Shown piece by piece: positions 1 to 64,000 of a stretch of DNA of 64,000 nt. The notes under the pieces were generated by a model. It searched no databases. It was not told where the DNA came from and saw only the letters and a program-made list of their open reading frames with translations. The first letter of the stretch is position 1, and each line of letters begins with the position of its first letter. Source of the stretch: Bosea vaviloviae (GTDB lineage: Bacteria; Pseudomonadota; Alphaproteobacteria; Rhizobiales; Beijerinckiaceae); assembly GCF_001741865.1 (NCBI RefSeq), contig NZ_CP017147.1, forward strand, positions 2,657,001 to 2,721,000, given 5' to 3'. The position numbers were made by a program, and so were the translations under genes.

Positions 1-222
1 CTCAACACCGATATCCGCAGCTTCAACATCGACACCGCGAGCGGAGCTGCCGTCGTCGAGATCACCGCCAAGCTGGTGGGAGACCGCTCCGGCAAGGTCC
101 AGCGCGCGCGCCTGTTTACGGCCCGCGTGCCGGCTGCCGCGGGCGATGGCGGCGCAGCCGCGCAGGCGCTCGACAGGGCGCTGTCGCAGGTGCTGATCGA
201 GATCGTGCGCTGGGCGCGCTGA
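1..222 (+). CDS. ABC-type transport auxiliary lipoprotein, C-terminal fragment
   Basis: An open frame enters from the left edge and ends at TGA 220-222, giving 73 residues. The tail contains VEITAKLVGDRSGKV and ends ALSQVLIEIVRWAR. This resembles the C-terminal part of the ABC transport auxiliary lipoprotein family (PqiC/YmbA-like), periplasmic partners of MCE-type lipid transporters. The N-terminus and any MCE genes lie outside the window, so the family call rests on the tail alone and is tentative. The gene converges with the hydrolase on the other strand. Confidence 0.5.
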   Translation, partial: LNTDIRSFNIDTASGAAVVEITAKLVGDRSGKVQRARLFTARVPAAAGDGGAAAQALDRALSQVLIEIVRWAR

Positions 223-243
223 TCCGACCATGCGTCAAGGGCG

Positions 244-1335
244 TCACCTGCGCGCCGCGTTGGGGTCGTGCCCCGGATCACCGGCGTGCGCCGCGGTCAA
301 AAGCAGCCACATCAGATGGCCCATCTGCCGCTCATTGACCTTGGCGGTATCGGTCTGGTGAACGACGACCAGGTCGTTCACGGGGTCGATGATGATGAAC
401 TGTCCATAATTCCCATCGGCCCAGAAGCCGCCGGGAGACAGGTTCATGATCTCGACGCGCCGGTCGGGGAAACCGGTCCACCACATATAGCCGTAGCCGG
501 ACCGCAGATAGGTTTCCGACGAGGCGGTCGTGCTCTCCTGGACCCATGATGGTGAGACGACGGCCCTGTCGCGCCAGCGCCCGGAACGCAGATAGAGCAG
601 GCCGAACCGCGCCAGATCCCGCGCGCTCATATGGAACGGGTAGGCGGGATGCAGCGAAACGTCGCCCCTGATGTAGCCACCATCGCGTGGCCGATAATCC
701 TGCATGCCGACGGGATTGCCGATGCGTTGCTGGAACATCTCGAAGATCGACGCGCCGACAGCGCGTTCGTAGATCGTTCCGAGAACATTGAAGTCCCAGT
801 TGTTATAATACCAGAACGTACCGGGCGGATGACTCCCTCGAACAGGGCGGCGCGCGACCTGGCTCGGCATCTCGACGAGGGCGGGTCGATAGATGCCCGA
901 CCGGGACTGCAGCAACTGTCGAACCGTCGCCTGTTTCTCGGCCTCGGTGAGGACGGGCGGAACATCATCGATGCCAAGCGAGCCCAGCGTGGCGTCGAGC
1001 TCGATCTTGCCCTCCGCCACGGCAATGCCGATCAGGGCGCTCAGAAGGCTCTTGCGCACCGAGTACAATTGCAGCCGGCGGCCGATATCGCCCCAGCTGT
1101 CGACGATGCGGCCATGCTGCACCACGATGAAGCTCGCCGTGCCGATGGACTGCGAGTAGGCCCGCGCCTGGGCCAGGATATCCGTGTCCCACCCCGCTTG
1201 CTCGGGAGCTGTCCAATCCCACTCGCCGCCAGGCCAGTCATCGACACCGGGCAACGGCGCGGCGCGAGGCGGAGAACCTCGTAATGTCAAATAGGCGAGG
1301 GGCAGTGTCAGAAAGTTGCGGCGATTGACTGACAC
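244..1335 (-). CDS. Exported serine hydrolase, class C beta-lactamase fold
   Basis: This 363-residue protein has the class C beta-lactamase/penicillin-binding fold. The SxxK motif is S92-V-R-K95 and the second motif is Y177-N-N179. The N-terminus (NRRNFLTLPLAYLTL) looks like a twin-arginine or Sec signal, so the enzyme probably acts in the periplasm. The start is GTG at 1335, chosen because an AGGAGA ribosome site lies about seven bases upstream. Family members include esterases, peptidases and beta-lactamases, so the substrate cannot be named. It stands alone behind a terminator. Confidence 0.8.
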   Translation of the reverse strand: MSVNRRNFLTLPLAYLTLRGSPPRAAPLPGVDDWPGGEWDWTAPEQAGWDTDILAQARAYSQSIGTASFIVVQHGRIVDSWGDIGRRLQLYSVRKSLLSALIGIAVAEGKIELDATLGSLGIDDVPPVLTEAEKQATVRQLLQSRSGIYRPALVEMPSQVARRPVRGSHPPGTFWYYNNWDFNVLGTIYERAVGASIFEMFQQRIGNPVGMQDYRPRDGGYIRGDVSLHPAYPFHMSARDLARFGLLYLRSGRWRDRAVVSPSWVQESTTASSETYLRSGYGYMWWTGFPDRRVEIMNLSPGGFWADGNYGQFIIIDPVNDLVVVHQTDTAKVNERQMGHLMWLLLTAAHAGDPGHDPNAARR

Positions 1336-1393
1336 GGGGTGTTCTCCTGCAAATCCGTCCGTTTGGCGGCGAACTCGACGCAGCGCTCAAACG

Positions 1394-1420
1394 AAAAGAC
1401 CGCCCTGAGGGCGGTCTTTT
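1394..1420 (-). terminator. Intrinsic terminator of the gpr gene
   Basis: A perfect hairpin with 8-bp arms (GACCGCCC at 1398-1405, GGGCGGTC at 1409-1416) is flanked by AAAA and TTTT. It lies about 25 bases past the gpr stop on the minus strand and ends in a U tract in that direction. The symmetric A and T runs could make it bidirectional. Confidence 0.85.
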
Positions 1421-1443
1421 TATCTGGGATTGGTTGGCGCCCG

Positions 1444-4400
1444 TTATTCGAAGCGCCCGCTGGCATGGGCCAGCATCGTGTAGACCTTGCCGGTCTCGGA
1501 GGTCAGGTAGGTCTTGGCCACCATCGAGTCGCGGTCGTCCTTGGCCGCCTCGCCGAGCAGGCGCTCGAACTCGTCGATGTAACGGTCGACCGTCTCCTTG
1601 AATTCGGTGTCGCGGCGGTATTTGCGCCGGATCTCGTCGAAGGTCTGCTGGCCCTGCAGCGTGTAGAGCCGGCGCGTGAAGACGTTGCGCTCGCCGCGCT
1701 TGTAGCGGTCCCACAACTCGACGGCCGCTTCGTGGTCGATCATCCGGGCGATGTCGACGGAGAGCGAATCGAGCTTCTCGATCGAATGCGCGGTCGGCTT
1801 GCTGGCCTCGCTGGGCTGCTCCTCGCGCGAGGCGCGGTTGAGCAGGTCGGAGAGCCAGCCCGCCTTCGCCGGCGGCTGAACCTCCGGCTGCGGCGCGGGG
1901 GCGCGTCGCGGCGCGTCCTCGGCAGGGGCGGGGCGGGGTGCCGGCGCCGGTGCCGGCTTGGGGGCCTCGACCCGCGCTTCGGTGCGGGCGGGCTGCTGGG
2001 GCGCAGCGTCGAACGAAGGCCGCAATTGCGGCGGCTCGCTGACCGCGGGCAGGCGCGCCTGCGTCACGGTCGTATAGGCCGGCACTGTTACGGTCTGCGC
2101 GGGGGAGGCGCGGCGGGCTGGAGCCTCGGCGGGGAGGGTGACGTCGTTGCGCCGGCCCGATTTGGTGACGATCTCGGTCAGCTCGTTCAGCGCCTTGATC
2201 TGCTCGGAGACGACGCGGCGCATGGCGGAGGTCGATTCCTGCGTCTCGCGGGGCAGGTCCAGTACGCCGCGCGAGAGCTCGGCGCGCGTCGCTTCCAGCT
2301 CGCGCTTGATGTCGGCCGTGACGGACCGCATGTCCTGGGCCGCGCCCTGGAAGCGTTCGGTCACCTTGGCAAGCTCGCCGCCGACCTCGTTGGTGACCTG
2401 CTCATAGGCCGAGCGCAGCGCATGGGCGGTGCGTTCGCGCTCCTTGCCGGTCGTGGTGCGGATCAGCTCGAACTGCTGCGTCAGCGCGGTGGTCGTGGCT
2501 TCGGCCGAGTCGCTCAGCACGCCGCCGATCTGGCGCGCGCGCGCCTCGGCCGAGCTCAGCGAATCGTCGATCAAGGCAGCAAAGGAGCGCGTGATCGATT
2601 CCACGTCGTCGGTGCGGGTGGCAATCAGCCCGTGCAGCTCCTCCAGCGTGTCCTTGCGATCGGAGAGGGCCTTGCCGACGCGGGCCTCGACCTGCTCGAG
2701 CCGCGTCGCGACGGCATGAAGCGCGGCTGCGCTCGCCTGGGTCGCCTCGGTCAGCGAAGCGCCCTTGTCGTCGAGCTGGCCGACGAGGGCGGTGGTCTGC
2801 CGCAGCGTGCCCTCGGAGAAGGTCTTCAGCTCCGAGACCTGGGCCGCGACCTGCTCGGAAGCGCGCCCGGTCTCCTCCATTACCGTGGCGACGACGCTCT
2901 GCAACTCGCCGACGCGGGCCGAGAGTCCGCCTTCGATCGCGCCGAGGTTCTTGTTCGCCCCGGTCACGATCTGCTGCATCAGCTTGTTGGCTTCGCCGAG
3001 GCGTCCCAGCATGCCGCCGAGCTCGTCGCGCAGCTGTTCATTGGTGGCGACGAGCGTGTCGACCGATTGGCGCGTGCCGGATTCCAGCGTCTCGCGCAGG
3101 CCGCTGGACGAGGCGTCGAGCGCGCTCGTGATCTCGGCGCCGCGATCGCGCAGCCCCTCGATGATCGAGGTGCCGCGGCTCTCGATGGCGCGTACGACGG
3201 TCTGACCGACATTGGCGACTTCGCCGGCGATGGCCTCGCCGCGCTGGCTCAGCGCGCCGAGCATGCCGCCGCCGGTCTCGTCGAACATGATGCGCAATTC
3301 GTCGGCGCGGGTGCCGAGCGCGACCGTGATCGCGTCCGACTTGCTCTGCAGCGTGTCGGCGAATTCGCGGCTGCGGGTGTCGAGCGTGCCCGAGACCGTA
3401 TCGAGCCGGTTGACGACCCGTTCCTCGAAGCGCGCCACGCTCTGGTCGAGCGTATCGGCGATCTGCAGGGCGCGGCCGCCCAGCGTCGCATTGATCGCAT
3501 CGGCCTTGTCGCTGAGCGTGCGCGTCAGCGATTCGCTCTTGGACGTCACGACCTCGCCGATCTCGTCGGCCTTGGCCGCAAGCGCGCGGGTGACTTCGCG
3601 GCCGCCTTCGGCGAGCACGCGTGCGATATCGACGGTGCGCTCGACCAGCGCCTCGTTGAGCGCGGTCGCCCGCGAACCGAGATTGCCGTCGATCCGTGCG
3701 ATCAGCCCGTCGAGCGACTGCCCGATCTCGGCGCTCTTGGCGCTGGAGCGTTCCTCGAAGACCCGGATCTGGAGCTCCATCGCCTGGGCGGCCTCGTTGG
3801 TCCGCGCCGCCAGGATCTCGGACGCCTCGCTGGAGCGCGCCCCGACCTTGTCGGCGAGCGCCTGGCCCTCATGGGTGAGCAGGCGTTCGACCTGGGCAAG
3901 GCGTGACGTCACGGTGTCGGTGAAGCCGCGGGCATTGTCGGCGAGCCTGGAGGCAAGCGCGCCGCCCTGGTTGAGCACGATGTCCTCGAAGGCTGCCAGG
4001 CGTGCGCCCAGGCCTTCCGTGATCTCGCGGCCCTGCGCGTCGAAGAGCTGGATCAGCGCGTCATGCTTGCCGGCGAGCGCCTCGTTGAGCGCCTGCGAGC
4101 GGCTCTCGACCGAACGCAGCATCGATTCGGCGTTGGCGGCGAGCGCCTCGTTGACGCGTCCACCCTGCTGCGTGAGCGCCAGCACGATCTCGCGGCCGGT
4201 GCCGGCGAGCAGGGTCCGGGCGTCCTCGGCATGGATGGTGAAGGTGTCGCGCAGGCCTTGTGTGGCCTCGGTGACGCGCTCGGCGACATGGCGGCCATCA
4301 ACATTGATGGTTTCGGTCAAGACGCGGGTGGCGTCCGTCATGCGGCGGGCCAGATCCTCGCTCTGCTCGCCGAGCAGGCCGTGGACCTCGCGGCCGGTCG

Positions 4401-7383
4401 AGACGAGATCGCGGACCATCGCCTCGCGCTGCTCGCCCAGCAGCGCGCCGACCTGGTCGCCGGTCTCGCCCAGCCGGGTGAGGAAGCCGCTCTGCTGCTC
4501 GTCGAGCGCGGCGCGGGCGCCGTCGGTCGCCTGCTTGACCCGCTCGGTCAGCGCTGTCGCCTGCTCGTCGAGCTGGCGGTTCATGGTATCGCCGGTCTCG
4601 CCGAGCCTGGTGATCAGGGCGCTGCTGCGTTCGGCCAGCACGCCGTGCACGGAGCGGCCGACATCGGTGATGCGCATCACCAGGGCCTGGCTCTCATTGC
4701 CGAGCAGGTCCTTGATCTCAAGCCCGGCCTGCGAAACCTTGACGGTCATCGCGCCGGCCTGCTCGTCGAGCAGCGCGCTGACGCGCGAGCCCGTCTCCGA
4801 CAGGCCCGAGATCAGGGCGGCGCTCTGCGTGCCGATCAGGCCGTGAAGCTGCTCGCCCGCCAGGCCGAGGCGCTCGACCAGCGCGTCGCCATGCTTGCCG
4901 ACAAGGACGTCGATGTCCTGCGTCGCCTGTCCGAGCCGCGAGACGAGGGACTGGGTGCGTGCCTCGAGCAGGCTGTCGACATCCTGTCCCGCGCCTGAAA
5001 CGCGCGACACGAGGGCCTCGCTGCGGCTGTCGAGCAGCCTGACGGTCTCGCCGCCGGCGCTGGAGACGCGCGTGACGAGAGCGTCGCTCTGCTCGTTCAT
5101 CAGCGCGACGACATCCTTGCCCGCGCCGGACACAAGCGAGACCAGGGCTTCGCTTTGAGCCGCGAGCAGCCCATGCACCTCCTGGCCTGCGCCGGTGACG
5201 CGCGAGACCAGGGTCTCGCTTTGAGCCGCGAGCAGCCCATGCACCTCCTGGCCTGCACCGGTGACGCGCGAGACCAGGGTCTCGCTTTGAGCCGCGAGCA
5301 GCCCCTGCACCTCCTGGCCTGCACCGGTGACGCGCGAGACCAGGGTCTCGCTTTGAGCCGCGAGCAGCCCCTGCACCTCCTGACCTGCGCCAGTGACGCG
5401 CGAGACCAGGGTCTCGCTATGGCCGTCGAGCAGCCTGACGGCTTCATTGCCGGCGCCTGAAACGCGCGAGACCAGGGCCTCGCTATGGCCGTCGAGCAGC
5501 CTGACGGCCTCATTGCCGGCGCCCGAAACGCGCGAGACCAGCTTGTCCGCCTGGCCGTCGAGCAGCGCGTGGACGGTCTCGCCGGTTTCCGCCAGGCGCG
5601 TCACCAGGCTGCCGCCCTGTTCGGTGAAGAGCCCGTGGACCGATGCGCCGACCTCGGTGATGCGCGAGGTCAGGTCCTGGCCATGGCGGCTGACGGTATC
5701 GCCGATCGACTTTCCGGCCTCGTCGACGCGCAGGATGATGGCGTCGCTGCGCTCGCGCAGCACGTCGTCGACCGTCCGCGCCGTCTCGTTCAGGCGCGTC
5801 ACCAGGCTTTCGCCCTGGGTGCCGATCAGGCTGTTCACGCTCTCGCCGATCTCGAGCAGGCGCGAGGCGATGTGTTCGTTCTGGCGGCTGAGCAGGCCGT
5901 GGACGCCGCGCCCGACCTCGGCAAGGCGCGTCGTGACGCTTTCGCCTTCCTCGGAGAGCGAGGCGCGCAAGGTTTCGCCGGTTTCCGCGAGCTTGGCGCC
6001 CAGCGCCTCGCTCTGTCCTTCGATCAGCGCGATCATGCCGCGGCTGGAAGTTTCGAAACGCTCGGCGACATCGGCGCCGCGGGTGGAGATTTCCTTGGCG
6101 AGGCCTTCGCCGGTGAGGCGCAGCGTCTCGTTCACGGTCTCGGCGCGCTGGGCCAGCGAATCGACGACCTGCGTGCCGGTCTCGCTGATGGCGCGGGTCA
6201 CGTCCCTGGCGCCCGTGGTCAGGCCCTCGGTGAGGATGGCGCCGGTGCGTTCCAGCGAGGTTGCGATCTCCTGGGCGCGGCCGTCGAGCAGCGTCGACAG
6301 GTTGTCGCTGGCTCCCGCCAGCCGCTCGCTGACCTCGCCGGAGGTGATCTGCAGGCGCTCGACCAGGTCGTTGCCGCGGCCGCTGATCTCGTCGACCATG
6401 CGTTCGCCCGCCCGTCCCAGCGCCAGGGTGATCTGGTCGCCCTTTTCGCCGAGCGAGCCGGTGACCCTGTCGCCGGCCAGGGTGACGGCCTCGGCGATGA
6501 CGCGGCTGGCGTTGTCGAGGTCCTTGGACAGGCTCTCATGGGCGCCGCTGATGGCGAATTTCACACGCTCGGCATTGCCGACGACCGCTTCGCGCTGCGT
6601 CACGAGTTCGTCGATCAGCGAGCGCAGCCGGATCTCGTTATCGGCATAGGCGCGCTCCAGCGTCGCGATCTCTCCGCGCACGATCGTCTCCAGCTCGCCG
6701 GCGCGCGCGACGGCGCGCTCGATGCCGTCCCCCATCGCAGCGACTTCGCGACGGATGGTCTGGCTGAGCGAGAGGATGGAATCGGCGCCGACGATCTCGG
6801 GCTCGGCCAGCCGCAGGGCGACTTCGGTCATGGCGCGCGAGACGAGGCGCATCTCCTGGGTGCGCCGGTAGAGCGCGGCCAGGACGAAGAAGAAGATCAC
6901 GGGCGCGCCGGCGAACAGCGCCAGCAGCGTCCACTCGCCGATGCCGAAGGCGGTGAGACGCTCGGAGAGGCCGTTGGAGAGGGTGCCGTAGCGGCTGACC
7001 AGCAGGAAGAAGGCGCCGCCGAGCCAGCCGAGCGAGGCGAGCGCAGCAAACCAGTAGGGACGCAAGGAGGGGCGGGCGGAGAAGGCCTGGACCAGCGAAC
7101 TCGAATCGCGCCGGTCGTCATTGGCGACGCGGCTCGTATCGGGCGCGATCAGCGGGCGCTGCGTCGATTGCGGCGCAGGTGCAGCCGGCTGCGGCTGGGC
7201 GGGCGCGGCGGCTTCGACACGGGGAAGCTCGATCTTCAGATCGGTGTCGGCAGTCATGGGCAGCTTGGGCTCGGCTGCCGTGCCGGTCTCGGCGTCGCTT
7301 TTCGGCTGGTCCAGCCGCAGCGCCTCCTCGATCGCCGACATCGCGGCTTCGGTCGGGTCTTGGAGCTTTTTTTGCCGGGTCAT
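1444..7383 (-). CDS. gpr: Giant membrane-anchored coiled-coil protein, growth-pole ring (GPR/RgsE) type
   Basis: The protein has 1,979 residues. It starts with a cytoplasmic region rich in Ala and Pro (1-105), followed by two likely membrane segments (about 110-130 and 151-172). A helical region of roughly 22-residue repeats runs from about 200 to 1,730, in the style of apolipoprotein A repeats. A Pro/Ala-rich linker follows, then a conserved globular C-terminus (about 1,880-1,979, with WDRYKRGERNVFTRRLYTLQ). This layout and size match GPR of Agrobacterium (about 2,100 residues) and RgsE of Sinorhizobium, which form a ring at the growing pole and are needed for unipolar growth. The start is ATG 7383. 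The gene is monocistronic and has its own terminator. The ortholog call is from architecture and recall, not from an alignment. Confidence 0.75.
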   Translation of the reverse strand: MTRQKKLQDPTEAAMSAIEEALRLDQPKSDAETGTAAEPKLPMTADTDLKIELPRVEAAAPAQPQPAAPAPQSTQRPLIAPDTSRVANDDRRDSSSLVQAFSARPSLRPYWFAALASLGWLGGAFFLLVSRYGTLSNGLSERLTAFGIGEWTLLALFAGAPVIFFFVLAALYRRTQEMRLVSRAMTEVALRLAEPEIVGADSILSLSQTIRREVAAMGDGIERAVARAGELETIVRGEIATLERAYADNEIRLRSLIDELVTQREAVVGNAERVKFAISGAHESLSKDLDNASRVIAEAVTLAGDRVTGSLGEKGDQITLALGRAGERMVDEISGRGNDLVERLQITSGEVSERLAGASDNLSTLLDGRAQEIATSLERTGAILTEGLTTGARDVTRAISETGTQVVDSLAQRAETVNETLRLTGEGLAKEISTRGADVAERFETSSRGMIALIEGQSEALGAKLAETGETLRASLSEEGESVTTRLAEVGRGVHGLLSRQNEHIASRLLEIGESVNSLIGTQGESLVTRLNETARTVDDVLRERSDAIILRVDEAGKSIGDTVSRHGQDLTSRITEVGASVHGLFTEQGGSLVTRLAETGETVHALLDGQADKLVSRVSGAGNEAVRLLDGHSEALVSRVSGAGNEAVRLLDGHSETLVSRVTGAGQEVQGLLAAQSETLVSRVTGAGQEVQGLLAAQSETLVSRVTGAGQEVHGLLAAQSETLVSRVTGAGQEVHGLLAAQSEALVSLVSGAGKDVVALMNEQSDALVTRVSSAGGETVRLLDSRSEALVSRVSGAGQDVDSLLEARTQSLVSRLGQATQDIDVLVGKHGDALVERLGLAGEQLHGLIGTQSAALISGLSETGSRVSALLDEQAGAMTVKVSQAGLEIKDLLGNESQALVMRITDVGRSVHGVLAERSSALITRLGETGDTMNRQLDEQATALTERVKQATDGARAALDEQQSGFLTRLGETGDQVGALLGEQREAMVRDLVSTGREVHGLLGEQSEDLARRMTDATRVLTETINVDGRHVAERVTEATQGLRDTFTIHAEDARTLLAGTGREIVLALTQQGGRVNEALAANAESMLRSVESRSQALNEALAGKHDALIQLFDAQGREITEGLGARLAAFEDIVLNQGGALASRLADNARGFTDTVTSRLAQVERLLTHEGQALADKVGARSSEASEILAARTNEAAQAMELQIRVFEERSSAKSAEIGQSLDGLIARIDGNLGSRATALNEALVERTVDIARVLAEGGREVTRALAAKADEIGEVVTSKSESLTRTLSDKADAINATLGGRALQIADTLDQSVARFEERVVNRLDTVSGTLDTRSREFADTLQSKSDAITVALGTRADELRIMFDETGGGMLGALSQRGEAIAGEVANVGQTVVRAIESRGTSIIEGLRDRGAEITSALDASSSGLRETLESGTRQSVDTLVATNEQLRDELGGMLGRLGEANKLMQQIVTGANKNLGAIEGGLSARVGELQSVVATVMEETGRASEQVAAQVSELKTFSEGTLRQTTALVGQLDDKGASLTEATQASAAALHAVATRLEQVEARVGKALSDRKDTLEELHGLIATRTDDVESITRSFAALIDDSLSSAEARARQIGGVLSDSAEATTTALTQQFELIRTTTGKERERTAHALRSAYEQVTNEVGGELAKVTERFQGAAQDMRSVTADIKRELEATRAELSRGVLDLPRETQESTSAMRRVVSEQIKALNELTEIVTKSGRRNDVTLPAEAPARRASPAQTVTVPAYTTVTQARLPAVSEPPQLRPSFDAAPQQPARTEARVEAPKPAPAPAPRPAPAEDAPRRAPAPQPEVQPPAKAGWLSDLLNRASREEQPSEASKPTAHSIEKLDSLSVDIARMIDHEAAVELWDRYKRGERNVFTRRLYTLQGQQTFDEIRRKYRRDTEFKETVDRYIDEFERLLGEAAKDDRDSMVAKTYLTSETGKVYTMLAHASGRFE
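5154..5549 (-). repeat. 66-bp in-frame tandem repeat array inside gpr
   Basis: Four nearly identical 66-bp units start at 5154, 5220, 5286 and 5352. Two units of a second type start near 5417 and 5483. Each unit encodes 22 residues of the rod (core SRVTGAGQEVQGLLAAQ). Most other 22-residue repeats in the rod are far more diverged, so these copies look recently amplified. Confidence 0.92.
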
Positions 7384-7650
7384 GCTTGCCGCCTCGCTAC
7401 GCCACTGCCGATGGGCGCCCGCTCGTGCCTTCGCCGCGATTGAGAGCCGCCTCTGGCTCTCACGCTACGGAAGGACACTGCGCCCATCATTTACCAGTTG
7501 TGAAGGGTAGTGGACGCACCTGGTGATGGAAACCCATTTGAGTGGCTGATTCACAAACGTCGTTAACGCCTCGTTCACCATGATGGCGCTTGTTAAGGGC
7601 TAGAACCGCCGCATCTGCGGCTCTCCGAACGTCATCGCCTCGAGCCTGAA

Positions 7651-7989
7651 ATGCCCCAGACCGCCATCGATCTCGCCCATCTCGCTCGCCAGACCGGCGG
7701 CGACCATGCGCTGGAGCGCGAGCTTCTCGCCCTCTTCGCGCAGCAATGCGTCCGCCATCTGCGCACCATCCATGCCGGCGCCGACGCCCAGACCCGGATG
7801 GACGCAGCCCATACCCTGAAGGGCGCGGCCCTTGCCATCGGAGCGTGGCAGGTCGCCGATGCGGCCGATGCGATCGAGCAGCATCTGGCCGAGCCGGATT
7901 CGCGCCGGACGGAAACCGCGATGGACGCGCTGGCCCTGGCCGCCGCCGAGGCGCGCGCCGCGATCTCGCGGCTCGACTGCGCAGCCTGA
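7651..7989 (+). CDS. Hpt-domain phosphotransfer protein
   Basis: This is a 112-residue single-domain protein. AHTLKGAALAIGAW carries the phosphorylatable histidine (H54) in the HxxKG context typical of histidine phosphotransfer domains. It should relay phosphate between a hybrid kinase and a response regulator in the cytoplasm, but no such gene is adjacent. The gene is divergent from gpr with a 267-bp gap that holds no other gene. ATG 7651 gives the normal domain length. Confidence 0.85.
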   Translation: MPQTAIDLAHLARQTGGDHALERELLALFAQQCVRHLRTIHAGADAQTRMDAAHTLKGAALAIGAWQVADAADAIEQHLAEPDSRRTETAMDALALAAAEARAAISRLDCAA

Positions 7990-8095
7990 GCGGCGCCAAG
8001 TCTTTTTCCTCCAGTTGGACCTGTTGGAAAAGTCCTTTCCTCGACTATTGGAAATGCTCTAAGCGGAGCGCGTCATTCGCCCGCCGGAGTTCATG

Positions 8096-8416
8096 ATGCC
8101 CAAGATCACCTACATCGACGCTCAAGGGGAAAGCCGGACCGTCGAGGGCGAAACCGGCTCCACCGTGATGGAAGTCGCCGTGCGCAACGCCATTCCCGGC
8201 ATCGAGGCCGAATGCGGCGGCGCCTGCGCCTGCGCCACCTGCCATGTCTATGTCGATGACGCCTGGGCCGCCAAGACGGGCCATCCGGAGTCGATGGAGG
8301 AGGACATGCTCGATTTCGCCTTCGACGTGCGCCCGACCTCGCGGCTGTCCTGCCAGATCAGGGTCAAGGACGATCTCGACGGACTGATCGTCCGGACGCC
8401 GGCCCGGCAGGGCTGA
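8096..8416 (+). CDS. 2Fe-2S ferredoxin, adrenodoxin type
   Basis: This 106-residue ferredoxin has the cluster ligands C40, C46 and C49 (C-x5-C-x2-C) and distal C86, the pattern of adrenodoxin-like (FdxB/terpredoxin) proteins. It carries electrons to an oxygenase or cytochrome P450, or serves Fe-S biogenesis, and no partner gene is next to it. Two ATG codons are adjacent (8093 and 8096). GGAG at 8085-8088 is three bases from the first and six from the second, so 8096 is preferred. Confidence 0.9.
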
Positions 8417-8428
8417 CGTCGTCCCGGC

Positions 8429-9667
8429 TCATTCCGCGGCGACGGGAACGGCCTGCGTCATCATGGTCTCGTTGCCGGGCGCCGGATGGCGCGGCACGAG
8501 GAACGCGAGCGAGAGCGACACGGTCGCGACGCCTGCGCCGATGATGAAGACGATCGCCGGATCGTAGATCCAGATCAGCCCGAAGGTCACCGGCAGGAAG
8601 ACCGCCGCGATGTGGTTGATGGTGAAGGCGACCGCCGAGGTCGGCGCGATGTCGGCGGGATCGGCGATCTTCTGGAAATAGGTGCGCTGGGCCAGCATCA
8701 GCGTGGTGAAGATGCCGTCGATGACGAAGAGAGAGCCAGCGACGATATAACCCAGTTCGGCGAAGTGCCCGCGGCTCGCCAGCGCATAGCCGACGAAGAC
8801 CGCGACCAGCGAGGCATTCTCCATCTGGATCGTGGCGCGCTCGCCGACCCGCCCGACGAGCTTGCCGAGCATCGGCCCCATGAAGGTGTTTATGCCATAG
8901 GTCGCCAGCAGCAGCGTCGCCGTGGCCGAGACGTCGTAGCCGAAGCGCTCGACCAGCAGGAAGCCGCCGAACGCCATGAAGATCTGCCGGCGCGCGCCCG
9001 ACATGAAGGTCAGCGCGTAATAGAGCCAGTAGCGCTTCCGCAGCACGAAGCCCTTGTTCTGCGGAACCGTGCCCTGAAAGCGCGGAAACAGCAGCCAGAC
9101 CGCCAGCGCCAACGTCGCCGTGGCGATGCCAGCGACCATGAACACGACGACATAGCCCGGCTGGAAAACCCGCCAGACCACGGCGATCGACCCGAAGGCG
9201 AGGAGCTGCGCCATCGCGGACGCGCCGGCGACCTTGCCGAGCAGCCGTGGCGCCTCCGCTTTCGGCAGGAGCTGGAGCTGGAGCGATTGCTGCGAGGTCT
9301 CGTAATAGTGGAAGCCGAGCGACATCACCGTCGTGGTCAGCAGCAGGCCTCCCAGCGTCGGATAGAAGCCGGTGATGGCGACGCCGATGCCGAGCGTCAC
9401 GAGGCTGAGATAGGCCAGCATCTGCTCGCGCATGATCCAGAACAGGATGATGGCGGTGAAGGCGAGGAAGCCCGGAATCTCGCGCACCGACTGCAGGATG
9501 CCGATATCCTGGCCGCTGAAGCCGGCGGCTTCCTTGGAGAAATTATTGATCAGGGCGTTCCAGCTGGCAAAGCCGAGCCAGTTCACGAAGGCCAGCACCA
9601 TCAGGAAGACGGTCGGGGACTGCAGGAGCATCCTGAAGCCGCGCGGAGAGGAAGGGGCGTCGGTCAT
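8429..9667 (-). CDS. Major facilitator superfamily transporter
   Basis: The 412-residue protein shows about twelve hydrophobic segments in two halves with a central charged loop (RFQGTVPQNKGFVLRKRYW), the usual MFS layout. Transport direction and substrate cannot be read from the sequence. The start is ATG 9667 (MTDAPSSPRGF). An in-frame TTG 15 bases upstream exists but has no better ribosome site. The gene converges with the ferredoxin gene, 12 bp apart. Confidence 0.75.
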   Translation of the reverse strand: MTDAPSSPRGFRMLLQSPTVFLMVLAFVNWLGFASWNALINNFSKEAAGFSGQDIGILQSVREIPGFLAFTAIILFWIMREQMLAYLSLVTLGIGVAITGFYPTLGGLLLTTTVMSLGFHYYETSQQSLQLQLLPKAEAPRLLGKVAGASAMAQLLAFGSIAVVWRVFQPGYVVVFMVAGIATATLALAVWLLFPRFQGTVPQNKGFVLRKRYWLYYALTFMSGARRQIFMAFGGFLLVERFGYDVSATATLLLATYGINTFMGPMLGKLVGRVGERATIQMENASLVAVFVGYALASRGHFAELGYIVAGSLFVIDGIFTTLMLAQRTYFQKIADPADIAPTSAVAFTINHIAAVFLPVTFGLIWIYDPAIVFIIGAGVATVSLSLAFLVPRHPAPGNETMMTQAVPVAAE

Positions 9668-9861
9668 CGGACGGCCTGGCAAGAGGAACAGCTTGGCGAG
9701 AGGAGCGGCCTCCAGCGTGCCGCGGTACTCTTAAGGCCAGGCGTGGGAGGGTCAATTCCGTTCCGTCATGGCGCCCATGCACATGCGTGGTTCGCGGCGG
9801 ATCGTGGTATGATGCTTTTGCGCAAGCAGGACGTCACGACGCCAACAGCCAGGAGGATGCG

Positions 9862-10284
9862 ATGTACAAATCGATTCTGGTTCCTGTCGATCTCGCCGAG
9901 GCCGACCTGGCCGATCCCGCGATCGCCGCGGCTGTCGCCTTCGCCGAAACCTCCGGCGGCACGATCAGGCTGGTCTATGTCCGCTCGCTCGTGCCGATCA
10001 CCTATATGGAATTCGTGCCGGCCGATTTCGATTCCGAGCAGCAGACCGACGCCGAGGCGAAGCTCGCCGCCATTGCCGCCGCCATCCCGTTGCCGCCTGA
10101 GCGGGTCTCGGCCAAGGTGCTGGTCGGCTCCGTCCATGGCGAGGTGCTGGCCGAGGCCGATGCCAGCGGCGCCGATCTGATCGTCATCGGCTCGCATGAG
10201 CCCGGCATATTGGCCTATGTCATCGGCTCCAACGCCTCGACCATCGTCAGGCGGGCGAAATGCTCGGTCCTGGTCGTGCGCTAG
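9862..10284 (+). CDS. Universal stress protein, UspA family
   Basis: The 140-residue protein is a single Usp domain. It opens with MYKSILVPVDLAEADLADPA and ends with a nucleotide-binding loop (GSHEPG... IGSNAS) followed by CSVLVVR. Such proteins are cytoplasmic and many bind ATP. The start is set at ATG 9862 by AGGAGG at 9851-9856. The gene stands alone and is divergent from the MFS gene. Confidence 0.9.
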   Translation: MYKSILVPVDLAEADLADPAIAAAVAFAETSGGTIRLVYVRSLVPITYMEFVPADFDSEQQTDAEAKLAAIAAAIPLPPERVSAKVLVGSVHGEVLAEADASGADLIVIGSHEPGILAYVIGSNASTIVRRAKCSVLVVR

Positions 10285-10320
10285 GGTATTTCCGCGTTTC
10301 TCCGAAACTCGGAATTACCC
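10284..10320. repeat. Imperfect hairpin starting at the usp stop codon
   Basis: The segment from GGGTATTTCCG to CGGAATTACCC folds with 17-bp arms, two mismatches and a three-base loop. It begins at the last base of the usp stop codon. The downstream sequence (to about 10395) resembles another Hyphomicrobiales interspersed repeat containing ACCGGTGCCTACTTCGCTCG. It could stop or protect the usp transcript. Confidence 0.6.
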
Positions 10321-10389
10321 TGGCTCCTTGTCTTGTCGCATTGTCGTCACGCAAACCGGTGCCTACTTCGCTCGAAAATACTCCAGGGC

Positions 10390-10992
10390 TCACGCTTGGA
10401 CGCGACCAGGCACCAGCTCGTCGGGCACCTCGCCGTGTGTCAGGTCCCGCGGCCGATTCAGCCTGATCATCGGTCCGACCTGCCAGTACGAGGCTGCCGC
10501 CAGTAGCACTCCGAGCCAGCCGGCCGCATACGCGCCCTGCTGGAAGGCGCGCGCGGTGAAATAGGCCAGCATCAGCAGGGACAGCCCGCCGACGAGGGCG
10601 AGCGCGAGCCAGAGCGCGAAGGGCTTGCCGGCGACGAAACGGGCCTTGGGGTTGGCGCGCTGGACCTCGCGTGCGAGCGCCGTGACGAAGGCGTGGTAGC
10701 CGGCGTCGTCACGCTCGACATCGGTCAGCGAGCGCCAGGAGACGTTGCCGAAGGTGATGCTCTTGCCGTCGCTGAGGCGCAGCTGCGTCCTGTAGCCCTT
10801 CGAGCTGATATTGCCGGGCGCGTAGAAGAAGCGGATCTGCTCGATTGCAGCCAGCCTGACGCGATCGACCTTGCGGGTCGTGTCGATCTCCAGCGCGTCG
10901 CCGTCGAGCCTGTAGGCGATCTCGAAGCCGATAGGCTTCGGGCGCTGGCGCCAGACCGGGGGAGGGGTGTCGTCGTCGGGTTGAGCCTGCAT
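10390..10992 (-). CDS. Membrane protein of unknown function
   Basis: I do not recognise this 200-residue protein. The first 130 residues are soluble and look like a beta-rich PH-like region (DGDALEIDTTRKVDRVRLAAI). Two hydrophobic segments follow near 133-155 and 160-178, then a short polar tail. ATG 10992 gives a sensible start. It is the only long frame on either strand here with normal codon use. No operon partner is seen, and the 3' end runs close to the interspersed repeat behind usp. Confidence 0.6.
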   Translation of the reverse strand: MQAQPDDDTPPPVWRQRPKPIGFEIAYRLDGDALEIDTTRKVDRVRLAAIEQIRFFYAPGNISSKGYRTQLRLSDGKSITFGNVSWRSLTDVERDDAGYHAFVTALAREVQRANPKARFVAGKPFALWLALALVGGLSLLMLAYFTARAFQQGAYAAGWLGVLLAAASYWQVGPMIRLNRPRDLTHGEVPDELVPGRVQA

Positions 10993-11169
10993 GGCGGCGA
11001 GCCTTAGAGCATCAGGCTTGTCGATGGAAACACTGCGTCGTCCCGGGGCTCATCGCAGAGCGTCATTCTCGGGCTTGCCCCACGACTGTCCGGTTCGCCG
11101 CGAGCGCCCGATCGAAAAGCTCCGTTCATTGAAGGCTTTCCAGCGAGCGGCGACGAATGAGACAGGCGC
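10993..11169. other. Gene-free stretch with repeat remnants
   Basis: No gene is supported here. Together with the repeat and insertion-sequence end up to 11406 it forms a 413-bp non-coding block. Pieces such as GAGCGTCATTCTCGGGCTTG near 11060-11080 resemble one arm of the family C palindromes. Confidence 0.5.
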
Positions 11170-11323
11170 GGGGAACCCTTCTCCCGTGTGGGAGAAGGGC
11201 AGGGATGAGGGCAGGCCAGACAACCAGGTCGCGCAAGCGGCTCCGCATCGCCGCCTGCGCTTTCAGGATGAAGCCGGCGCTGCGGCTCTGCCTCTCCCCA
11301 ACAATCAGCGGCAGGCCCTCATC

Positions 11324-12587
11324 TGTCCTGCCTGGATAGATTGGTGACAGACGAGCCCGGATAGAAGGGTGACAGTTTTTCCCTGGATAGTTGGGAGGGC
11401 TGGACCATGCCGTGGCGAGAGAGCTGTGCCATGGACGAACGGGTGCGTTTCATAGCCGACTGGCTGGCGGGCGACGTGTCGATGACCGAGCTTTGCGAGG
11501 TTTACGGGATCAGTCGCAAAGCTGGGTACAAGTGGCGGGCGCGCTATGAGGCTGAGGGCGCGTCGGGGCTTGCGAACCGGTCATCGGCGCCGCTTGCGCA
11601 CGGGCTGGCGACGCCTGCGCCGTTGGTGGAGAAGATCCTGGACCTGCGACGGGCGCGGCCGAGCTGGGGTCCGCGCAAGATCGTGGCTAAGCTTGAGCAG
11701 CTGCATCCGGACTTGTCCTGGCCATCGCATTCGACGGCGCACGAGATCCTCAAGCGCCAGGGCCTGATATCGGGCCGCCGCCTCCGACGCCGTCCCCCGC
11801 CCCGGCTGGGCGCGCTGACCACACCCGAGCGGCCGAACCACGTCTGGGCTGTGGACCACAAGGGTTGGGTCACCCTGGGCGACGGCGAGCGCTGCGAGCC
11901 GCTGACCCTGGCCGACAGCTACAGCCGCTTCGTCCTGGCGGTCTCGGCGGGCGACGGCGTCCACACCGCCCAGGCCAAGCCGGTCATGCAACGCGCCTTC
12001 CAGGTCTATGGCCTGCCCGAGGTCATCCGTTCCGACAACGGCCCGCCCTTCGCCTCCACCAGCGCCTCCGGGCTCAGCGCCCTGTCGGCCTGGTGGATCA
12101 AGCTGGGCATCCAGCCCGAGCGCACCCGGCCCGGTTCTCCTCAGGAAAATGGCCGCCTCGAACGCTTCCATCTCACCCTGCTGGAAGCCATGCGGCCCGC
12201 TTCACTCAACCGCGCCGCCCAGGCTCAGCGCCTGGAAGCCTTCCGACGCGACTACAACCACGAACGGCCCCATCAGGCCCTTGGCCAGAAGCCCCCCGCC
12301 AGCTTCTACAATCCTTCGCCCCGGTCCATGCCCGACAAACTTCCCCAACCCGACTACCCGTCCGATCGAACCATCCGCAGGGTGCGTAGCAACGGCGAGA
12401 TCAAGATCGAGGGCCGCCTCGTACAGATCTGCTCCGCCCTCAAAGGTGAGCCCGTAGCCCTCGAAGCGACAGAGCACGGCTGGTGCGTCTGGTTCTACAA
12501 ACAACCCATCGGCCTCATCGACCACCAAGGCCAGAAACTGTCACCAATCTACCCAGGCTAAATTGTAACCAACCTATCCGCTGGACA
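11324..12587 (+). mobile_element. IS481-family insertion sequence, complete, 1,264 bp
   Basis: The element begins TGTCC at 11324 and ends GGACA at 12587. The 3-bp sequence ATC occurs on both sides (11321-11323 and 12588-12590) as a target duplication. Both ends carry CCTGGRTAGATTGGTGACAG in inverted orientation, with one mismatch. The left end has two further related copies (near 11358-11380 and 11382-11398) and the right end one (near 12571-12587), probably transposase binding sites. It encodes one uninterrupted transposase. Confidence 0.88.
11407..12561 (+). CDS. IS481-family transposase
   Basis: The 384-residue protein has an N-terminal helix-turn-helix (about residues 10-45, TELCEVYGISRKAGYKW) and an rve-type integrase core. 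The catalytic acidic residues are probably D150 (VWAVDHKG), D210 (RSDNGPPF) and E247 (SPQENGRLERFH). It opens MPWRE, as many family members do, and GGGAGGG lies nine bases before ATG 11407. The frame is intact, so the element may still be active. Confidence 0.95.
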   Translation: MPWRESCAMDERVRFIADWLAGDVSMTELCEVYGISRKAGYKWRARYEAEGASGLANRSSAPLAHGLATPAPLVEKILDLRRARPSWGPRKIVAKLEQLHPDLSWPSHSTAHEILKRQGLISGRRLRRRPPPRLGALTTPERPNHVWAVDHKGWVTLGDGERCEPLTLADSYSRFVLAVSAGDGVHTAQAKPVMQRAFQVYGLPEVIRSDNGPPFASTSASGLSALSAWWIKLGIQPERTRPGSPQENGRLERFHLTLLEAMRPASLNRAAQAQRLEAFRRDYNHERPHQALGQKPPASFYNPSPRSMPDKLPQPDYPSDRTIRRVRSNGEIKIEGRLVQICSALKGEPVALEATEHGWCVWFYKQPIGLIDHQGQKLSPIYPG

Positions 12588-12832
12588 ATCCCTGCCCTTC
12601 TCCCATCCGGGAGAAGGGTTCCCCGCGCCCTTGATCCGGCACTTCGCTTCATCCCGCCCGCGAGAGGAGAGCCGTGCATGATCCGCTCAGAGGCCAAAAC
12701 CCCAACCGGGCAGCAGTGGGTCAAGCCCGACCATGACGCGCTTCGGATCCCGGGTCTGCGCCTCGCGACGCCGAGAATGACGGCTGGTTCCAAGGCAACG
12801 CGTCAAGCTGCAGAGGCCGGAGCCGGCGCTTG
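12588..12832. other. Intergenic stretch with the end of a family A repeat
   Basis: The first 37 bases are the right end of the split family A element. The rest holds no convincing gene; GCGACGCCGAGAATGACGG near 12767-12785 resembles a family C arm. Confidence 0.5.
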
Positions 12833-14008
12833 CTATCGCGCCAGCACCTTCATCGCCCCGTCCAGCCCGTCCAGTGTCAGCGGGAACATGCGGCCGGCCA
12901 TCAGCCCGCCGATCTGGCGGATCGACTGGGTGTAGCTCCAGAGATGCGGCTGCACCGGGTTGAGCCAGACCGATTTCTGGAACCGTCCGGTCAATCGTTC
13001 CAGCCAGACCTGGCCCGCCTCCTCGTTCCAGTGCTCGACCGAGCCGCCCGGCATCGCGATCTCATAGGGGCTCATCGAGGCGTCGCCGACGAAGACGACG
13101 CGGTAATCGGCCGGATAGGTCCGCAGGATGTCCCAGGTCGGGATGACCTGGTCGTGCCGGCGGCGGTTCTCGCGCCAGACCCGCTCATAGGGGCAGTTGT
13201 GGAAGTAGAAATGCTCGAAATGCTTGAATTCGGCGCGGGCTGCGGAAAACAGCTCCTCGGCCAGTTCGACATGCCAGTCCATCGAGCCGCCGACATCGAG
13301 GAAGAGCAGCACCTTCACGGCGTTGCGCCGCTCGGGCCGCAATTTCACGTCGAGATAGCCGTGCCGCGCGGTCTCGGAGATCGTCGAGTCGAGGTCGAGC
13401 TCCTCGGCCGCGCCGGTGCGGGCGAATTTGCGCAGGCGGCGCAGAGCGATGCGCAGGTTGCGCACGCCGAGCTCGCGCGTGTCGTCGAAATCCTTGAATT
13501 CGCGCTTGTCCCAGACCTTCACCGCGCGGAAATTGCGGTTCTCGTCCTGGCCGATGCGGACGCCTTCGGGGTTGTAGCCATAAGCGCCATAGGGCGAGGT
13601 GCCGGCCGTGCCGATCCATTTCGAGCCGCCCTGATGGCGGCCCTTCTGCTCCTCGAGCCGCTGCTTCAGCGTCTCCCAGAGCTTCTCCCAGCCGAGCGCC
13701 TCGATCTCAGCCTTTTCCGCGTCGGTGAGGTATTTCTCGGCGAGCTTGCGCAGCCACTCCTCGGGGATGCCGGCCTGCTCGATGGCTTGGCCAAGCGTCT
13801 CCATGCCCTTGAAGACCTGGGCGAAGACCTGATCGAAACGGTCGAGATGGCGCTCGTCCTTCACCAGGCAGGTCCGGGCGAGATAGTAGAACTCCTCGAC
13901 GCGGTGCTCGGCGAGGTCGGCCTCGACGCCTTCCAGCAGCGCCAGATACTCCCGCAGCGTGACGGGAACCTTGGCGGCGCGCAGATCTGTGAACAGACGA
14001 AGGAACAT
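12833..14008 (-). CDS. VWA-domain protein, CoxE-like (COG3825 type)
   Basis: The 391-residue protein begins MFLRLFTDLRAAKVPVTLREY and has a C-terminal von Willebrand A domain whose metal-binding motif reads FLDVGGSMDWH (DxGxS). Such proteins usually work beside a MoxR AAA+ ATPase as a chaperone pair for metal-cofactor or complex assembly. No MoxR gene lies next to it; the only one in the window is 32 kb away with its own VWA partner. It is flanked by repeats on both sides. Confidence 0.85.
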   Translation of the reverse strand: MFLRLFTDLRAAKVPVTLREYLALLEGVEADLAEHRVEEFYYLARTCLVKDERHLDRFDQVFAQVFKGMETLGQAIEQAGIPEEWLRKLAEKYLTDAEKAEIEALGWEKLWETLKQRLEEQKGRHQGGSKWIGTAGTSPYGAYGYNPEGVRIGQDENRNFRAVKVWDKREFKDFDDTRELGVRNLRIALRRLRKFARTGAAEELDLDSTISETARHGYLDVKLRPERRNAVKVLLFLDVGGSMDWHVELAEELFSAARAEFKHFEHFYFHNCPYERVWRENRRRHDQVIPTWDILRTYPADYRVVFVGDASMSPYEIAMPGGSVEHWNEEAGQVWLERLTGRFQKSVWLNPVQPHLWSYTQSIRQIGGLMAGRMFPLTLDGLDGAMKVLAR

Positions 14009-14091
14009 CAGGCTAATGTGTGGGGCCTGAGCCTGCGGTCAAGCCGCTCTTGCGCACATCCTGCTGTGGTCGAAAAGTTGGAGCAGGATCA

Positions 14092-14122
14092 ATGCGAAAA
14101 ACCGGTTCCCACTTTTTCGCAT
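14092..14122. repeat. Family E short palindrome
   Basis: ATGCGAAAAA (14092-14101) and TTTTTCGCAT (14113-14122) are perfect 10-bp arms around CCGGTTCCCAC. The same core recurs near 14230, 52209 and 59765. Confidence 0.85.
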
Positions 14123-14159
14123 CCAGCTCTCGCCTGGCGGCTAGCACCGTTCTCTCCGC

Positions 14160-14204
14160 CGTCATCCCGGGCCCAGGCGGCTGCGCCGCTTGTCCGGGAT
14201 GACG
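14160..14204. repeat. Short family C palindrome
   Basis: CGTCATCCCGG and CCGGGATGACG form the arms around a CGG-rich centre. It lies in the 324-bp gene-free gap between the VWA and HU genes, which consists almost wholly of repeats. Confidence 0.7.
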
Positions 14205-14218
14205 GGGAGGGGAACGAT

Positions 14219-14330
14219 CAGAGCATTGCGCGAAAAACTGGCTACCGGTTTTTCGCAAGAGCAATGCGCTCAACTATTAGGATCGATCAGGTCGCATTCG
14301 GACGGAACCGTCCGAATGCGACCTGATTGA
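14219..14330. repeat. Composite repeat: family E followed by family F
   Basis: An outer pair (GAGCATTGC / GCAATGC) encloses a GCGAAAAAC...TTTTTCGC palindrome. Fifteen bases later comes the F palindrome at 14286-14327, with 20-bp arms (ATCAGGTCGCATTCGGACGG and its complement) around AA. The reverse complement matches 59695-59805 over the whole length. Because F ends just past the HU stop it may also act as the HU terminator. Confidence 0.85.
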
Positions 14331-14332
14331 GA

Positions 14333-14605
14333 TCACGCGACGGCGTCAGCGAGATCCTTGGTCACCTTGAACTTGACGACCGTCTTGGCCGGAACCTTGA
14401 TCATCGCACCGGTCGAGGGATTGCGGGCCTCGCGGGCCTCGCGCTTGGCGGCCGACAGCTTGCCGACGCCGCCCAGCGTGACATCGCCGCCGGACTTCAG
14501 GGTCTTGGCGACGACCGCGCCCAGCGAGGCCAGGACGGCCGAGACGTCGGTCTTGGTCTTGCCGGTCTCATCGGCGATGGCGGCGATCAGTTCATTCTTG
14601 GTCAT
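14333..14605 (-). CDS. HU-family DNA-binding protein
   Basis: This 90-residue protein is a full-length HU/IHF fold. It begins MTKNELIAAIADETGKTK and has the DNA-binding arm with RNPSTGAMIKVPAK around residues 60-75. It bends and compacts DNA in the nucleoid as a dimer. AGGAGG lies 6-7 bases before ATG 14605. The 290-bp gap up to the monooxygenase gene holds no other gene. Confidence 0.95.
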   Translation of the reverse strand: MTKNELIAAIADETGKTKTDVSAVLASLGAVVAKTLKSGGDVTLGGVGKLSAAKREAREARNPSTGAMIKVPAKTVVKFKVTKDLADAVA

Positions 14606-14854
14606 GAATTCCTCCTTGAGAAGGGGGTTGTACAGCGTCGCGCAAGGCCGAGCGTTCGTACGGGGTTGCTCCCACGGAATCGATGCTCCCGCAATCTGCG
14701 GCGCGCGAAGGCGCCAGTTGACACAGCTGCAATCGAAAGACGACAGCCGCGGCGGTAGATACGCACAGAAATCCGCTTCGTTCCGCTCTTCGCGCGGCTA
14801 ATCTTGTACGATTCCGACGCTGCCGCGGTGCGATTGACAAATCGGGGTTAGATA

Positions 14855-14870
14855 TTTCAAGCTTAAAATA
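14855..14870. promoter_or_regulatory. Operator-like dyad shared with the liv-type operon
   Basis: TTTCAAGCTTAAAATA lies 26 bases before the monooxygenase start. TTTnAAGCTTnAAA is a dyad, and the same 16 bases occur at 23253-23268 upstream of the liv-type operon. A TTGACA hexamer is at 14834-14839. Size and symmetry suit a MarR- or GntR-type regulator, which is inference. Confidence 0.55.
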
Positions 14871-14895
14871 ATTAGACAGCCAGGGGCGGGCAGGC

Positions 14896-16140
14896 ATGAA
14901 GGTCATCATCGTCGGGGGCGGGATCGGCGGTTTGACGCTGGCGCTCATGCTGCATGCGCGCGGCTTCACGCCGACCGTCTACGAGCAATCCGGGGAGATC
15001 CGCGAGGTCGGCGTCGGCATCAACACATTGCCGCACGCCATTCGCGAGCTCGCCGAGCTTGGGCTGCTGCCGGCCCTCGACGCGGTGGCCATCCGCACGC
15101 GGGAACTCGTCTACATGAACCGCTTCGGCCAGACCGTCTGGCGCGAATTGCGCGGCCTGCATGCCGGCGCACCGGTGCCGCAATTCTCGATCCATCGCGG
15201 CCGCCTGCAGGGCGTGATCCGCGAGGCGGTGGTGGCGCGGTTGGGCCCGGACGCGCTGCGCACCGGCCGCCGCCTGCAGGGCTTTTCGCAGGATGAAGGC
15301 GGCGTCACCGCCCATTTCGCCGATTCCCGGCGCGGCGAGGGCGGCGAGACGGCCCGTGCCGATATCCTGATCGCCGCCGACGGCATCCATTCGACCGTGC
15401 GCGGCCATTATTTTCCCGATCAAGGGCCGCCGCGCTGGAATGGCGTGCAGATGTGGCGCGGCGCCTGCGAATGGCCGTCCTTTCTCGATGGCGAGAGCAT
15501 GATCATCGCCGGCGGCATGGCGGGCAAGCTGGTGCTCTACCCGATTGCATCAGGCGCGACGCCGCAGACGCGCCTGACCAACTGGGTCGTCAACATCCGC
15601 ACCGGCGACCCGGCCAAGCCGCCGCCGAAGGAGGCCTGGTCCAAGCCCGGCCGGCTCGAGGACGTGCTGCCCTTCGCGCGCCGCTTCAGCGTGCCCGGCG
15701 TCGACATCATGGCGCTGATCCAGGCCTCGCCCGGCTTCTGGGACTATCCGATGTGCGATCGCGACCCGCTGCCGCGCTGGACCCATGGCCGCGTCACGCT
15801 GCTCGGCGACGCCGCCCATCCGATGTATCCGGTCGGCTCGAACGGCGCTTCGCAGGCGATCCTCGATGCGCGCTGCCTCGCCGATCTGCTGGTCCGTGCC
15901 GAGCATCCGCGCCATGCGCTCGCGGCTTATGAGGCGGTCCGCCTGCCCGCAACCGCCGAGATCGTGGCGATGAACCGGGTCGGCGGTCCCGAGCGCGTCA
16001 TCGATGCCGTCGAGGCTCTGGCGCCCAATGGTTTCGACGATGTCGAGCGCGTGCTGAGCTACGCCAAGCGCGAGGCGATCGTGAAATCCTATGCCGGAAA
16101 GGCCGGCTTCGCTGCCGAACAGCTGCTGAAGCGCGTCTGA
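14896..16140 (+). CDS. FAD-dependent monooxygenase, PhzS-like
   Basis: The 414-residue protein is a group A flavin monooxygenase. It has the dinucleotide fold GGGIGGLTLAL (residues 7-17), a DG-type segment (AADGIHSTVRG) and the second FAD motif GDAAHP at 304-309. The stretch FGQTVWRELRGL followed by QFSIHRGRLQ resembles PhzS, which hydroxylates methylphenazine carboxylate, and many unassigned flavin-dependent oxidoreductases. The substrate is probably aromatic or heteroaromatic. The shared upstream dyad links it to the liv-type transporter. Confidence 0.85.
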   Translation: MKVIIVGGGIGGLTLALMLHARGFTPTVYEQSGEIREVGVGINTLPHAIRELAELGLLPALDAVAIRTRELVYMNRFGQTVWRELRGLHAGAPVPQFSIHRGRLQGVIREAVVARLGPDALRTGRRLQGFSQDEGGVTAHFADSRRGEGGETARADILIAADGIHSTVRGHYFPDQGPPRWNGVQMWRGACEWPSFLDGESMIIAGGMAGKLVLYPIASGATPQTRLTNWVVNIRTGDPAKPPPKEAWSKPGRLEDVLPFARRFSVPGVDIMALIQASPGFWDYPMCDRDPLPRWTHGRVTLLGDAAHPMYPVGSNGASQAILDARCLADLLVRAEHPRHALAAYEAVRLPATAEIVAMNRVGGPERVIDAVEALAPNGFDDVERVLSYAKREAIVKSYAGKAGFAAEQLLKRV

Positions 16141-16458
16141 TCAGCCGAGCTGACGCCGCTTTCGCATGGCGTCGAGCGAAATCGGCGCGACCGGCTGGCA
16201 TTGCTCCGGCGTCAGGAAGGCGACGCCGACATCGTCTCCGCGACGCCAGCATTGCCGGACGCGGACGCTCTCGCTCCCGCTGGCGATGTCGATCTCGAAT
16301 GTCTTCGGCAGTGCGATCCAGTCGCTCATACGGACCAGCGCGCCGCTGTCCGACCAGTTGCGCAGGGTGCAGTCGAGCACCGACTGACGGCCGTTGAAGA
16401 CGACGCTCGCGCCCCGATAGACCCGGCTGCGCGGCGTTTGACGACGTTCGATCCTCAT
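16141..16458 (-). CDS. PilZ-domain protein
   Basis: This 105-residue protein is a bare PilZ domain. RRQTPRSRVYRGA (residues 4-16) supplies the RxxxR-like part and DCTLRNWSDSGAL the (D/N)xSxxG-like part of the cyclic-di-GMP site, with WSDSG as the second element. The start is set at ATG 16458; the open frame continues 93 bases upstream, but that region shows no domain. It follows a second PilZ gene on the same strand. Confidence 0.8.
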   Translation of the reverse strand: MRIERRQTPRSRVYRGASVVFNGRQSVLDCTLRNWSDSGALVRMSDWIALPKTFEIDIASGSESVRVRQCWRRGDDVGVAFLTPEQCQPVAPISLDAMRKRRQLG

Positions 16459-16504
16459 GGCGCGGTTCCCTTCCCGGACGAACCCGGACGTCACCTGACT
16501 CGAT

Positions 16505-16870
16505 TCAGCCGGCTTCGGTGAGCTGGCGGATGCGGCTCTTGAGGCGGGCATTGTCCTGCTCGCAGCTCTTCAGCCGGCGCGCCGTGTCGAGCGGCACCAC
16601 GCCCTGGCTCTCGGGCTGCGCCTCGAAGGCGATGCCGACGCGCTCGCCGTCGCGCCAGCGCACCCGGGCGTTGTAGGAGCGTTGACGCTGGGCGATGTCG
16701 AGATCGAAGGCGCTGGGCAGCGCCACGGCGTCGGAAAGCAGGAGCAGCGCGCCCTCGTCGGACAGGTTGCGGACGAGGCAATCCAGCGTCGAGCGCCGCT
16801 GGTTGAAGCAGACCGTGCCGCCCAGCAGGGTGCGCAGGCGTGGGTTCTTCCGGCGTTCCGTGGTCGTCAT
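16505..16870 (-). CDS. PilZ-domain protein with short coiled-coil tail
   Basis: The 121-residue protein resembles its downstream neighbour: RRKNPRLRTLLGG, then DCLVRNLSDEGALLLLSD, the two halves of a PilZ cyclic-di-GMP site. The last 30 residues (RLKSCEQDNARLKSRIRQL) look like a short coiled coil that could pair it with a partner. ATG 16870 (MTTTERR) is preferred over an upstream in-frame ATG at 16948. The two genes, 46 bp apart, look like an old tandem duplication. Confidence 0.8.
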   Translation of the reverse strand: MTTTERRKNPRLRTLLGGTVCFNQRRSTLDCLVRNLSDEGALLLLSDAVALPSAFDLDIAQRQRSYNARVRWRDGERVGIAFEAQPESQGVVPLDTARRLKSCEQDNARLKSRIRQLTEAG

Positions 16871-17234
16871 CGCAGGCCCTGATCCAGTGGCGTCGTCGTT
16901 GCGTACTGCAACCTGAACGCGATTATGGCGGAAGCCGCGGCGGGGCACAGCTTTAAGCTTTACTTAACCTTAACGGAGCGCCTTTCGGACATCTCCGGAT
17001 CGCCGTGGAGCTTCGAGCTCGGGTTCTGGCGATGCCCAGTCATCATGACGTAGCTTCCGGCGGGACGAAGCAGAGTTTCGTCGGGTTGGCGGTCGCGATG
17101 ATGACGCAGAGTTGGCTCCGGTGCGTGCCGAACTTCGCCTCGAGATTACCCCGCGACGACAATTCATTACTGTCGAAAGGCCCTTCATGTCGTGTTACGT
17201 CACCTGTCGCGGCAGTTCGATTTGGAGACGGACA

Positions 17235-17597
17235 ATGAAGATTTGGCTGGTGATCGGCGCGCTTCTTGGCGGCGCCGCTACAGCGCAGGCACAGAGCCCC
17301 GGTGATTGGGTGCTCGCACGCTTCAAGAACGGCAACTACTGGTTTCCCGGCGTGCTCCAGAGCGTTTCAGGCGATCGTCTCACGATTCAATATGACGATG
17401 GTGATCGCGAAACGCTCCCGCTCAGCAGCGTGCGCCCTTACAACTGGACCATCGGCAGCCGCGTCGAGTGCAACTTCAAGGGCGGCGGCAAGTGGTTCCC
17501 GGGCAAGATCACCTCGCTGGGCGGGACCGCGCTCGCGATCGACTATGACGATGGCGACAAAGAACGCACGAAGACGGGGCTTTGCCGCTCACGCTGA
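17235..17597 (+). CDS. Secreted protein with two Tudor-like repeats
   Basis: The 120-residue protein has a signal peptide (MKIWLVIGALLGGAATAQAQ) and then two similar 40-residue units, GDWVLARFKNGNYWFPGVLQ... YDDGDRETLP and GSRVECNFKGGGKWFPGKIT... YDDGDKERTK. The W(F)PG and YDDGD pattern is that of Tudor/agenet SH3-like barrels (as in DUF4537), which bind modified peptides in eukaryotes. Export to the periplasm makes its ligand unknown. GGAG lies seven bases before ATG 17235. The gene converges with the cupin gene. Confidence 0.75.
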   Translation: MKIWLVIGALLGGAATAQAQSPGDWVLARFKNGNYWFPGVLQSVSGDRLTIQYDDGDRETLPLSSVRPYNWTIGSRVECNFKGGGKWFPGKITSLGGTALAIDYDDGDKERTKTGLCRSR

Positions 17598-17618
17598 TGA
17601 GCGTCTGCCTGGCGCCGC

Positions 17619-18077
17619 TCAAGCGCCTTCGGGCGGCGGCGGCAGGAAGTCGATCTCGTATTTCGCCGATAATGCCACGACTTCGGCCGGGTTCTGCTGC
17701 GGCATCGAATGGATCGCCCAGAACAGGTCGTAGAGTCGTCCGGTCGGCGCGACCCAGAACAGGCATTTCACCGTGGCCTCGCTCTTGTTGAAGAGCCCGT
17801 GCGGGACGTTGCGCGGCAGGCGGACCAGGTCGCCGGCGGTGGCGACGCTCTCCTGCCCGTCGAGCACGAGGTCGAGCCGGCCTTCGAGCAGATAGATGAA
17901 CTCGTCCTGAGTCGGATGGATATGGGGCGGCACGAAGGTGCCGGGCGGGAAGGTGGCATGCCAGGAGAACGAATCCTCGCTCAGCGTCTTGGGCACATAG
18001 GTCTGGCCCAGGATGTTCCACGAGATGGCATCGATGCCCTCATTGGCCTTGGTCACGCCGGCGGTCAGCGGTTTCAT
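17619..18077 (-). CDS. Cupin-domain protein
   Basis: The 152-residue protein is a single cupin barrel. Motif 1 is HIHPTQDEFIYLLEGRLD, which gives two His and one Glu metal ligand, and motif 2 is PRNVPHGLFN. It may be a small dioxygenase, isomerase or ligand-binding protein. It is the last gene of the leftward liv-type cluster, 128 bp after livF with a family B repeat between them, so co-transcription is likely but not certain. Confidence 0.85.
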   Translation of the reverse strand: MKPLTAGVTKANEGIDAISWNILGQTYVPKTLSEDSFSWHATFPPGTFVPPHIHPTQDEFIYLLEGRLDLVLDGQESVATAGDLVRLPRNVPHGLFNKSEATVKCLFWVAPTGRLYDLFWAIHSMPQQNPAEVVALSAKYEIDFLPPPPEGA

Positions 18078-18106
18078 CGGGTGGTTCTCCTTTCAGGAAA
18101 CGACAC

Positions 18107-18188
18107 CGTCATTGCGAGGAGCGAAGCGACGAAGCAATCCAGGGGTGGCAGCGCCCCCCTGGATTGCTTCGCTTCGCTCGCAATGACG
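18107..18188. repeat. Family B palindromic repeat
   Basis: CGTCATTGCGAGGAGCGAAG on the left mirrors CTTCGCTCGCAATGACG on the right, with GAAGCAATCCAGG and its complement inside. It is one of eleven copies in the window and lies between the cupin and livF genes. Confidence 0.9.
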
Positions 18189-18205
18189 GCATGGGGTAGT
18201 TCCTC

Positions 18206-18904
<699 letters not shown>

Positions 18905-18930
18905 GGCAGCCTCCCGCGAAGACGGAAACG

Positions 18931-19017
18931 CGTCATTGCGAGGAGCGTCAGCGACGAAGCAATCCAGGGGTCGTCGAGCGAGCCCTTCTGGATTGCTTCG
19001 CTGCGCTCGCAATGACG
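18931..19017. repeat. Family B palindromic repeat
   Basis: An 87-bp copy bounded by CGTCATTGCGAGGAGCG and CGCTCGCAATGACG sits in the livG-livF gap. Its long arm is on the left, as in the copy at 18107. Confidence 0.9.
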
Positions 19018-19037
19018 GTGGAGGCGGGCTGACACCA

Positions 19038-19783
<746 letters not shown>

Positions 19784-19787
<4 letters not shown>

Positions 19788-20812
19788 CGCTTGCTCCCCA
19801 ATTTGCCGGTGAGCTTGCCGATGATGCCGACCAGGCCGCCGCGCGTGAACAGCACGAAGAGCACGATCAAGGGGCCGAAGATCACCCGCCAATGCTCGGT
19901 CCAGCTGGACAGCACGTCCTCGGCGAAGAGATAGGCCAGCGCCCCGATGATCGCGCCATGCAAGCTTCCGACGCCGCCGAGCACCACCATGAAGATGAGT
20001 TCGCCCGAGCGCTGCCAGGAGATGAAGGCGGGGCTGACGAAATCGGTCTGGTTGGCGAGGAAAAAGCCGGAGAGGCCCGCGATCATGCCCGAGATGACAT
20101 AGGCGATCAGGCGGATGCGGCCGACATCGTAGCCGGTCACGGTGACCCGTGTCGCGTTCTCGCGTGCGGCCCGCAAGGCCCGGCCGAAGCGCGAGGCGAC
20201 GATGGTGCTGATCAGCGCGTAGCAACCGGCGAGCGTCGCCAGCACGACGTAGAAGAAGGATGTCCGGTTGGCGAAGAGCTTGAAGCCGGCGATCGTGCTG
20301 CGGTCATAGAGCGTCAGCCCGTCATCGCCGCCATAGGCCGAGAGCGCCTGCGCCAGGAAATAGGCCATCTGGCCGAAGGCGAGCGTGATCATGATGAAGG
20401 CGACGCCGCGGGTCCGCAGCGAGACGGCGCCGGTGATCGCCGCAAAAAGCGCGCAGGCTGCGAGAATGACCGGCAGGATCAGCAGCGCCTCGCTGCGCCC
20501 CTCGGTGATCATGATCCCGGTGACATAGGCGCCGATGCCGATGAAGGCGGCATGGCCGAAGGAGACCAGCCCGCCGACGCCGAGGATGAGATCGAGCGAG
20601 AGCGCGGCGATGGCGAAGATCATCGCGCGCGTCACCAGCGTCAGCCAATGCGCAGGGACGCCGAGCGAGACTGCGAGCGGCATGGCGGCCAGCGCCAGGA
20701 ACAGCACGATGGCAATGATCGGCCGCCGGCGCGGCGGTGCGGCTGGCCGGGCGGCCTCGGCAAGGGCGGGCCGGATACTGGCGAACTTGGCGCTGGTGAA
20801 CTTGGCGCTCAT
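19784..20812 (-). CDS. livM: Branched-chain-type ABC transporter permease, LivM
   Basis: The 342-residue membrane protein has about ten hydrophobic segments after a 30-residue polar start, and the family segment GLVSFGHAAFIGIGAY. It pairs with LivH to form the inner-membrane channel. Its ATG overlaps the livH stop by four bases and its stop overlaps livG. Confidence 0.9.
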
Positions 20813-21735
20813 GAGCGGCCCTTGGCCGGCAGCAGGCCCTCGGGCCGGACGAACAGCACAATCGCCATGACGAGGTAGATCAGCATCGAGGACAGCGCAG
20901 CCCCCGTCGCCCGGGCCGAGGGCGCGCTCATGAACAGGCGCAGCAGATCGTTCATGAAGGAGCGGCCAAGCGTGTCGACGAGGCCAACGATCAAGGCGCC
21001 CACGAAGGCCCCTCGGATCGAGCCGATGCCGCCGACCACGATGACGACGAAGGCGAGGATCAGCACGGTATCGCCCATGCCGGGTTCGACCGAGAGGATG
21101 GGGGCCGCCATGGCGCCGGCAAAGCCAGCGAGCATGGTCCCGAAGGCGAAGACCACCATGAACAGCTTGCGGATGTCGACGCCGAGCGCCGAGACCATCG
21201 AGGCGTTGGAGGCGCCAGCCCGCAGCAGCATCCCGGTGCGCGTCTTCTCGACGATGAACCAGAGCAGCCCGCCGACTGCGAGCCCCGAGCCGATCAGCGC
21301 GAAACGGTAGACGGGATAGAGGATGCCATCCATCAGCCGGACAGAGCCGGTGAGGAATTCCGGCACCGGCACCGAGAGCGGGGCCGCGCCCCAGAGCATC
21401 TTGACGCCCTGGTTGAGCAGCAGGATCAGCCCGAAGGTGGCGAGCACCTGGTCGAGATGGTCGCGCTCATAAAGATGGCGGAAGACCAGGAATTCGAGCG
21501 CGAGCCCGATCAGCAGCGCGGCCGCCAGCGCCAGCGCCAGGCCGAGCACGAAGCTGCCGGTCAGCCCGACGAAGGTCACGGCGAGATAGGCGCCGAGCAT
21601 GTACTGCACGCCATGCGCCAGGTTGATGAAGTCCATCACGCCGAAGACGAGCGTCAGCCCCGCCGCGACCAGGAACAGCAGGATGCCGAACTGGAGCCCG
21701 TTGAGGATCTGGACGATGAGGAGGCTGGTGGTCAT
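20809..21735 (-). CDS. livH: Branched-chain-type ABC transporter permease, LivH
   Basis: The 308-residue permease starts MTTSLLIVQILNGLQFGILL and has the LivH-type segment GVMDFINLAHGVQYMLGAY. The open frame continues upstream through a family A repeat, but the extra residues (SPYGRGFPAPF) are repeat-encoded and not part of the family. ATG 21735 restores the normal N-terminus. Confidence 0.9.
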   Translation of the reverse strand: MTTSLLIVQILNGLQFGILLFLVAAGLTLVFGVMDFINLAHGVQYMLGAYLAVTFVGLTGSFVLGLALALAAALLIGLALEFLVFRHLYERDHLDQVLATFGLILLLNQGVKMLWGAAPLSVPVPEFLTGSVRLMDGILYPVYRFALIGSGLAVGGLLWFIVEKTRTGMLLRAGASNASMVSALGVDIRKLFMVVFAFGTMLAGFAGAMAAPILSVEPGMGDTVLILAFVVIVVGGIGSIRGAFVGALIVGLVDTLGRSFMNDLLRLFMSAPSARATGAALSSMLIYLVMAIVLFVRPEGLLPAKGRS

Positions 21736-21765
21736 GGGTAAGCCGCGACGATGCCGGAAGGGCGC

Positions 21766-21983
21766 GGGGAACCCTCTCCCATAGGGAGAGGGCAGGGTGA
21801 GGGGTAGGCTGTTTGACACCGGGGCCGTGAGCTAACCGTAGCCGCCATTAGGTTTTCACCTTACTGGTCCAGCGGCCTACACCTCACCCCAGCCCCTCTC
21901 ACCGATCTCGGGCTTGCCCGAGATCGGCACTCAGAGTGTCGAAGTCGGGTAGACCCGACTTCGATGCAGGAGAGGGGTTCCCC
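21766..21983. repeat. Family A element with two palindromes in its right hairpin loop
   Basis: GGGGAACCCTCTCCC on the left and GAGAGGGGTTCCCC on the right are the ends of a 218-bp element. In the loop of the right arm, between CCCCTCTC (21893-21900) and GAGAGGGG (21970-21977), lie two further perfect palindromes. They are CCGATCTCGGGC/TT/GCCCGAGATCGG at 21902-21927 and CGAAGTCGGGT/AG/ACCCGACTTCG at 21940-21963. Confidence 0.88.
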
Positions 21984-21997
21984 GAGGTTCAGTTGCT

Positions 21998-23167
21998 TTA
22001 TTTAAGCGCGCAATCCTTGGCATGCGGGTCGGCATAGTCCGTGAACACCTTCTGGGCGATCTCGGTCTGGAACTTGCCGTCCGGGCGCTTGGCGACCTTG
22101 ACCAGGTAGAAGTCCTGGATCGGGTAGCCATTGGTGTTGAATTTGAACTTGCCGCGCAGCGAGGTGAAGTCGGCCTTCTTGATCGCGGCGCGCAGCTTGT
22201 CCTTGTCGCCCGTGCCGCCAGCCGCCTTGACGGCGGAGTCGATCAGCATGGCGGCGTCATAGGCCTGCTGGGCATAGGAGCCCGGAACGATCTTGTAGGC
22301 CGCCTCATAGGCGCTGACGAAGGACTTGGTCTGCGGGTTGTCCATGTTCGGCGCCCAGGTCATGCCGCCGAAGAGGCCGACCGCCGCATCCTGCTGCGCG
22401 GGCAGCGTCGATTCATCGACGGTGAAGGCCGAGAGGAACGGGATCTTGCCCTGCAGGCCGGCCTGCGACCACTGCTTGACGAAGTTGACGCCGAGGCCGC
22501 CGGGCAGGAAGGCGAAGACGACGTCGGGCTTGGTCGAGGCGATCTTGGCGAGGTCGGAAGCGAAGTCCATCGAGGTCAGGGGCGCATAGACCTCGTCGAC
22601 GATCTCGCCCTTGAAGTAGTTCTTGAAGCCGGCGAGCGAGTCCTTCCCGGCCTGGTAGTTCGGCGCGATGATGTAGGCGCGCTTGTAGCCTTGGTCCTGC
22701 GCGTATTTGCCCAGCACCTCATGGACCTGGTCGTTCTGGTAGGAGGTCACGAAGAAGTTCTGGTTGCAGGCCTTGCCGGCCATGGTCGAGGGGCCGGCAT
22801 TGGGGCTGATCAGGAAGGCGCCGGAATCGAGCACGGGCTTGGCGATGGCGCCGAGAATGTTCGAGAACACCGGGCCGACGACGAAATCGACCTTGCCGCT
22901 GTCGACGAAGGCCTTGACCTTGCCGACCGCGACGTCGGGCTTGAGCTCGTCGTCGATCACGGTGATCTGCACGGCTAAGCCGCCGAGCTTGCCGCCCTTC
23001 TGGTCGACTGCGAGCTGGAAGCCGTCACGGACCTGCTGGCCGAGCGCGGCCGCGGGGCCGGTCAGCACACTGACGACGCCGATCTTGATCGGCTCCTGCG
23101 CCTGGGCGCTGGCCGCCCCGAGCGCCAGCAGGCCGACGCTGAGCGAAAACGCGAATTTGAGTGTCAT
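21998..23167 (-). CDS. Branched-chain-type ABC transporter substrate-binding protein
   Basis: The 389-residue periplasmic binding protein has a signal peptide (KFAFSLSVGLLALGAASAQAQ) and then EPIKIGVVSVLTGPAAALGQQ, the opening of Peripla_BP_6 proteins. Relatives bind branched-chain amino acids, amides, urea or aromatic acids. GGGAGG precedes ATG 23167. It is the first gene of the leftward cluster, and the shared dyad lies about 90 bases upstream. Confidence 0.9.
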   Translation of the reverse strand: MTLKFAFSLSVGLLALGAASAQAQEPIKIGVVSVLTGPAAALGQQVRDGFQLAVDQKGGKLGGLAVQITVIDDELKPDVAVGKVKAFVDSGKVDFVVGPVFSNILGAIAKPVLDSGAFLISPNAGPSTMAGKACNQNFFVTSYQNDQVHEVLGKYAQDQGYKRAYIIAPNYQAGKDSLAGFKNYFKGEIVDEVYAPLTSMDFASDLAKIASTKPDVVFAFLPGGLGVNFVKQWSQAGLQGKIPFLSAFTVDESTLPAQQDAAVGLFGGMTWAPNMDNPQTKSFVSAYEAAYKIVPGSYAQQAYDAAMLIDSAVKAAGGTGDKDKLRAAIKKADFTSLRGKFKFNTNGYPIQDFYLVKVAKRPDGKFQTEIAQKVFTDYADPHAKDCALK

Positions 23168-23252
23168 GTCCGATGTCCTCCCGGGACGAACGAGAAAGCG
23201 ACGGCGCGGCAGGGGACCCTCACCCTCTCCACCACGCGCCGCAGGCATATTG

Positions 23253-23268
23253 TTTCAAGCTTAAAATA
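23253..23268. promoter_or_regulatory. Operator-like dyad upstream of the liv-type operon
   Basis: TTTCAAGCTTAAAATA is identical to 14855-14870 upstream of the flavin monooxygenase. Both copies sit in short AT-rich patches of otherwise GC-rich DNA, 26 and 86 bases before start codons. This suggests one regulator controls both. Confidence 0.55.
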
Positions 23269-23380
23269 TCTGCAAGGGGTTCAAGGCGAAGAATTTTCGC
23301 GGGGTATCATCCCGTGCGCGCTGCGGCGCAAAGTGCCGCTGCGCAGACACGGGACCCACGACTGGGCGAGACGGAAAACC

Positions 23381-23487
23381 CGTCATGGTCGGCCTTGTGC
23401 CGACCATCCATGTCTTTCTTCCCACGTCTCCCTTCGGCGAACGCTGTGTTCAAGACGTGGATTCTCGCCACAAGGGCAGGAATGACG
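23381..23487. repeat. Family D palindromic repeat
   Basis: The copy begins CGTCATGGTCGGCCTTGTG and ends CACAAGGGCAGGAATGACG, with CACGTCT and AGACGTG pairs inside. The 391-bp gap 23168-23558 holds only this repeat and the dyad at 23253. Other copies are at 53945 and 57976. Confidence 0.8.
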
Positions 23488-23558
23488 CAGGAGCAAAGGG
23501 CGCGCCCGGTCGTGGGTTCCGGGTTCTTCGCTCACGCGAAGCCCTGGAAAGACAAGCA

Positions 23559-24641
23559 TCACGCCTGCACGCCGTCGACATACCAGTCCATCTTCGACAT
23601 CACCTCGTCGGAGGCCTTCTCGCCGGCCTTGACCCGGACCTCGCCCTTGAGATCCTTCAATTCGCCGGTGAAGGGGTGGAGCGTGCCTGCCACGATGCCC
23701 TTTTGGACCTCGTCGGCTGCCGCACGCGCCGCCGGCGTCACCGCGTCGTTATAGGGCGCGATCTTGACGAAGCCGTCCTTGATGCCGCCCCAGACGTCGC
23801 CGGATTTCCAGCTGCCGTCCATGACCTCCTTGACGCGCTTGACGTAGTAGCCCGACCAGTCGTCGACGATCGCCGAGAGATGCGCCTTGGGAGCGAAGGC
23901 CTTCATGTCCGAGGCCTGGCCGAAGGCGAAGACGCCGCGCTGCTCGGCCGCCTGCAGGGCGGCTGCCGAGTCGGTGTGCTGGGTGATCATGTCGGCGCCC
24001 TGGTCGATCAGCGCCTTGGCGGCGTCGGCCTCCTTGGCCGGGTCGTACCAGGTCGAGGCCCAGATCACCTTGGTCTTGAAGTTAGGGTTCACCTTGCGGG
24101 CGGCCAGCGTGAAGGCGTTGATGCCCATCACCACTTCCGGAATCGGGAAGGAGGCGATGTAGCCGGCCTGGCCGGTCTTCGACATATGGCCGGCGATGGT
24201 GCCGATCACGGCCCGGCCCTCATAGAAGCGGGCGTTGTAGGTTGCGACGTTCTCGGCGCGCTGATAGCCGGTCGCGTGCTCGAAATGGATCTTCGGGAAC
24301 TGCTTGGCCACCTGGATCGTCGGGTTCATGAAGCCGAAGGAGGTGGTGAAGATGATCCGGTTGCCGGCCTGGGCGAGCTGACGGATGGCGCGTGCGGCGT
24401 CGGGCCCTTCGGCGACGTTCTCGATGAAGCTGGTCTTGATCTTGTCGCCGAACTCCTTCTCCAGCGCCTTGCGGCCCTGGTCATGCGTCCAGGTCCAGCC
24501 ATGGTCGCCGACCGGGCCGACATAGATGAAGCCGACGCCGAGCGGGGCTTGCGCCGAAGCCTGCCCGCCGATCAGCGGCAGGGTCGCGGCAGCGGCGCCC
24601 GCGCCGAAATTGAACCTGCGGCGCGTGATGATGGAGGTCAT
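23559..24641 (-). CDS. BMP-family ABC transporter substrate-binding protein, probable purine binder
   Basis: The 360-residue protein belongs to the Bmp/PnrA family of nucleoside- and purine-binding lipoproteins and periplasmic proteins (VGFIYVGPVGDHGWTWTHDQG near the N-terminus). The signal TRRRFNFGAGAAAATLPLIGG looks like a twin-arginine leader. GGGGAG precedes ATG 24641. It ends the long leftward purine cluster starting at xdhA, which supports purine nucleobases or nucleosides as ligand. Confidence 0.88.
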   Translation of the reverse strand: MTSIITRRRFNFGAGAAAATLPLIGGQASAQAPLGVGFIYVGPVGDHGWTWTHDQGRKALEKEFGDKIKTSFIENVAEGPDAARAIRQLAQAGNRIIFTTSFGFMNPTIQVAKQFPKIHFEHATGYQRAENVATYNARFYEGRAVIGTIAGHMSKTGQAGYIASFPIPEVVMGINAFTLAARKVNPNFKTKVIWASTWYDPAKEADAAKALIDQGADMITQHTDSAAALQAAEQRGVFAFGQASDMKAFAPKAHLSAIVDDWSGYYVKRVKEVMDGSWKSGDVWGGIKDGFVKIAPYNDAVTPAARAAADEVQKGIVAGTLHPFTGELKDLKGEVRVKAGEKASDEVMSKMDWYVDGVQA

Positions 24642-24672
24642 GATGTGGTCTCCCCGTTTATGGTTTGCGGCG

Positions 24673-25596
24673 TCACGACGCCGAGAATGGCTTGCCGAGG
24701 CAGGCCGGCGCATCGAGCCGGCCGGTCTTTCGTCCTAGCGACATCATGGTCAGAACGGCAATTGTCGCAAGGTAGGGGGCTGTCGCCAAAAGCTCCGGCG
24801 CGAGCCAGGTGACGCCGGCCGCCTTGGCCTGCAATTCGAGCGTCATCACCGCTCCGAACAGATAGGCCCCCAGCAGCAATCGCCCGGGCCGCCAGGCGGC
24901 GAAAACGACGAGCGCAAGTGCGATCCAGCCGCGCCCGGCGGTCAGGCGGTCAGCCCACATCGGTGTCAAGGCCAGCGAGAAATAGGCCCCGCCCAGGCCG
25001 GCCAGCGCTCCGCCGAAGGCGATCGCGCCATAGCGGATGGCGATGACGGGGTAGCCGATGGCATGGGCCGAGGCGTCGTTCTCGCCGACGGCACGCAGGA
25101 TCAGGCCGGGCCGCGTCCTGCGCAGGAACAGGCTGACCGCCAGCACCAGCGCGAGCGAGAGATAGACCACGATATCGTGGCCGAAGACGGCGCGCAGGAT
25201 CGGATGGCCCGAGAGCGTCTCGGGAAAGACCGGCCCCAGCCGTGTGATGGTGCGCCCGACGAAGCCGGCCCCGATCAGCGAGGAGGCGCCGATGCCGAAA
25301 ATCGTCAGCGCCAGCCCCGTCGCGACCTGGTTGGCGGTGAGGGAGAGCGTCAGCACGGCGAAGATCATCGCCGTGGCGACGCCTGCGGCGAGCGCTGCGA
25401 CGAGCCCCAGCGTCGTGCTGCCGCTGCTGTAGGCGACGGCGAAGCCCGCCACCGCGCCGGTGAGCATCATGCCCTCGACGCCGAGATTGAGCACGCCCGA
25501 CTTCTCGACGACGAGCTCGCCCAGCGCCGCCAGCAGGATCGGCGTCGAGGCGGCGACCAGGGTCATCAGGATCGAGACGAGAATGGCGGAGGTCAT
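24673..25596 (-). CDS. BMP-type ABC transporter permease, subunit 2
   Basis: The 307-residue permease has about nine hydrophobic segments and the segments ELVVEKSGVLNLGVEGMML and RAVGENDASAHAIG, typical of nucleoside-type BPD_transp_2 permeases. It forms the channel with the upstream permease. ATG 25596 is chosen; the frame extends upstream through an inserted palindrome but loses similarity there. Confidence 0.88.
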   Translation of the reverse strand: MTSAILVSILMTLVAASTPILLAALGELVVEKSGVLNLGVEGMMLTGAVAGFAVAYSSGSTTLGLVAALAAGVATAMIFAVLTLSLTANQVATGLALTIFGIGASSLIGAGFVGRTITRLGPVFPETLSGHPILRAVFGHDIVVYLSLALVLAVSLFLRRTRPGLILRAVGENDASAHAIGYPVIAIRYGAIAFGGALAGLGGAYFSLALTPMWADRLTAGRGWIALALVVFAAWRPGRLLLGAYLFGAVMTLELQAKAAGVTWLAPELLATAPYLATIAVLTMMSLGRKTGRLDAPACLGKPFSAS

Positions 25597-25609
25597 GGGC
25601 GCACTCGCG

Positions 25610-25683
25610 TCATTCTCGGGCGGAGCGCAGCGCAGACCCGAGAATCTCGGGGGAGCGTTGCTCGGGTCAAGCCCGAGCATGAC
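25610..25683. repeat. Family C-like palindrome between the two permease genes
   Basis: It is bounded by CGTCATTCTCGGG and CTCGGGTCAAGCCCGAGCATGACG-type arms, with CCCGAGAATCTCGGG as an inner palindrome. It fills most of the 103-bp gap inside an otherwise tight operon. Confidence 0.7.
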
Positions 25684-25699
25684 GTGCTGGCAATGGCCC

Positions 25700-26764
25700 T
25701 CATACCGCCCGCACCTTCCAGCCGATCCGGTAGCGCACCAGCACGTCGGTCGCCAGCAGCATGAACAGCAGCAGCGCCTGGAACATGCCGGTCGCGGCCT
25801 GCGGCAGCTTGACCGTTGTCTGTGCGATCTCGCCGCCAACATAGGTCGCCGCCAGCACGATGCCGCCAAAGACGATGCCGAGCGGGTTCAGCCGGCCCAG
25901 GAACGCGACGATGATCGCGGTGAAGCCGTATCCGGTCGGGAATTGCGGGGTGAGCTGGCCGAAGGGACCGGCCGCCTCGAACAGGCCGGCAAGGCCTGCA
26001 AGCCCGCCTCCGGTGAGCAATGTCGCCCAGGTCACCGTGTCGGCGCTGAAGCCGCCATGGCGCGCCGCCGCCGGCGCCAGGCCTACGACCTTCACCGCAT
26101 AGCCTGCTGTCGTCTTTTCCATGACCAGCCAGGCGATGACGGCGATGACGAGCGCGAGCGGAATGCCGAGATGGATGAGCGAACCTTCCGCCATCGCGGG
26201 CAGCGTCTGGTCGGGCGTGAACATGCGCGTCTGCGGGAAGTTGAAACCGTCCGGATCCTTCCAGGGGCCGCGCACGAGATAGTACAGGCCCTGCACCGCG
26301 ACATAGGTCAGCATCAGGCTGGTCAGGATCTCGCTGACCTGGAGTTTCACGCGCAGGAAGGCGGGGATCGCGGCCCAGGCCATGCCGCCGAGGATGCCGG
26401 CGAGCGCCATGGCGGGCAGGATCCACCATCCCGTCATGTCATAGGTCGCCAGCGCCACCCCGGTGCCGGCGATCGCGCCCATGATGTATTGCCCCTCCGC
26501 CCCGATGTTCCAGACATTGGCGCGGAAGCCGATGGCAAGCCCGAGCGCGATCATGACGAGCGGCGCGGCCTTGACGCCGAGATCGGGCCAGCGCTGCGGC
26601 TCCAGGAACGGCGTCAGGAAGATGTCACGCACGGCGTGGAAGCCGGCATAGCCCATCGCGGTGAAGACGATCATGCCGATCAGCATGGTGAGCAGGACCG
26701 CGATCAGCGGGCTCGCATAGAGCATGAGCGAGCTCGGCTCGCGGCGGCGGCGCCATTCAAGCAT
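25700..26764 (-). CDS. BMP-type ABC transporter permease, subunit 1
   Basis: The 354-residue permease has a polar, Arg-rich start (MLEWRRRREPSS), then eight to ten hydrophobic segments including GFRANVWNIGAEGQYIMGAI, a family hallmark. ATG 26764 overlaps the ATPase stop by eight bases and has GGAGG ten bases upstream. The open frame runs 93 bases further upstream, but that part is the ATPase tail repeat in another frame. Confidence 0.88.
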   Translation of the reverse strand: MLEWRRRREPSSLMLYASPLIAVLLTMLIGMIVFTAMGYAGFHAVRDIFLTPFLEPQRWPDLGVKAAPLVMIALGLAIGFRANVWNIGAEGQYIMGAIAGTGVALATYDMTGWWILPAMALAGILGGMAWAAIPAFLRVKLQVSEILTSLMLTYVAVQGLYYLVRGPWKDPDGFNFPQTRMFTPDQTLPAMAEGSLIHLGIPLALVIAVIAWLVMEKTTAGYAVKVVGLAPAAARHGGFSADTVTWATLLTGGGLAGLAGLFEAAGPFGQLTPQFPTGYGFTAIIVAFLGRLNPLGIVFGGIVLAATYVGGEIAQTTVKLPQAATGMFQALLLFMLLATDVLVRYRIGWKVRAV

Positions 26765-28376
26765 GGGGGCCGGCCTCCGCATGCGGCAAGGCGCCTGGCA
26801 AATCGGCAGCAAGTGAATCGGCACCAGTTGAATCGGCACTAGGCGAATCGACACCATGCACGCCGCCCATCATCAGGCCGATCTCGTCGATGCCGAGGCT
26901 CGCAATCGCGCGCGGCGCCGACAGCCGGCCCTCGTTGAGGACGCAGAGCCGGTCGGCGAGTTCGAGCAGTTCGTCGAGATCCTGCGAAATCACCACCACC
27001 GCCGAGCCCTTGGCGGCGAGGTCGACCAGCTCCTGCCGGATCGCGGCGGCGGCGCCGGCATCGACGCCCCAGGTCGGCTGCGAGACCACGAGCACGGCCG
27101 GCTGCTGGCCGATCTCGCGGCCCATGATGAATTTCTGCAGGTTCCCGCCAGAGAGCGTGCGTGCCAGCGCGCCGGGGCCGGTGGTGCGCACGTCGAAGCG
27201 CTGGATCACGCTCTGGGCGAAGCGCAGCACATCGCCGCGCGCGACGAAACCGAGCGGGGCCAGCGGCAGACGGTGGCGCGCGGTCAGGATGCTGTTGTCG
27301 GCCAGCGAGAAATCCGGCACGGCGGCATGGCCGTTGCGTTCCTCGGGCACGCAGGCGAGGCCGGCCGTCCGGCGCGGCCCGGCACCATGCAGCCCGATCG
27401 GCCGGCCGTCGAGCAGGATCGCATCGGGGCTGGAGGCCAATCGCTCGCCCGAGAGCGCGGTCAGCAGCTCCGATTGGCCGTTCCCGGCGACGCCGGCGAT
27501 GCCGAGGATCTCGCCGGCGCGCGCCGCGAAGGAGACCGCTTCGAGATCGGTGCCGAAGGGCGGCTCGCCCGCCAGCGACAGGCCCTTGACGCTGAGCCGC
27601 ACTTCGCCCGCGCCAGCGCCGGGCTTGTGCTCGATCTGGCGCAATTCCGCGCCGATCATCAGCTCGGCCATGCGCTTGGTGGTCTCGAGCTTGGGGTCGC
27701 AGGTCGCGACGACCCGGCCGCCCCGCAGGATCGTTGCCGCCTCGCAGAGCGCTTTGATCTCATGCAGCTTGTGCGAGATGTAGAGGATCGCGCAGCCCTC
27801 GGCGGCGATCTGGCGCAAGGTCTCGAACAGCCGCTCGACCTCCTGGGGCGTCAGCACCGAGGTCGGCTCGTCCATGATCAGCAGCTTCGGCTTCTGCAGC
27901 AGGCAGCGCACGATCTCGATGCGCTGGCGCTCGCCCACTGAGAGCGTGTGCACCGCGCGCTCGGGGTCGAGCGGCAGCGAGTAGCTGTCGAGGATCGCGG
28001 CGACGCGGGCTTTCAGCGCCTCGCGATCGACCGCCTCGTCGAGGCCGAGCGCGATGTTCTCGATCACCGTCATCGCGTCGAACAGCGAAAAATGCTGGAA
28101 CACCATGCCGATGCCGAGCCGGCGCGCCGCTTTGGGGGAGGGGATCGCGACGGTCTCGCCATTCCAGGCGATCGTGCCCTCATCGGCGTGCTGGACGCCG
28201 TAGATGATCTTGACCAGCGTCGATTTGCCGGCCCCGTTCTCGCCGAGCAGCGCGTGGATCTCGCCGGGACGGACGCTGAGGCTGATATCCTCATTCGCCT
28301 TCACGCCCGGAAAGCTCTTGGAGATATGGGCGAGCGCCAGCCGCGGCGGCACCTCCTGCTCACGCGGCTGGTTCAT
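26757..28376 (-). CDS. BMP-type ABC transporter ATPase, two fused domains
   Basis: The 539-residue protein holds two ABC domains. The first has Walker A GENGAGKST, signature LSVGERQR and Walker B LLIMDEPTSVL. The second has the degenerate GVAGNGQSE and signature LSGGNLQK, as in other sugar/nucleoside ATPases of this class. The start at ATG 28376 overlaps the xdhC stop by 17 bases. The C-terminal 20 residues come from a 15-bp tandem repeat. Confidence 0.9.
   Translation of the reverse strand: MNQPREQEVPPRLALAHISKSFPGVKANEDISLSVRPGEIHALLGENGAGKSTLVKIIYGVQHADEGTIAWNGETVAIPSPKAARRLGIGMVFQHFSLFDAMTVIENIALGLDEAVDREALKARVAAILDSYSLPLDPERAVHTLSVGERQRIEIVRCLLQKPKLLIMDEPTSVLTPQEVERLFETLRQIAAEGCAILYISHKLHEIKALCEAATILRGGRVVATCDPKLETTKRMAELMIGAELRQIEHKPGAGAGEVRLSVKGLSLAGEPPFGTDLEAVSFAARAGEILGIAGVAGNGQSELLTALSGERLASSPDAILLDGRPIGLHGAGPRRTAGLACVPEERNGHAAVPDFSLADNSILTARHRLPLAPLGFVARGDVLRFAQSVIQRFDVRTTGPGALARTLSGGNLQKFIMGREIGQQPAVLVVSQPTWGVDAGAAAAIRQELVDLAAKGSAVVVISQDLDELLELADRLCVLNEGRLSAPRAIASLGIDEIGLMMGGVHGVDSPSADSTGADSLAADLPGALPHAEAGPHA
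26801..26860. repeat. 15-bp tandem repeat, four copies, in the ATPase C-terminus
   Basis: Units are AATCGGCAGCAAGTG, AATCGGCACCAGTTG, AATCGGCACTAGGCG and AATCGACACCATGCA. On the coding strand they give a five-residue repeat (SADST, GADSL, AADLP). The period keeps the frame, so copy number can change without breaking the gene. Confidence 0.85.
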
Positions 28377-29202
28377 GTCTGGCCCGTCTCCCCTTCGCCG
28401 GCTGCCGGTGGCCAAGCAAGCAACGCACCAGCTCGGCCGCCGTCAAGGCCGCGATCACCTCCGGGCGCTTGTCGTCCACATCGCAGCCGCCGATCGGGCA
28501 GGTGAGGCGGGAGAGCGCTTCGTTTCTCCCGCCGGCCCGCAGAAAGCTGGACTCGAAACGCGCCCGCTTCGTCGCCGAGCCGATCATGCCGACGTAAGAC
28601 GCGTCGCTCCGTGCCAGCGCCGCTTCCGTCAGGCGATAATCCAGCGCGTGGCTATGGCTCAGGATCACAAAGGCGCTGCCGGGCCTGGCCGCCTCGATCT
28701 CCGTGACGGGATCGGCCATTCTGATGCAGGTGATCGCAGACGGCAGGCCATCCATGACGCCGTCGCGGTCGTCGATCAGCGTTGTCGCGAAGGGCAGGGG
28801 GGCGAGCGCCAGGGCAAGCGCCCGGCCGGTATGGCCGGCGCCGAACAGGAGGACGGAGGGCCTCAGAACCGCGTCGGCCTGCTCGCTGGCGGCGAGCCTG
28901 GCGAGATCGGCCGCCGTCGCGCGCTTCAGTGCGACCCGCACCCGCCCGCCGCAGCATTGACCCATTTGCGGGCCGAGCGGGATGTCGAGCGCGCGCTGCG
29001 CTGCACCCTCGGTCAGCATCTCGCGAGCGATGTCGATGCAGTGGAATTCGAGCTGCCCGCCGCCGATGGTCCCGGCGGTCGCGCCCGCGCTGACCGCCAT
29101 GGTGGCGCCGGCTTCGCGCGGGGTTGAGCCCGAGGCAGCTGCGATCCGCACCAGCACGACGCCTTCATGCCGGTGGGTGCTGAGGAAGGCGGCGAGGGTC
29201 AT
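28360..29202 (-). CDS. xdhC: Xanthine dehydrogenase accessory protein XdhC
   Basis: The 280-residue protein has an N-terminal XdhC/CoxI domain (ASGSTPREAGATMAV, GTIGGGQLEFHC) and a Rossmann-type C-terminal domain (LFGAGHTGRAL) that ends with the family segment PIGGCDVDDKRPEVIAALTAAEL. It binds molybdenum cofactor and helps sulfurate it before insertion into XdhB. GGAGG lies about eight bases before ATG 29202. It follows xdhB and couples to the transporter ATPase. Confidence 0.92.
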   Translation of the reverse strand: MTLAAFLSTHRHEGVVLVRIAAASGSTPREAGATMAVSAGATAGTIGGGQLEFHCIDIAREMLTEGAAQRALDIPLGPQMGQCCGGRVRVALKRATAADLARLAASEQADAVLRPSVLLFGAGHTGRALALALAPLPFATTLIDDRDGVMDGLPSAITCIRMADPVTEIEAARPGSAFVILSHSHALDYRLTEAALARSDASYVGMIGSATKRARFESSFLRAGGRNEALSRLTCPIGGCDVDDKRPEVIAALTAAELVRCLLGHRQPAKGRRARHEPAA

Positions 29203-29235
29203 ATCGCACCCTCCGTCCTGGCGATGGCGAGGCGC

Positions 29236-29471
29236 GGGGAACCCCTCTCCTGTAAGGAGAGGAGCAGGGGTGAGGTGTAGGCCCCTGGACCAGCAGGGTG
29301 AGACCTTGCCGTCATTGCGAGCGCAGCGAAGCAATCCAGGAGGGCTCGCTCTACGTCCCCTAGATTGCTTCGCTGCGCTCGCAATGACGATGAAACGGCG
29401 GTCAGGTCTGAGTGCAGGCGTCCAACGGCCGACCCCTCACCCTGCCCTCTCCCTACGGGAGAGGGTTCCCC
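29236..29471. repeat. Family A element with a family B copy nested in it
   Basis: The ends are GGGGAACCCCTCTCC and GGGAGAGGGTTCCCC. An 80-bp family B palindrome occupies 29310-29389 in the middle. The junction on one side reads GCAAGGTCTCAC in the reverse orientation, matching GCAAGGTGTCAC at the same point of the compound element at 34910. The 310-bp gap between xdhB and xdhC holds nothing else. Confidence 0.85.
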
Positions 29472-29512
29472 GCGGTGGGTTCGCGAACGATTGAGGCGCG
29501 ATAGAGCGGTGA

Positions 29513-31873
29513 TCATGCGCCCACCTCCGCCTTGACCCGCTCCACCGCCGTCAGCACCCGCTCCGGCGTCGCCGGCGCATCGAGCCGCGGGCAGACCCTG
29601 TGTCCACCGACGCTCGCCACCGCGTCGGAGAGCGCGTGCAGAACCGAGATCGCCAGCATCAGTGGCGGCTCACCCACCGCCTTGGAGCGATGGATCGTCG
29701 GCTCGCGATTGGGCGCGTTCTCCAGGAGATCGACATTGAAGATGCGTGGTCGGTCCGACGCGACGGGGATCTTGTAGGTCGAGGGCGCATGCGTCTTGAG
29801 CCGGCCCTTCTCGTCCCAGACCAGCTCCTCCGTGGTGAGCCAGCCCATGCCCTGGATGAAGCCGCCCTCGATCTGGCCCTTGTCGATCGCCGGATTCAGC
29901 GACGTCCCGCAATCATGCAGGATGTCGACCCGCTCGACCTTGTATTCGCCGGTCAGCGTGTCGATCGCGACCTCGGCAGCGGCTGCGCCATAGGCGAAGT
30001 AATAGAACGGGTGGCCGCGCCCGGCCTTGCGGTCCCAATGGATCTTTGGCGTCGCGTAGAAGCCGGTCGCCGAGAGTTGGATGCGGGCCATATAGGCGGC
30101 CTGGACGAGTTCGGCGAAAGCGATCTCGCGCGCGCCGATCTGCACGCGGCCGGGCAGGAAGGCGATGGCGTCGGGCTCCTCCTGCCAGTTCCTGGCCGCG
30201 AAGGCGGTCATCCGCGCCTTGATCGTCTCGCAGGCGTCGAGCGCCGCCATGCCGTTGAGATCCGAACCTGAGGAAGCGGCGGTGGCGGAGGTGTTGGGCA
30301 CCTTGCCGGTCGTCGTGGCGGTGATCTTGATCTGGTCCAGCCCGATGCCGAAGGCATGGCCCACGACCTGGGCGACCTTCACATGCAGCCCCTGGCCCAT
30401 CTCGGTGCCGCCATGGTTCAGCATCACCGTGCCGTCGGTATAGACATGCACCAGCGCGCCGGCCTGATTGTACCAGGTCGCGGTGAAGGAGATGCCGAAT
30501 TTGACCGGCGTCAACGCGATGCCGCGCTTGATGATCGGACTTCCCGCATTGAAGGCGCGGATCGCCTCCTGCCGGGCCTTGTAGTCGCAGCGGCGTTCGA
30601 GCTCTGCGATGACCTCGCCGCCGATCATGTCCTCGACGGTCTGGTGATAGGGCGTGACGTTCCGGCCAAGCCCTTCACTGGAGGAACTGCCGCCATAGAG
30701 ATTGCGCCGGCGCACCTCCAGCGGGTCGAGCCCGGTCGCGAAGGCGACCTCCTCGATGAAGCGCTCGGCCCCGACCATGCCTTGCGGCCCGCCAAAGCCG
30801 CGGAAGGCGGTGTTCGAGACGGTGTTGGTGCGCAAGGGCTCGGAGCGGGCGCGCACCGCCGGGTAGAAATAGCAATTATCCATGTGGAACAGCGCGCGGT
30901 CGGTCACGGGGCCCGACAGATCCGCGTTCCAGCCGCAGCGCGCGGCATAGACCGTGTCGACCGCCAGGATATGGCCGTCATCGTCGAAGCCGATCTCGTA
31001 ATCGCAGACGAAATCATGGCGCTTGCCGGTGATGACCATATCGTCGTCGCGGTCGGGCCTGAGCTTCACCGGCCGCCTGAGCTTGCGGGCGGCAAGCGCG
31101 GCGACGCAGGCGAAGAGATTGGCCTGCGTCTCCTTGCCGCCAAAGCCGCCACCCATGCGCCGGATCTCGACGGTGACCGCATGCGAGCCGACGCCGAGCA
31201 CCTGGGCGACCATGTGCTGGACTTCGCTAGGATGCTGCGTCGAGGAGGCGACGAACATGTCCTCGTCCTCGCCGGGAATGGCGAGCGCGATCTGGCTTTC
31301 CAGGTAGAAATGATCCTGCCCGCCGATCGCCATCGAGCCCTTCAGGCGGCGCGGGCTCGCGGCAAGCGCAGCCGAGACATCGCCGCGTTCGAGCTTGAGC
31401 GGGTCGGTGACGAGTTCCCCACCGGCAGCGCGGGCGGCGGCGATGTCGAGGAGCGGCGCGGTCTCCTGATACTCCGCCTTGGCGAGCAGGGCCGCACGCC
31501 GCGCCTGATCGCGCGTTTCGGCAACGACCGCGAAAAGCGGCTGGCCGTGGTGCAGGATCATCTCCGTCGCGAAGACCGGCTCGTCATGGCGATGTGTCGA
31601 GGAGATGTCGTTCTGGCCCGGAATATCCCCGGCCGTCAGCACGCAAAGCACGCCGGGCGCGGCGCGAACGGGTTCAAGATCGAGCGCAACCAAGCGGCCA
31701 TGGGCGATCTCGCTCAGGCCGAGGCAGGCATGGACGAGGCCGGCGGGCTCGGGGATATCGTCGATATAGATCGCCTCGCCGGCGACATGCTTGATGGCGG
31801 AATCATGCGGCTGTGCGGCGCTGACTGGTCCTGTCGTGCTCTCGGGATCGAGCCGCTTGCGCGCGTCAGCCAT
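29513..31873 (-). CDS. xdhB: Xanthine dehydrogenase molybdopterin subunit XdhB
   Basis: The 786-residue subunit binds the molybdenum cofactor and oxidises hypoxanthine to xanthine and urate. Visible motifs are RRMGGGFGGKETQ, AFRGFGGPQGM, GGTEMGQGLHVK and KAVGEPPLMLA. E735 in the last corresponds to the catalytic base of bacterial xanthine dehydrogenases. Length and domain order are normal. Its ATG overlaps the xdhA stop by eight bases. Confidence 0.95.
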   Translation of the reverse strand: MADARKRLDPESTTGPVSAAQPHDSAIKHVAGEAIYIDDIPEPAGLVHACLGLSEIAHGRLVALDLEPVRAAPGVLCVLTAGDIPGQNDISSTHRHDEPVFATEMILHHGQPLFAVVAETRDQARRAALLAKAEYQETAPLLDIAAARAAGGELVTDPLKLERGDVSAALAASPRRLKGSMAIGGQDHFYLESQIALAIPGEDEDMFVASSTQHPSEVQHMVAQVLGVGSHAVTVEIRRMGGGFGGKETQANLFACVAALAARKLRRPVKLRPDRDDDMVITGKRHDFVCDYEIGFDDDGHILAVDTVYAARCGWNADLSGPVTDRALFHMDNCYFYPAVRARSEPLRTNTVSNTAFRGFGGPQGMVGAERFIEEVAFATGLDPLEVRRRNLYGGSSSSEGLGRNVTPYHQTVEDMIGGEVIAELERRCDYKARQEAIRAFNAGSPIIKRGIALTPVKFGISFTATWYNQAGALVHVYTDGTVMLNHGGTEMGQGLHVKVAQVVGHAFGIGLDQIKITATTTGKVPNTSATAASSGSDLNGMAALDACETIKARMTAFAARNWQEEPDAIAFLPGRVQIGAREIAFAELVQAAYMARIQLSATGFYATPKIHWDRKAGRGHPFYYFAYGAAAAEVAIDTLTGEYKVERVDILHDCGTSLNPAIDKGQIEGGFIQGMGWLTTEELVWDEKGRLKTHAPSTYKIPVASDRPRIFNVDLLENAPNREPTIHRSKAVGEPPLMLAISVLHALSDAVASVGGHRVCPRLDAPATPERVLTAVERVKAEVGA

Positions 31874-33482
31874 GGTCGGCCTCCGCCAGCAGCCCGGCGA
31901 CGCGTGTGGCCGCCCCGGTTTGCGTCGTCTCGATCAGGAAACGCCGCAGCAGATTGCCCGCGACCCTGAGGCGGTATCCCGCCGACGCGCGCATGTCGGT
32001 GAGCGGCTGGAAATCGCTCGCCAAGGCGGAGATGGCATCGGTGACAGCCATCTCGTCCCAAATGCGTCCCGTCAATGCAGCCTCGGCGGCCTTTGCCCGC
32101 TTCGGGATGCCGGCCATGCCGCCATAGGCGAGGCGCGCTTCGCTGATCGCGCCGGTGGCATCGCGGCGCAGGAAGAATGCGCCGCAGAGGGCCGAGATGT
32201 CCTCGTCGAAGCGCTTCGAGATCTTGGAGACGTGGAACAGCGCATCCGTCGGCAGTTTCGGCACCAGGACCGCCTCGAGGAATTCACCGGGCTGGCGATC
32301 CTGCTTGCGGTAGTCGAGGAAGAAGTCTTCGAGCGGGATGGTGCGGCGCTGGAGTGCTCCTGTCTCTTCCGTCATCGCGAGCACCCGGGTCTTGCCTTCG
32401 GCAAGCCCAAGTACAGGCTCCGCGAAGCGATCCAGGGGGGCTCGCTCGACGTCCCCCTGGATTGCTTCGTCGCTGCGCTCCTCGCAATGACGGGAACGCG
32501 CCAGCACCAGCCGCGCGCCGAGCGCGATCAGCGCCGGCGGCAGGTCGCCGATCGGCGAGCCATTGGCGATGTTGCCGCCGATCGTGCCGGCATTGCGGAC
32601 CTGCTCGCCGCCGAAGCGCCGCATCAATTCGTCGAGCTGTGGCGACAAGACCGCCAGCGCCTTGCGAACATCGACATGATTGACCATCGCGCCGATGCGC
32701 AGATGGTCGCCCTCATCGGCGATGTCACGCAGCGCCTCGATCCGGCCGAGCGAGATCACGGGAGAGAGCCGCCGCATGCCCTTGGTCACCCAGAGCCCGA
32801 CATCGGTCGCGCCGGCGACCAGCGTCGCATCGGGGTCGGCGAGCATGAGTTCAGCGAGGGCTGTGAGGCTTGCCGGTGCGTAGAAGCGGCTGCCCTCGCC
32901 GCCCAGCGCCAGCGTCTCCTGGTCCTGGAGCGCACCGAGCTTGCTTGCGATCCGCGGCCGGTCCATCGCGAAACGGTCCTGAGACCGCTTACCGAGCCCG
33001 TACATGCGCTGCGCCGCGGCGATGATGGGCTCGTAGCCGGTACAGCGGCAGAGATTGCCAGCCAGCGCGTCCTCGATGCGCGTCACGACGGGCGCATCCT
33101 CGTTCAGCCAGAGCGCGAATAGCGACATGACGAAGCCCGGCGTGCAGAAGCCGCATTGCGAGCCATGGCAGTCGACCAGCGCCTGCTGGACCGGATGGAG
33201 CGCGCCGTCGGCGCCCTTCAGATGCTCCACGGTGAGCAATTGGCAGCCGTCCAGCGTCGCCAGAAAGCGGATGCAGGCGTTGATCGCCTCATAGCGCAAC
33301 GTGCCCCGGTCGAGCCGCCCGACCACCACGGTGCAGGCGCCGCAATCGCCCTCGGCGCAGCCTTCCTTGGCACCGGTCAGGCGCTGGTCGAGGCGCAGCC
33401 AGTCGAGCACGGTCAGCGTCGGATCGCAGGATGCGAGCTCGACCAGCCTGTCGCCGAGGAGGAAGCGCAGCGTTTCACGCAT
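31866..33482 (-). CDS. xdhA: Xanthine dehydrogenase FeS/FAD subunit XdhA, with repeat-encoded insert
   Basis: The 538-residue subunit has a plant-type 2Fe-2S domain (C42, C47, C50, C80), a second 2Fe-2S domain (CGFCTPGF and GNLCRCTGYEP), an FAD domain (TLVAGATDVGLW) and a C-terminal CO dehydrogenase-type domain. Electrons pass from XdhB to NAD. Residues about 331-371 (HCEERSDEAIQGDVERAPLD and onward) are encoded by a family B repeat, inserted in frame between LVLAR and RRTIPLEDFF, which are normally near one another. The protein is about 40-50 residues longer than expected for this reason. Confidence 0.93.
   Translation of the reverse strand: MRETLRFLLGDRLVELASCDPTLTVLDWLRLDQRLTGAKEGCAEGDCGACTVVVGRLDRGTLRYEAINACIRFLATLDGCQLLTVEHLKGADGALHPVQQALVDCHGSQCGFCTPGFVMSLFALWLNEDAPVVTRIEDALAGNLCRCTGYEPIIAAAQRMYGLGKRSQDRFAMDRPRIASKLGALQDQETLALGGEGSRFYAPASLTALAELMLADPDATLVAGATDVGLWVTKGMRRLSPVISLGRIEALRDIADEGDHLRIGAMVNHVDVRKALAVLSPQLDELMRRFGGEQVRNAGTIGGNIANGSPIGDLPPALIALGARLVLARSRHCEERSDEAIQGDVERAPLDRFAEPVLGLAEGKTRVLAMTEETGALQRRTIPLEDFFLDYRKQDRQPGEFLEAVLVPKLPTDALFHVSKISKRFDEDISALCGAFFLRRDATGAISEARLAYGGMAGIPKRAKAAEAALTGRIWDEMAVTDAISALASDFQPLTDMRASAGYRLRVAGNLLRRFLIETTQTGAATRVAGLLAEADHG
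32371..32492. repeat. Family B repeat in frame inside xdhA
   Basis: The copy runs from GTCATCGCGAGCACCCGGG to CTCCTCGCAATGAC and contains CTTGCCTTCGGCAAG plus TACAGGCTCCGCGAAG, as in the copy at 52052. No stop or frameshift is introduced. Confidence 0.92.
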
Positions 33483-33599
33483 TCTGCCCGCATCCCTCGC
33501 AAACCCAAATCATGCCCTCAGATTAGGCATGATCGATGCTTGGCCGAAAGCTTTGATTTGGTGCAGATATGACCTGAATTTGAGCCGGAGCCTTAAGCT
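33483..33599. promoter_or_regulatory. Divergent promoter region of xdhA and guaD
   Basis: This 117-bp gap separates the outward-facing xdhA and guaD genes, so both promoters and any purine-responsive operator should lie here. I see no clear consensus boxes. GGAG at 33587-33590 is the guaD ribosome site. Confidence 0.5.
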
Positions 33600-34907
33600 G
33601 TGACCGAAACGAAAGCCATCCGGGCGCTGCGCGGCCGCCTGCTCTGGTTCGTCGACGATCCCGAGACTGCGGGAGACGCCGCCCATCGCTATGTCGAAGA
33701 CGGGCTGCTGGTCATTGCCAGTGGCATTATCGCGGCCGTGGGCGAGGCTGCCACACTGTTGCCGACGCTGCCGGCGGGGGCGGAGATCATCGACCATCGC
33801 CCGCATCTGATCATGCCGGGTTTCATCGACGCCCATCTGCACATGCCGCAGACGCAGGTGATCGCCTCCTATGGCGCGCAATTGATGGAGTGGCTCAACA
33901 AATACACCTTCGTTGAGGAGCAGAAATGCGGGCAGCAGGGCCATCCCGAAAAGCTCGCCCGCTTCTTCCTCGATGAATTGCTGGCGAACGGCACGACGAC
34001 GGCGGTGGTCTATTGCTCGGTCCATCCGCAATCGGTTGAAGCGCTGTTCCTGGAATCCGAGCGCCGCAACACCCGCATGGTCGCCGGCAAGGTGATGATG
34101 GACCGCAATGCGCCCGAGGCCCTGACCGATACCGCCGGGAGTGGCTATGCCGATTCGAAGGCGCTGATCGCGCGCTGGCATGGCAAGGGCCGGCAGCTTT
34201 ACGCCATCACGCCGCGCTTCGCGATCACCTCGACACCCGAGCAATTGGCGGCTGCGGGGCGCCTGGCGGCGGAGCATCCCGATTGCCATGTCCAGACCCA
34301 TATCAACGAGAACCAAGCCGAGATCGCCTACACCCGCGAACTGTTCCCGGATGCGCCCGATTATGCCGGCGTCTACGAACATTACGGTCTGCTCGGCCCC
34401 AGGAGCCTGATGGGCCATTGCATCCACATGACCAAGCGCGAATGGCGCGCCTTTGCTGAAGCCCGGGCGGTCGCGGTGTTCTGCCCGACCTCGAACCTCT
34501 TCCTGGGCTCGGGACTGTTCGACTGGGCGCGCGCCAAGCGCGAGGGCGTGCCGGTCGCGGTCGCGACCGATATCGGCGGCGGCACCTCCTATTCGATGCT
34601 GCGCACCATGTCGGAGGCCTACAAGATACTGCAATTGCAGGGGCAGTCGCTCCAGTCCTTCGCGGCGCTGCATGCGATCACGCGCGGCAATGCGGTCGCA
34701 CTCAAGCTCGACCATCTCATCGGTTCGCTCGAACCCGGCCATGAGGCGGATGTCGTGGTGCTCGACCCCGCTGCGACGCGAGCGATGGCGCACCGGCTGG
34801 AGACGGTGCGCGATCTGGCAGAAGAGCTCTTCGTGCTGGTCACGCTCGGCGACGAGCGCAATGTCGCCGCGACCTATGTGATGGGGCAGCGGGCGACGCC
34901 GACGTGA
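33600..34907 (+). CDS. guaD: Guanine deaminase
   Basis: The 435-residue amidohydrolase converts guanine to xanthine, the substrate of the divergent xanthine dehydrogenase. Metal and substrate motifs are GFIDAHLHMPQTQ, QTHINENQAE, GHCIHMTKREW and ATDIGGGTSYSM. The start is GTG 33600, chosen because GGAG lies nine bases upstream and the N-terminus fits the family. Confidence 0.94.
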   Translation: MTETKAIRALRGRLLWFVDDPETAGDAAHRYVEDGLLVIASGIIAAVGEAATLLPTLPAGAEIIDHRPHLIMPGFIDAHLHMPQTQVIASYGAQLMEWLNKYTFVEEQKCGQQGHPEKLARFFLDELLANGTTTAVVYCSVHPQSVEALFLESERRNTRMVAGKVMMDRNAPEALTDTAGSGYADSKALIARWHGKGRQLYAITPRFAITSTPEQLAAAGRLAAEHPDCHVQTHINENQAEIAYTRELFPDAPDYAGVYEHYGLLGPRSLMGHCIHMTKREWRAFAEARAVAVFCPTSNLFLGSGLFDWARAKREGVPVAVATDIGGGTSYSMLRTMSEAYKILQLQGQSLQSFAALHAITRGNAVALKLDHLIGSLEPGHEADVVVLDPAATRAMAHRLETVRDLAEELFVLVTLGDERNVAATYVMGQRATPT

Positions 34908-34909
34908 CG

Positions 34910-35200
34910 CCCTCTCCAATCCAAGTCGATGTTTCCGACTTGGGTCACGATCTCTGCCAATCTCGGGCAAGCCCGAGATTGGTGGGAGAGGGCAGAGTGA
35001 GGGGTCGGCCGTTGGACGATATGGCCGTGTCCCAACCGCTGCTCCATCGTCATTGCGAGCGTAAGCGAAGCAATCCAGGAGGGTTCGCTCTACGCCCCCT
35101 GGATTGCTTCGCTTACGCTCGCAATGACGGCAAGGTGTCACGCAACTGGTCGAGAGGCCTGCCCGTGTTCAACAAACTCGGAGATTGTTGAACACGGGAT
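34910..35200. repeat. Compound repeat: family A halves around a family B copy, with nested palindromes
   Basis: CCCTCTCC (34910-) and GGGAGAGGG (34984-34992) form an arm whose loop holds CCAAGTCG...CGACTTGG (34921-34943) and CCAATCTCGGGC/AA/GCCCGAGATTGG (34957-34982). Family B occupies 35048-35129. At the far end, 14-bp arms CCCGTGTTCAACAA (35162-35175) and the complement (35185-35198) may terminate the aminotransferase transcript. This fills the 308-bp gap. Confidence 0.8.
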
Positions 35201-35215
35201 ACGCCGGGGCCGTTC

Positions 35216-36073
35216 TCACCCCAGGACGCCGCCCTTCCGGGCGAAATCGACATAGATCTCGCGCAGGCGCAGCGTCGTCGGGCCCGGCGCGCCGTTATGG
35301 ATGGTGTGGCCGTCGAGCGACGTCACCGGCATGACGAAGGCCGTCGCGGAGGTGATGAAGGCCTCCTCGGCGTCGAGTGCTTCCTCAAGGGTGAAGGTCC
35401 GCTCCTCGAAGGTGAAGTCGGTCTCGGCGAGGAAGGCGAGTACGGCCTTGCGCGTGATGCCGGGCAGCACCTTGTTGGAGAGCGGCCGCGAGATCAGCGT
35501 CTTGCCCTTGACGATCCAGGCGGTCGCCGAGGCGCCCTCGGTGACGACGCCGTCCTCGACCAGCCAGGCGTCATTGGCGCCCTGCTCGGCGGCGAATTGC
35601 TTGGCCAGCACCTGGCCGAGCAGCCCGACGCTCTTGATGTCGCGCCGCTCCCAGCGCAGGTCGGGGAAGGTCACGACCTTGATGCCGGTCTTCACGGTCG
35701 GCGCATTCACATAGTTGCGGGCCTGGGTGAACAGCACCAGCGTCGGCTTGATGTCCTTGGGAAAGGGGAAGTCGCGGTCGGCGGCGCCGCGCGTGACCTG
35801 CAGATAGACGCCGCCTTCATCGAGGGCGTTGCGCTTGATCATTTCCTCATGGATCGCGACCAATTCGGCGCGCGACCAGGGCAAAGGCAGGTTGATCTCG
35901 CCGCAGGAGCGTTCGAGCCGCGCCAGATGCGCCTCGCAATCGACGAGCTTGCCGCCGAGCACGGCCGAGACCTCGTAGATGCCGTCGGCGAAGATGAAGC
36001 CGCGATCGAAGACCGAGATCTTTGCCTCTTCCTCGGGAAGGTATTCGCCATTGACGTAGACGATGCGGCTCAT
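35216..36073 (-). CDS. D-amino-acid aminotransferase, PLP class IV
   Basis: The 285-residue enzyme is a fold-type IV aminotransferase. It has the N-terminal segment FDRGFIFADGIYEVSAVLGG, the pyridoxal phosphate lysine K147 in RDIKSVGLL, and the cofactor-contact segment EGASATAWIV. It moves amino groups between D-amino acids and 2-oxo acids in the cytoplasm; a branched-chain role is less likely because the start matches D-amino-acid transaminases. It is divergent from the 2-hydroxyacid dehydrogenase gene. Confidence 0.85.
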   Translation of the reverse strand: MSRIVYVNGEYLPEEEAKISVFDRGFIFADGIYEVSAVLGGKLVDCEAHLARLERSCGEINLPLPWSRAELVAIHEEMIKRNALDEGGVYLQVTRGAADRDFPFPKDIKPTLVLFTQARNYVNAPTVKTGIKVVTFPDLRWERRDIKSVGLLGQVLAKQFAAEQGANDAWLVEDGVVTEGASATAWIVKGKTLISRPLSNKVLPGITRKAVLAFLAETDFTFEERTFTLEEALDAEEAFITSATAFVMPVTSLDGHTIHNGAPGPTTLRLREIYVDFARKGGVLG

Positions 36074-36252
36074 GGGGCAGACTCTTGGACCGGAGGGCTT
36101 GGAGGATAGCGCTCTTTCCTAGCCGAGGCCTTCGGGCGAGGCGAGCCTCAAAGCCGGCTTGTAGATCAGCGCAGCGCGCAACACTGTGCCCGCGCCACGA
36201 GAGTAGGATGCGTTGAAGCTGAGGCCGCCGAGCTGAATTGAAGGAAGTCCGC

Positions 36253-37245
36253 ATGAACCGCCCCCTCGTCATCGTCCTCGACGACAGCCAGCACGTCGCC
36301 CGGCAATGCGCCGACTGGTCCGGGCTGGAGGCCAGGGCGGACGTTCGTTTCCTGAGCCAGGCTTTCGCCAGCGAGGAGGCGGTCGCGGCTGCGCTGGCCG
36401 ATGCCGAGATCATCATCCCGACGCGCGAGCGCACGGCCTTCGGCGCCTCGCTGATCGGCCGCTTGCCGAAGCTCAGGCTCTTGGCGCTGACGGGCGGGCG
36501 TGCCCAGACGCTCGATCTCGCCGCCTGCACGGCGGCCGGCGTGATCGTCAGCAACACCGGCGGAAAACATGTCGGCGCGGCAACCGCCGAACTCGCCTTC
36601 TCGCTGATCCTCGCCAATGCTCGCAGCCTGCCCCAGGCCGATGCGAGCATGCGGGCGGGCGGCTGGCATGAGGGCCTGCCGCTGGGAGATGTCGTCGCCG
36701 GCAAGCGGCTCGGCATCGTCGGTCTCGGCAAGCTCGGCCAGCGCGTGGCGCGCTATGCCAAGGCCTTCGAGATGGAGGTCGTCGCCTGGAGCCAGAACCT
36801 GACCACTGAGGCCGCCGCAGCCGCCGGGGTCGCCTATGTCGGGAAGGATGAATTGTTTGCGACCTCGGACGTGGTCTCGCTGCATCTCGTCCTGTCCGAG
36901 CGTACGCGCGGTATCGTCGGCGAGGCCGAGCTTGCCGCGATGAAGCCGGGCGCCTGCCTGGTGAACACGGCGCGCGGCCCACTCGTCGATGAGGGCGCTC
37001 TGCTGGAGCATCTGCGCAAGGGCGCGATTAACGCCGCGCTCGACGTCTACGGCCAGGAGCCGTTGCCGCGCGATCACCCGCTACGGACCTTGCCCAATGT
37101 CGTGCTGACGCCGCATCTGGGTTACTCGGCCGCGCCGGTCCTGGCCGAGTACTATGGCGAGAGCATCGAGAACGCGCTCGCCTTCCTCGATGGTAAGCCC
37201 ACCCGGGTGATGAATCCGGAGGTTTTGGAGGGGCGCAAAGCCTGA
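36253..37245 (+). CDS. D-2-hydroxyacid dehydrogenase family protein
   Basis: The 330-residue protein has a flavodoxin-like catalytic part and an NAD-binding domain with GIVGLGKLGQRVARYAKAF. Catalytic Arg, Glu and His are seen in NTARGPLVDEGAL, YGQEPLPRDHPL and LTPHLGY. It probably reduces a 2-oxo acid, perhaps one made by the divergent aminotransferase. ATG 36253 is preferred over an in-frame TTG 15 bases upstream because AAGGAAG is well spaced for it. Confidence 0.88.
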   Translation: MNRPLVIVLDDSQHVARQCADWSGLEARADVRFLSQAFASEEAVAAALADAEIIIPTRERTAFGASLIGRLPKLRLLALTGGRAQTLDLAACTAAGVIVSNTGGKHVGAATAELAFSLILANARSLPQADASMRAGGWHEGLPLGDVVAGKRLGIVGLGKLGQRVARYAKAFEMEVVAWSQNLTTEAAAAAGVAYVGKDELFATSDVVSLHLVLSERTRGIVGEAELAAMKPGACLVNTARGPLVDEGALLEHLRKGAINAALDVYGQEPLPRDHPLRTLPNVVLTPHLGYSAAPVLAEYYGESIENALAFLDGKPTRVMNPEVLEGRKA

Positions 37246-37252
37246 AACACCT

Positions 37253-37339
37253 CGTCCTTGCGAGGAGGCGAAGCCGACGAAGCAATCCAGGGGGACGTCG
37301 AGCGTGATGCTGGGTTGCTTCGCTCCGCTCGCAATGACG
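37253..37339. repeat. Family B palindromic repeat, degenerate
   Basis: CGTCCTTGCGAGGAGGCGAAG and CGCTCGCAATGACG flank GAAGCAATCCAGG and GGGTTGCTTCG. Several mismatches suggest an older copy. It lies between two converging genes. Confidence 0.85.
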
Positions 37340-37352
37340 GCTGGTGCAGCCG

Positions 37353-38948
37353 CTAGCCCTTGATCGAAGCCGCGATCAGCCGGCGCGTGTAATCCGCTTG
37401 CGGCGCCTCGAAGATCGCCTCCGTCGGCCCGCTTTCGACGACACGGCCGTCCTTCATCACCATGATCCAGTCCGCCATGGCGCGGACCACGGCGAGGTCG
37501 TGGCTGATGAAGAGATAGGAGAGGGCGTGCCGGGCCTGCATGTCCTTGAGCAGCGCGACGATGCTCTTCTGCACGGTGCGGTCGAGCGCCGAGGTCGGCT
37601 CGTCCAGCACGACGAGCTTGGGATGCAGGATCATGGCGCGGGCGATCGCGATGCGCTGGCGCTGGCCTCCCGAGAATTCATGCGGATAGCGATTGCGCAA
37701 GGCGGGCTCGAGCGAGACCTCGGCCAAGGCTTGCGCGGCGCGCAGGTCGCGCTCGGCGCGCGTGAGCTGGGGCGCATGCACGAGCAGGCCTTCGCTGACG
37801 ATCTCGCCGACCGTCAGGCGCGGCGAGAGCGAGCCGAACGGGTCCTGGAAGACCACCTGAAGGCTGCTGCGCAAGGGCCGCATCGCGGCGCGGTCGAGCG
37901 GCTCGAGAGCGCGATCCTCGAAGCGGACCGTGCCCGAGGAGGGCACGAGCTTCAGCACCGCCTTGCCGAGCGTCGACTTGCCGGAGCCGGATTCGCCGAC
38001 GATGCCGATGGTCTGGCCGCGCCGCAGCGTCAGGTCGACGCCGTCCACGGCATGGAGCAGGGCGGTCTCGCGGCGCAGGAAGCCGCGCGACAGATCATAG
38101 CTGACGCGCAGATCCCGCGCCGCGAGCAGGATGGGCGCGTCGTCCGGCGGCGGCGCCTTGCGGCCTTCCGGCTCGGCTGCGAGCAGCATCCGGGTATAGG
38201 GATGCGTGGGCGCAGTGATGATCTGCCGCTTCGTCCCGCTCTCGACGACCTCGCCTGCTTTCATCACATAGACGCGCTCGGCGTGCTGGCGCACGAGGCC
38301 GAGGTCATGGGTGATCAGGATCACGGCCATGCCGAGCCGCTGGCGCAGTTCCGCGATCAGCGCCAGGATCTCCGCCTCGATGGTGACGTCCAGCGCCGTC
38401 GTCGGCTCGTCGGCGATCAGGATGTCGGGATCGTTGGCGAGCGCCATCGCGATCATCACGCGCTGGCGCTGGCCGCCGGAGAGCTCGTGCGGGTAGGATG
38501 AGAGCCTGGCCTCGGGCCGCGGCATCCTGACCAGTTCGAGCAGTTCGAGCGCCCTTGCGCGCGCCGCCTTGCGCGACAGGCCTTGATGCTTGCGCAAGGG
38601 CGCGGCGATCTGCGCGCCGATCCGGAACAGCGGATCGAGCGAGGTCATCGGCTCCTGGAAGATCATCGCGAGCTTGCGGCCGCGATAGGCGTTGAGCGCG
38701 GCGGGCTTGAGGCCGAGCAGTTCCGCGCCGCGATAGCGGATCGAGCCCGTCGCCTCACCATTCCCGGCGAGCAGGCCCATCGCCGCCATCACGCTCTGGC
38801 TCTTGCCGGAGCCGGATTCGCCGACGATCGCGACGAATTCGCCGGCGCCGACATCGAGATCGACGCCGCGCACGGCCTCGACCATGCCGTCATTGGTGCG
38901 GAAGCGGATGCGCAGGTCGCGGATCGAAAGGATGGGATTTGTCACCAT
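37353..38948 (-). CDS. Oligopeptide ABC transporter ATPase, fused DppD-DppF type
   Basis: The 531-residue protein has two ABC domains. Domain 1 has [19 protein letters not shown] and [11 protein letters not shown]; domain 2 has [19 protein letters not shown] and [11 protein letters not shown]. Fusion of the two ATPases is as in YejF. It powers the peptide permease encoded upstream on the same strand. A 270-bp gap filled by a family A element separates it from the permease gene. Confidence 0.92.
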
Positions 38949-38978
38949 CCTAGCCGCTCGCCAATGTGAAAGAGCCGC

Positions 38979-39190
38979 GGGGAACCCCTCTCCCGAATGG
39001 GAGAGGGGCAGGGGTGAGGGTGTGCCGCCGGGCGCTTAGGCGCCACGGCTCCGTTGCATATCTCTGCGCTCTCTGTGGTGAGGGCGGGCCCTCACCCCTA
39101 CCCCTCTCACTGAACCCGGGTATACCCGGGTTCAGCTCTTGGATGTCGAAGTCGGGTAGACCCGACTTCGATGCGGGAGAGGGGATCCCG
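38979..39190. repeat. Family A element with nested palindromes
   Basis: The left end is GGGGAACCCCTCTCCC. The right arm is opened between CCCCTCTC and GAGAGGGG by CTGAACCCGGG/TATA/CCCGGGTTCAG (39110-39135) and CGAAGTCGGGT/AG/ACCCGACTTCG (39147-39170). The second palindrome is identical to the one at 21940-21963. Confidence 0.88.
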
Positions 39191-39218
39191 CGCCCATTTT
39201 TGAAGCTGGTGCGCACCT

Positions 39219-40352
39219 TCAGCGATCCCTTGGATCGAGCGCGTCGCGCAGGCCGTCGCCGAGGAAGTTGAGCGCAAACAGCGTCGTCACCAGGAAGGCC
39301 GCGGGGAAGACCAGCATCCACCAGGCGCCCTGGATGGCGCGCGCGCCGTCCGAGATCAGCACGCCCCAGCTCGTCATCGGCTCCTGCACGCCAAGCCCCA
39401 GAAAGGACAGGAAGCTCTCCAGCAGGATGACCTTGGGCACAAGGAGCGTGACATAGACGATCACGGGGCCGAGCGTGTTGGGGATGATGTGGCGCCAGAT
39501 GATGCCACCTGTGGTGACGCCGAGCGCCTCGGCTGCCAGCACATATTCCTGCCGCTTGATCGAAAGCGTCTGGCCCCGGACGATCCGGGCCATGTCGAGC
39601 CATTCGATCGCCCCCACCGCCAGGAACATCAGGATGAAGTTCCGGCCGAAGAACACCACCAGCAGAATGACGAAGAAGATGAAGGGCAGGGCGTAGAGCA
39701 CATCGACCACACGCATCATCAGCATGTCGATGCGCCCGCCGAGATAGCCGGCGGTTGCGCCGTAGAGCACGCCGATGACGAGCGCGACGCCGGTCGCGAG
39801 CAATCCGATGGCCAGCGATACGCGTCCCGCGATCAGGGTGCGGGTCAGGAGGTCGCGGCCATTCGCATCGGTGCCGAAGAGGAAGTGCTGCCGCTTGAGC
39901 GGCACCTCGACGGCAAGCCTGCGGCCATCCTCTTCATTTGCCGTGATCCGGGGCGTGCCGAACTGGTCGGAGCGGTCGAAATAGACCAGCAGGCGCTGGT
40001 CGATCGGGCGTTGCGAGGTCAGCGTCAGGCGCAAAATCTCGCGCTCACCCTCGCCCGCGACCACGACATCGCCCGGTGTCGCGCGAATGCGGGCGGCGAT
40101 GCGCTGGACGGCAGCGGGGATCGCCTCGGCTTTCGGATAGCTCTCCAGGCTGGCGGGCACGCGGACATAGTCGGGATAGACCCGGTCGTAAGGGTGGCCG
40201 GTGAGCCAGGGGCCGGCGATGCAGGCCAGCGCCATCAGCCCCAGCACGATCAGGCTCGTGACCGCCGCGCGATTGCGTGTCAGGCGGTTGCGCGCATCCT
40301 GCCAGAGCGAGCGGCCAAGCGTTGGCAGAGGGCCGAGAGGCAGCTCGCTCAT
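39219..40352 (-). CDS. Oligopeptide ABC transporter permease, OppC/YejE type
   Basis: The 377-residue permease has a first membrane helix near residues 33-52, a large periplasmic insert (about 55-165) typical of YejE-like members, and further helices with the EAA-type loop AAEALGVTTGGIIWRHIIPN. It forms the channel with the OppB-like subunit 47 bp upstream. Confidence 0.9.
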   Translation of the reverse strand: MSELPLGPLPTLGRSLWQDARNRLTRNRAAVTSLIVLGLMALACIAGPWLTGHPYDRVYPDYVRVPASLESYPKAEAIPAAVQRIAARIRATPGDVVVAGEGEREILRLTLTSQRPIDQRLLVYFDRSDQFGTPRITANEEDGRRLAVEVPLKRQHFLFGTDANGRDLLTRTLIAGRVSLAIGLLATGVALVIGVLYGATAGYLGGRIDMLMMRVVDVLYALPFIFFVILLVVFFGRNFILMFLAVGAIEWLDMARIVRGQTLSIKRQEYVLAAEALGVTTGGIIWRHIIPNTLGPVIVYVTLLVPKVILLESFLSFLGLGVQEPMTSWGVLISDGARAIQGAWWMLVFPAAFLVTTLFALNFLGDGLRDALDPRDR

Positions 40353-40398
40353 CGGCGCATGCCCTGGAGCCGGTCCGGATCGGAAAAACGCGCCATGC

Positions 40399-41319
40399 TC
40401 AATCGAGCCTGACGCGGGGGTCGAGCAGGGCGTAGAGCAGATCGACCGCGAGGTTGAAGACGAGCACGAAGACGGCGATGACGACGACCGTGCCCATCAC
40501 CAGTGTGTAGTCGCGGTTGAGCGCGCCCTCGACGAAATAGCGGCCGATGCCGGGAATGCCGAAAATCGTCTCGACCACGACCGAGCCGGTGAGAAGGGCC
40601 GCCGCCGCCGGGCCGAGATAGGAGACGACCGGCAGGGCCGAGGCCCGCAGCGCATGCAGTGCGACCGTCGAACCGTCGAGCCCCTGGGCGCGCAAGGTGC
40701 GGATATGGTTGGCGCGCAGGGTCTCGATCATGGCCGCCCGCGTCATCCGCGCGATCACCGCGATCTGCGGCAGCGCGAGCGTGACGACCGGCAGGATGAT
40801 GTTGCGCAAGGCTCCGCCATTCCAGCCGCCGACCGGCAGCCAGGCGAGCGTCAGCCCGAAGACGATCTGCAACACCGGTGCGACGACGAAATTGGGGATG
40901 GTGATGCCGGCCGCAGCGAAGCCCATCACGGCATGGTCGGCATTGCCGTTCTGGCGGAAGGCGGCGAGCGCTCCCAGCGGCCCGCCGATCAGGAGGGCGA
41001 GCGCCAGCGCCGAGGCACCGAGCCGCATCGAGACCGGCAGGCCCTGCGCGAATAATTCGCCGATCGAGAAATCGCGGAAATAGAAGGACGGGCCGAAATC
41101 GCCGCGCAGCAGCGCGCCGAGATAGGTCAGGTATTGCTGAACGAGCGGCTGGTCGAGCTGATAGATGCGCCGCAGGTTCTCCATCACCTTGGCTTCCAGC
41201 GGCCGTTCGAGGTCGAACGGCCCGCCGGGCGCGACGCGCATCAGGAAGAACGACAGCGTCACCACGACGAAGAGCGTCGGGATCGCGGTCGCGAGGCGGC
41301 GCAGGATGAAGGGGAGCAT
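40399..41319 (-). CDS. Oligopeptide ABC transporter permease, OppB type
   Basis: The 306-residue permease starts MLPFILRRLATAIPTLFVV, the usual OppB opening, and has five to six membrane helices with the loop LRAQGLDGSTVALHALRASA. A 149-bp gap with a family C repeat separates it from the binding-protein gene. Confidence 0.9.
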   Translation of the reverse strand: MLPFILRRLATAIPTLFVVVTLSFFLMRVAPGGPFDLERPLEAKVMENLRRIYQLDQPLVQQYLTYLGALLRGDFGPSFYFRDFSIGELFAQGLPVSMRLGASALALALLIGGPLGALAAFRQNGNADHAVMGFAAAGITIPNFVVAPVLQIVFGLTLAWLPVGGWNGGALRNIILPVVTLALPQIAVIARMTRAAMIETLRANHIRTLRAQGLDGSTVALHALRASALPVVSYLGPAAAALLTGSVVVETIFGIPGIGRYFVEGALNRDYTLVMGTVVVIAVFVLVFNLAVDLLYALLDPRVRLD

Positions 41320-41343
41320 TCAGGTCCTTCATGAAACCCTCGG

Positions 41344-41442
41344 CGTCATCCCGGGCGACCGCAGGTCGACCCGGGATCCATCGAAGGGCGATGAACTCTA
41401 CGATGGATCCCGGATCTCCGCTTCGCTGCGTCCGGGATGACG
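41344..41442. repeat. Family C palindromic repeat
   Basis: CGTCATCCCGGG and TCCGGGATGACG are the ends; GATCCATCG and CGATGGATC pair inside. Similar copies are at 51913 and 63318, with a short form at 14160. Confidence 0.88.
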
Positions 41443-41468
41443 GCGTGGTTCCGGTGACAACGGCCGTT

Positions 41469-43082
41469 CTAGGGCTTCAGGCTCAGGAACCGCGTCGGGA
41501 TCGCTCCGCGCAGGTTCTGCTCGAAGCCGACCAGCTTGGGCGAGACCAGGTTCTTGCTCGAATAATACAGGATCGGGATCCAGGGCACGTCGGCGGCCAG
41601 GATCGCATCGGCCTCGCGCAGGATCGCGGCGCGCTTGACGAGGTCGATCTCGTCGGCGGCGGTCTTCATCAGCTTGTCGAAGGTCGGGTTGTCGTATTTG
41701 CCCGAATTGAAGCCGGTATTGTCGCTCTGGAACAGGAAGAGGAAGTTCTGCGGGTCGGAATAGTCGCCGATCCAGCCATAGCGGGCGACGTCGAAATCGC
41801 CGCCGTCGCGCAGGAAGGCGAAATGCGTCTTGCCGTCGGTGTTGATGAAGGAGGTCTCGACGCCGATCGCCTTCCACTGCTCGGCGACGGCGATCATGGT
41901 GCGGCGGTTGTTGTCGGTGGTGTTGTAGCGCAGCTGGACTTTCAGCGGCACTCCGGGGCCGAAGCCCGCGGCGGCGAGCAGCTTCTTCGCCTCGTCCTCG
42001 CGGTCGAGCGGCGAGGCGTTCTTGAAGTCGGCCTCGGCGCGCTCGCCATAGTTGCCGATATTGGGCGGGATCACGCCATAGGCCGGCAGCATCGTGCCGC
42101 CCCAGATCTCGTCGGCGATAAATTCGCGGTCGATCACCAATGACAGCGCCCGGCGCACGCGGACATCGTCGAAGGGCTTCTTGGCGCTGTTGATGATCAG
42201 GAAATAGGTGCCCAGATAGGGCGCGACCTTGACCTGGTCGCCGAGCTTCTCGCGCAGTTGCTTGATCTGGTCGGCCGGGATGTCGCTCGTCAGGTGCAGT
42301 TCGCCGGCCTGGAAGCGGCGCGCGGCAGCGGCCAGATCCGAGGAGGGGTAATAGATCACCGTGTCGATCTTGACGTTGGCGGCGTCGTGGAAGGCCTTGT
42401 TCTTGTCGAGCCGGATATGGGAGTTCGGCACGAACTCCTTCAGCACATAGGCGCCGTTCGAGACCCAGTTCTCCGGCTTGACGAAATCCTTGCCGAATTT
42501 CGCGACCGAGGCGGGGTGGACCGGCAGCCCGCTCTGATGCGTGAGCAATTCCAAGAGATAGGGCGTCGGGCGCTCCAGCCTGAGTTCGAGTGTGCGCTCG
42601 TCGATTGCCTTCACGCCGAGATCGTCGAGCCTGGCGTCGGCAGCGGCCTTGTTGATCTTTTCGGCATTGAGGAGCGGATAGAGGATATTGGCGTATTTCG
42701 CCCCGGTTTCGGGGTTCACTATCCGCCGCAGCGAGAACACGAAATCAGACGCGGTGACCGGGTCGCCATTCGACCATTTCGCGGTGCTGCGCAGCTTGAA
42801 GAGATAGGTCTTGCCGTCCGGCGACATCGTCCAGCTCTCGGCGACGCCGGGCACGACCTCGCCCTTCATATTGTGGATGACGAGCCCCTCGGAGAGGTCC
42901 CGCAGCAGATGCGCCTCAGTGACCGTCGAGGTCTTGTGGGCGTCGAGCGTCTCGGGGTCGCCGTCATTGCCGCGGTGGAAGACCACCTGAGCGGCGGCCG
43001 TCGCCGCGCCGGAGATGGCAAAGCCTGCGGCAAGAGCTGCGGCAAGCAGGAAGGGCACGGCGCGGCGCGTGACGTGGAACAT
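41469..43082 (-). CDS. Oligopeptide ABC transporter substrate-binding protein, OppA type
   Basis: The 537-residue protein has a signal peptide (about 34 residues ending ATAAAQ) and a family 5 solute-binding fold. VVFHRGNDGDPETLDAHKTS and WSNGDPVTASDFVFSLRRIV are typical of OppA/MppA rather than nickel or dipeptide binders. GGGGAGG lies five bases before ATG 43082. It heads the oppABC(DF) cluster. Confidence 0.9.
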   Translation of the reverse strand: MFHVTRRAVPFLLAAALAAGFAISGAATAAAQVVFHRGNDGDPETLDAHKTSTVTEAHLLRDLSEGLVIHNMKGEVVPGVAESWTMSPDGKTYLFKLRSTAKWSNGDPVTASDFVFSLRRIVNPETGAKYANILYPLLNAEKINKAAADARLDDLGVKAIDERTLELRLERPTPYLLELLTHQSGLPVHPASVAKFGKDFVKPENWVSNGAYVLKEFVPNSHIRLDKNKAFHDAANVKIDTVIYYPSSDLAAAARRFQAGELHLTSDIPADQIKQLREKLGDQVKVAPYLGTYFLIINSAKKPFDDVRVRRALSLVIDREFIADEIWGGTMLPAYGVIPPNIGNYGERAEADFKNASPLDREDEAKKLLAAAGFGPGVPLKVQLRYNTTDNNRRTMIAVAEQWKAIGVETSFINTDGKTHFAFLRDGGDFDVARYGWIGDYSDPQNFLFLFQSDNTGFNSGKYDNPTFDKLMKTAADEIDLVKRAAILREADAILAADVPWIPILYYSSKNLVSPKLVGFEQNLRGAIPTRFLSLKP

Positions 43083-43239
43083 GGAAGCCTCCCCTGGCGG
43101 CGGCCGACTCTGCGGCGCACAGACATCGTCAGGGAAGTAGAGCCCGGCTTTCAGCGCCTGCCAAGGCGGAAAAACAGGCCTTGGGGACAGACGGTTTGAA
43201 TGGCAACCACTGCCGTCATTCCGGGGCTACGCCCTCGGG

Positions 43240-43367
43240 TCCGACCTTTGGTCGGCCCAAGGATAAACTCCGCGAAGACCCGTCATTGCGGGGAGCGTGA
43301 GCGACGAAGCAATCCAGGAGGTCTCGCTCGACGGCCCCTGGATTGCTTCGCTGCGCTCGCAATGACG
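43240..43367. repeat. Family B repeat with a leading hairpin module
   Basis: CCGACCTTTGGTCGG then CCCAAGGATAAACTCCGCG precede a family B palindrome at 43281-43367. The same arrangement is at 60770-60898, and related hairpin modules sit inside the B copies at 32371 and 52052. Confidence 0.8.
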
Positions 43368-43370
43368 CGT

Positions 43371-45674
43371 TTAGCCAGCCACGGCGATTGCCGCCCGCTC
43401 CTGCGCCTCGACCACCGCCAGCGCCGTCATGTTGACGACGCCGCGCGCCGTCACCGAGCCGGTGAGGATATGGGCGGGCTTGGCCGCGCCGATCAGGATT
43501 GGCCCGACGGGCAGCGCATCCGCCAGCACCTTGGCGAATTGATAGGCGATGTTGGCGGCGTCGAGATTGGGGAAGATCAGGACGTTGGCAACGCCCTTCA
43601 GGCGCGATGAGGGCAGCACGCGCTCGCGCACCATGGCGACGAGTGCGGTGTCGGCCTCCATCTCGCCATCGCATTCCAGCTCCGGCGCACGCTCGCGGAT
43701 CAGGCCGAGCGCCTTGCGCATCTTGAGCGAGGAGGGCGTGTCGGCTGCGCCGAAATCCGAATGCGAGAGCAAGGCGATCTTGGGCTCGATGCCGAAGCGC
43801 GCGACATGGCTCGCCGCGAGCACCGTCATGTCGGCGATCTCCTCGGCGGTCGGGTCGGCCTTCACATGGGTGTCGGCCAGGAAGAAGGCGCCTTTGTTGG
43901 TGATGATCAGGGTCATCGCCGAGATGTCGCAGACGCCGGGCTGCAGGCCGATGATGTCCTTGATGTGCCGCAGCCGCGAGAGATAGCGGCCCTCCAGCCC
44001 GGCGATCATGGCGTCGGCCTCGCCGCGCGCCACGGCGAGCGCCGCGATGACGGTGTTGTTGGTGCGCACCAGCGAGCGGGCGGCATCGGGCGTGATGCCG
44101 CGTCGGCCGGCGATGTCGAGATAGGTCTGGACGTAGTCGCGATAGCGCGGATCGTCCTCCGGGTTGATCAGTTCGAAATCCCGGCCGGGCTTGATCGACA
44201 GGCCGAAGCGCTCGATGCGCGTCTCGATCACGCTCGGGCGGCCGATCAGGATCGGGATCGCCAGCCCTTCCTCCAGCGCGACCTGGGCGGCGCGCAGCAC
44301 GCGCTCATCCTCGCCCTCGGCATAGATCACGCGCTTGGGGTCGGCCTTCGCCAGGGCGAAGAGCGGTTTCATGATGAAGCCCGAGCGGAAGACGAAGCGC
44401 GACAGGTCCTCGCGATAGGCCTCGACGTCCTCGAGCGGCTTGCGCGCGACGCCGGTCGCCATCGCGGCCTCGGCGACGGCGGGCGCGATGCGCAGGATCA
44501 GACGCGGATCGAAGGGGTTGGGGATCAGCGAGGTCGCCCCGAAGGTCGAGGCCTCGCCGCCATAGGCGCGCGCCGCGATGTCCGACGTCGCCTCGCGGGC
44601 AAGCGCGGCGATGGCGCGCACGGCTGCGAGCTTCATCGCCTCGTTGATCGTCGTCGCCTGCACGTCGAGTGCGCCGCGGAAGATATAGGGGAAGCACAGG
44701 ACGTTGTTGACCTGGTTCGGGTAGTCCGAGCGCCCGGTGCAGATCATAGCGTCGGGGCGCACGGCCAAGGCGTCTTCCGGCGTGATCTCGGGGTTGGGGT
44801 TGGCGAGCGCCAGGATCAAGGGCTTGGCGGCCATCTGCTTGGCCATCTCGGGCTTGAGCACGCCCGCTGCGGAGAGGCCGAGGAAGATGTCGGCGCCACC
44901 GATGACCTCGGCCAGCGTGCGGGCGTCGGTCTCCTGCGCATAGACTTCCTTCCAGCGGTCCATCAGCGTGTTGCGGCCCTTATGGACCACGCCTTCGAGG
45001 TCGGTGACCCAGATATTCTTGCGCTGGGCCCCGAGCTCGACCAGCAGGTTGAGGCAAGCGAGCGCGGCGGCGCCCGCGCCGGAGACGACGATCTTGACCT
45101 CGCCGATATGTTTGCCGGCGAGATCGAGCCCGTTCAGGACCGCGGCGCTGACGATGATCGCCGTGCCGTGCTGGTCGTCATGGAAGACCGGGATCTGCAT
45201 CCGGGCCTTGAGCTGTTCCTCGATCTCGAAGCATTCCGGACCCTTGATGTCCTCGAGATTGATGCCGCCGAAGGTCGGCTCCAGCGCCGCGACGACCTCG
45301 ACGAATTTCTCGATGTTCTTCTGCTCGACCTCGATGTCGAAGCAGTCGATGCCGGCGAATTTCTTGAACAGGACCGCCTTGCCCTCCATCACCGGCTTGG
45401 AGGCCAGGGGGCCGATGTCGCCGAGGCCGAGCACGGCGGTGCCGTTGGTGATGACGGCGACGAGGTTCTGGCGCGAGGTCAGTTCGGCGGCCTGGCTGGG
45501 ATCGTCGACGATCGCCTCGCAGGCGGCGGCAACGCCGGGCGAATAGGCCAGCGCCAGATCGCGCTGGTTGCCGAGCGGCTTGGTCGCCTGGATTTCGATC
45601 TTACCGGGGCGTGGGCTGCGATGGTAGACGAGCGCGCCCGAGCGCATATCCGCCGACAAGGTACTCTTGGCCAT
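43371..45674 (-). CDS. maeB: NADP-dependent malic enzyme with phosphotransacetylase-like domain
   Basis: The 767-residue protein joins a malic enzyme half ([31 protein letters not shown]) to a C-terminal phosphate acetyltransferase-like half from about residue 430 ([20 protein letters not shown]). This is the MaeB layout; it makes pyruvate and NADPH from malate, and the second half usually regulates. ATG 45674 is preferred over an in-frame GTG six bases upstream because AAGGAAG lies seven bases before it. Confidence 0.94.
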
Positions 45675-45680
45675 CCCCAC

Positions 45681-46021
45681 GCTTCCTTCATATCGCCGTC
45701 AACCCGAGCAAACGGGGTCGCGCGGAAAAGGGGCGGCGTCAAGCGCGGGCAGGAGATGAAGGGCTCGCACTGAGGCGAATTCTTCAAAATCGGGACTGGG
45801 CCCAGCTGCGAGCCCAGTTGCGGGCCCAGTTGCCGAATGCAGCGTAGGAGCCCGCCGCCAGCCCAGCATGAATGGCTGCTTAACAAGGCCACCATCGCGA
45901 AAAAATAATGCTCTTGGAGGGCCATGGCAGCGCTGACCTATCGTTCCCACATGCCCGGCGCTCGGTCATTGGCCGGCTGCTCTTGGGGGCTGTTCTTGCC
46001 GGCTATTCCTGGGAGGGGATG
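45681..46021. other. Gene-free divergent region with a 12-bp triple repeat
   Basis: The gap of about 340 bp lies between divergent maeB and the MoxR-like gene. An open frame of 38 codons upstream of the MoxR start shows no family feature. GCCCAGCTGCGA, GCCCAGTTGCGG and GCCCAGTTGCCG stand in tandem at 45800-45835. An AT-rich patch near 45893-45908 could hold the promoter. Confidence 0.5.
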
Positions 46022-47056
46022 ATGGATGCGATGCGATCGGCGTTCGACGAAGTCGTCACGCTGCGTCAGGCCAAGCAACTGATCCAGTGCATGGCTCATG
46101 AGCAGAGTTTTCTGCTGCTCTCGGCTCCAGGGTTGGGCAAATCCGAGCTGGTCTATGAGGCGGCGCGCGAGGCCGGCCTGCCCTGCCGCTCGCTGCTCGG
46201 CACGCAGATCGCTCCCGAGGATGTGAGCGGCATTCCGCGCATCGTCGGCGAGCGCTCGGTCTTCTGCCCGCCGCGCGTCCTGCTGCCGGAAAAGCCCGAA
46301 CCGTTCTGCCTGTTCCTCGATGAATTGCCGGCCTGCTCGCCCGATGTCCAGAAGGCGTTCTATTCGCTCCTGCTCGAGCGCCGGCTCGGCGAGCACGCCT
46401 TGCCGAAGGGCACTTGGGTGGTCGCGGCGGGCAACCGCCTGCAGGACCGCGCTCTGGTGCGGGCGATGAGCTCGGCCCTGGTCAACCGCGTCACCATCCT
46501 GCAATTGCGGGTCGATGTCGCGGAATGGCTCGCCTGGGCGCAGCGCGCCGGCGTGCGAGCCGAGATCCGCAGCTTCATCACGACTATACCCGACGCCCTG
46601 ATGCGCCCGGTGCCGGCCGAGCCGATGCCGTTTTCGACGCCGCGCGCCTGGGCGCTGCTGTCGCGCGCGCTCGACATGGCCCAGAAGGCCGGTCTGCTCA
46701 GCAACGAGACGCGCCGGGCGCTGGCCTTCGGGCGGCTCTCGCCGGAGGATGCGGTGGTGTTCTGCGCGCTGGCGGAGGATTCGATCGGCGCCGTGCGGCC
46801 GCTGGAGGAGTATTTGCGCAAGCCGGAGCTTCTGCCCAAGGGCGATTCCGCGCGCTGGTTCATCCTCGACTGCATCCGTCAGTTCGTCCGCGACGGCCGG
46901 GCTGAAGGCATCAGGCCGTACTTCATCAACCGCTTTCTGCGCGCCCTGTCCTGCGAACATCAACTCCTGGTGCTCAACGACATGGTCGAGACATGGGGGG
47001 CGCTTGGGGCCGATCGCGCCATGCACGATCTCCTGCGCAAGGTCGCGGCGACATGA
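46022..47056 (+). CDS. MoxR-type AAA+ ATPase
   Basis: The 344-residue ATPase has Walker A SAPGLGKSE (K40), Walker B LFLDELPA (D100, E101), and sensor-type VVAAGNRLQD. Such ATPases act with VWA-domain partners to remodel or load targets. ATG 46022 is the best spaced of three close ATG codons after GGGAGGGG (46011-46018). Its stop overlaps the next start by four bases, so the ATPase and the metallopeptidase/VWA protein should be made together. Confidence 0.88.
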   Translation: MDAMRSAFDEVVTLRQAKQLIQCMAHEQSFLLLSAPGLGKSELVYEAAREAGLPCRSLLGTQIAPEDVSGIPRIVGERSVFCPPRVLLPEKPEPFCLFLDELPACSPDVQKAFYSLLLERRLGEHALPKGTWVVAAGNRLQDRALVRAMSSALVNRVTILQLRVDVAEWLAWAQRAGVRAEIRSFITTIPDALMRPVPAEPMPFSTPRAWALLSRALDMAQKAGLLSNETRRALAFGRLSPEDAVVFCALAEDSIGAVRPLEEYLRKPELLPKGDSARWFILDCIRQFVRDGRAEGIRPYFINRFLRALSCEHQLLVLNDMVETWGALGADRAMHDLLRKVAAT

Positions 47057-48312
47057 ACGGCGTTCCGGAGCGGTCTCCTGAGGACCGCGCCACCCGGGCG
47101 CGGATCGCTGGGGGCTTGCGGCTGGTGACGGCCCCGTTCCCGCATCTCTGTGGCCTCGCGGCGGCGGTGCGCGTCGAGATCGATGCGCGCGTGCCGACCA
47201 TGGGCGTCTTCGCCTCCGGCCGGATGCTGGTGAACCCGTCCTTCACCGCAAGGCTGTCGGCGGATGACCTCGTTTTCGTGCTCGCCCACGAGCTTCTGCA
47301 TCTGGCGCTGCGCACCCATGACCGGGCGCGCGGCAGCGCCGCGCTCGAGTTCAACTACGCCCATGACTACATCATCAACGACATGCTGCGGCATGCGTTG
47401 GGCACGACGACGATCCCGGCGGGCGGGCTCGACATGCCCGGCGCGCGCGCGAAATCTGCCGAGGAGATCGTCCTCGACATGCGCCGCAGCAGCCATTTCA
47501 TGTCCTCCCGCACGCAGGTCTGGGAGGGGCAGATCGCGACCGTCGAGCAGGTGCTCGGGGCGGCGCGGCAGGCGCCCGACGGCACGATGGGCGATGCGCT
47601 CGACGCCAGGCGCGAGCGCGAGCTTTTCCCCGAGGATACGGCCGACCAGGCCGAGCGCGGCCAGGCGATCCGCGATCTCGCGATGCGCGGGATGGTGCTT
47701 GCCAAGGCGATGGGCGCGATGCGCGGACGCGGCGACGGGCCCGGCGGCACGCAGCAGAACGTCCAGGCGCGGCGCGGCCTCTACCGCACGCCCTGGCATG
47801 TCGCGCTCCAGACCTGGCTCGAAGGTGCAGCACCGGGCGAGCGCACCTTCACCCGCGCCTCGCGGCGCGGCAACGACCGCACCGATGTCGTGATGCCGGG
47901 CCGCAAGCGCTATTCCTGGATGCTCAACGTCATCCTCGACACCAGCGCCTCGATGGGGGACGAGATCCCGCTCGTGCTCGGCGCCATCGCCGATTTCTGT
48001 GATGTGGCGGGCGTCGACGAGATCCGCGTCGTCCAGTGCGACACGGTCGTGACCTCCGACGACATCCTCTCACCGAGCGGGCTCGCGGCTTACGAGATCA
48101 GCGGTTATGGCGGCAGCGACCTGACGCCTGCACTCGCCGCTTTGGCCGAGGACGGGCGCGTGACCGCCGCGGTCGTGATCACCGATGGCGACATCTCCTA
48201 CCCGACCGAGCCCGTTCCCTATGCGGTGCTCTGGGTGCTGCCGAAACCGTCTTCGACCTTCCAGCCGCCCTATGGGCGGGTCATCACCCTGCAGCCGGGA
48301 GACGCGTCATGA
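47053..48312 (+). CDS. Putative metallopeptidase with C-terminal VWA-like domain (DUF2201/COG3864 type)
   Basis: The 419-residue protein has an N-terminal domain with the zinc motif LAHELLHLALRTHDRA (H79-E80-x-x-H83). A middle linker is rich in charged residues, and the C-terminal VWA-like domain has VILDTSASMGDE (D296) and the acidic GGSDLTPAL. There is no signal peptide, so it is cytoplasmic. It should be switched by the coupled MoxR ATPase. The target of the peptidase is unknown. Confidence 0.85.
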   Translation: MNGVPERSPEDRATRARIAGGLRLVTAPFPHLCGLAAAVRVEIDARVPTMGVFASGRMLVNPSFTARLSADDLVFVLAHELLHLALRTHDRARGSAALEFNYAHDYIINDMLRHALGTTTIPAGGLDMPGARAKSAEEIVLDMRRSSHFMSSRTQVWEGQIATVEQVLGAARQAPDGTMGDALDARRERELFPEDTADQAERGQAIRDLAMRGMVLAKAMGAMRGRGDGPGGTQQNVQARRGLYRTPWHVALQTWLEGAAPGERTFTRASRRGNDRTDVVMPGRKRYSWMLNVILDTSASMGDEIPLVLGAIADFCDVAGVDEIRVVQCDTVVTSDDILSPSGLAAYEISGYGGSDLTPALAALAEDGRVTAAVVITDGDISYPTEPVPYAVLWVLPKPSSTFQPPYGRVITLQPGDAS

Positions 48313-48342
48313 CAGGAGACTTGCCATGAAAGGAGACTTGCC
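48309..48342 (+). repeat. 17-bp tandem duplication forming serial ATGA couplings
   Basis: ATGACAGGAGACTTGCC (48309-48325) and ATGAAAGGAGACTTGCC (48326-48342) differ at one base. Each contains a ribosome site and encodes a six-codon frame whose stop overlaps the next ATG. The VWA gene stop overlaps the first ATG, and the second mini-frame stop overlaps the LCCL gene start. Confidence 0.92.
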
Positions 48343-48729
48343 ATGAAAGTCGTCCAGGACCTGATCGCCTATTTCGACCGACGCGGAAAGCTGTCGCGCC
48401 GGCAGCTCAAAAAGCTGCTCGACCAGAACTCCGTCGCCTCCGAGGCGCCGCCGAACATGCACGGCCTCTGCGAAAAAATCGGAGCGGTCTATTATTTCCG
48501 CATTACGGGCGTGATCGAGGGCCAACTCTGGGGCACGGACATCTATAGCGGCGATTCGGCGCTTGGAGCTGCAGCCGTGCATGTGGGGCTGCTGAAGCCC
48601 GGCAAGACCGGAATCTTCCGGGTGACGGTGGTGACGCCGCCGGAAAAGTTTCCGGGCACCGAACGCAACGGCGTGACCAGCACGGAATATGGCAGCTACC
48701 AATATGCTTGGCAGCTCGCTGCCGTCTGA
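48343..48729 (+). CDS. LCCL-domain protein
   Basis: The 128-residue protein has an N-terminal helical part (VQDLIAYFDRRGKLSRRQLK) and then an LCCL fold: YYFRITG, LWGTDIYSGDSALGAAAVHV, LLKPGKTG and FPGTERNGVTSTEYG. LCCL domains are best known from extracellular animal proteins (cochlin, Limulus factor C) and bind lipids or polysaccharides. Here there is no signal peptide. AGGAGA is seven bases before the start. Coupling to the MoxR/VWA pair suggests a substrate or adaptor. Confidence 0.8.
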   Translation: MKVVQDLIAYFDRRGKLSRRQLKKLLDQNSVASEAPPNMHGLCEKIGAVYYFRITGVIEGQLWGTDIYSGDSALGAAAVHVGLLKPGKTGIFRVTVVTPPEKFPGTERNGVTSTEYGSYQYAWQLAAV

Positions 48730-48787
48730 CGCGTGCCCGCACGAGACAGCGCTGACACGAACCCGATCACGGACTTTCCAGACAGAG

Positions 48788-48815
48788 CGGCATATGTCAT
48801 TATTGACATATGCCG
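48788..48815. promoter_or_regulatory. Perfect inverted repeat over the toxin start codon
   Basis: CGGCATATGTCA and TGACATATGCCG are 12-bp arms around TTAT. The right arm contains the ATG of the toxin gene (48810). The position suits an operator where the winged-helix partner represses the pair, as in autoregulated toxin-antitoxin systems. Confidence 0.7.
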
Positions 48816-49097
48816 GCGACGCTGTTGATCGATGAAAAGATCGTATTGCCGGATGGTTGCATCGAGCAGATCAGGGTTTGGCTGTTGCCACAGGCCAATC
48901 CCGAACGTCCGCACCGGCTGAAGTACTCGCTATTCTACGGCCGGCCGGGAGAGCGCATCATCGGCTACGATAACGAATGGGGCAAAGGCGACCATCGCCA
49001 TTATCGTGGTGTCGAGGAGGCCTATGTCTTCAAGACGCTCGAGGCTTTGCTGATCGACTTCCAGGCGGATGTCGCGGCGGAAAGGAAGCGGCCATGA
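48810..49097 (+). CDS. TumE-type toxin (DUF6516)
   Basis: The 95-residue protein has the DUF6516/TumE pattern: PDGCIEQIRVWLLP, HRLKYSLFYG, RIIGYDNEWGKGDHRHYRG and a C-terminal helix ALLIDFQADVAAE. TumE proteins are annotated as toxins paired with a winged-helix antitoxin. The activity has not been inferred here beyond the family. The stop overlaps the next start by four bases, and the ATG lies inside an inverted repeat. Confidence 0.78.
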   Translation: MPATLLIDEKIVLPDGCIEQIRVWLLPQANPERPHRLKYSLFYGRPGERIIGYDNEWGKGDHRHYRGVEEAYVFKTLEALLIDFQADVAAERKRP

Positions 49098-49453
49098 GTG
49101 AATTCAAGATCCGCGTCGAGAGCACCGACGATTTCTTCGTGCGTGCGAGGCGCGCGGCAAAGCGCATCGATTCCGGCGACTATGGCGTGCAGGAGTTCGG
49201 GCTTAGTTTTGTAACGCCGCAGCTCTTGTTCGAATTGCTGAACGCCAATCGTTGGCAATTGCTCTCAGTGCTGCGGGGACATGGCCCTTGGTCGATCCGA
49301 GCGCTCGCCGGTGCGTTGGGCCGCGACTACAAGGCGGTTCACACCGACGCAACGAAGCTTATCGAAGCGGGTCTCATCGAACGCGACGAGAAGGGGTTGA
49401 TCAGCGTGCCCTGGACGAAAATCACCGCTGAACTCGGCGAGGAGGCCGCCTGA
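49094..49453 (+). CDS. Winged-helix antitoxin, TumA/HVO_A0114-like
   Basis: The 119-residue protein has a C-terminal MarR-like winged helix (LLSVLRGHGPWSIRALAGAL, VHTDATKLIEAGLIERDEKG). The N-terminus (FKIRVESTDDFFVRARRAAK) likely contacts the toxin. Paired with the DUF6516 gene by an ATGA overlap and AAGGAAG five bases upstream, it should neutralise the toxin and bind the inverted repeat at 48788. Confidence 0.78.
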   Translation: MSEFKIRVESTDDFFVRARRAAKRIDSGDYGVQEFGLSFVTPQLLFELLNANRWQLLSVLRGHGPWSIRALAGALGRDYKAVHTDATKLIEAGLIERDEKGLISVPWTKITAELGEEAA

Positions 49454-49462
49454 TACGCCGCC

Positions 49463-49699
49463 TCAGAACGCCTTGAACGTGATGATCGTGTGCGTGTCGG
49501 AGATTTCGGGGATCGACTGCACTTTCTGGGCGATGAAATGGCCGATATCGACATCGGCGGCGACATGGAACTTCGCCAGGATGTCGTAATTGCCCGCGGT
49601 CGAGTAGATCTCCGAGGCGATCTCGCGGTCGGCGAGCTCGCTGGCGACCGCATAGGTCTTGCCGAGCTTGCATTTGATCTCGACGAAGAAGGTCTGCAT
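49463..49699 (-). CDS. Stand-alone Lrp/AsnC ligand-binding domain protein
   Basis: The 78-residue protein is only the effector (RAM) domain of Lrp/AsnC regulators: FVEIKCKLGKTYAVA, ISDTHTIITFKAF at the end, with no helix-turn-helix. Such small proteins form rings and may bind amino acids or modulate full-length Lrp proteins, one of which is encoded at 61358. It converges with the antitoxin gene, nine bp apart. Confidence 0.88.
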   Translation of the reverse strand: MQTFFVEIKCKLGKTYAVASELADREIASEIYSTAGNYDILAKFHVAADVDIGHFIAQKVQSIPEISDTHTIITFKAF

Positions 49700-49723
49700 C
49701 GCGCGCTCCGAAACGTGACAGAT

Positions 49724-49756
49724 TCTCTGGATAGAACGTCTTCTCTGGATAGAACT
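49724..49756. repeat. 15-bp direct repeat upstream of the Lrp-domain gene
   Basis: TTCTCTGGATAGAAC occurs at 49724-49738 and 49742-49756. It lies about 25-57 bases before the start of the minus-strand gene, a usual place for a binding site, but it may equally be a slippage product. Confidence 0.8.
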
Positions 49757-49771
49757 TGGCGCGCGCCGAAA

Positions 49772-50611
49772 TCAAGCGCCAGCGAGTTCGGCGAGCCGGC
49801 GGCTCATCGCGCTTGCGGGGTCAGTGAGGTCGGCGAGCACCGTGAAATGGTTGGCACCGAGGATCTCGCCATAGCGGGTCTGCACGCCCTCGATGCCCCA
49901 GACATCGACGATGCGGCGGCTCTGCTTGAGATATTCCTCGCTCTCGGCCCCACCGACGACCGCATCCATCAGGAGCGGTGACGGCGCCGGCCAGAACAGC
50001 GGGCTTTCGCGCTCGGCGGCTTCCATGGTGAGGTTCAGGGCGCCGTTGATGCTGGTCTCGGTCAGCGGTTTCAGATTGTAGAGGCCGGAGATGCCATAGG
50101 CCGCCGGCACGAGCTTCTCGGGCAGCTCGGCATCGACATTCTTCCAGTCGGTCGCGAGCAGGCAGGCTGAGAGATGTCCCCCGGCGGAATGGCCGGCCGC
50201 AACGATCGGCAGGTTGAAACGCCGCCACAGCGCGGCTGCTGCCTGCTGCATCTCCCAGACGATGTGGCCGAGCTCGACCTGCGGACAGAGATCGTAGCCC
50301 GCGACGGCGACGGGCACGCCGAGCTGGTTCAGCCCACGCGCCATATGCGAGAAGAAGCTCGGATCGAGCGCCTGCCAGTAGCCGCCATGGATGAACATGA
50401 CGATGGCCTCGCCGCGGACGGCCTGGGGCTTGAACAGATCGTAATACTGGCGCGCGCTTTCGCCATAGGACACGCCGAGTTCGCAGACGGCCCCCTCACG
50501 ATAGGCCGCCGCGTCGCTGGCCCAGCCGGCGATGATGCCGGGATGCTCGGGCACGCGGGCGCGGTTGTTGTATTCGGTCTCGTAGTCCGGCGAGGTTGCG
50601 GTCTCTGACAT
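49772..50611 (-). CDS. Alpha/beta hydrolase, kynurenine formamidase-like
   Basis: The 279-residue hydrolase has the oxyanion motif FIHGGYWQ, the nucleophile elbow AGHSAGGHL and a late His in GANHFTVL. The HGGYW form with the start YNNRARVPEH resembles arylformamidase (kynurenine formamidase) and related esterases. ATG 50611 (MSETATS) is chosen; the frame reads on upstream without family similarity. It is divergent from the asparaginase gene. Confidence 0.82.
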   Translation of the reverse strand: MSETATSPDYETEYNNRARVPEHPGIIAGWASDAAAYREGAVCELGVSYGESARQYYDLFKPQAVRGEAIVMFIHGGYWQALDPSFFSHMARGLNQLGVPVAVAGYDLCPQVELGHIVWEMQQAAAALWRRFNLPIVAAGHSAGGHLSACLLATDWKNVDAELPEKLVPAAYGISGLYNLKPLTETSINGALNLTMEAAERESPLFWPAPSPLLMDAVVGGAESEEYLKQSRRIVDVWGIEGVQTRYGEILGANHFTVLADLTDPASAMSRRLAELAGA

Positions 50612-50762
50612 CAGCGGCTCGAAGGCTTCCCGGTTCCTGATCGCAGCCCGGATTGGCGCGGGCGAGCGCCGCTTCCATCGCAGGCCGTGCCAGTCTGCGC
50701 CATCGCTTTTGACAGGTCGAGCGCCAAACGCCACAAGGCCACGCGCCGGCCGCATGATCTGA

Positions 50763-50822
50763 TCGGATAATGGACTGCCGGACAATGACTGGTCGGATAA
50801 TAGCCTGTCGGATATCGGAGCC
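50763..50822. repeat. 15-bp tandem repeat in the asparaginase leader
   Basis: Units TCGGATAATGGACTG, CCGGACAATGACTGG, TCGGATAATAGCCTG and TCGGATATCGGAGCC run up to the ribosome site (GGAG, 50817-50820). Unit length and copy number equal those of the array at 26801, although the sequences are unrelated. Confidence 0.75.
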
Positions 50823-50826
50823 TGCC

Positions 50827-51825
50827 ATGGAAAATCCCGTTCTCGCCGAGGTCACCCGCGGAAACACCGTCGAGTCGCGCCATCGCGGTTCGGTGCTCGT
50901 GGTCGATGCCGATGGCGGCGTGGTCTTCTCGTCCGGCGATGTCGAGCGGCCGGTGTTTCCGCGCTCGGCCGTCAAGGCGATCCAGGCACTGCCCCTGTTC
51001 GAGAGCGGCGCTGCCGACCGTTACGGCCTGACGGAAGCCGAGATCGCGCTCGCCGTCGCCTCCCATTCCGGTGAGCCGCTCCATGCCGAGACCTCGCTCG
51101 CCATGCTTGGGAAAGCCGGGCGCGATGCCGGCTGCCTGGAATGCGGCGCGCATTGGCCGATGAATGAGGCCGCCGCCCGCGCCATCGCCAGGGCCGGCGC
51201 TGAGCCGAGCGCCTTGAACAACAACTGCTCGGGCAAGCATGCCGGCTTCGTTTGCCTCGCCTGCGGCCTGGACGAGGATCCGGCCGGCTATGTAGGGGCG
51301 GGCCATGCCGTGCAGCAGGCGGTGCGCGGAGCGCTGGAAGGCGTCACTGGCGCGGCGCATACAAGCGATCTGATGGGCACGGATGGCTGCTCGATCCCCT
51401 CCTATGCCGTGCCGCTGAAGGCGCTGGCGCTCGGCTTCGCCCGTCTCGGAACCGGCCATGGTCTTGGCCCGGAGCGCGCCAAGGCGGCGGCCCGCATCCG
51501 CAAGGCGGTGGCGGCCCATCCCTTCATGGTGGCGGGAACCGGGCGTTTCGATACCCGCGCGATGGAGCAGTTGCGCGAGCGCGCCTTCATCAAGACAGGG
51601 GCGGAAGGCGTCTATTGCGGCGCGCTGCCGGAACTCGGCTACGGCATCGCGCTGAAATGCGACGATGGCGCGGGACGGGCGGCCGAGGTCGTGATGGCGG
51701 CGCTGATCGCGCGCTTCCTGCCCCTGAACGAGGCGCAGGCGACAGCCTTCGCGCCGCTGCGCGAGAGCGTGCTGAAGAACTGGAACGGCATCGAGGTCGG
51801 GCGGGTGAGGGCGGCCGGCCTCTGA
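50827..51825 (+). CDS. L-asparaginase, Rhizobium etli ReAV type
   Basis: The 332-residue protein belongs to the structural class of R. etli asparaginase V, unrelated to EcAII. It has S47-A-V-K50 (an SxxK pair), the metal-site residues C134, K137 and C188 in NNNCSGKHAGF and TDGCSIPSYA, and a likely second Ser-Lys pair (S79 or S81, and K256). These match ReAV S48/K51, C135/K138/C189 and S80/K263 with a small offset. It hydrolyses asparagine in the cytoplasm. ATG 50827 has GGAG six bases upstream. Confidence 0.9.
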   Translation: MENPVLAEVTRGNTVESRHRGSVLVVDADGGVVFSSGDVERPVFPRSAVKAIQALPLFESGAADRYGLTEAEIALAVASHSGEPLHAETSLAMLGKAGRDAGCLECGAHWPMNEAAARAIARAGAEPSALNNNCSGKHAGFVCLACGLDEDPAGYVGAGHAVQQAVRGALEGVTGAAHTSDLMGTDGCSIPSYAVPLKALALGFARLGTGHGLGPERAKAAARIRKAVAAHPFMVAGTGRFDTRAMEQLRERAFIKTGAEGVYCGALPELGYGIALKCDDGAGRAAEVVMAALIARFLPLNEAQATAFAPLRESVLKNWNGIEVGRVRAAGL

Positions 51826-51912
51826 GGAGCCGCGAAGCGGTGTCTCGAAGGATGAGGGCTCGAAATGAACCGAGCGGTATCGAGGATATCCGATCGCTCG
51901 CCGTCACCCGCG

Positions 51913-52017
51913 CCGTCATCCTGGACAAGCCGCGTAAGCGGCGCAGCTCCGGGATCCATCGTAGAGTTCGGCAGTGCCTATGATGGATCTCGCATCTCCC
52001 GCTGCAGCACGGCATGA
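51913..52017. repeat. Family C repeat, degenerate right arm
   Basis: The left part CGTCATCCTGGACAAGCCGC and GGGATCCATCGTAGAG matches the copy at 63318 closely, while the right arm is decayed. The 383-bp gap 51826-52208 holds this copy, a family B copy and a family E copy, and no gene. Confidence 0.75.
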
Positions 52018-52051
52018 GAGCGCGCTGAAGCGGGAGAATCAGAAACCCTGT

Positions 52052-52170
52052 CGTCATTGCGAGCACCCGGGTCTTGCCTTCGGCAAGCCCGAGTACAGGC
52101 TCCGCGAAGCAATCCAGGGGCGGCAGAACTCTACGCCCCCCTGGATTGCTTCGCTGCTCTCGCAACGACG
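52052..52170. repeat. Family B repeat, long variant
   Basis: CGTCATTGCGAGCACCCGGG, then CTTGCCTTCGGCAAG and TACAGGCTCCGCGAAG, then GCAATCCAGGGG, ending CGCAACGACG. The variant matches the one inside xdhA almost base for base on its left side. Confidence 0.88.
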
Positions 52171-52199
52171 GTGTGGTACAGGCTAAATCACCCCCGAGG

Positions 52200-52235
52200 G
52201 CATTGCCCATGCGAAAAACCGGTACCCACTTTTTC
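52200..52235. repeat. Family E palindrome overlapping the SulP start
   Basis: ATGCGAAAAACCGGTACCCA and the closing TTTTTCGCAT match the copy at 59765. ATG 52209 is the first base of the left arm and the only plausible in-frame start of the transporter. Confidence 0.85.
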
Positions 52236-53880
52236 GCATCCTCCTCTCATGGGCTCGGCCGCGACATCGTCGCCGGGCTGACGCTGGCGGCGATCACCAT
52301 TCCCGAGCAGATGGCGACCGCGCGTCTCGGCGGCTTCGAGCCGCAGATCGGCTTCTTCGCTTTCGTCGCGGCAACGCTGGGCTTCGCCGTCTTCGGCGCC
52401 AGCCGCGTCCTCACCGTCGGGGCGGATTCGACGATCACGCCGATCTTCGCCGGGGGGCTCGCCATACTCGCCGCCAGCGGCGGCAATCTGAGCCAGACCG
52501 CGCCGACGCTGGCTGTCCTGGTCGGCGTGCTGCTTCTGCTCGGTGGCGTGTTCAGGCTCGGCTGGATCGCGGATCTGCTGTCGACGCCCGTCATCACCGG
52601 TTTCCTGGCCGGCGTGTCGATCCATATCCTGGTGTCGCAGCTGCCGAGCCTGTTCGGCCTTCCCGGCGGCAGCCACAAGCTCGTCTCGCAGGTCCAGGAG
52701 ATCTATGCGCACAGGGGCGCGATCAACCCCTGGTCGACGGCGATCGGCCTGTCCGTGCTGGCGATCATGCTGGTCTGCGAGCGCGTCGCGGCGCGGTTGC
52801 CGGGCGCCTTGATCGCGCTCGGGCTGGCGACGATGGCGGTGATGCTGTTCGGGCTCGAGGCGCGTGGCGTCGCGGTCCTCGGCGTCCTGCCCGAGGGTTT
52901 GCCGCCGCGCTTCAGCCCGGATCTGGGCTGGGAGGATTTCCGGCAACTCCTGCCGCTGGCGCTGATCGTCAGCCTGGTCATCATGATGCAGACGGCGACC
53001 GTCAGCCGGTCCTTCCGGGCTCCGGATGGGGCGGAGGCCGATGTCGGCCGCGACTTCCTCGGCCTGGGAGCCGCCAATCTGCTCGCCGGGCTGGCGGGCG
53101 CCTTTCCCGTCAATGCGAGCCCGCCGCGTACCGCGGTCGTGGTCGAAAGCGGCGGCGGCAGCCAGCTTGGCGCGCTGACGGCTGCGGCCTTGGTACTGGC
53201 CTTGGCGCTGGCGGGAGGTTCCCTGCTCGCCCATGTGCCGGAGGCGGCGCTGGCTGGCGTCCTGCTCTTCGTCGCCCAGCGGATCTTTCGGCTCGGCACG
53301 ATCCTGACCATAGCGCGGCAGGCGCCGGCCGAATTCGCCCTGATCCTGTTCACCGCGCTTGCGATCATCCTTTTGCCGATCGAGACCGGCGTCGCCATCG
53401 GCGTGACTGTCGTTGATCCACGGCGTCTGGATGACGACGCGCAGCCAGCCGATCGCGTTCAACAAGATCGCGGGGACGACGATCTGGTGGCCGCCGGGCG
53501 AGGGCGGCGAGATCGAGCCGGTGCCCGATGTGCTCGTCGTCGCCTTCCAGGCGCCGCTGCTTTTCGCCAATGCGCAAAGCTTCCAGCACGGCATGCTGGA
53601 CCTGCTCGAGCGCCAGCGCCCGGCGCTCCTCGTCCTCGAGGCGGGCGGCATCGCCGCGATCGACTACACCGCCGCCCAGTCTCTCCTGGCCGTGGCCGGT
53701 GTTTGTCGCGACCGGGGCATCGCCTTTGCGATCGCCCGCGTCGAATCGGTGCGTGCGCGCCGGGCCCTGCAGCAATTCGGCGTCGTCGCCGCGATCGGCC
53801 AGGACCATCTCTTCCACAGCGTCGACGAGGCCGTCGGCGCGCTGCGACCCGGCGCTCGAAAGGGCGCGGCTGGCGCCTGA
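52209..53880 (+). pseudogene. SulP-family anion transporter with frameshift before the STAS domain
   Basis: The first frame (52209 to about 53408) encodes the SulP membrane domain from GRDIVAGLTLAAITIPEQMA to LIETGVAIGVT-like sequence. Family logic then expects a continuation into IHGVWMTTRSQPIAFN, which is present but in another frame from 53413. That frame continues to a full STAS domain (LVVAFQAPLLFANAQSF, VLEAGGIAAIDYTAAQSL) ending at 53880. A two-base loss within GACTGTCG near 53408 explains the shift. A sequencing error would also explain it. Residues 1-12 are encoded by a family E repeat. Confidence 0.85.
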
Positions 53881-53944
53881 TGATTTCGGCTGGAACCGCG
53901 GCGTCATTCCGGGGCAGGCCGAAGGCCTGAGCCCGGAGCCTCCC

Positions 53945-54037
53945 CGTCATGGTCGGCCTTGTGCCGACCATCCACGTCTTCGCTGGTCGAGGCTTGTGGT
54001 CAAGACGTGGTTGCTCGCCACAAGGGCGAGCATGACG
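53945..54037. repeat. Family D palindromic repeat
   Basis: CGTCATGGTCGGCCTTGTG and CACAAGGGCGAGCATGACG bound the element, with CCACGTCTT and AAGACGTGG as an inner pair. It fills most of the gap before the TIGR03808-like gene. Confidence 0.85.
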
Positions 54038-54075
54038 AGCTGGAGGAGCGCCGTGTCGATGGCAGCCGCCTCGCC

Positions 54076-55455
54076 TCAGCCGACCGCGTTGTTCTCCACC
54101 TTGACGCCGGCGGCTCTCGCATCGGCCGTCTTCGTCAGGTCGCCCGTTACGGCCCGGCCGTATTCGGTCCCAACCACCGCGCCGTTCCTCGCCTCGGCGA
54201 TGGTGTTGTTGGCGATCAGCGCGTTGCGCTCCTTCGGCACCAGCGAGACCGAGATGCCGATGCCGGTCTTGCGCACCATGTTGCCGGTCGCGACGAGGTT
54301 GCGCATGCCCCAGGACCAGCCGAGCGAGATGCCGATATCGCTGGCATTCTCGATGACGTTGCCGGTTACCGCCGTTTCCGCCTCGACATGAATGCCGGCG
54401 CCGCCGATGAGCTCCTTGCCCTTCGGCGCAAAACCCTTCTGGGCGTTGCGGATGATGTTGTTGGCGACGACGCTGAGCCTGCCGCCATGGTCGAGATTGG
54501 TGACGTTGATCCCCTGCGCGCAATCCTCGACGAGGTTGCCCGTGATGAGCGCACCTTCGAAGGCGAATTCGCAATAGAGCCCGACTTCGCCGCAGCGGCG
54601 GCCCTGATTGCCGATGATCTGCACGCCCGAGCCGGAATTGTTGCGGATGAAGGTCAGCGCGCAATCGCGCAGGCTGTTGCCATCGATGATGACGCCACCG
54701 GCCTTGAACAGGCTGATGCCGTTGCCGTTGGGGCCGTCGCCGCCGGCATCCGAGCGGATGCGGTTGAGGCGGTTGCCGCGAATGATCGACTGGTCGTCGC
54801 CGGGCTGGCTGCGCCAGAGCTGGATGCCGTTATTGCCGCAATCCTCGATCTGGTTCTGCTCGATCGAGAGCCCGCGCGAATCCAGCGAGAACAGGGCGGT
54901 TTCCCGCATGTTACGGAAGCGGTTTCCCAGGATGCGGCCGCCCGTGCGGTTCAGGCTCAGGCCGATCGAGCCGGCATTGGTGAATTCGCAATCCTGCAGG
55001 CCGAAATCCAGCAGCTCGTCCACGCTCAGCAGGCCGCTTCGCTGGGCGATGCGGATATCCAGCCCGTCGAGCCCGATGCCGACGAGTGCGGCGCGTTTGA
55101 TCCCGCGCGCCAGCAGAATGGGGCCGGTTTGGGCGGCCATGAACTGCGTCGCGCCAGTGACGCCGATGAGCCGGGCACCCTCGGGCAGGGTCACATTGGC
55201 GATGCGGTATCGGCCCGGCGCGACGATCAGGGGCGCATCGCGCTTAGCCGCCTCGATCAGGGCGTTCTGCAGCACGCGCGACTGGTCGTCCGGGGAGCCT
55301 GCGCGCAGGCCGAACTGCGCGGCCTCCAGACCGAACTGCCCGAGAGGAGAGGGGCTCGCCGCGCGCTTGGGCGCCTGCGCCAATACGCCGGGCGCATGAG
55401 CCATGCCTGTGCCAAAAAGCGCCGCAGCCAGCAGGGAACGCCGGGATAAAGCCAT
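54076..55455 (-). CDS. Twin-arginine-exported right-handed beta-helix protein (TIGR03808-like)
   Basis: The 459-residue protein starts MALSRRSLLAAALFGTGMAHA, a twin-arginine leader. The rest is a parallel beta-helix with many Asn/Gly repeats (GNRFRNM, NQIEDCGNNGIQL, NLVEDCAQGINV). This is the layout of TIGR03808, an exported family of unknown function in Hyphomicrobiales; similarity to polysaccharide lyases is structural only. GGAGG lies six bases before ATG 55455. Confidence 0.88.
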   Translation of the reverse strand: MALSRRSLLAAALFGTGMAHAPGVLAQAPKRAASPSPLGQFGLEAAQFGLRAGSPDDQSRVLQNALIEAAKRDAPLIVAPGRYRIANVTLPEGARLIGVTGATQFMAAQTGPILLARGIKRAALVGIGLDGLDIRIAQRSGLLSVDELLDFGLQDCEFTNAGSIGLSLNRTGGRILGNRFRNMRETALFSLDSRGLSIEQNQIEDCGNNGIQLWRSQPGDDQSIIRGNRLNRIRSDAGGDGPNGNGISLFKAGGVIIDGNSLRDCALTFIRNNSGSGVQIIGNQGRRCGEVGLYCEFAFEGALITGNLVEDCAQGINVTNLDHGGRLSVVANNIIRNAQKGFAPKGKELIGGAGIHVEAETAVTGNVIENASDIGISLGWSWGMRNLVATGNMVRKTGIGISVSLVPKERNALIANNTIAEARNGAVVGTEYGRAVTGDLTKTADARAAGVKVENNAVG

Positions 55456-55547
55456 CGAAGCCTCCGTGAGCGCCGGGTGCTTCAAGCAGCGTGCCGTGGT
55501 CGCTGTGCCGCTTTGAGATGCTTAGAACGTTTTCCACACGGCTTGAT

Positions 55548-55632
55548 CGTCATTGCGAGGAGCGCAGCGACGAAGCAATCCAGGGGGACTGAGCCCTGTC
55601 CTCTGGATTGCTTCGCTGCGCTCGCAATGACG
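55548..55632. repeat. Family B palindromic repeat
   Basis: CGTCATTGCGAGGAGCGCAG and CTGCGCTCGCAATGACG bound an 85-bp copy between the divergently placed neighbours at 54076 and 55656. Confidence 0.9.
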
Positions 55633-55655
55633 GGACAACTTGAATGGAAAATGCG

Positions 55656-56636
55656 CTAGAGCCCGAGCGCTTGGGCGATCTCTTCGGCCGCGAGCGTCGG
55701 CGCGAGCCGGCCCCCTGCCACCGCCGCCTCCAGCTCGGGCGTGCGCGCCTTCAAGGCGGGGTCATGGCGCAGTTTTGCCTGCAGCCTGTCCTGCACCATC
55801 GCCCACATCCATTTCACGTCTTGCCGGCGGCGCTTCTCGGCGATCAGCCCTTTCGCCTCGTAACGGGCGCGATGCGCCTCGACCTTGCTCCAGAGCGCTT
55901 CGAGCCCGTCGCCGGTCAGGCCGGAGATGGTGATGACGGGCGGCGACCAGAGCGCAGAGGCGGGGGCGAGGATATGCAGCGCCGCCTGATACTGCGCGGC
56001 GGCCGCCCGCGCCGCCGTCGCGCCCGCACCATCGGCCTTGTTGACCGCGATCATGTCGGCGAGCTCGATGATGCCTTTCTTGATGCCCTGCAATTCGTCG
56101 CCGGCATTGGGCAGCATCAGCACCAGGAAGAAATCGGTGAGATCGGCGACCGCCGTCTCCGACTGCCCGACGCCGACGGTCTCGACCAGGATGACGTCGA
56201 AGCCGGCCGCCTCGCAGAGCAGCATGGTCTCGCGCGTCTTGGCTGCGACGCCCCCGAGCGTGCCGGAAGACGGGGAGGGGCGGATATAGGCGCGTGGGTC
56301 GACCGCAAGCCGCGCCATGCGGGTCTTGTCGCCGAGGATAGAGCCGCCAGTGCGGGTCGAAGACGGATCGACCGCCAGCACCGCGACCTTGTGGCCCTTG
56401 CTGGTGAGGAAACTGCCGAGCGCGTCAATCATGGTCGATTTGCCGACGCCCGGCACGCCGGTGATGCCGACGCGGATCGTTCCGCCCGCTTTGGGCAGGA
56501 GTTGCTGGATCAGCGCCTGCGCCTGCTGCCGGTGATCGGCCCGGCGCGATTCCACCAAGGTGATGGCGCGCGCCAGCGCCGCCCGCTCGCCGGCGAGGAT
56601 CGCGTCACCAAGAGCGGAGGCGGAAACGTCGTTCAT
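55656..56636 (-). CDS. meaB: Methylmalonyl-CoA mutase-associated GTPase MeaB
   Basis: The 326-residue GTPase has the P-loop [14 protein letters not shown], switch segment [27 protein letters not shown] and the NKADG base-recognition motif. It protects and reloads methylmalonyl-CoA mutase with adenosylcobalamin. The mutase gene is not in the window. Length is normal. Confidence 0.95.
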
Positions 56637-56744
56637 GGCGCTGAGCTAACAAGGCTTGGGCATGTGCGGCAAGGCGTCGATCCCGTCGTCACTGTGTCAT
56701 GGATACCTCTTGATCATCGGCCGCTTCGGTGAGAGCACTTCGAC

Positions 56745-57911
56745 ATGGTGGATGCGGTGTTGCGGTTTCGTTGGGTTGCGCTGGTGCTGTCGGCCGCGCT
56801 GGCGCTGTCGGCCTGCGGCGGCGAGCAGCGGAGCCTGCTGCTGACGGCCTCGGAGAAGCAGGGCGACGCTGTCGGCAAGTTGCGCATCTTCGTCGCCACC
56901 ACGCGCGAGGCGGCTGATCTGCCGCAATATTTCAATGGCGAGCGCGGCCCGAAGCTGGCTTTCGCCAAGCTCGACATCACCGTGCCGCGCGCGCACAAGA
57001 CCGGCGAGCTGGAACTGCCCGATATCGGCGCCGCCGCCGACCCGGCCAAGCATTTCGCCGTCGTCGATGTCAACCGTCTCGACCTGCCGCCGATCGTCGC
57101 CGAGGTGAAACGCGAGATTCAGCGCCGTCCGGCCTCGGAGCGAGACGTGCTGGTCTTCGTGCACGGCTACAACACCAATTTCGCCGATGCGGCCTATCGC
57201 TTCGCCCAGATCATCTATGATTCCGGCTTTAAGGGCGTGCCGGTGCTGTTCACCTGGCCCTCGCGCGGGCAGCTCCTGCAATACCCCTATGACCGCGAGA
57301 GCGCCTTCTATTCGCGTGATTTCCTGGAGGCGAACCTCCACGCCATCTCGCGTGATCTCGGCACCACGCGCATCGACATCCTGGCCCATTCGATGGGCAC
57401 CCTCCTGACGCTGGAGGCGGTGCGGCAGGCCGCGATTCGCGGCGACGGCAGCTTCGGCGGCAAGCTGCGCGACATCATTCTCGCTGCGCCCGATGTCGAT
57501 CTCGACGTGTTCAGGACGCAGATGCGCCAGATCAAGCGGCCGGTGACGGTCTTCGTCTCGGCCGACGACCGGGCGCTCGCCTTCTCCAGGCGCTTCGCCG
57601 GCGACAAGACCCGGCTGGGGGCGATCTCGGCCAAGGACACCGAGATCGTCGCCGAGCTTGGGAAGCTTGGCGCGCGCATCATCGACCTGTCGGAGATCTC
57701 GACGGATGACCGCCTGAACCACGCCAAATTCGCGTCCTCGCCCAAGATCGTACAATTGATCGGCCGCCGCCTCGATGCCGACAGGGGCATCGCCATCGCC
57801 GGCCCCCGTTTCGGCGACAAGCTCGGCGATATCGCCGGCGGGGTGGTTGGCGCGGTCGGCTCGACCGTCGAGCTGGTGGTCACCGCGCCCGGCGCCCTCA
57901 TCGCCCGCTGA
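56745..57911 (+). CDS. Lipoprotein alpha/beta hydrolase, DUF900 type
   Basis: The 388-residue protein has a lipoprotein signal with lipobox LSAC (C24), so it is likely anchored to a membrane facing the periplasm. The hydrolase core has FVHGYNTNFADAAYRFAQ, TWPSRGQLLQYPYDRESA and the nucleophile elbow AHSMGTLL. DUF900 members are lipase- or esterase-like with unknown substrate. A paralog follows at 58316. Confidence 0.85.
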   Translation: MVDAVLRFRWVALVLSAALALSACGGEQRSLLLTASEKQGDAVGKLRIFVATTREAADLPQYFNGERGPKLAFAKLDITVPRAHKTGELELPDIGAAADPAKHFAVVDVNRLDLPPIVAEVKREIQRRPASERDVLVFVHGYNTNFADAAYRFAQIIYDSGFKGVPVLFTWPSRGQLLQYPYDRESAFYSRDFLEANLHAISRDLGTTRIDILAHSMGTLLTLEAVRQAAIRGDGSFGGKLRDIILAAPDVDLDVFRTQMRQIKRPVTVFVSADDRALAFSRRFAGDKTRLGAISAKDTEIVAELGKLGARIIDLSEISTDDRLNHAKFASSPKIVQLIGRRLDADRGIAIAGPRFGDKLGDIAGGVVGAVGSTVELVVTAPGALIAR

Positions 57912-57975
57912 GGGAAGTCTCGAAACCCGAGCCCTCAATTCTGGGGCTTCGCTTCGCCCGGAATGACATCCTGGT

Positions 57976-58069
57976 CGTCATGCTGGCCCTTGTGGCGAGG
58001 CATCCACGTCTTGAACACAGGTCTCGACCAGCGAAGACGTGGATGGCCGGGACAAGCCCGACCATGACG
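57976..58069. repeat. Family D palindromic repeat
   Basis: CGTCATGCTGGCCCTTGTGG and CGACCATGACG bound the element, with CCACGTCTT and AAGACGTGG inside. It lies in the 404-bp gap between the two DUF900 genes. Confidence 0.8.
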
Positions 58070-58112
58070 GATGATGCCAACGGGTTTTGAGGCCGGTTTA
58101 TGGCTGAGGTTT

Positions 58113-58160
58113 CGCCCTCATTCCGGGCTCGATCCTTCGGAGCGCCCCGGAATGAGGGCG
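58113..58160. repeat. 15-bp inverted repeat between the hydrolase paralogs
   Basis: CGCCCTCATTCCGGG (58113-58127) and CCCGGAATGAGGGCG (58146-58160) are perfect arms around 18 bases. No gene is seen in the remainder of the gap. Confidence 0.85.
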
Positions 58161-58315
58161 CATCGGTGGTCAAGACAGAGCCAATGGCTCGAAATCTCAA
58201 TCAGCCTCCAAACCAAATCAGCCTCGAAGACGCCGCAATCTGGCCGCGTTAGCGTGGCGTTAAGGCCATGCTGGCCAACTCGGCCACCTCCGGACCCTTT
58301 GGATATTCTCCACCC

Positions 58316-59326
58316 ATGCCAGATTCGCGGCACGCATCCCTTTGCCGACGCTCCCTGCTGCTCGCGCTGCTGTCCACTACCCTGGCAGCCTGCGCGCAGA
58401 CCGAGGCCGCAATCTCGCCCTTCTCCGAGCCGACGCGCGCAGACGCCTCCGCTCTGGGCAAGGAGCCGACGCTCCTGGTGGTGACCACGCGCAAGCCCTC
58501 CGGCGGCGGGTCGCCTTTCTTCGGCCCCGAGCGCGGAGCCGGGCTGACCTTCGCCGAGGTCAGGCTCTCGCCGCCTGGCCGGGGCATCTCCGGGCAGCTC
58601 GCATCTACCGTGGGCGAGGATTGGAGCGTGCTCGGCATCGACCGGCGCACCAGCTCCGATGCGGCACGCCGTTTCGCCGAGGCCGTCAACGGCCGCGACG
58701 TGCTGCTTTACGTGCACGGCTACAACGAAACCTTCGAATCGGCGGTGCGCAGCGCCGGACAACTTTCGCATGCGCTCGAATTCCAGGGCCGCACGGCGCT
58801 GTTCTCATGGCCGTCCGGCGGCGCATTGCTCGACTACGGCTATGACCGCGAGAGCGCGCTCTGGTCGCGCGACGGTTTCGTCCAGGCGCTGCGGGCCCTG
58901 GTCAACAACCCGACCGTCGGGCGCATCCATATCGTCGCCCATTCGATGGGCACCTTCCTGACCCTGGAGGCGCTGCGCGAGTTGCGCACCGAGACCGATG
59001 TGTCCTCGCGCATCGGCGCGATCGTCTTTGCCTCGCCCGATGTCGATATCGACGCCTTCGAGCAGACGGTCTCGAAGCTTGGCCCGCTGGCGCAGCGGAT
59101 GACGCTGATCATCGACCCGGGTGACCGGGCGCTCGCCGTCTCGGCGCGTATCGCCGGCGGCGTGGCGCGGGCCGGCGCGGCCGAGCGCTCGCGGCTGGAG
59201 GCGCTCGGCGTGCGCGTCGCCGATACCTCGGGGCGCGGCTGGAGCATGCTGCGCCACAACCTCTTCCTCTCCGACGGCGAGGTCACGCTGGTCGTGCGCC
59301 GGGCGATGGAGCGTGTGGGCGCCTGA
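58316..59326 (+). CDS. Lipoprotein alpha/beta hydrolase, DUF900 type, second paralog
   Basis: The 336-residue protein has a lipobox LAAC (C26) after a basic, hydrophobic leader. It repeats its neighbour's motifs: YVHGYNETFESAV, SWPSGGALLDYGYDRESA and AHSMGTFLTLEALRE. ATG 58316 is chosen because it gives a normal lipoprotein leader; an in-frame ATG 48 bases upstream is possible. The two genes probably arose by tandem duplication and the gap was then filled with repeats. Confidence 0.82.
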   Translation: MPDSRHASLCRRSLLLALLSTTLAACAQTEAAISPFSEPTRADASALGKEPTLLVVTTRKPSGGGSPFFGPERGAGLTFAEVRLSPPGRGISGQLASTVGEDWSVLGIDRRTSSDAARRFAEAVNGRDVLLYVHGYNETFESAVRSAGQLSHALEFQGRTALFSWPSGGALLDYGYDRESALWSRDGFVQALRALVNNPTVGRIHIVAHSMGTFLTLEALRELRTETDVSSRIGAIVFASPDVDIDAFEQTVSKLGPLAQRMTLIIDPGDRALAVSARIAGGVARAGAAERSRLEALGVRVADTSGRGWSMLRHNLFLSDGEVTLVVRRAMERVGA

Positions 59327-59404
59327 AGACGCCATGAGCAGCGGCGCGGGAGGGCTCGATCCGATCGGCTTGCCTGGCTGCCCGGCTGTTCCTATGCTCG
59401 GGCG

Positions 59405-59638
59405 ATGTGGCAGCGTTTCATCTTGGCCGTCGGAATCGTCATTTTCGGCCTCACCTTGGTGGCCTGGTATCTTCTCAGTGGCTTTGGCTGCGAGATGAAC
59501 ACGTCCGGCTGCAAGACCGTCAGACTCGACTGGTCCTGGGACGCGCTTCGGTTGTTCCTGCCGACATTCGCCCTCGGCGCTTTCCTGATCGCTCGCAGCC
59601 TTTGGAAGATGCGGCAGGCCCGCTCCGCCAACATCTAG
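59405..59638 (+). CDS. Small two-helix membrane protein, unknown
   Basis: The 77-residue product has two hydrophobic segments (about 4-25 and 48-66) around a short loop with two Cys (GCEMNTSGC) and a basic C-terminus (KMRQARSANI). I do not recognise it. The ribosome site is weak, but the codon pattern and membrane layout argue for a real gene rather than chance. Confidence 0.5.
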   Translation: MWQRFILAVGIVIFGLTLVAWYLLSGFGCEMNTSGCKTVRLDWSWDALRLFLPTFALGAFLIARSLWKMRQARSANI

Positions 59639-59694
59639 TCGCCGGCGCGGCCTCGGGCTTGCCCCTCATCGCCTCGCGGAGCAGAATCGCGCTC

Positions 59695-59805
59695 GATCAC
59701 GTCACATTCGGACGGAATCGTCCGAATGTGACGTGATCGATTCCAAGAGTTGAGAGCATTGCTCATGCGAAAAACCGGTACCCACTTTTTCGCGCAATGC
59801 TCTCG
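59695..59805. repeat. Composite repeat: family F followed by family E
   Basis: F is at 59695-59738, with 20-bp arms (GATCACGTCACATTCGGACG and its complement) around GAAT. E follows after ATTCCAAGAGTTGAGAGC. The order and spacers are the reverse complement of 14219-14330. Confidence 0.88.
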
Positions 59806-59833
59806 TGGCGAGCGATGATGCGAGGCAATGACG

Positions 59834-60751
59834 ATGATCAAGCTCTCGACGATGGCGGCGATGCTGGCCGCCTGTCTCTCCGCGCCTCTTGCCACACCCT
59901 TTGCCACGCCCCTTGCGGCCCATGACCTGACGCCGTTCCAGGAGGTCGGCAGCGGGCATGTGCTGTATGAAGACGTTTCGCCCGCGGGGGCGGAAACGAT
60001 CAATATCGAGACCTATGTCCCGCAGGCCTGCGCCAACAAGCCATGCCCGCTCGTCATCGCGGTGCACGGCCTGGGGCGCAATGCCGCCAACACGCGCGAT
60101 TACTGGATCGAGGCGGCCGATCGCCATGGCCTGCTGATCGCGGCGCCGCATTTTGACAAGGAGCGCTTCCCGACCCGGCTGTTCCAGCAGGGCGGCGTCC
60201 AGGGCGAGCCCGACCGCGCGAAATGGCTCTATGCGGTGATCGAGCGCTTCTTCGACGCAGGCCTGAAGAGCGGCCGGGTCTCAGGCTCGACCTATGTGCT
60301 TTTCGGCCATTCCGCCGGGGCGCAGTTCGTCCACCGCATGGTGATGCTGATGCCGCAGGCGCGCTTCTCGACCGCAATTTCGGCCAATGCCGGCTATTAC
60401 ACGCTGCCTGTCGGCAAGGGTGCGGCGGGCGGCTTCAGCTTTCCCTATTCGCTCGACGGTACGCCGGCGACGGACGCCAATCTCAAGGCCGCCTTCGCCA
60501 AGCCGCTGCTGATCATGCTGGGCGACCAGGACATCGATCCCAACCATCCCCAGTTGAACTCGAGCAAGGGCGCGGAGGCGCAGGGCCCCAACCGCTTCAC
60601 GCGCGGCCAGAACTTCGTCGCGGTCGCCGCAGCCGAGGCGAAGCGCCTCGGCGTCGAGAGCCGCTGGCGCGAGATCACGGTGCCCGGCGTCGCCCATGAG
60701 CAGAGGAAGATGGCGAGCGCCGCGGCGCAGGCGCTGTTCGGCGGGAAGTAG
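59834..60751 (+). CDS. Secreted esterase, polyhydroxybutyrate depolymerase/feruloyl esterase-like
   Basis: The protein of about 305 residues has a signal peptide ending near LAAHD and a hydrolase core with VIAVHGLGRNAANTRDYW, GHSAGAQFVHRM, an acid in LGDQDIDP and a late His in VAHEQRK. It resembles LpqC/PHB depolymerase-like esterases. ATG 59834 is eight bases from GAGG; ATG 59828 is too close to it. The substrate is unknown. Confidence 0.8.
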   Translation: MIKLSTMAAMLAACLSAPLATPFATPLAAHDLTPFQEVGSGHVLYEDVSPAGAETINIETYVPQACANKPCPLVIAVHGLGRNAANTRDYWIEAADRHGLLIAAPHFDKERFPTRLFQQGGVQGEPDRAKWLYAVIERFFDAGLKSGRVSGSTYVLFGHSAGAQFVHRMVMLMPQARFSTAISANAGYYTLPVGKGAAGGFSFPYSLDGTPATDANLKAAFAKPLLIMLGDQDIDPNHPQLNSSKGAEAQGPNRFTRGQNFVAVAAAEAKRLGVESRWREITVPGVAHEQRKMASAAAQALFGGK

Positions 60752-60769
60752 GGTTCGATACCATCCACG

Positions 60770-60898
60770 CTGCCGATCTTTGATCGGCGCAAGGACAGGT
60801 TCCGCGGATCCCCGTCATTGCGAGCGCAGCGAAGCAATCCAGGAGCCCCCGCTCGACGGCCCCTGGATTGCTTCGTCGCTGCGCTCCTCGCAATGACG
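60770..60898. repeat. Family B repeat with leading hairpin module, left of the GIY-YIG gene
   Basis: CCGATCTTTGATCGG and CGCAAGGACAGGTTCCGCG precede a B palindrome at 60812-60898. Its long arm (CTTCGTCGCTGCGCTCCTCG) faces right, toward the nuclease gene. Confidence 0.85.
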
Positions 60899-60933
60899 GG
60901 CGAGCTCTCGTTCAGTGTAGGAGAACGATTCCG

Positions 60934-61224
60934 GTGCGAGAACCTGCCGTCTACATCATGGCAAACAAACGAAACGGCACACTTTACATCGGCGTCACGT
61001 CCAACTTGGCGCAACGTGCCTGGCAGCATCGCGAAGGAACGATGGACGGCTTCACACGTCGCTACGGCTGCAAGTTACTCGTTTGGTACGAGCACTAAAA
61101 CCGTATCGATGAAGCGATTACCTGCGAGAAGCAGCTCAAAAGTGGTTCTCGTGCACGAAAGCTGGCTCTGATCGAAGCGATGAACCCAACCTGGCGTGAT
61201 CTCTACCAAGAGCTGGCGCTGTAA
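60934..61224 (+). pseudogene. GIY-YIG nuclease with a premature stop
   Basis: The frame starts at GTG 60934 after AGGAGAAC and reads VYIMANKRNGTLYIGVTS, the GIY-YIG core, then LAQRAWQHREG. TAA at 61096-61098 interrupts it at codon 55, where relatives have Tyr after His (TAC to TAA). The rest continues in frame (RIDEAITCEKQLKSGSR, LIEAMNPTWRDLYQEL) to TAA 61222-61224. The single base change suggests recent loss, read error or recoding. Two inverted family B repeats flank it. Confidence 0.88.
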
Positions 61225-61229
61225 TTGGG

Positions 61230-61314
61230 CGTCATTGCGAGGAGCGAAGCGACGAAGCAATCCAGGGGGATCGAGGGAGCCCTTCTGGATTGCTTCGCTG
61301 CGCTCGCAATGACG
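61230..61314. repeat. Family B repeat right of the GIY-YIG gene
   Basis: It begins CGTCATTGCGAGGAGCGAAG with the long arm on the left, toward the nuclease, so it is inverted relative to the copy at 60812. It begins five bases after the pseudogene's final stop. Confidence 0.9.
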
Positions 61315-61357
61315 CGTCAGGCTTAAAGCAGTTCTACGATTCGATCGGCAACGGCCC

Positions 61358-61816
61358 CTAAAGCGGCGGCAGGCCGTTGCGCTTCTTGATGGTGGCCAGT
61401 GCGAAATTGGATTCGACCGACTGGATGCATTTCAGGCGCGTCACCTTTTGTTTCAGGAAGCGCTCATAGCCCTCGATGCCGTCGGTCAGGACGCGCAGGT
61501 GATAATCCTGGCTGCCGGTCATCAGGTAGCATTCGGTGACCTCGCTCCAGCTTTCGACCGCCTTTTCGAACTCGGATATGTTCTCCTGCGTCTGCTGCGA
61601 CAGGCGCACCGAGACGAAGACGCTGAAGGGCAGGCCATAGGCCTTGGGATCGACGATCGCGGCATAGCCCTTGACGACGCCGGTCTCCTCCAGCCGCTTC
61701 AATCGGCGCAGGCAGGGCGTCGGCGAAAGCCCGACCTTCTCGGACAGCTCCTGATTGGTGATACGGCCATCCTCCTGCAGCACGGCGAGGATACGGCGAT
61801 CGATGGAATCGAGCAT
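61358..61816 (-). CDS. Lrp/AsnC-family transcriptional regulator
   Basis: The 152-residue protein has the N-terminal helix-turn-helix (LDSIDRRILAVLQEDGRITN, LSPTPCLRRLKRLEE) and a C-terminal ligand-binding domain (SEVTECYLMTGSQDYHLRV). It should sense an amino acid and control the divergent gamma-lyase-type gene, 149 bp away. A Leu or Met effector is possible but not shown. Confidence 0.93.
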   Translation of the reverse strand: MLDSIDRRILAVLQEDGRITNQELSEKVGLSPTPCLRRLKRLEETGVVKGYAAIVDPKAYGLPFSVFVSVRLSQQTQENISEFEKAVESWSEVTECYLMTGSQDYHLRVLTDGIEGYERFLKQKVTRLKCIQSVESNFALATIKKRNGLPPL

Positions 61817-61965
61817 GGTCTGCTCCTGTTCGGCTCATCATTGGCAGAAAGCTGCATTGAGGGCCTTTACGGCAATGATGATCGGTCATGCAATGCCGCC
61901 GCGAAAGGCGTAACCTGACGCTCACGAGCCATGGGCGAACCGTGCCGCCGCGGAGGACATAATCG

Positions 61966-63249
61966 ATGAGCGAAGACAGCTATCACAAGGACCGGATCGC
62001 CAACCGCAAGCTCCATCCGGAGACACTGATGATGGGCTTCGGCTATTCGCCGGCGATGTCAGAAGGCTCGCTCAAGCCGCCGATCTTCCTGACCTCGACC
62101 TTCGTTTTCGAGAACGCCCAGCAGGGCAAGGATTTCTTCGACTTCACCTCCGGTCGGCGCCGGCCCAAGCCCGGTGAAAAGCCGGGCCTGGTCTATTCGC
62201 GCTTCAACCACCCCAATATGGAGATCCTCGAGGATCGCCTGGCGATCTGGGACGAGGCCGAGAAATGCGCCGTCTTCGCCAGCGGCATGGCCGCGATCGC
62301 CACCACCTGCTTCGCCTTCCTGCGCCCCGGCGACACCGTGATCCACTCGCGCCCGCTCTATGGCGGCACCGAGACGCTGCTGAAGAACCAGATGGGCGCC
62401 TTCGGCGTCACGCCCTTCGGCTTCACCGACGGTCTCGACATCGCGCAGATGCGCGAAACCGCCAAGGCAGCGGCCGCCAAGGGCCGCGTCGGCATGATCC
62501 TGGTCGAGACGCCGGCGAACCCGACCAACGGGCTGGTCGATCTCGCCGCCTGCGCCACGATCGCCGATGAACTCGAGAAGTCCCAGGGCCATCGCCCGCC
62601 GGTCGTGGTCGACAACACCATGCTCGGCCCGAAATACCAGAAGCCATTGAAACAGGGCGCCGATCTCTCACTGCTCTCGCTGACCAAATATGTCGGCGGC
62701 CACAGCGATCTCGTCGGCGGCTCGATCAGCGGCTCGGACGCGCTGGTGCGGCAGGTCAAGAGCTGGCGCGGCTCGCTCGGCACGCAGCTCGACCCGAACT
62801 CCTGCTGGATGCTGATGCGCTCGCTGGAGACGCTCGACATCCGCATGAGCCGCGCCAATGAGAACGCCAAGCTGGTGGCGGAGTACCTTTCCAGCCATCC
62901 GAAGGTGGCCAAGGTGCATTACCTCGGCGATCTCCGGGATGGCGACCCGCGCAAGGCGGTGTTCGACCGGCAATGCACGGCCGCCGGCTCGACCTTTGCC
63001 TTCGATGTGAAGGGCGGCGAGAAGGAGGCCTTCGCGCTGCTCGACAACCTGCAGATCATGAAGCTCGCGGTCTCGCTTGGCGGCACCGAGACGCTGGTCT
63101 CGCATCCCGCCGCGATGACGCATTCGGGCGTGGCGAAGGAGCTGCGCGAGGAGATCGGCCTGACCGATGCGCTGATCCGCATCTCGGTCGGCATCGAGAA
63201 CATCGAGGATTTGATCTCGGATCTGGCGCAGGCGCTGGAGGCGGTCTGA
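61966..63249 (+). CDS. Cys/Met-metabolism PLP enzyme, methionine gamma-lyase-like
   Basis: The 427-residue enzyme is of the cystathionine gamma-synthase family. K241 in LSLTKYVGGHSD is the pyridoxal phosphate lysine, with SGMAAIATT and RPLYGGTE as further contact motifs. Divergence from an Lrp regulator suggests breakdown of methionine or a related amino acid rather than synthesis. GGAGG lies about nine bases before ATG 61966. Confidence 0.9.
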   Translation: MSEDSYHKDRIANRKLHPETLMMGFGYSPAMSEGSLKPPIFLTSTFVFENAQQGKDFFDFTSGRRRPKPGEKPGLVYSRFNHPNMEILEDRLAIWDEAEKCAVFASGMAAIATTCFAFLRPGDTVIHSRPLYGGTETLLKNQMGAFGVTPFGFTDGLDIAQMRETAKAAAAKGRVGMILVETPANPTNGLVDLAACATIADELEKSQGHRPPVVVDNTMLGPKYQKPLKQGADLSLLSLTKYVGGHSDLVGGSISGSDALVRQVKSWRGSLGTQLDPNSCWMLMRSLETLDIRMSRANENAKLVAEYLSSHPKVAKVHYLGDLRDGDPRKAVFDRQCTAAGSTFAFDVKGGEKEAFALLDNLQIMKLAVSLGGTETLVSHPAAMTHSGVAKELREEIGLTDALIRISVGIENIEDLISDLAQALEAV

Positions 63250-63317
63250 GGCGGGTTGGCGAGCGGCGGTTTCAGAGTCCGATGATTTTAAAGCCGGCCG
63301 CCTTCCATCATCCGCGC

Positions 63318-63424
63318 CGTCATCCTGGACAAGCCGCGCAGCGGCGCAGCTTCGGGATCCATCGTAGAGCTCCGAAGCCCTCCGATGGATCCCGGGATTT
63401 CGCTGCGCGAAACCCAGGATGACG
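63318..63424. repeat. Family C palindromic repeat
   Basis: CGTCATCCTGGACAAGCCGC on the left and CCCAGGATGACG on the right bound the element; GATCCATCG and CGATGGATC pair inside. It lies between convergent genes. Confidence 0.88.
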
Positions 63425-63452
63425 GCGTGTTCCCCAGCAAAATCATCCCACT

Positions 63453-64000
63453 TCAGAAACCGCTGCAGCTGGTTTCCTGAATCGCGCAGATCTGGTTGAG
63501 CCAGGCCCGGAAGCGGCCCTGCGGCAGCCCGCTCTGCGCGGCTGGCGCGATATCCAGGCGTTGCCCCAGGGCGTCGCCGGCGGGCAGGGGGCCGAATTCG
63601 ATCAGAGCCCATTTGCCCTGGCAGCCGATCAGGCGTCCCGCCGCCCGCAAGCCGTCATTGTCGAGCGTCAGTCCGGTTTCGGTGCCCAGCACGATGGCGG
63701 CCTTCTCGCTCGGCTGGGCTCGGCCCGCCGGGCTTTGCGTCTTGACGGTCAGCTTCTGGCCGCTGACCCAGCCCCGTCCGCCATACATCACCCGCTCCGC
63801 CGCGCCGGTCAGCTGGGCGTTGTCGCGGGCGTTGCGGATGCGGAACCAGCCCTTGGCGCTGGCCGTGATCTCGACCTCGACCATGACGGAGAGCCCGTCG
63901 ATCTCCTTGCTGAGCGTCACGGGCGGTAGCCGCCCGACGATGCCGAAGCCCGTCCCTGGCCCCGAGCGGACATTGAGGCCGGCAGGATCGGTCTCGGTGA
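63453..64000 (-). CDS. SH3b-domain protein, N-terminus beyond the window
   Basis: The frame stays open from 63453 to the right edge. The edge portion reads DPAGLNVRSGPGTGFGIVGR, a bacterial SH3 domain signature, so GTG 63920 is not the true start. The rest has a second SH3-like unit (GWFRIRNARDNAQL) and a C-terminal domain (RLIGCQGKWALIEFGPLPAG). It is probably exported, but the leader lies outside. The function is unknown; SH3b domains often bind cell-wall peptides. Confidence 0.7.
   Translation of the reverse strand, partial: TETDPAGLNVRSGPGTGFGIVGRLPPVTLSKEIDGLSVMVEVEITASAKGWFRIRNARDNAQLTGAAERVMYGGRGWVSGQKLTVKTQSPAGRAQPSEKAAIVLGTETGLTLDNDGLRAAGRLIGCQGKWALIEFGPLPAGDALGQRLDIAPAAQSGLPQGRFRAWLNQICAIQETSCSGF

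Follow-up and report, generated by a model that had tools for sequence, protein, structure and literature searches.

The best-known examples of palindromic repeats translated as part of proteins come from Rickettsia. Among small mobile repeats that can code for peptides, intragenic enterobacterial repeats and others reportedly also lie within genes (PMC2759123, PMC2229807), but these are of other families and from other bacteria than the Bosea repeats considered here. CGTC-tagged REPs are described with a stem of 8-9 bp and a loop of 4-5, and the available parts of that account, which name no dedicated transposase and do not mention Bosea, assign the Rickettsia elements RPE-4 and RPE-6 to this class (Di Nocera et al. 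2013, PMC3733652). At the Rickettsia site discussed in the available part of PMC3767692, all orthologs carry an insert; one origin was favoured with hotspots left possible, and the question of hotspots versus one diverged insertion at a shared site stayed open. Our literature search found nothing nearer to the case below than CGTC-tagged REPs, Rickettsia palindromic elements and small mobile coding repeats. The Bosea locus shows how dispersed repeats can make enzymes longer while seemingly leaving them intact.

A family B repeat in the reading frame of xdhA

The window, the whole 64,000-nucleotide stretch of Bosea DNA that was analysed, contains the following features.

29295..29395, no strand assigned: family B copy downstream of xdhB, a comparison copy (window comparison)
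29513..31873, minus strand: xdhB, molybdenum subunit (open reading frame, Pfam)
31866..33482, minus strand: xdhA, xanthine dehydrogenase small subunit with Fe-S and FAD domains, 538 aa, carrying the in-frame insert (open reading frame, Pfam, PDB alignment)
32352..32495, minus strand: xdhA codons 330-377, with 46 residues that the empty homolog P0009 lacks (alignment)
32370..32492, minus strand: family B palindromic repeat, an inverted pair of CGTC-tagged units, coding for residues 331-371 (sequence, dispersed copies, hairpin)
32382..32421, minus strand: inner right arm of about 13 codons, missing from the xdhA inserts of genomes G001, G008 and G014 (sequences, alignment)
35048..35135, no strand assigned: comparison copy of family B, on the far side of the gene that diverges from xdhA (window comparison)

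The first-pass annotation had proposed that part of XdhA is a translated family B repeat with the frame kept and normal protein on both sides, and this was borne out: the element is 123 bp, exactly 41 codons, and the protein retains its Fer2, Fer2_2, FAD_binding_5 and CO_deh_flav_C domains. Rhodobacter capsulatus XdhA (2w3r, 1jro) has a single residue, 311, between the positions matched by the two insert flanks, and the alignment with the near, empty Bosea homolog P0009 has one gap region only, its 46 positions all inside query residues 330-377, so XdhA lengths do differ at this place. Judging from the 2w3r/1jro alignment and the general fold, the insert may sit in a surface loop or tight turn within the FAD domain, where XdhA presumably tolerates it and stays active. 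We discarded an artefact or pseudogene, given the open frame, the normal flanks and such inserts in many relatives.

Family B is dispersed in this genome. A search with the 125-nt insert stretch gave 52 rows at E <= 0.001, which correspond to 40 sites (12 rows being other-strand duplicates); among these best 40 of 235 first-look candidates, 36 match nearly the whole stretch, and the best dispersed copy reaches 94%. The strict monomer pattern CGTCATTGCGAG...GAAGCRATCCAG has 242 matches in the genome and its reversed-pattern control none, and together with the many near-full-length copies this argues that the xdhA element is not a chance resemblance. Monomers carry the terminal CGTC motif with AT next to it, as well as a CCA tail, and 12 of the first 18 listed sites are strict plus and minus pairs, an inverted-dimer organisation. 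Folded as single-stranded DNA, the xdhA element forms a hairpin (z -6.2) and the family B dimer folds strongly (z -9.5); a lone 30-nt unit has a 5-bp outer stem and two inner pairs (z +0.33). In its sequence, family B looks like a CGTC-tagged REP; Rfam gave no match within the window at the gathering threshold. An enzyme presumably inserts family B, and a putative link leads to the one locus in the genome with a RAYT-like Y1 transposase and tandem partial copies.

Most copies are extragenic. When other reading frames were searched for family B, as the first-pass annotation had suggested, 3 of 105 sampled sites, xdhA included, passed the in-frame coding test, in which only in-frame overlap is scored. 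The inner right arm is present in dispersed 'long' copies of this genome, as compared in an alignment that took in G008, G014 and five dispersed copies. One case, that of genome G000, supports an xdhA insert that is a mosaic with dispersed copies.

Loop states in Bosea and other bacteria

Across 37 Bosea genomes, from relatives with genome sizes of 3.2-7.6 Mb, the xdhA loop holds family B in 7, a different repeat family (C) in 7, no insert in 20 and an unclassified state in 3. The first-pass annotation had named a segment of unrelated DNA common to all close relatives as one outcome that would speak against an insertion; the 20 empty genomes contradict such universality, which held in part in that 7 of the 37 carry another repeat family there. 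A set of 120 close XdhA proteins is divided similarly (24 B, 23 C and 73 without insert). B and C peptides are unlike each other, and several spacer types of B occur within XdhA. Ten REP-peptide words were sought in the rest of the protein in 143 XdhA rows, and every one was absent there.

Outside Bosea, 80 XdhA loci of other bacteria were read by eye and none of the 71 readable ones had an insert, which rules out a feature common to other bacteria; permissiveness of this loop is thus not obvious beyond the genus, a point against the permissive-loop explanation given below. A second reading with a looser motif covered 66 loci and placed 64 at one of two lengths. Neither of the two off-length loci is an insert, L113 being a pattern mismatch and the L096 match not lying in the XdhA loop.

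The other two in-frame B sites lie in a glycosyltransferase, within an interdomain stretch, and in a dual ABC ATPase, within a linker. Relatives of both have B, C or nothing at the site, and the glycosyltransferase of G015 carries a third repeat that matches repeats in this window. All three genes thus have one site used by at least two repeat families, which suggests that a few protein sites are tolerated landing places for this DNA.

With the loop removed, a tree of the 143 XdhA rows scatters the inserted rows and needs at least 38 changes between inserted and empty states. For family B the count is 21, where shuffling gives a mean of 23.4 and 37 of 500 shuffles reach a value this low; for family C it is 23, against a shuffled mean of 25.2, with 47 of 500 shuffles this low. 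No more than 26 of the 134 inner branches have good support, and when the count is restricted to these, the least number of forced changes is 7 for family B and 13 for family C. In a set of 39 rows, a single clade was rejected for the inserted rows, the B rows and the C rows; these rows were hand-picked to hold neighbours of differing state, and a shuffle comparison on them, being biased, was not used.

Origin and spread of the inserts

We consider it probable that REPs are gained, exchanged and lost time and again at a few permissive loops in Bosea proteins. On this view family B, as a pair of CGTC-type REPs, would have entered a tight turn in the FAD domain of XdhA and been retained because the turn can lengthen without breaking the enzyme. 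REPs of several families would arrive at such sites (the XdhA turn, the glycosyltransferase interdomain stretch and the dual ABC ATPase linker) and later be lost, short insert alleles would pass between species, and inserts would trade sequence with dispersed copies, with selection purging nearly all gene insertions at other places. The inserts themselves may be nearly neutral. Counting against this explanation, which does not account for them, are the flanking codons shared by inserted alleles of B and C (mostly LVL-A-R), which are absent from the 31-residue empty alleles. Such codons and the constant frame would suit one insertion at the xdhA site that diverged into B and C, and the available part of PMC3767692 reaches an analogous conclusion for Rickettsia. 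We nevertheless hold a single origin to be very improbable, because B and C each have numerous dispersed copies, the best 87-94% like the inserts, that a diverging single insert would lack; empty alleles of the length seen in other bacteria adjoin both B and C on the tree, and the glycosyltransferase site holds three different repeats.

The 24 B inserts among the 120 proteins all start in the RHC frame, although any one of the frames is open in between 45 and 61 of 95 dispersed copies, and their position in xdhA is constant. Random insertion on many occasions suits this less well than a few insertions with exchange, or than precise targeting, and it thereby also counts against the permissive-loop explanation. 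That one or a few insertions per family spread among Bosea by homologous xdhA recombination, with little true re-insertion, is a real possibility on which we remain doubtful. It has its best case in genome G014, whose insert is 98 and 97% identical to the xdhA inserts of G008 and G001 though the genes differ by about 20%, the best dispersed match reaching 91% (40 candidates scored per genome). The 20-codon windows flanking this insert match G000 at 87 and 90%, against 77 and 82% for the relative G003, though another relative, G035, has 85 and 82%; by its sequence the case supports an exchange of alleles between species. Yet synonymous sites beside the insert, pooled over 30 genomes, showed no linkage with insert state, which limits the share that exchange can explain; spread wholly by long recombination tracts is therefore unsupported, and short exchange is supported in this one case. 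Several spacer types also speak against few insertions, as does the G024 insert, which is closer to dispersed copies (up to 87%, 84% in its own genome) than to three other xdhA inserts (77-81%). A transposition system that recognises sequence or structure at true hotspots would account for B and C striking the same codon region and would give the RAYT-like transposase a role, but among the repeat cores sought near its locus one CTCGCAATGA was found, and we judge targeting unlikely. We are more sceptical still that the peptide encoded by the repeat now serves the enzyme, say by altering cofactor access, stability or partner binding, and that selection keeps it. In all 20 B inserts with the right arm read in the LDxF frame (the other 4 of 24 have it in another frame), Arg stands in place of the Cys that dispersed copies usually encode, and the Arg-coding base occurs in 1 of 140 monomers examined in this genome (1 of 100 in the strict-pattern list). 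However, the same change is found in dispersed copies too, as at four places in G024, common ancestry, or simply the removal of an exposed Cys, would explain it equally well, many relatives lack the loop, and the B and C peptides are dissimilar.

Returning to permissive loops, a bolder version is that a few Bosea loops are standing REP docking sites, with gain, swap, conversion and loss of several families at one codon position over species time and selection trimming the peptides through loss of the Cys codon. We offer it tentatively, as somewhat short of an even chance; if true, docking loops could repeatedly supply new peptide material at one place in an enzyme.

Comparison with described palindromic elements

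Like family B, the CGTC-tagged REPs end in CGTC, have AT at the start of the stem and a CCA tail, form inverted dimers designated HH, and in the available parts of their description are mainly intergenic, occur in Alphaproteobacteria and are known within genes (PMC3733652). That account gives one case in which distinct REPs occupy roughly one site, recB of two Xanthomonas, whereas in Bosea the loop is swapped among families genus-wide. The likeness to Rickettsia palindromic elements proposed in the first-pass annotation stands in that a dispersed palindrome is read in frame with XdhA normal on both sides. In the parts of the Rickettsia accounts available (PMC3767692, PMC10969869), these elements, chiefly RPE-4 and RPE-6, are likewise palindromes of about 100-150 bp in frame within unbroken genes, with different groups at one locus among orthologs. 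Our analysis thus supports an xdhA insert that appears to work as those elements do, in Bosea as host, a likeness of behaviour rather than of compared RPE sequence. Unlike in Rickettsia, empty alleles are common in Bosea and dispersed copies of each family lie in the same genomes; since Bosea is a genus with large genomes in which the same genes occur with B, with C and without a repeat, beside such copies, the choice between hotspots and one diverged insertion becomes answerable here by comparison and enzymology.

The in-frame element of xdhA and the XdhA loop in relatives

The first-pass annotation had read residues about 331-371 of XdhA, the small subunit of xanthine dehydrogenase, as a family B repeat that keeps the frame between normal flanks, and both parts of that reading held.

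31866-33482, minus strand: xdhA, 538 aa, with four Pfam domains typical of the family
32370-32492, minus strand: family B element in xdhA, coding XdhA residues 331-371

When aligned with Rhodobacter capsulatus XdhA, the flanks of the insert fall on either side of a single residue, 311. The proposed alignment with insert-free homologs gave the same picture: compared to P0009, a near Bosea homolog with an empty loop, the protein has 46 extra residues, all inside 330-377, with no other gaps. Judging from the alignment and the fold, the insert would lie at the surface. The names of near relatives, Bosea psychrotolerans and Bosea lathyri among them, give the genus.

Among 37 Bosea genomes, we fetched and read the xdhA locus in 30, finding family B in the loop of 7, family C in 7 (one of them, in G034, a half copy), an empty loop with 31 residues between motifs in 8 and a repeat-free 35-residue version in 8. 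Beyond these, the loop was judged empty by its coordinates in G005, G007, G011 and G028, and G025, G030 and G033 were left unclassified. The 120 best protein relatives comprise 24 with B (P0027 assigned by eye), 23 with C, 63 of the short empty form and 10 of the longer one. Since these proteins were ordered by their likeness to one that itself carries B, the genomes give the less biased count. Across 143 XdhA rows, none of ten REP-peptide words occurred outside the loop, and length apart from the loop is nearly constant. In other bacteria, no loop insert was found in the 71 of 80 loci that were readable. An extra codon beside the loop (mostly Ala, LVL-A-R) is common to the B, C and 35-residue empty alleles of the read loci (L001-L030) and absent from the 31-residue ones. 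In xdhA of G034 (L016) and in a glycosyltransferase gene of G022 (L257), the C element is reduced to a half or a remnant that keeps the frame, perhaps a deletion intermediate.

Dispersed families and other genes with in-frame copies

A strict monomer pattern for family B matched the genome 242 times (120 + 122), with no matches to the reversed pattern as a control; of the first 18 sites in the list, 12 are inverted pairs. Its end motif, the AT at its start and its CCA tail agree with the description of CGTC-tagged REPs in PMC3733652; folding did not confirm the stem length. The window genome contains 28 strict monomers of family C (CCTCATCCTGAGGAG...); a different type of search gave 51-156 first-look candidates per genome in seven C-bearing genomes. 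By eye, B and C follow a common plan, 'CGTC or CCTC, AT ... AT, CCAG', with differing arm sequences. The window also holds copies of another family:

21761-21900, 29231-29474, 34981-35018, 11161-11204 and 12590-12630: third palindromic repeat family (GGGAACCCTCTCCC... type)

A further dispersed repeat, with core GCGAAAAACCGGTACCCACTTTTTCGC, lies at 14079-14135, 52196-52252 and 59752-59808, and a tandem array of 66-bp (22-codon) repeats spans about 2 kb at 4339-6325. Elsewhere in the genome, at G000:C1:3105870-3106888 (loci L349-L351), a 227-aa open frame resembles the REP-associated (RAYT) type of Y1 transposase; two partial copies of that gene stand in tandem before it, and one CTCGCAATGA core lies about 0.8 kb away. 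The name RAYT is our reading of the Y1_Tnp match at this one locus.

For family B in other open reading frames, a search that the first-pass annotation had suggested, we merged 40 sites from a similarity search with the first 100 of the 242 strict monomers into 105 sites, and required that the frame stay open across the element, with 40 aa or more to either side and coding-like base use. Three sites passed: besides the one in xdhA, they lie in a glycosyltransferase, where the element separates the two domains, and in a dual ABC ATPase, where it falls between the two ATPase stretches (Pfam). At the glycosyltransferase site, the 22 Bosea genomes with a match include four with B (G000, G004, G008 and a shortened copy in G019), four with C (two of them short or remnant, G002 and G022), 12 empty and one doubtful (G010); the remaining one, G015, carries in frame a relative of the third repeat family, matching window copies such as 21761-21900 (79%) and 29395-29474 (90%). 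In nine close homologs, the ABC linker holds B in G000, G004 and G009, C in G010, G015 and G019, and is empty in G001, G008 and G011; a G004 paralog has C in the corresponding linker. The match table gives one TGA inside the ABC ATPase matches of G010, G015 and G019, outside the part of the linker that was read. In all, one TGA within the match is reported for homolog loci of four Bosea genomes (L287, L288, L290 and L291), lying outside that part of the linker in the first three. Since the same multi-family pattern recurs in both additional genes, xdhA is not a single accident.

Distribution on the XdhA tree and turnover at the site

In a tree of the 143 XdhA rows, built after cutting out the loop, at least 38 changes are needed for insert versus empty and at least 14 for B versus C among inserted rows. 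The B label takes 21 changes against a shuffled mean of 23.4, a value reached or undercut in 37 of 500 shuffles, and the C label 23 against 25.2 (47 of 500), whereas rows with the 31-residue empty form do cluster, at 32 changes against 48.1 (0 of 500). If only the 26 of 134 inner branches with good support are counted, B still requires a minimum of 7 changes and C of 13. Among 39 hand-picked rows, well supported neighbours differ in state, for example P0090 (B) and P0113 (C) at 100/100, and P0048 (C) and G003 (empty) at 99/97. For these 39 rows, a single clade was rejected for the inserted rows as a whole, for B and for C (largest p-AU 3.05e-34).

Because two or three repeat families occur at each site, at least two to three arrivals per site are required; for xdhA, evidence on exchange of inserts between species versus separate arrival is mixed. 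Exchange is favoured by the insert of G014, which shares 98% identity with that of G008 and 97% with that of G001, although the genes differ by about 20%; its best dispersed match reaches 91% among copies scored in seven genomes (90% in its own). Windows beside it are 87 and 90% identical to G000 versus 77 and 82% to its relative G003, but 85 and 82% to another relative, G035, so the contrast is less clear, and pooled synonymous sites gave no linkage between flanks and insert state. Repeats arriving separately would better suit the G024 insert, with 77-81% identity to three xdhA inserts versus up to 87% to dispersed copies, those of its own genome reaching 84%; the C insert of G036 matches that of G035 and its own dispersed copies equally, at 93%. 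In the window genome, the insert is of the G008/G014 type on its outside and on its left, but its inner right part is that of dispersed 'long' copies, a mixed make-up that points to sequence exchange with dispersed copies or nested insertion.

Coding also leaves a possible mark on the insert. Arg replaces the Cys usual in dispersed repeats in all 20 B inserts with the right arm in the LDxF frame (the other 4 of 24 are read in another frame), and the Arg-type base occurs in 1 of the 140 family B monomers checked in the window genome and in four dispersed copies of G024. A search of seven genomes for the combined right-arm variant, allowing one mismatch, gave 13 places, of which 5 are in xdhA inserts; 4 of the matches are exact, 3 of these in xdhA. 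The pattern is compatible with selection against an exposed Cys as well as with common descent.

Comparison with known intragenic repeats

Palindromes read in frame were already known from Rickettsia, and REPs inside genes from several bacteria. The present case adds a genus in which, for three genes, empty alleles exist and each family also has dispersed copies; this speaks for permissive sites that are used again. For Rickettsia palindromic elements, PMC3767692 describes different groups at one locus and leaves both a hotspot and a single origin possible.
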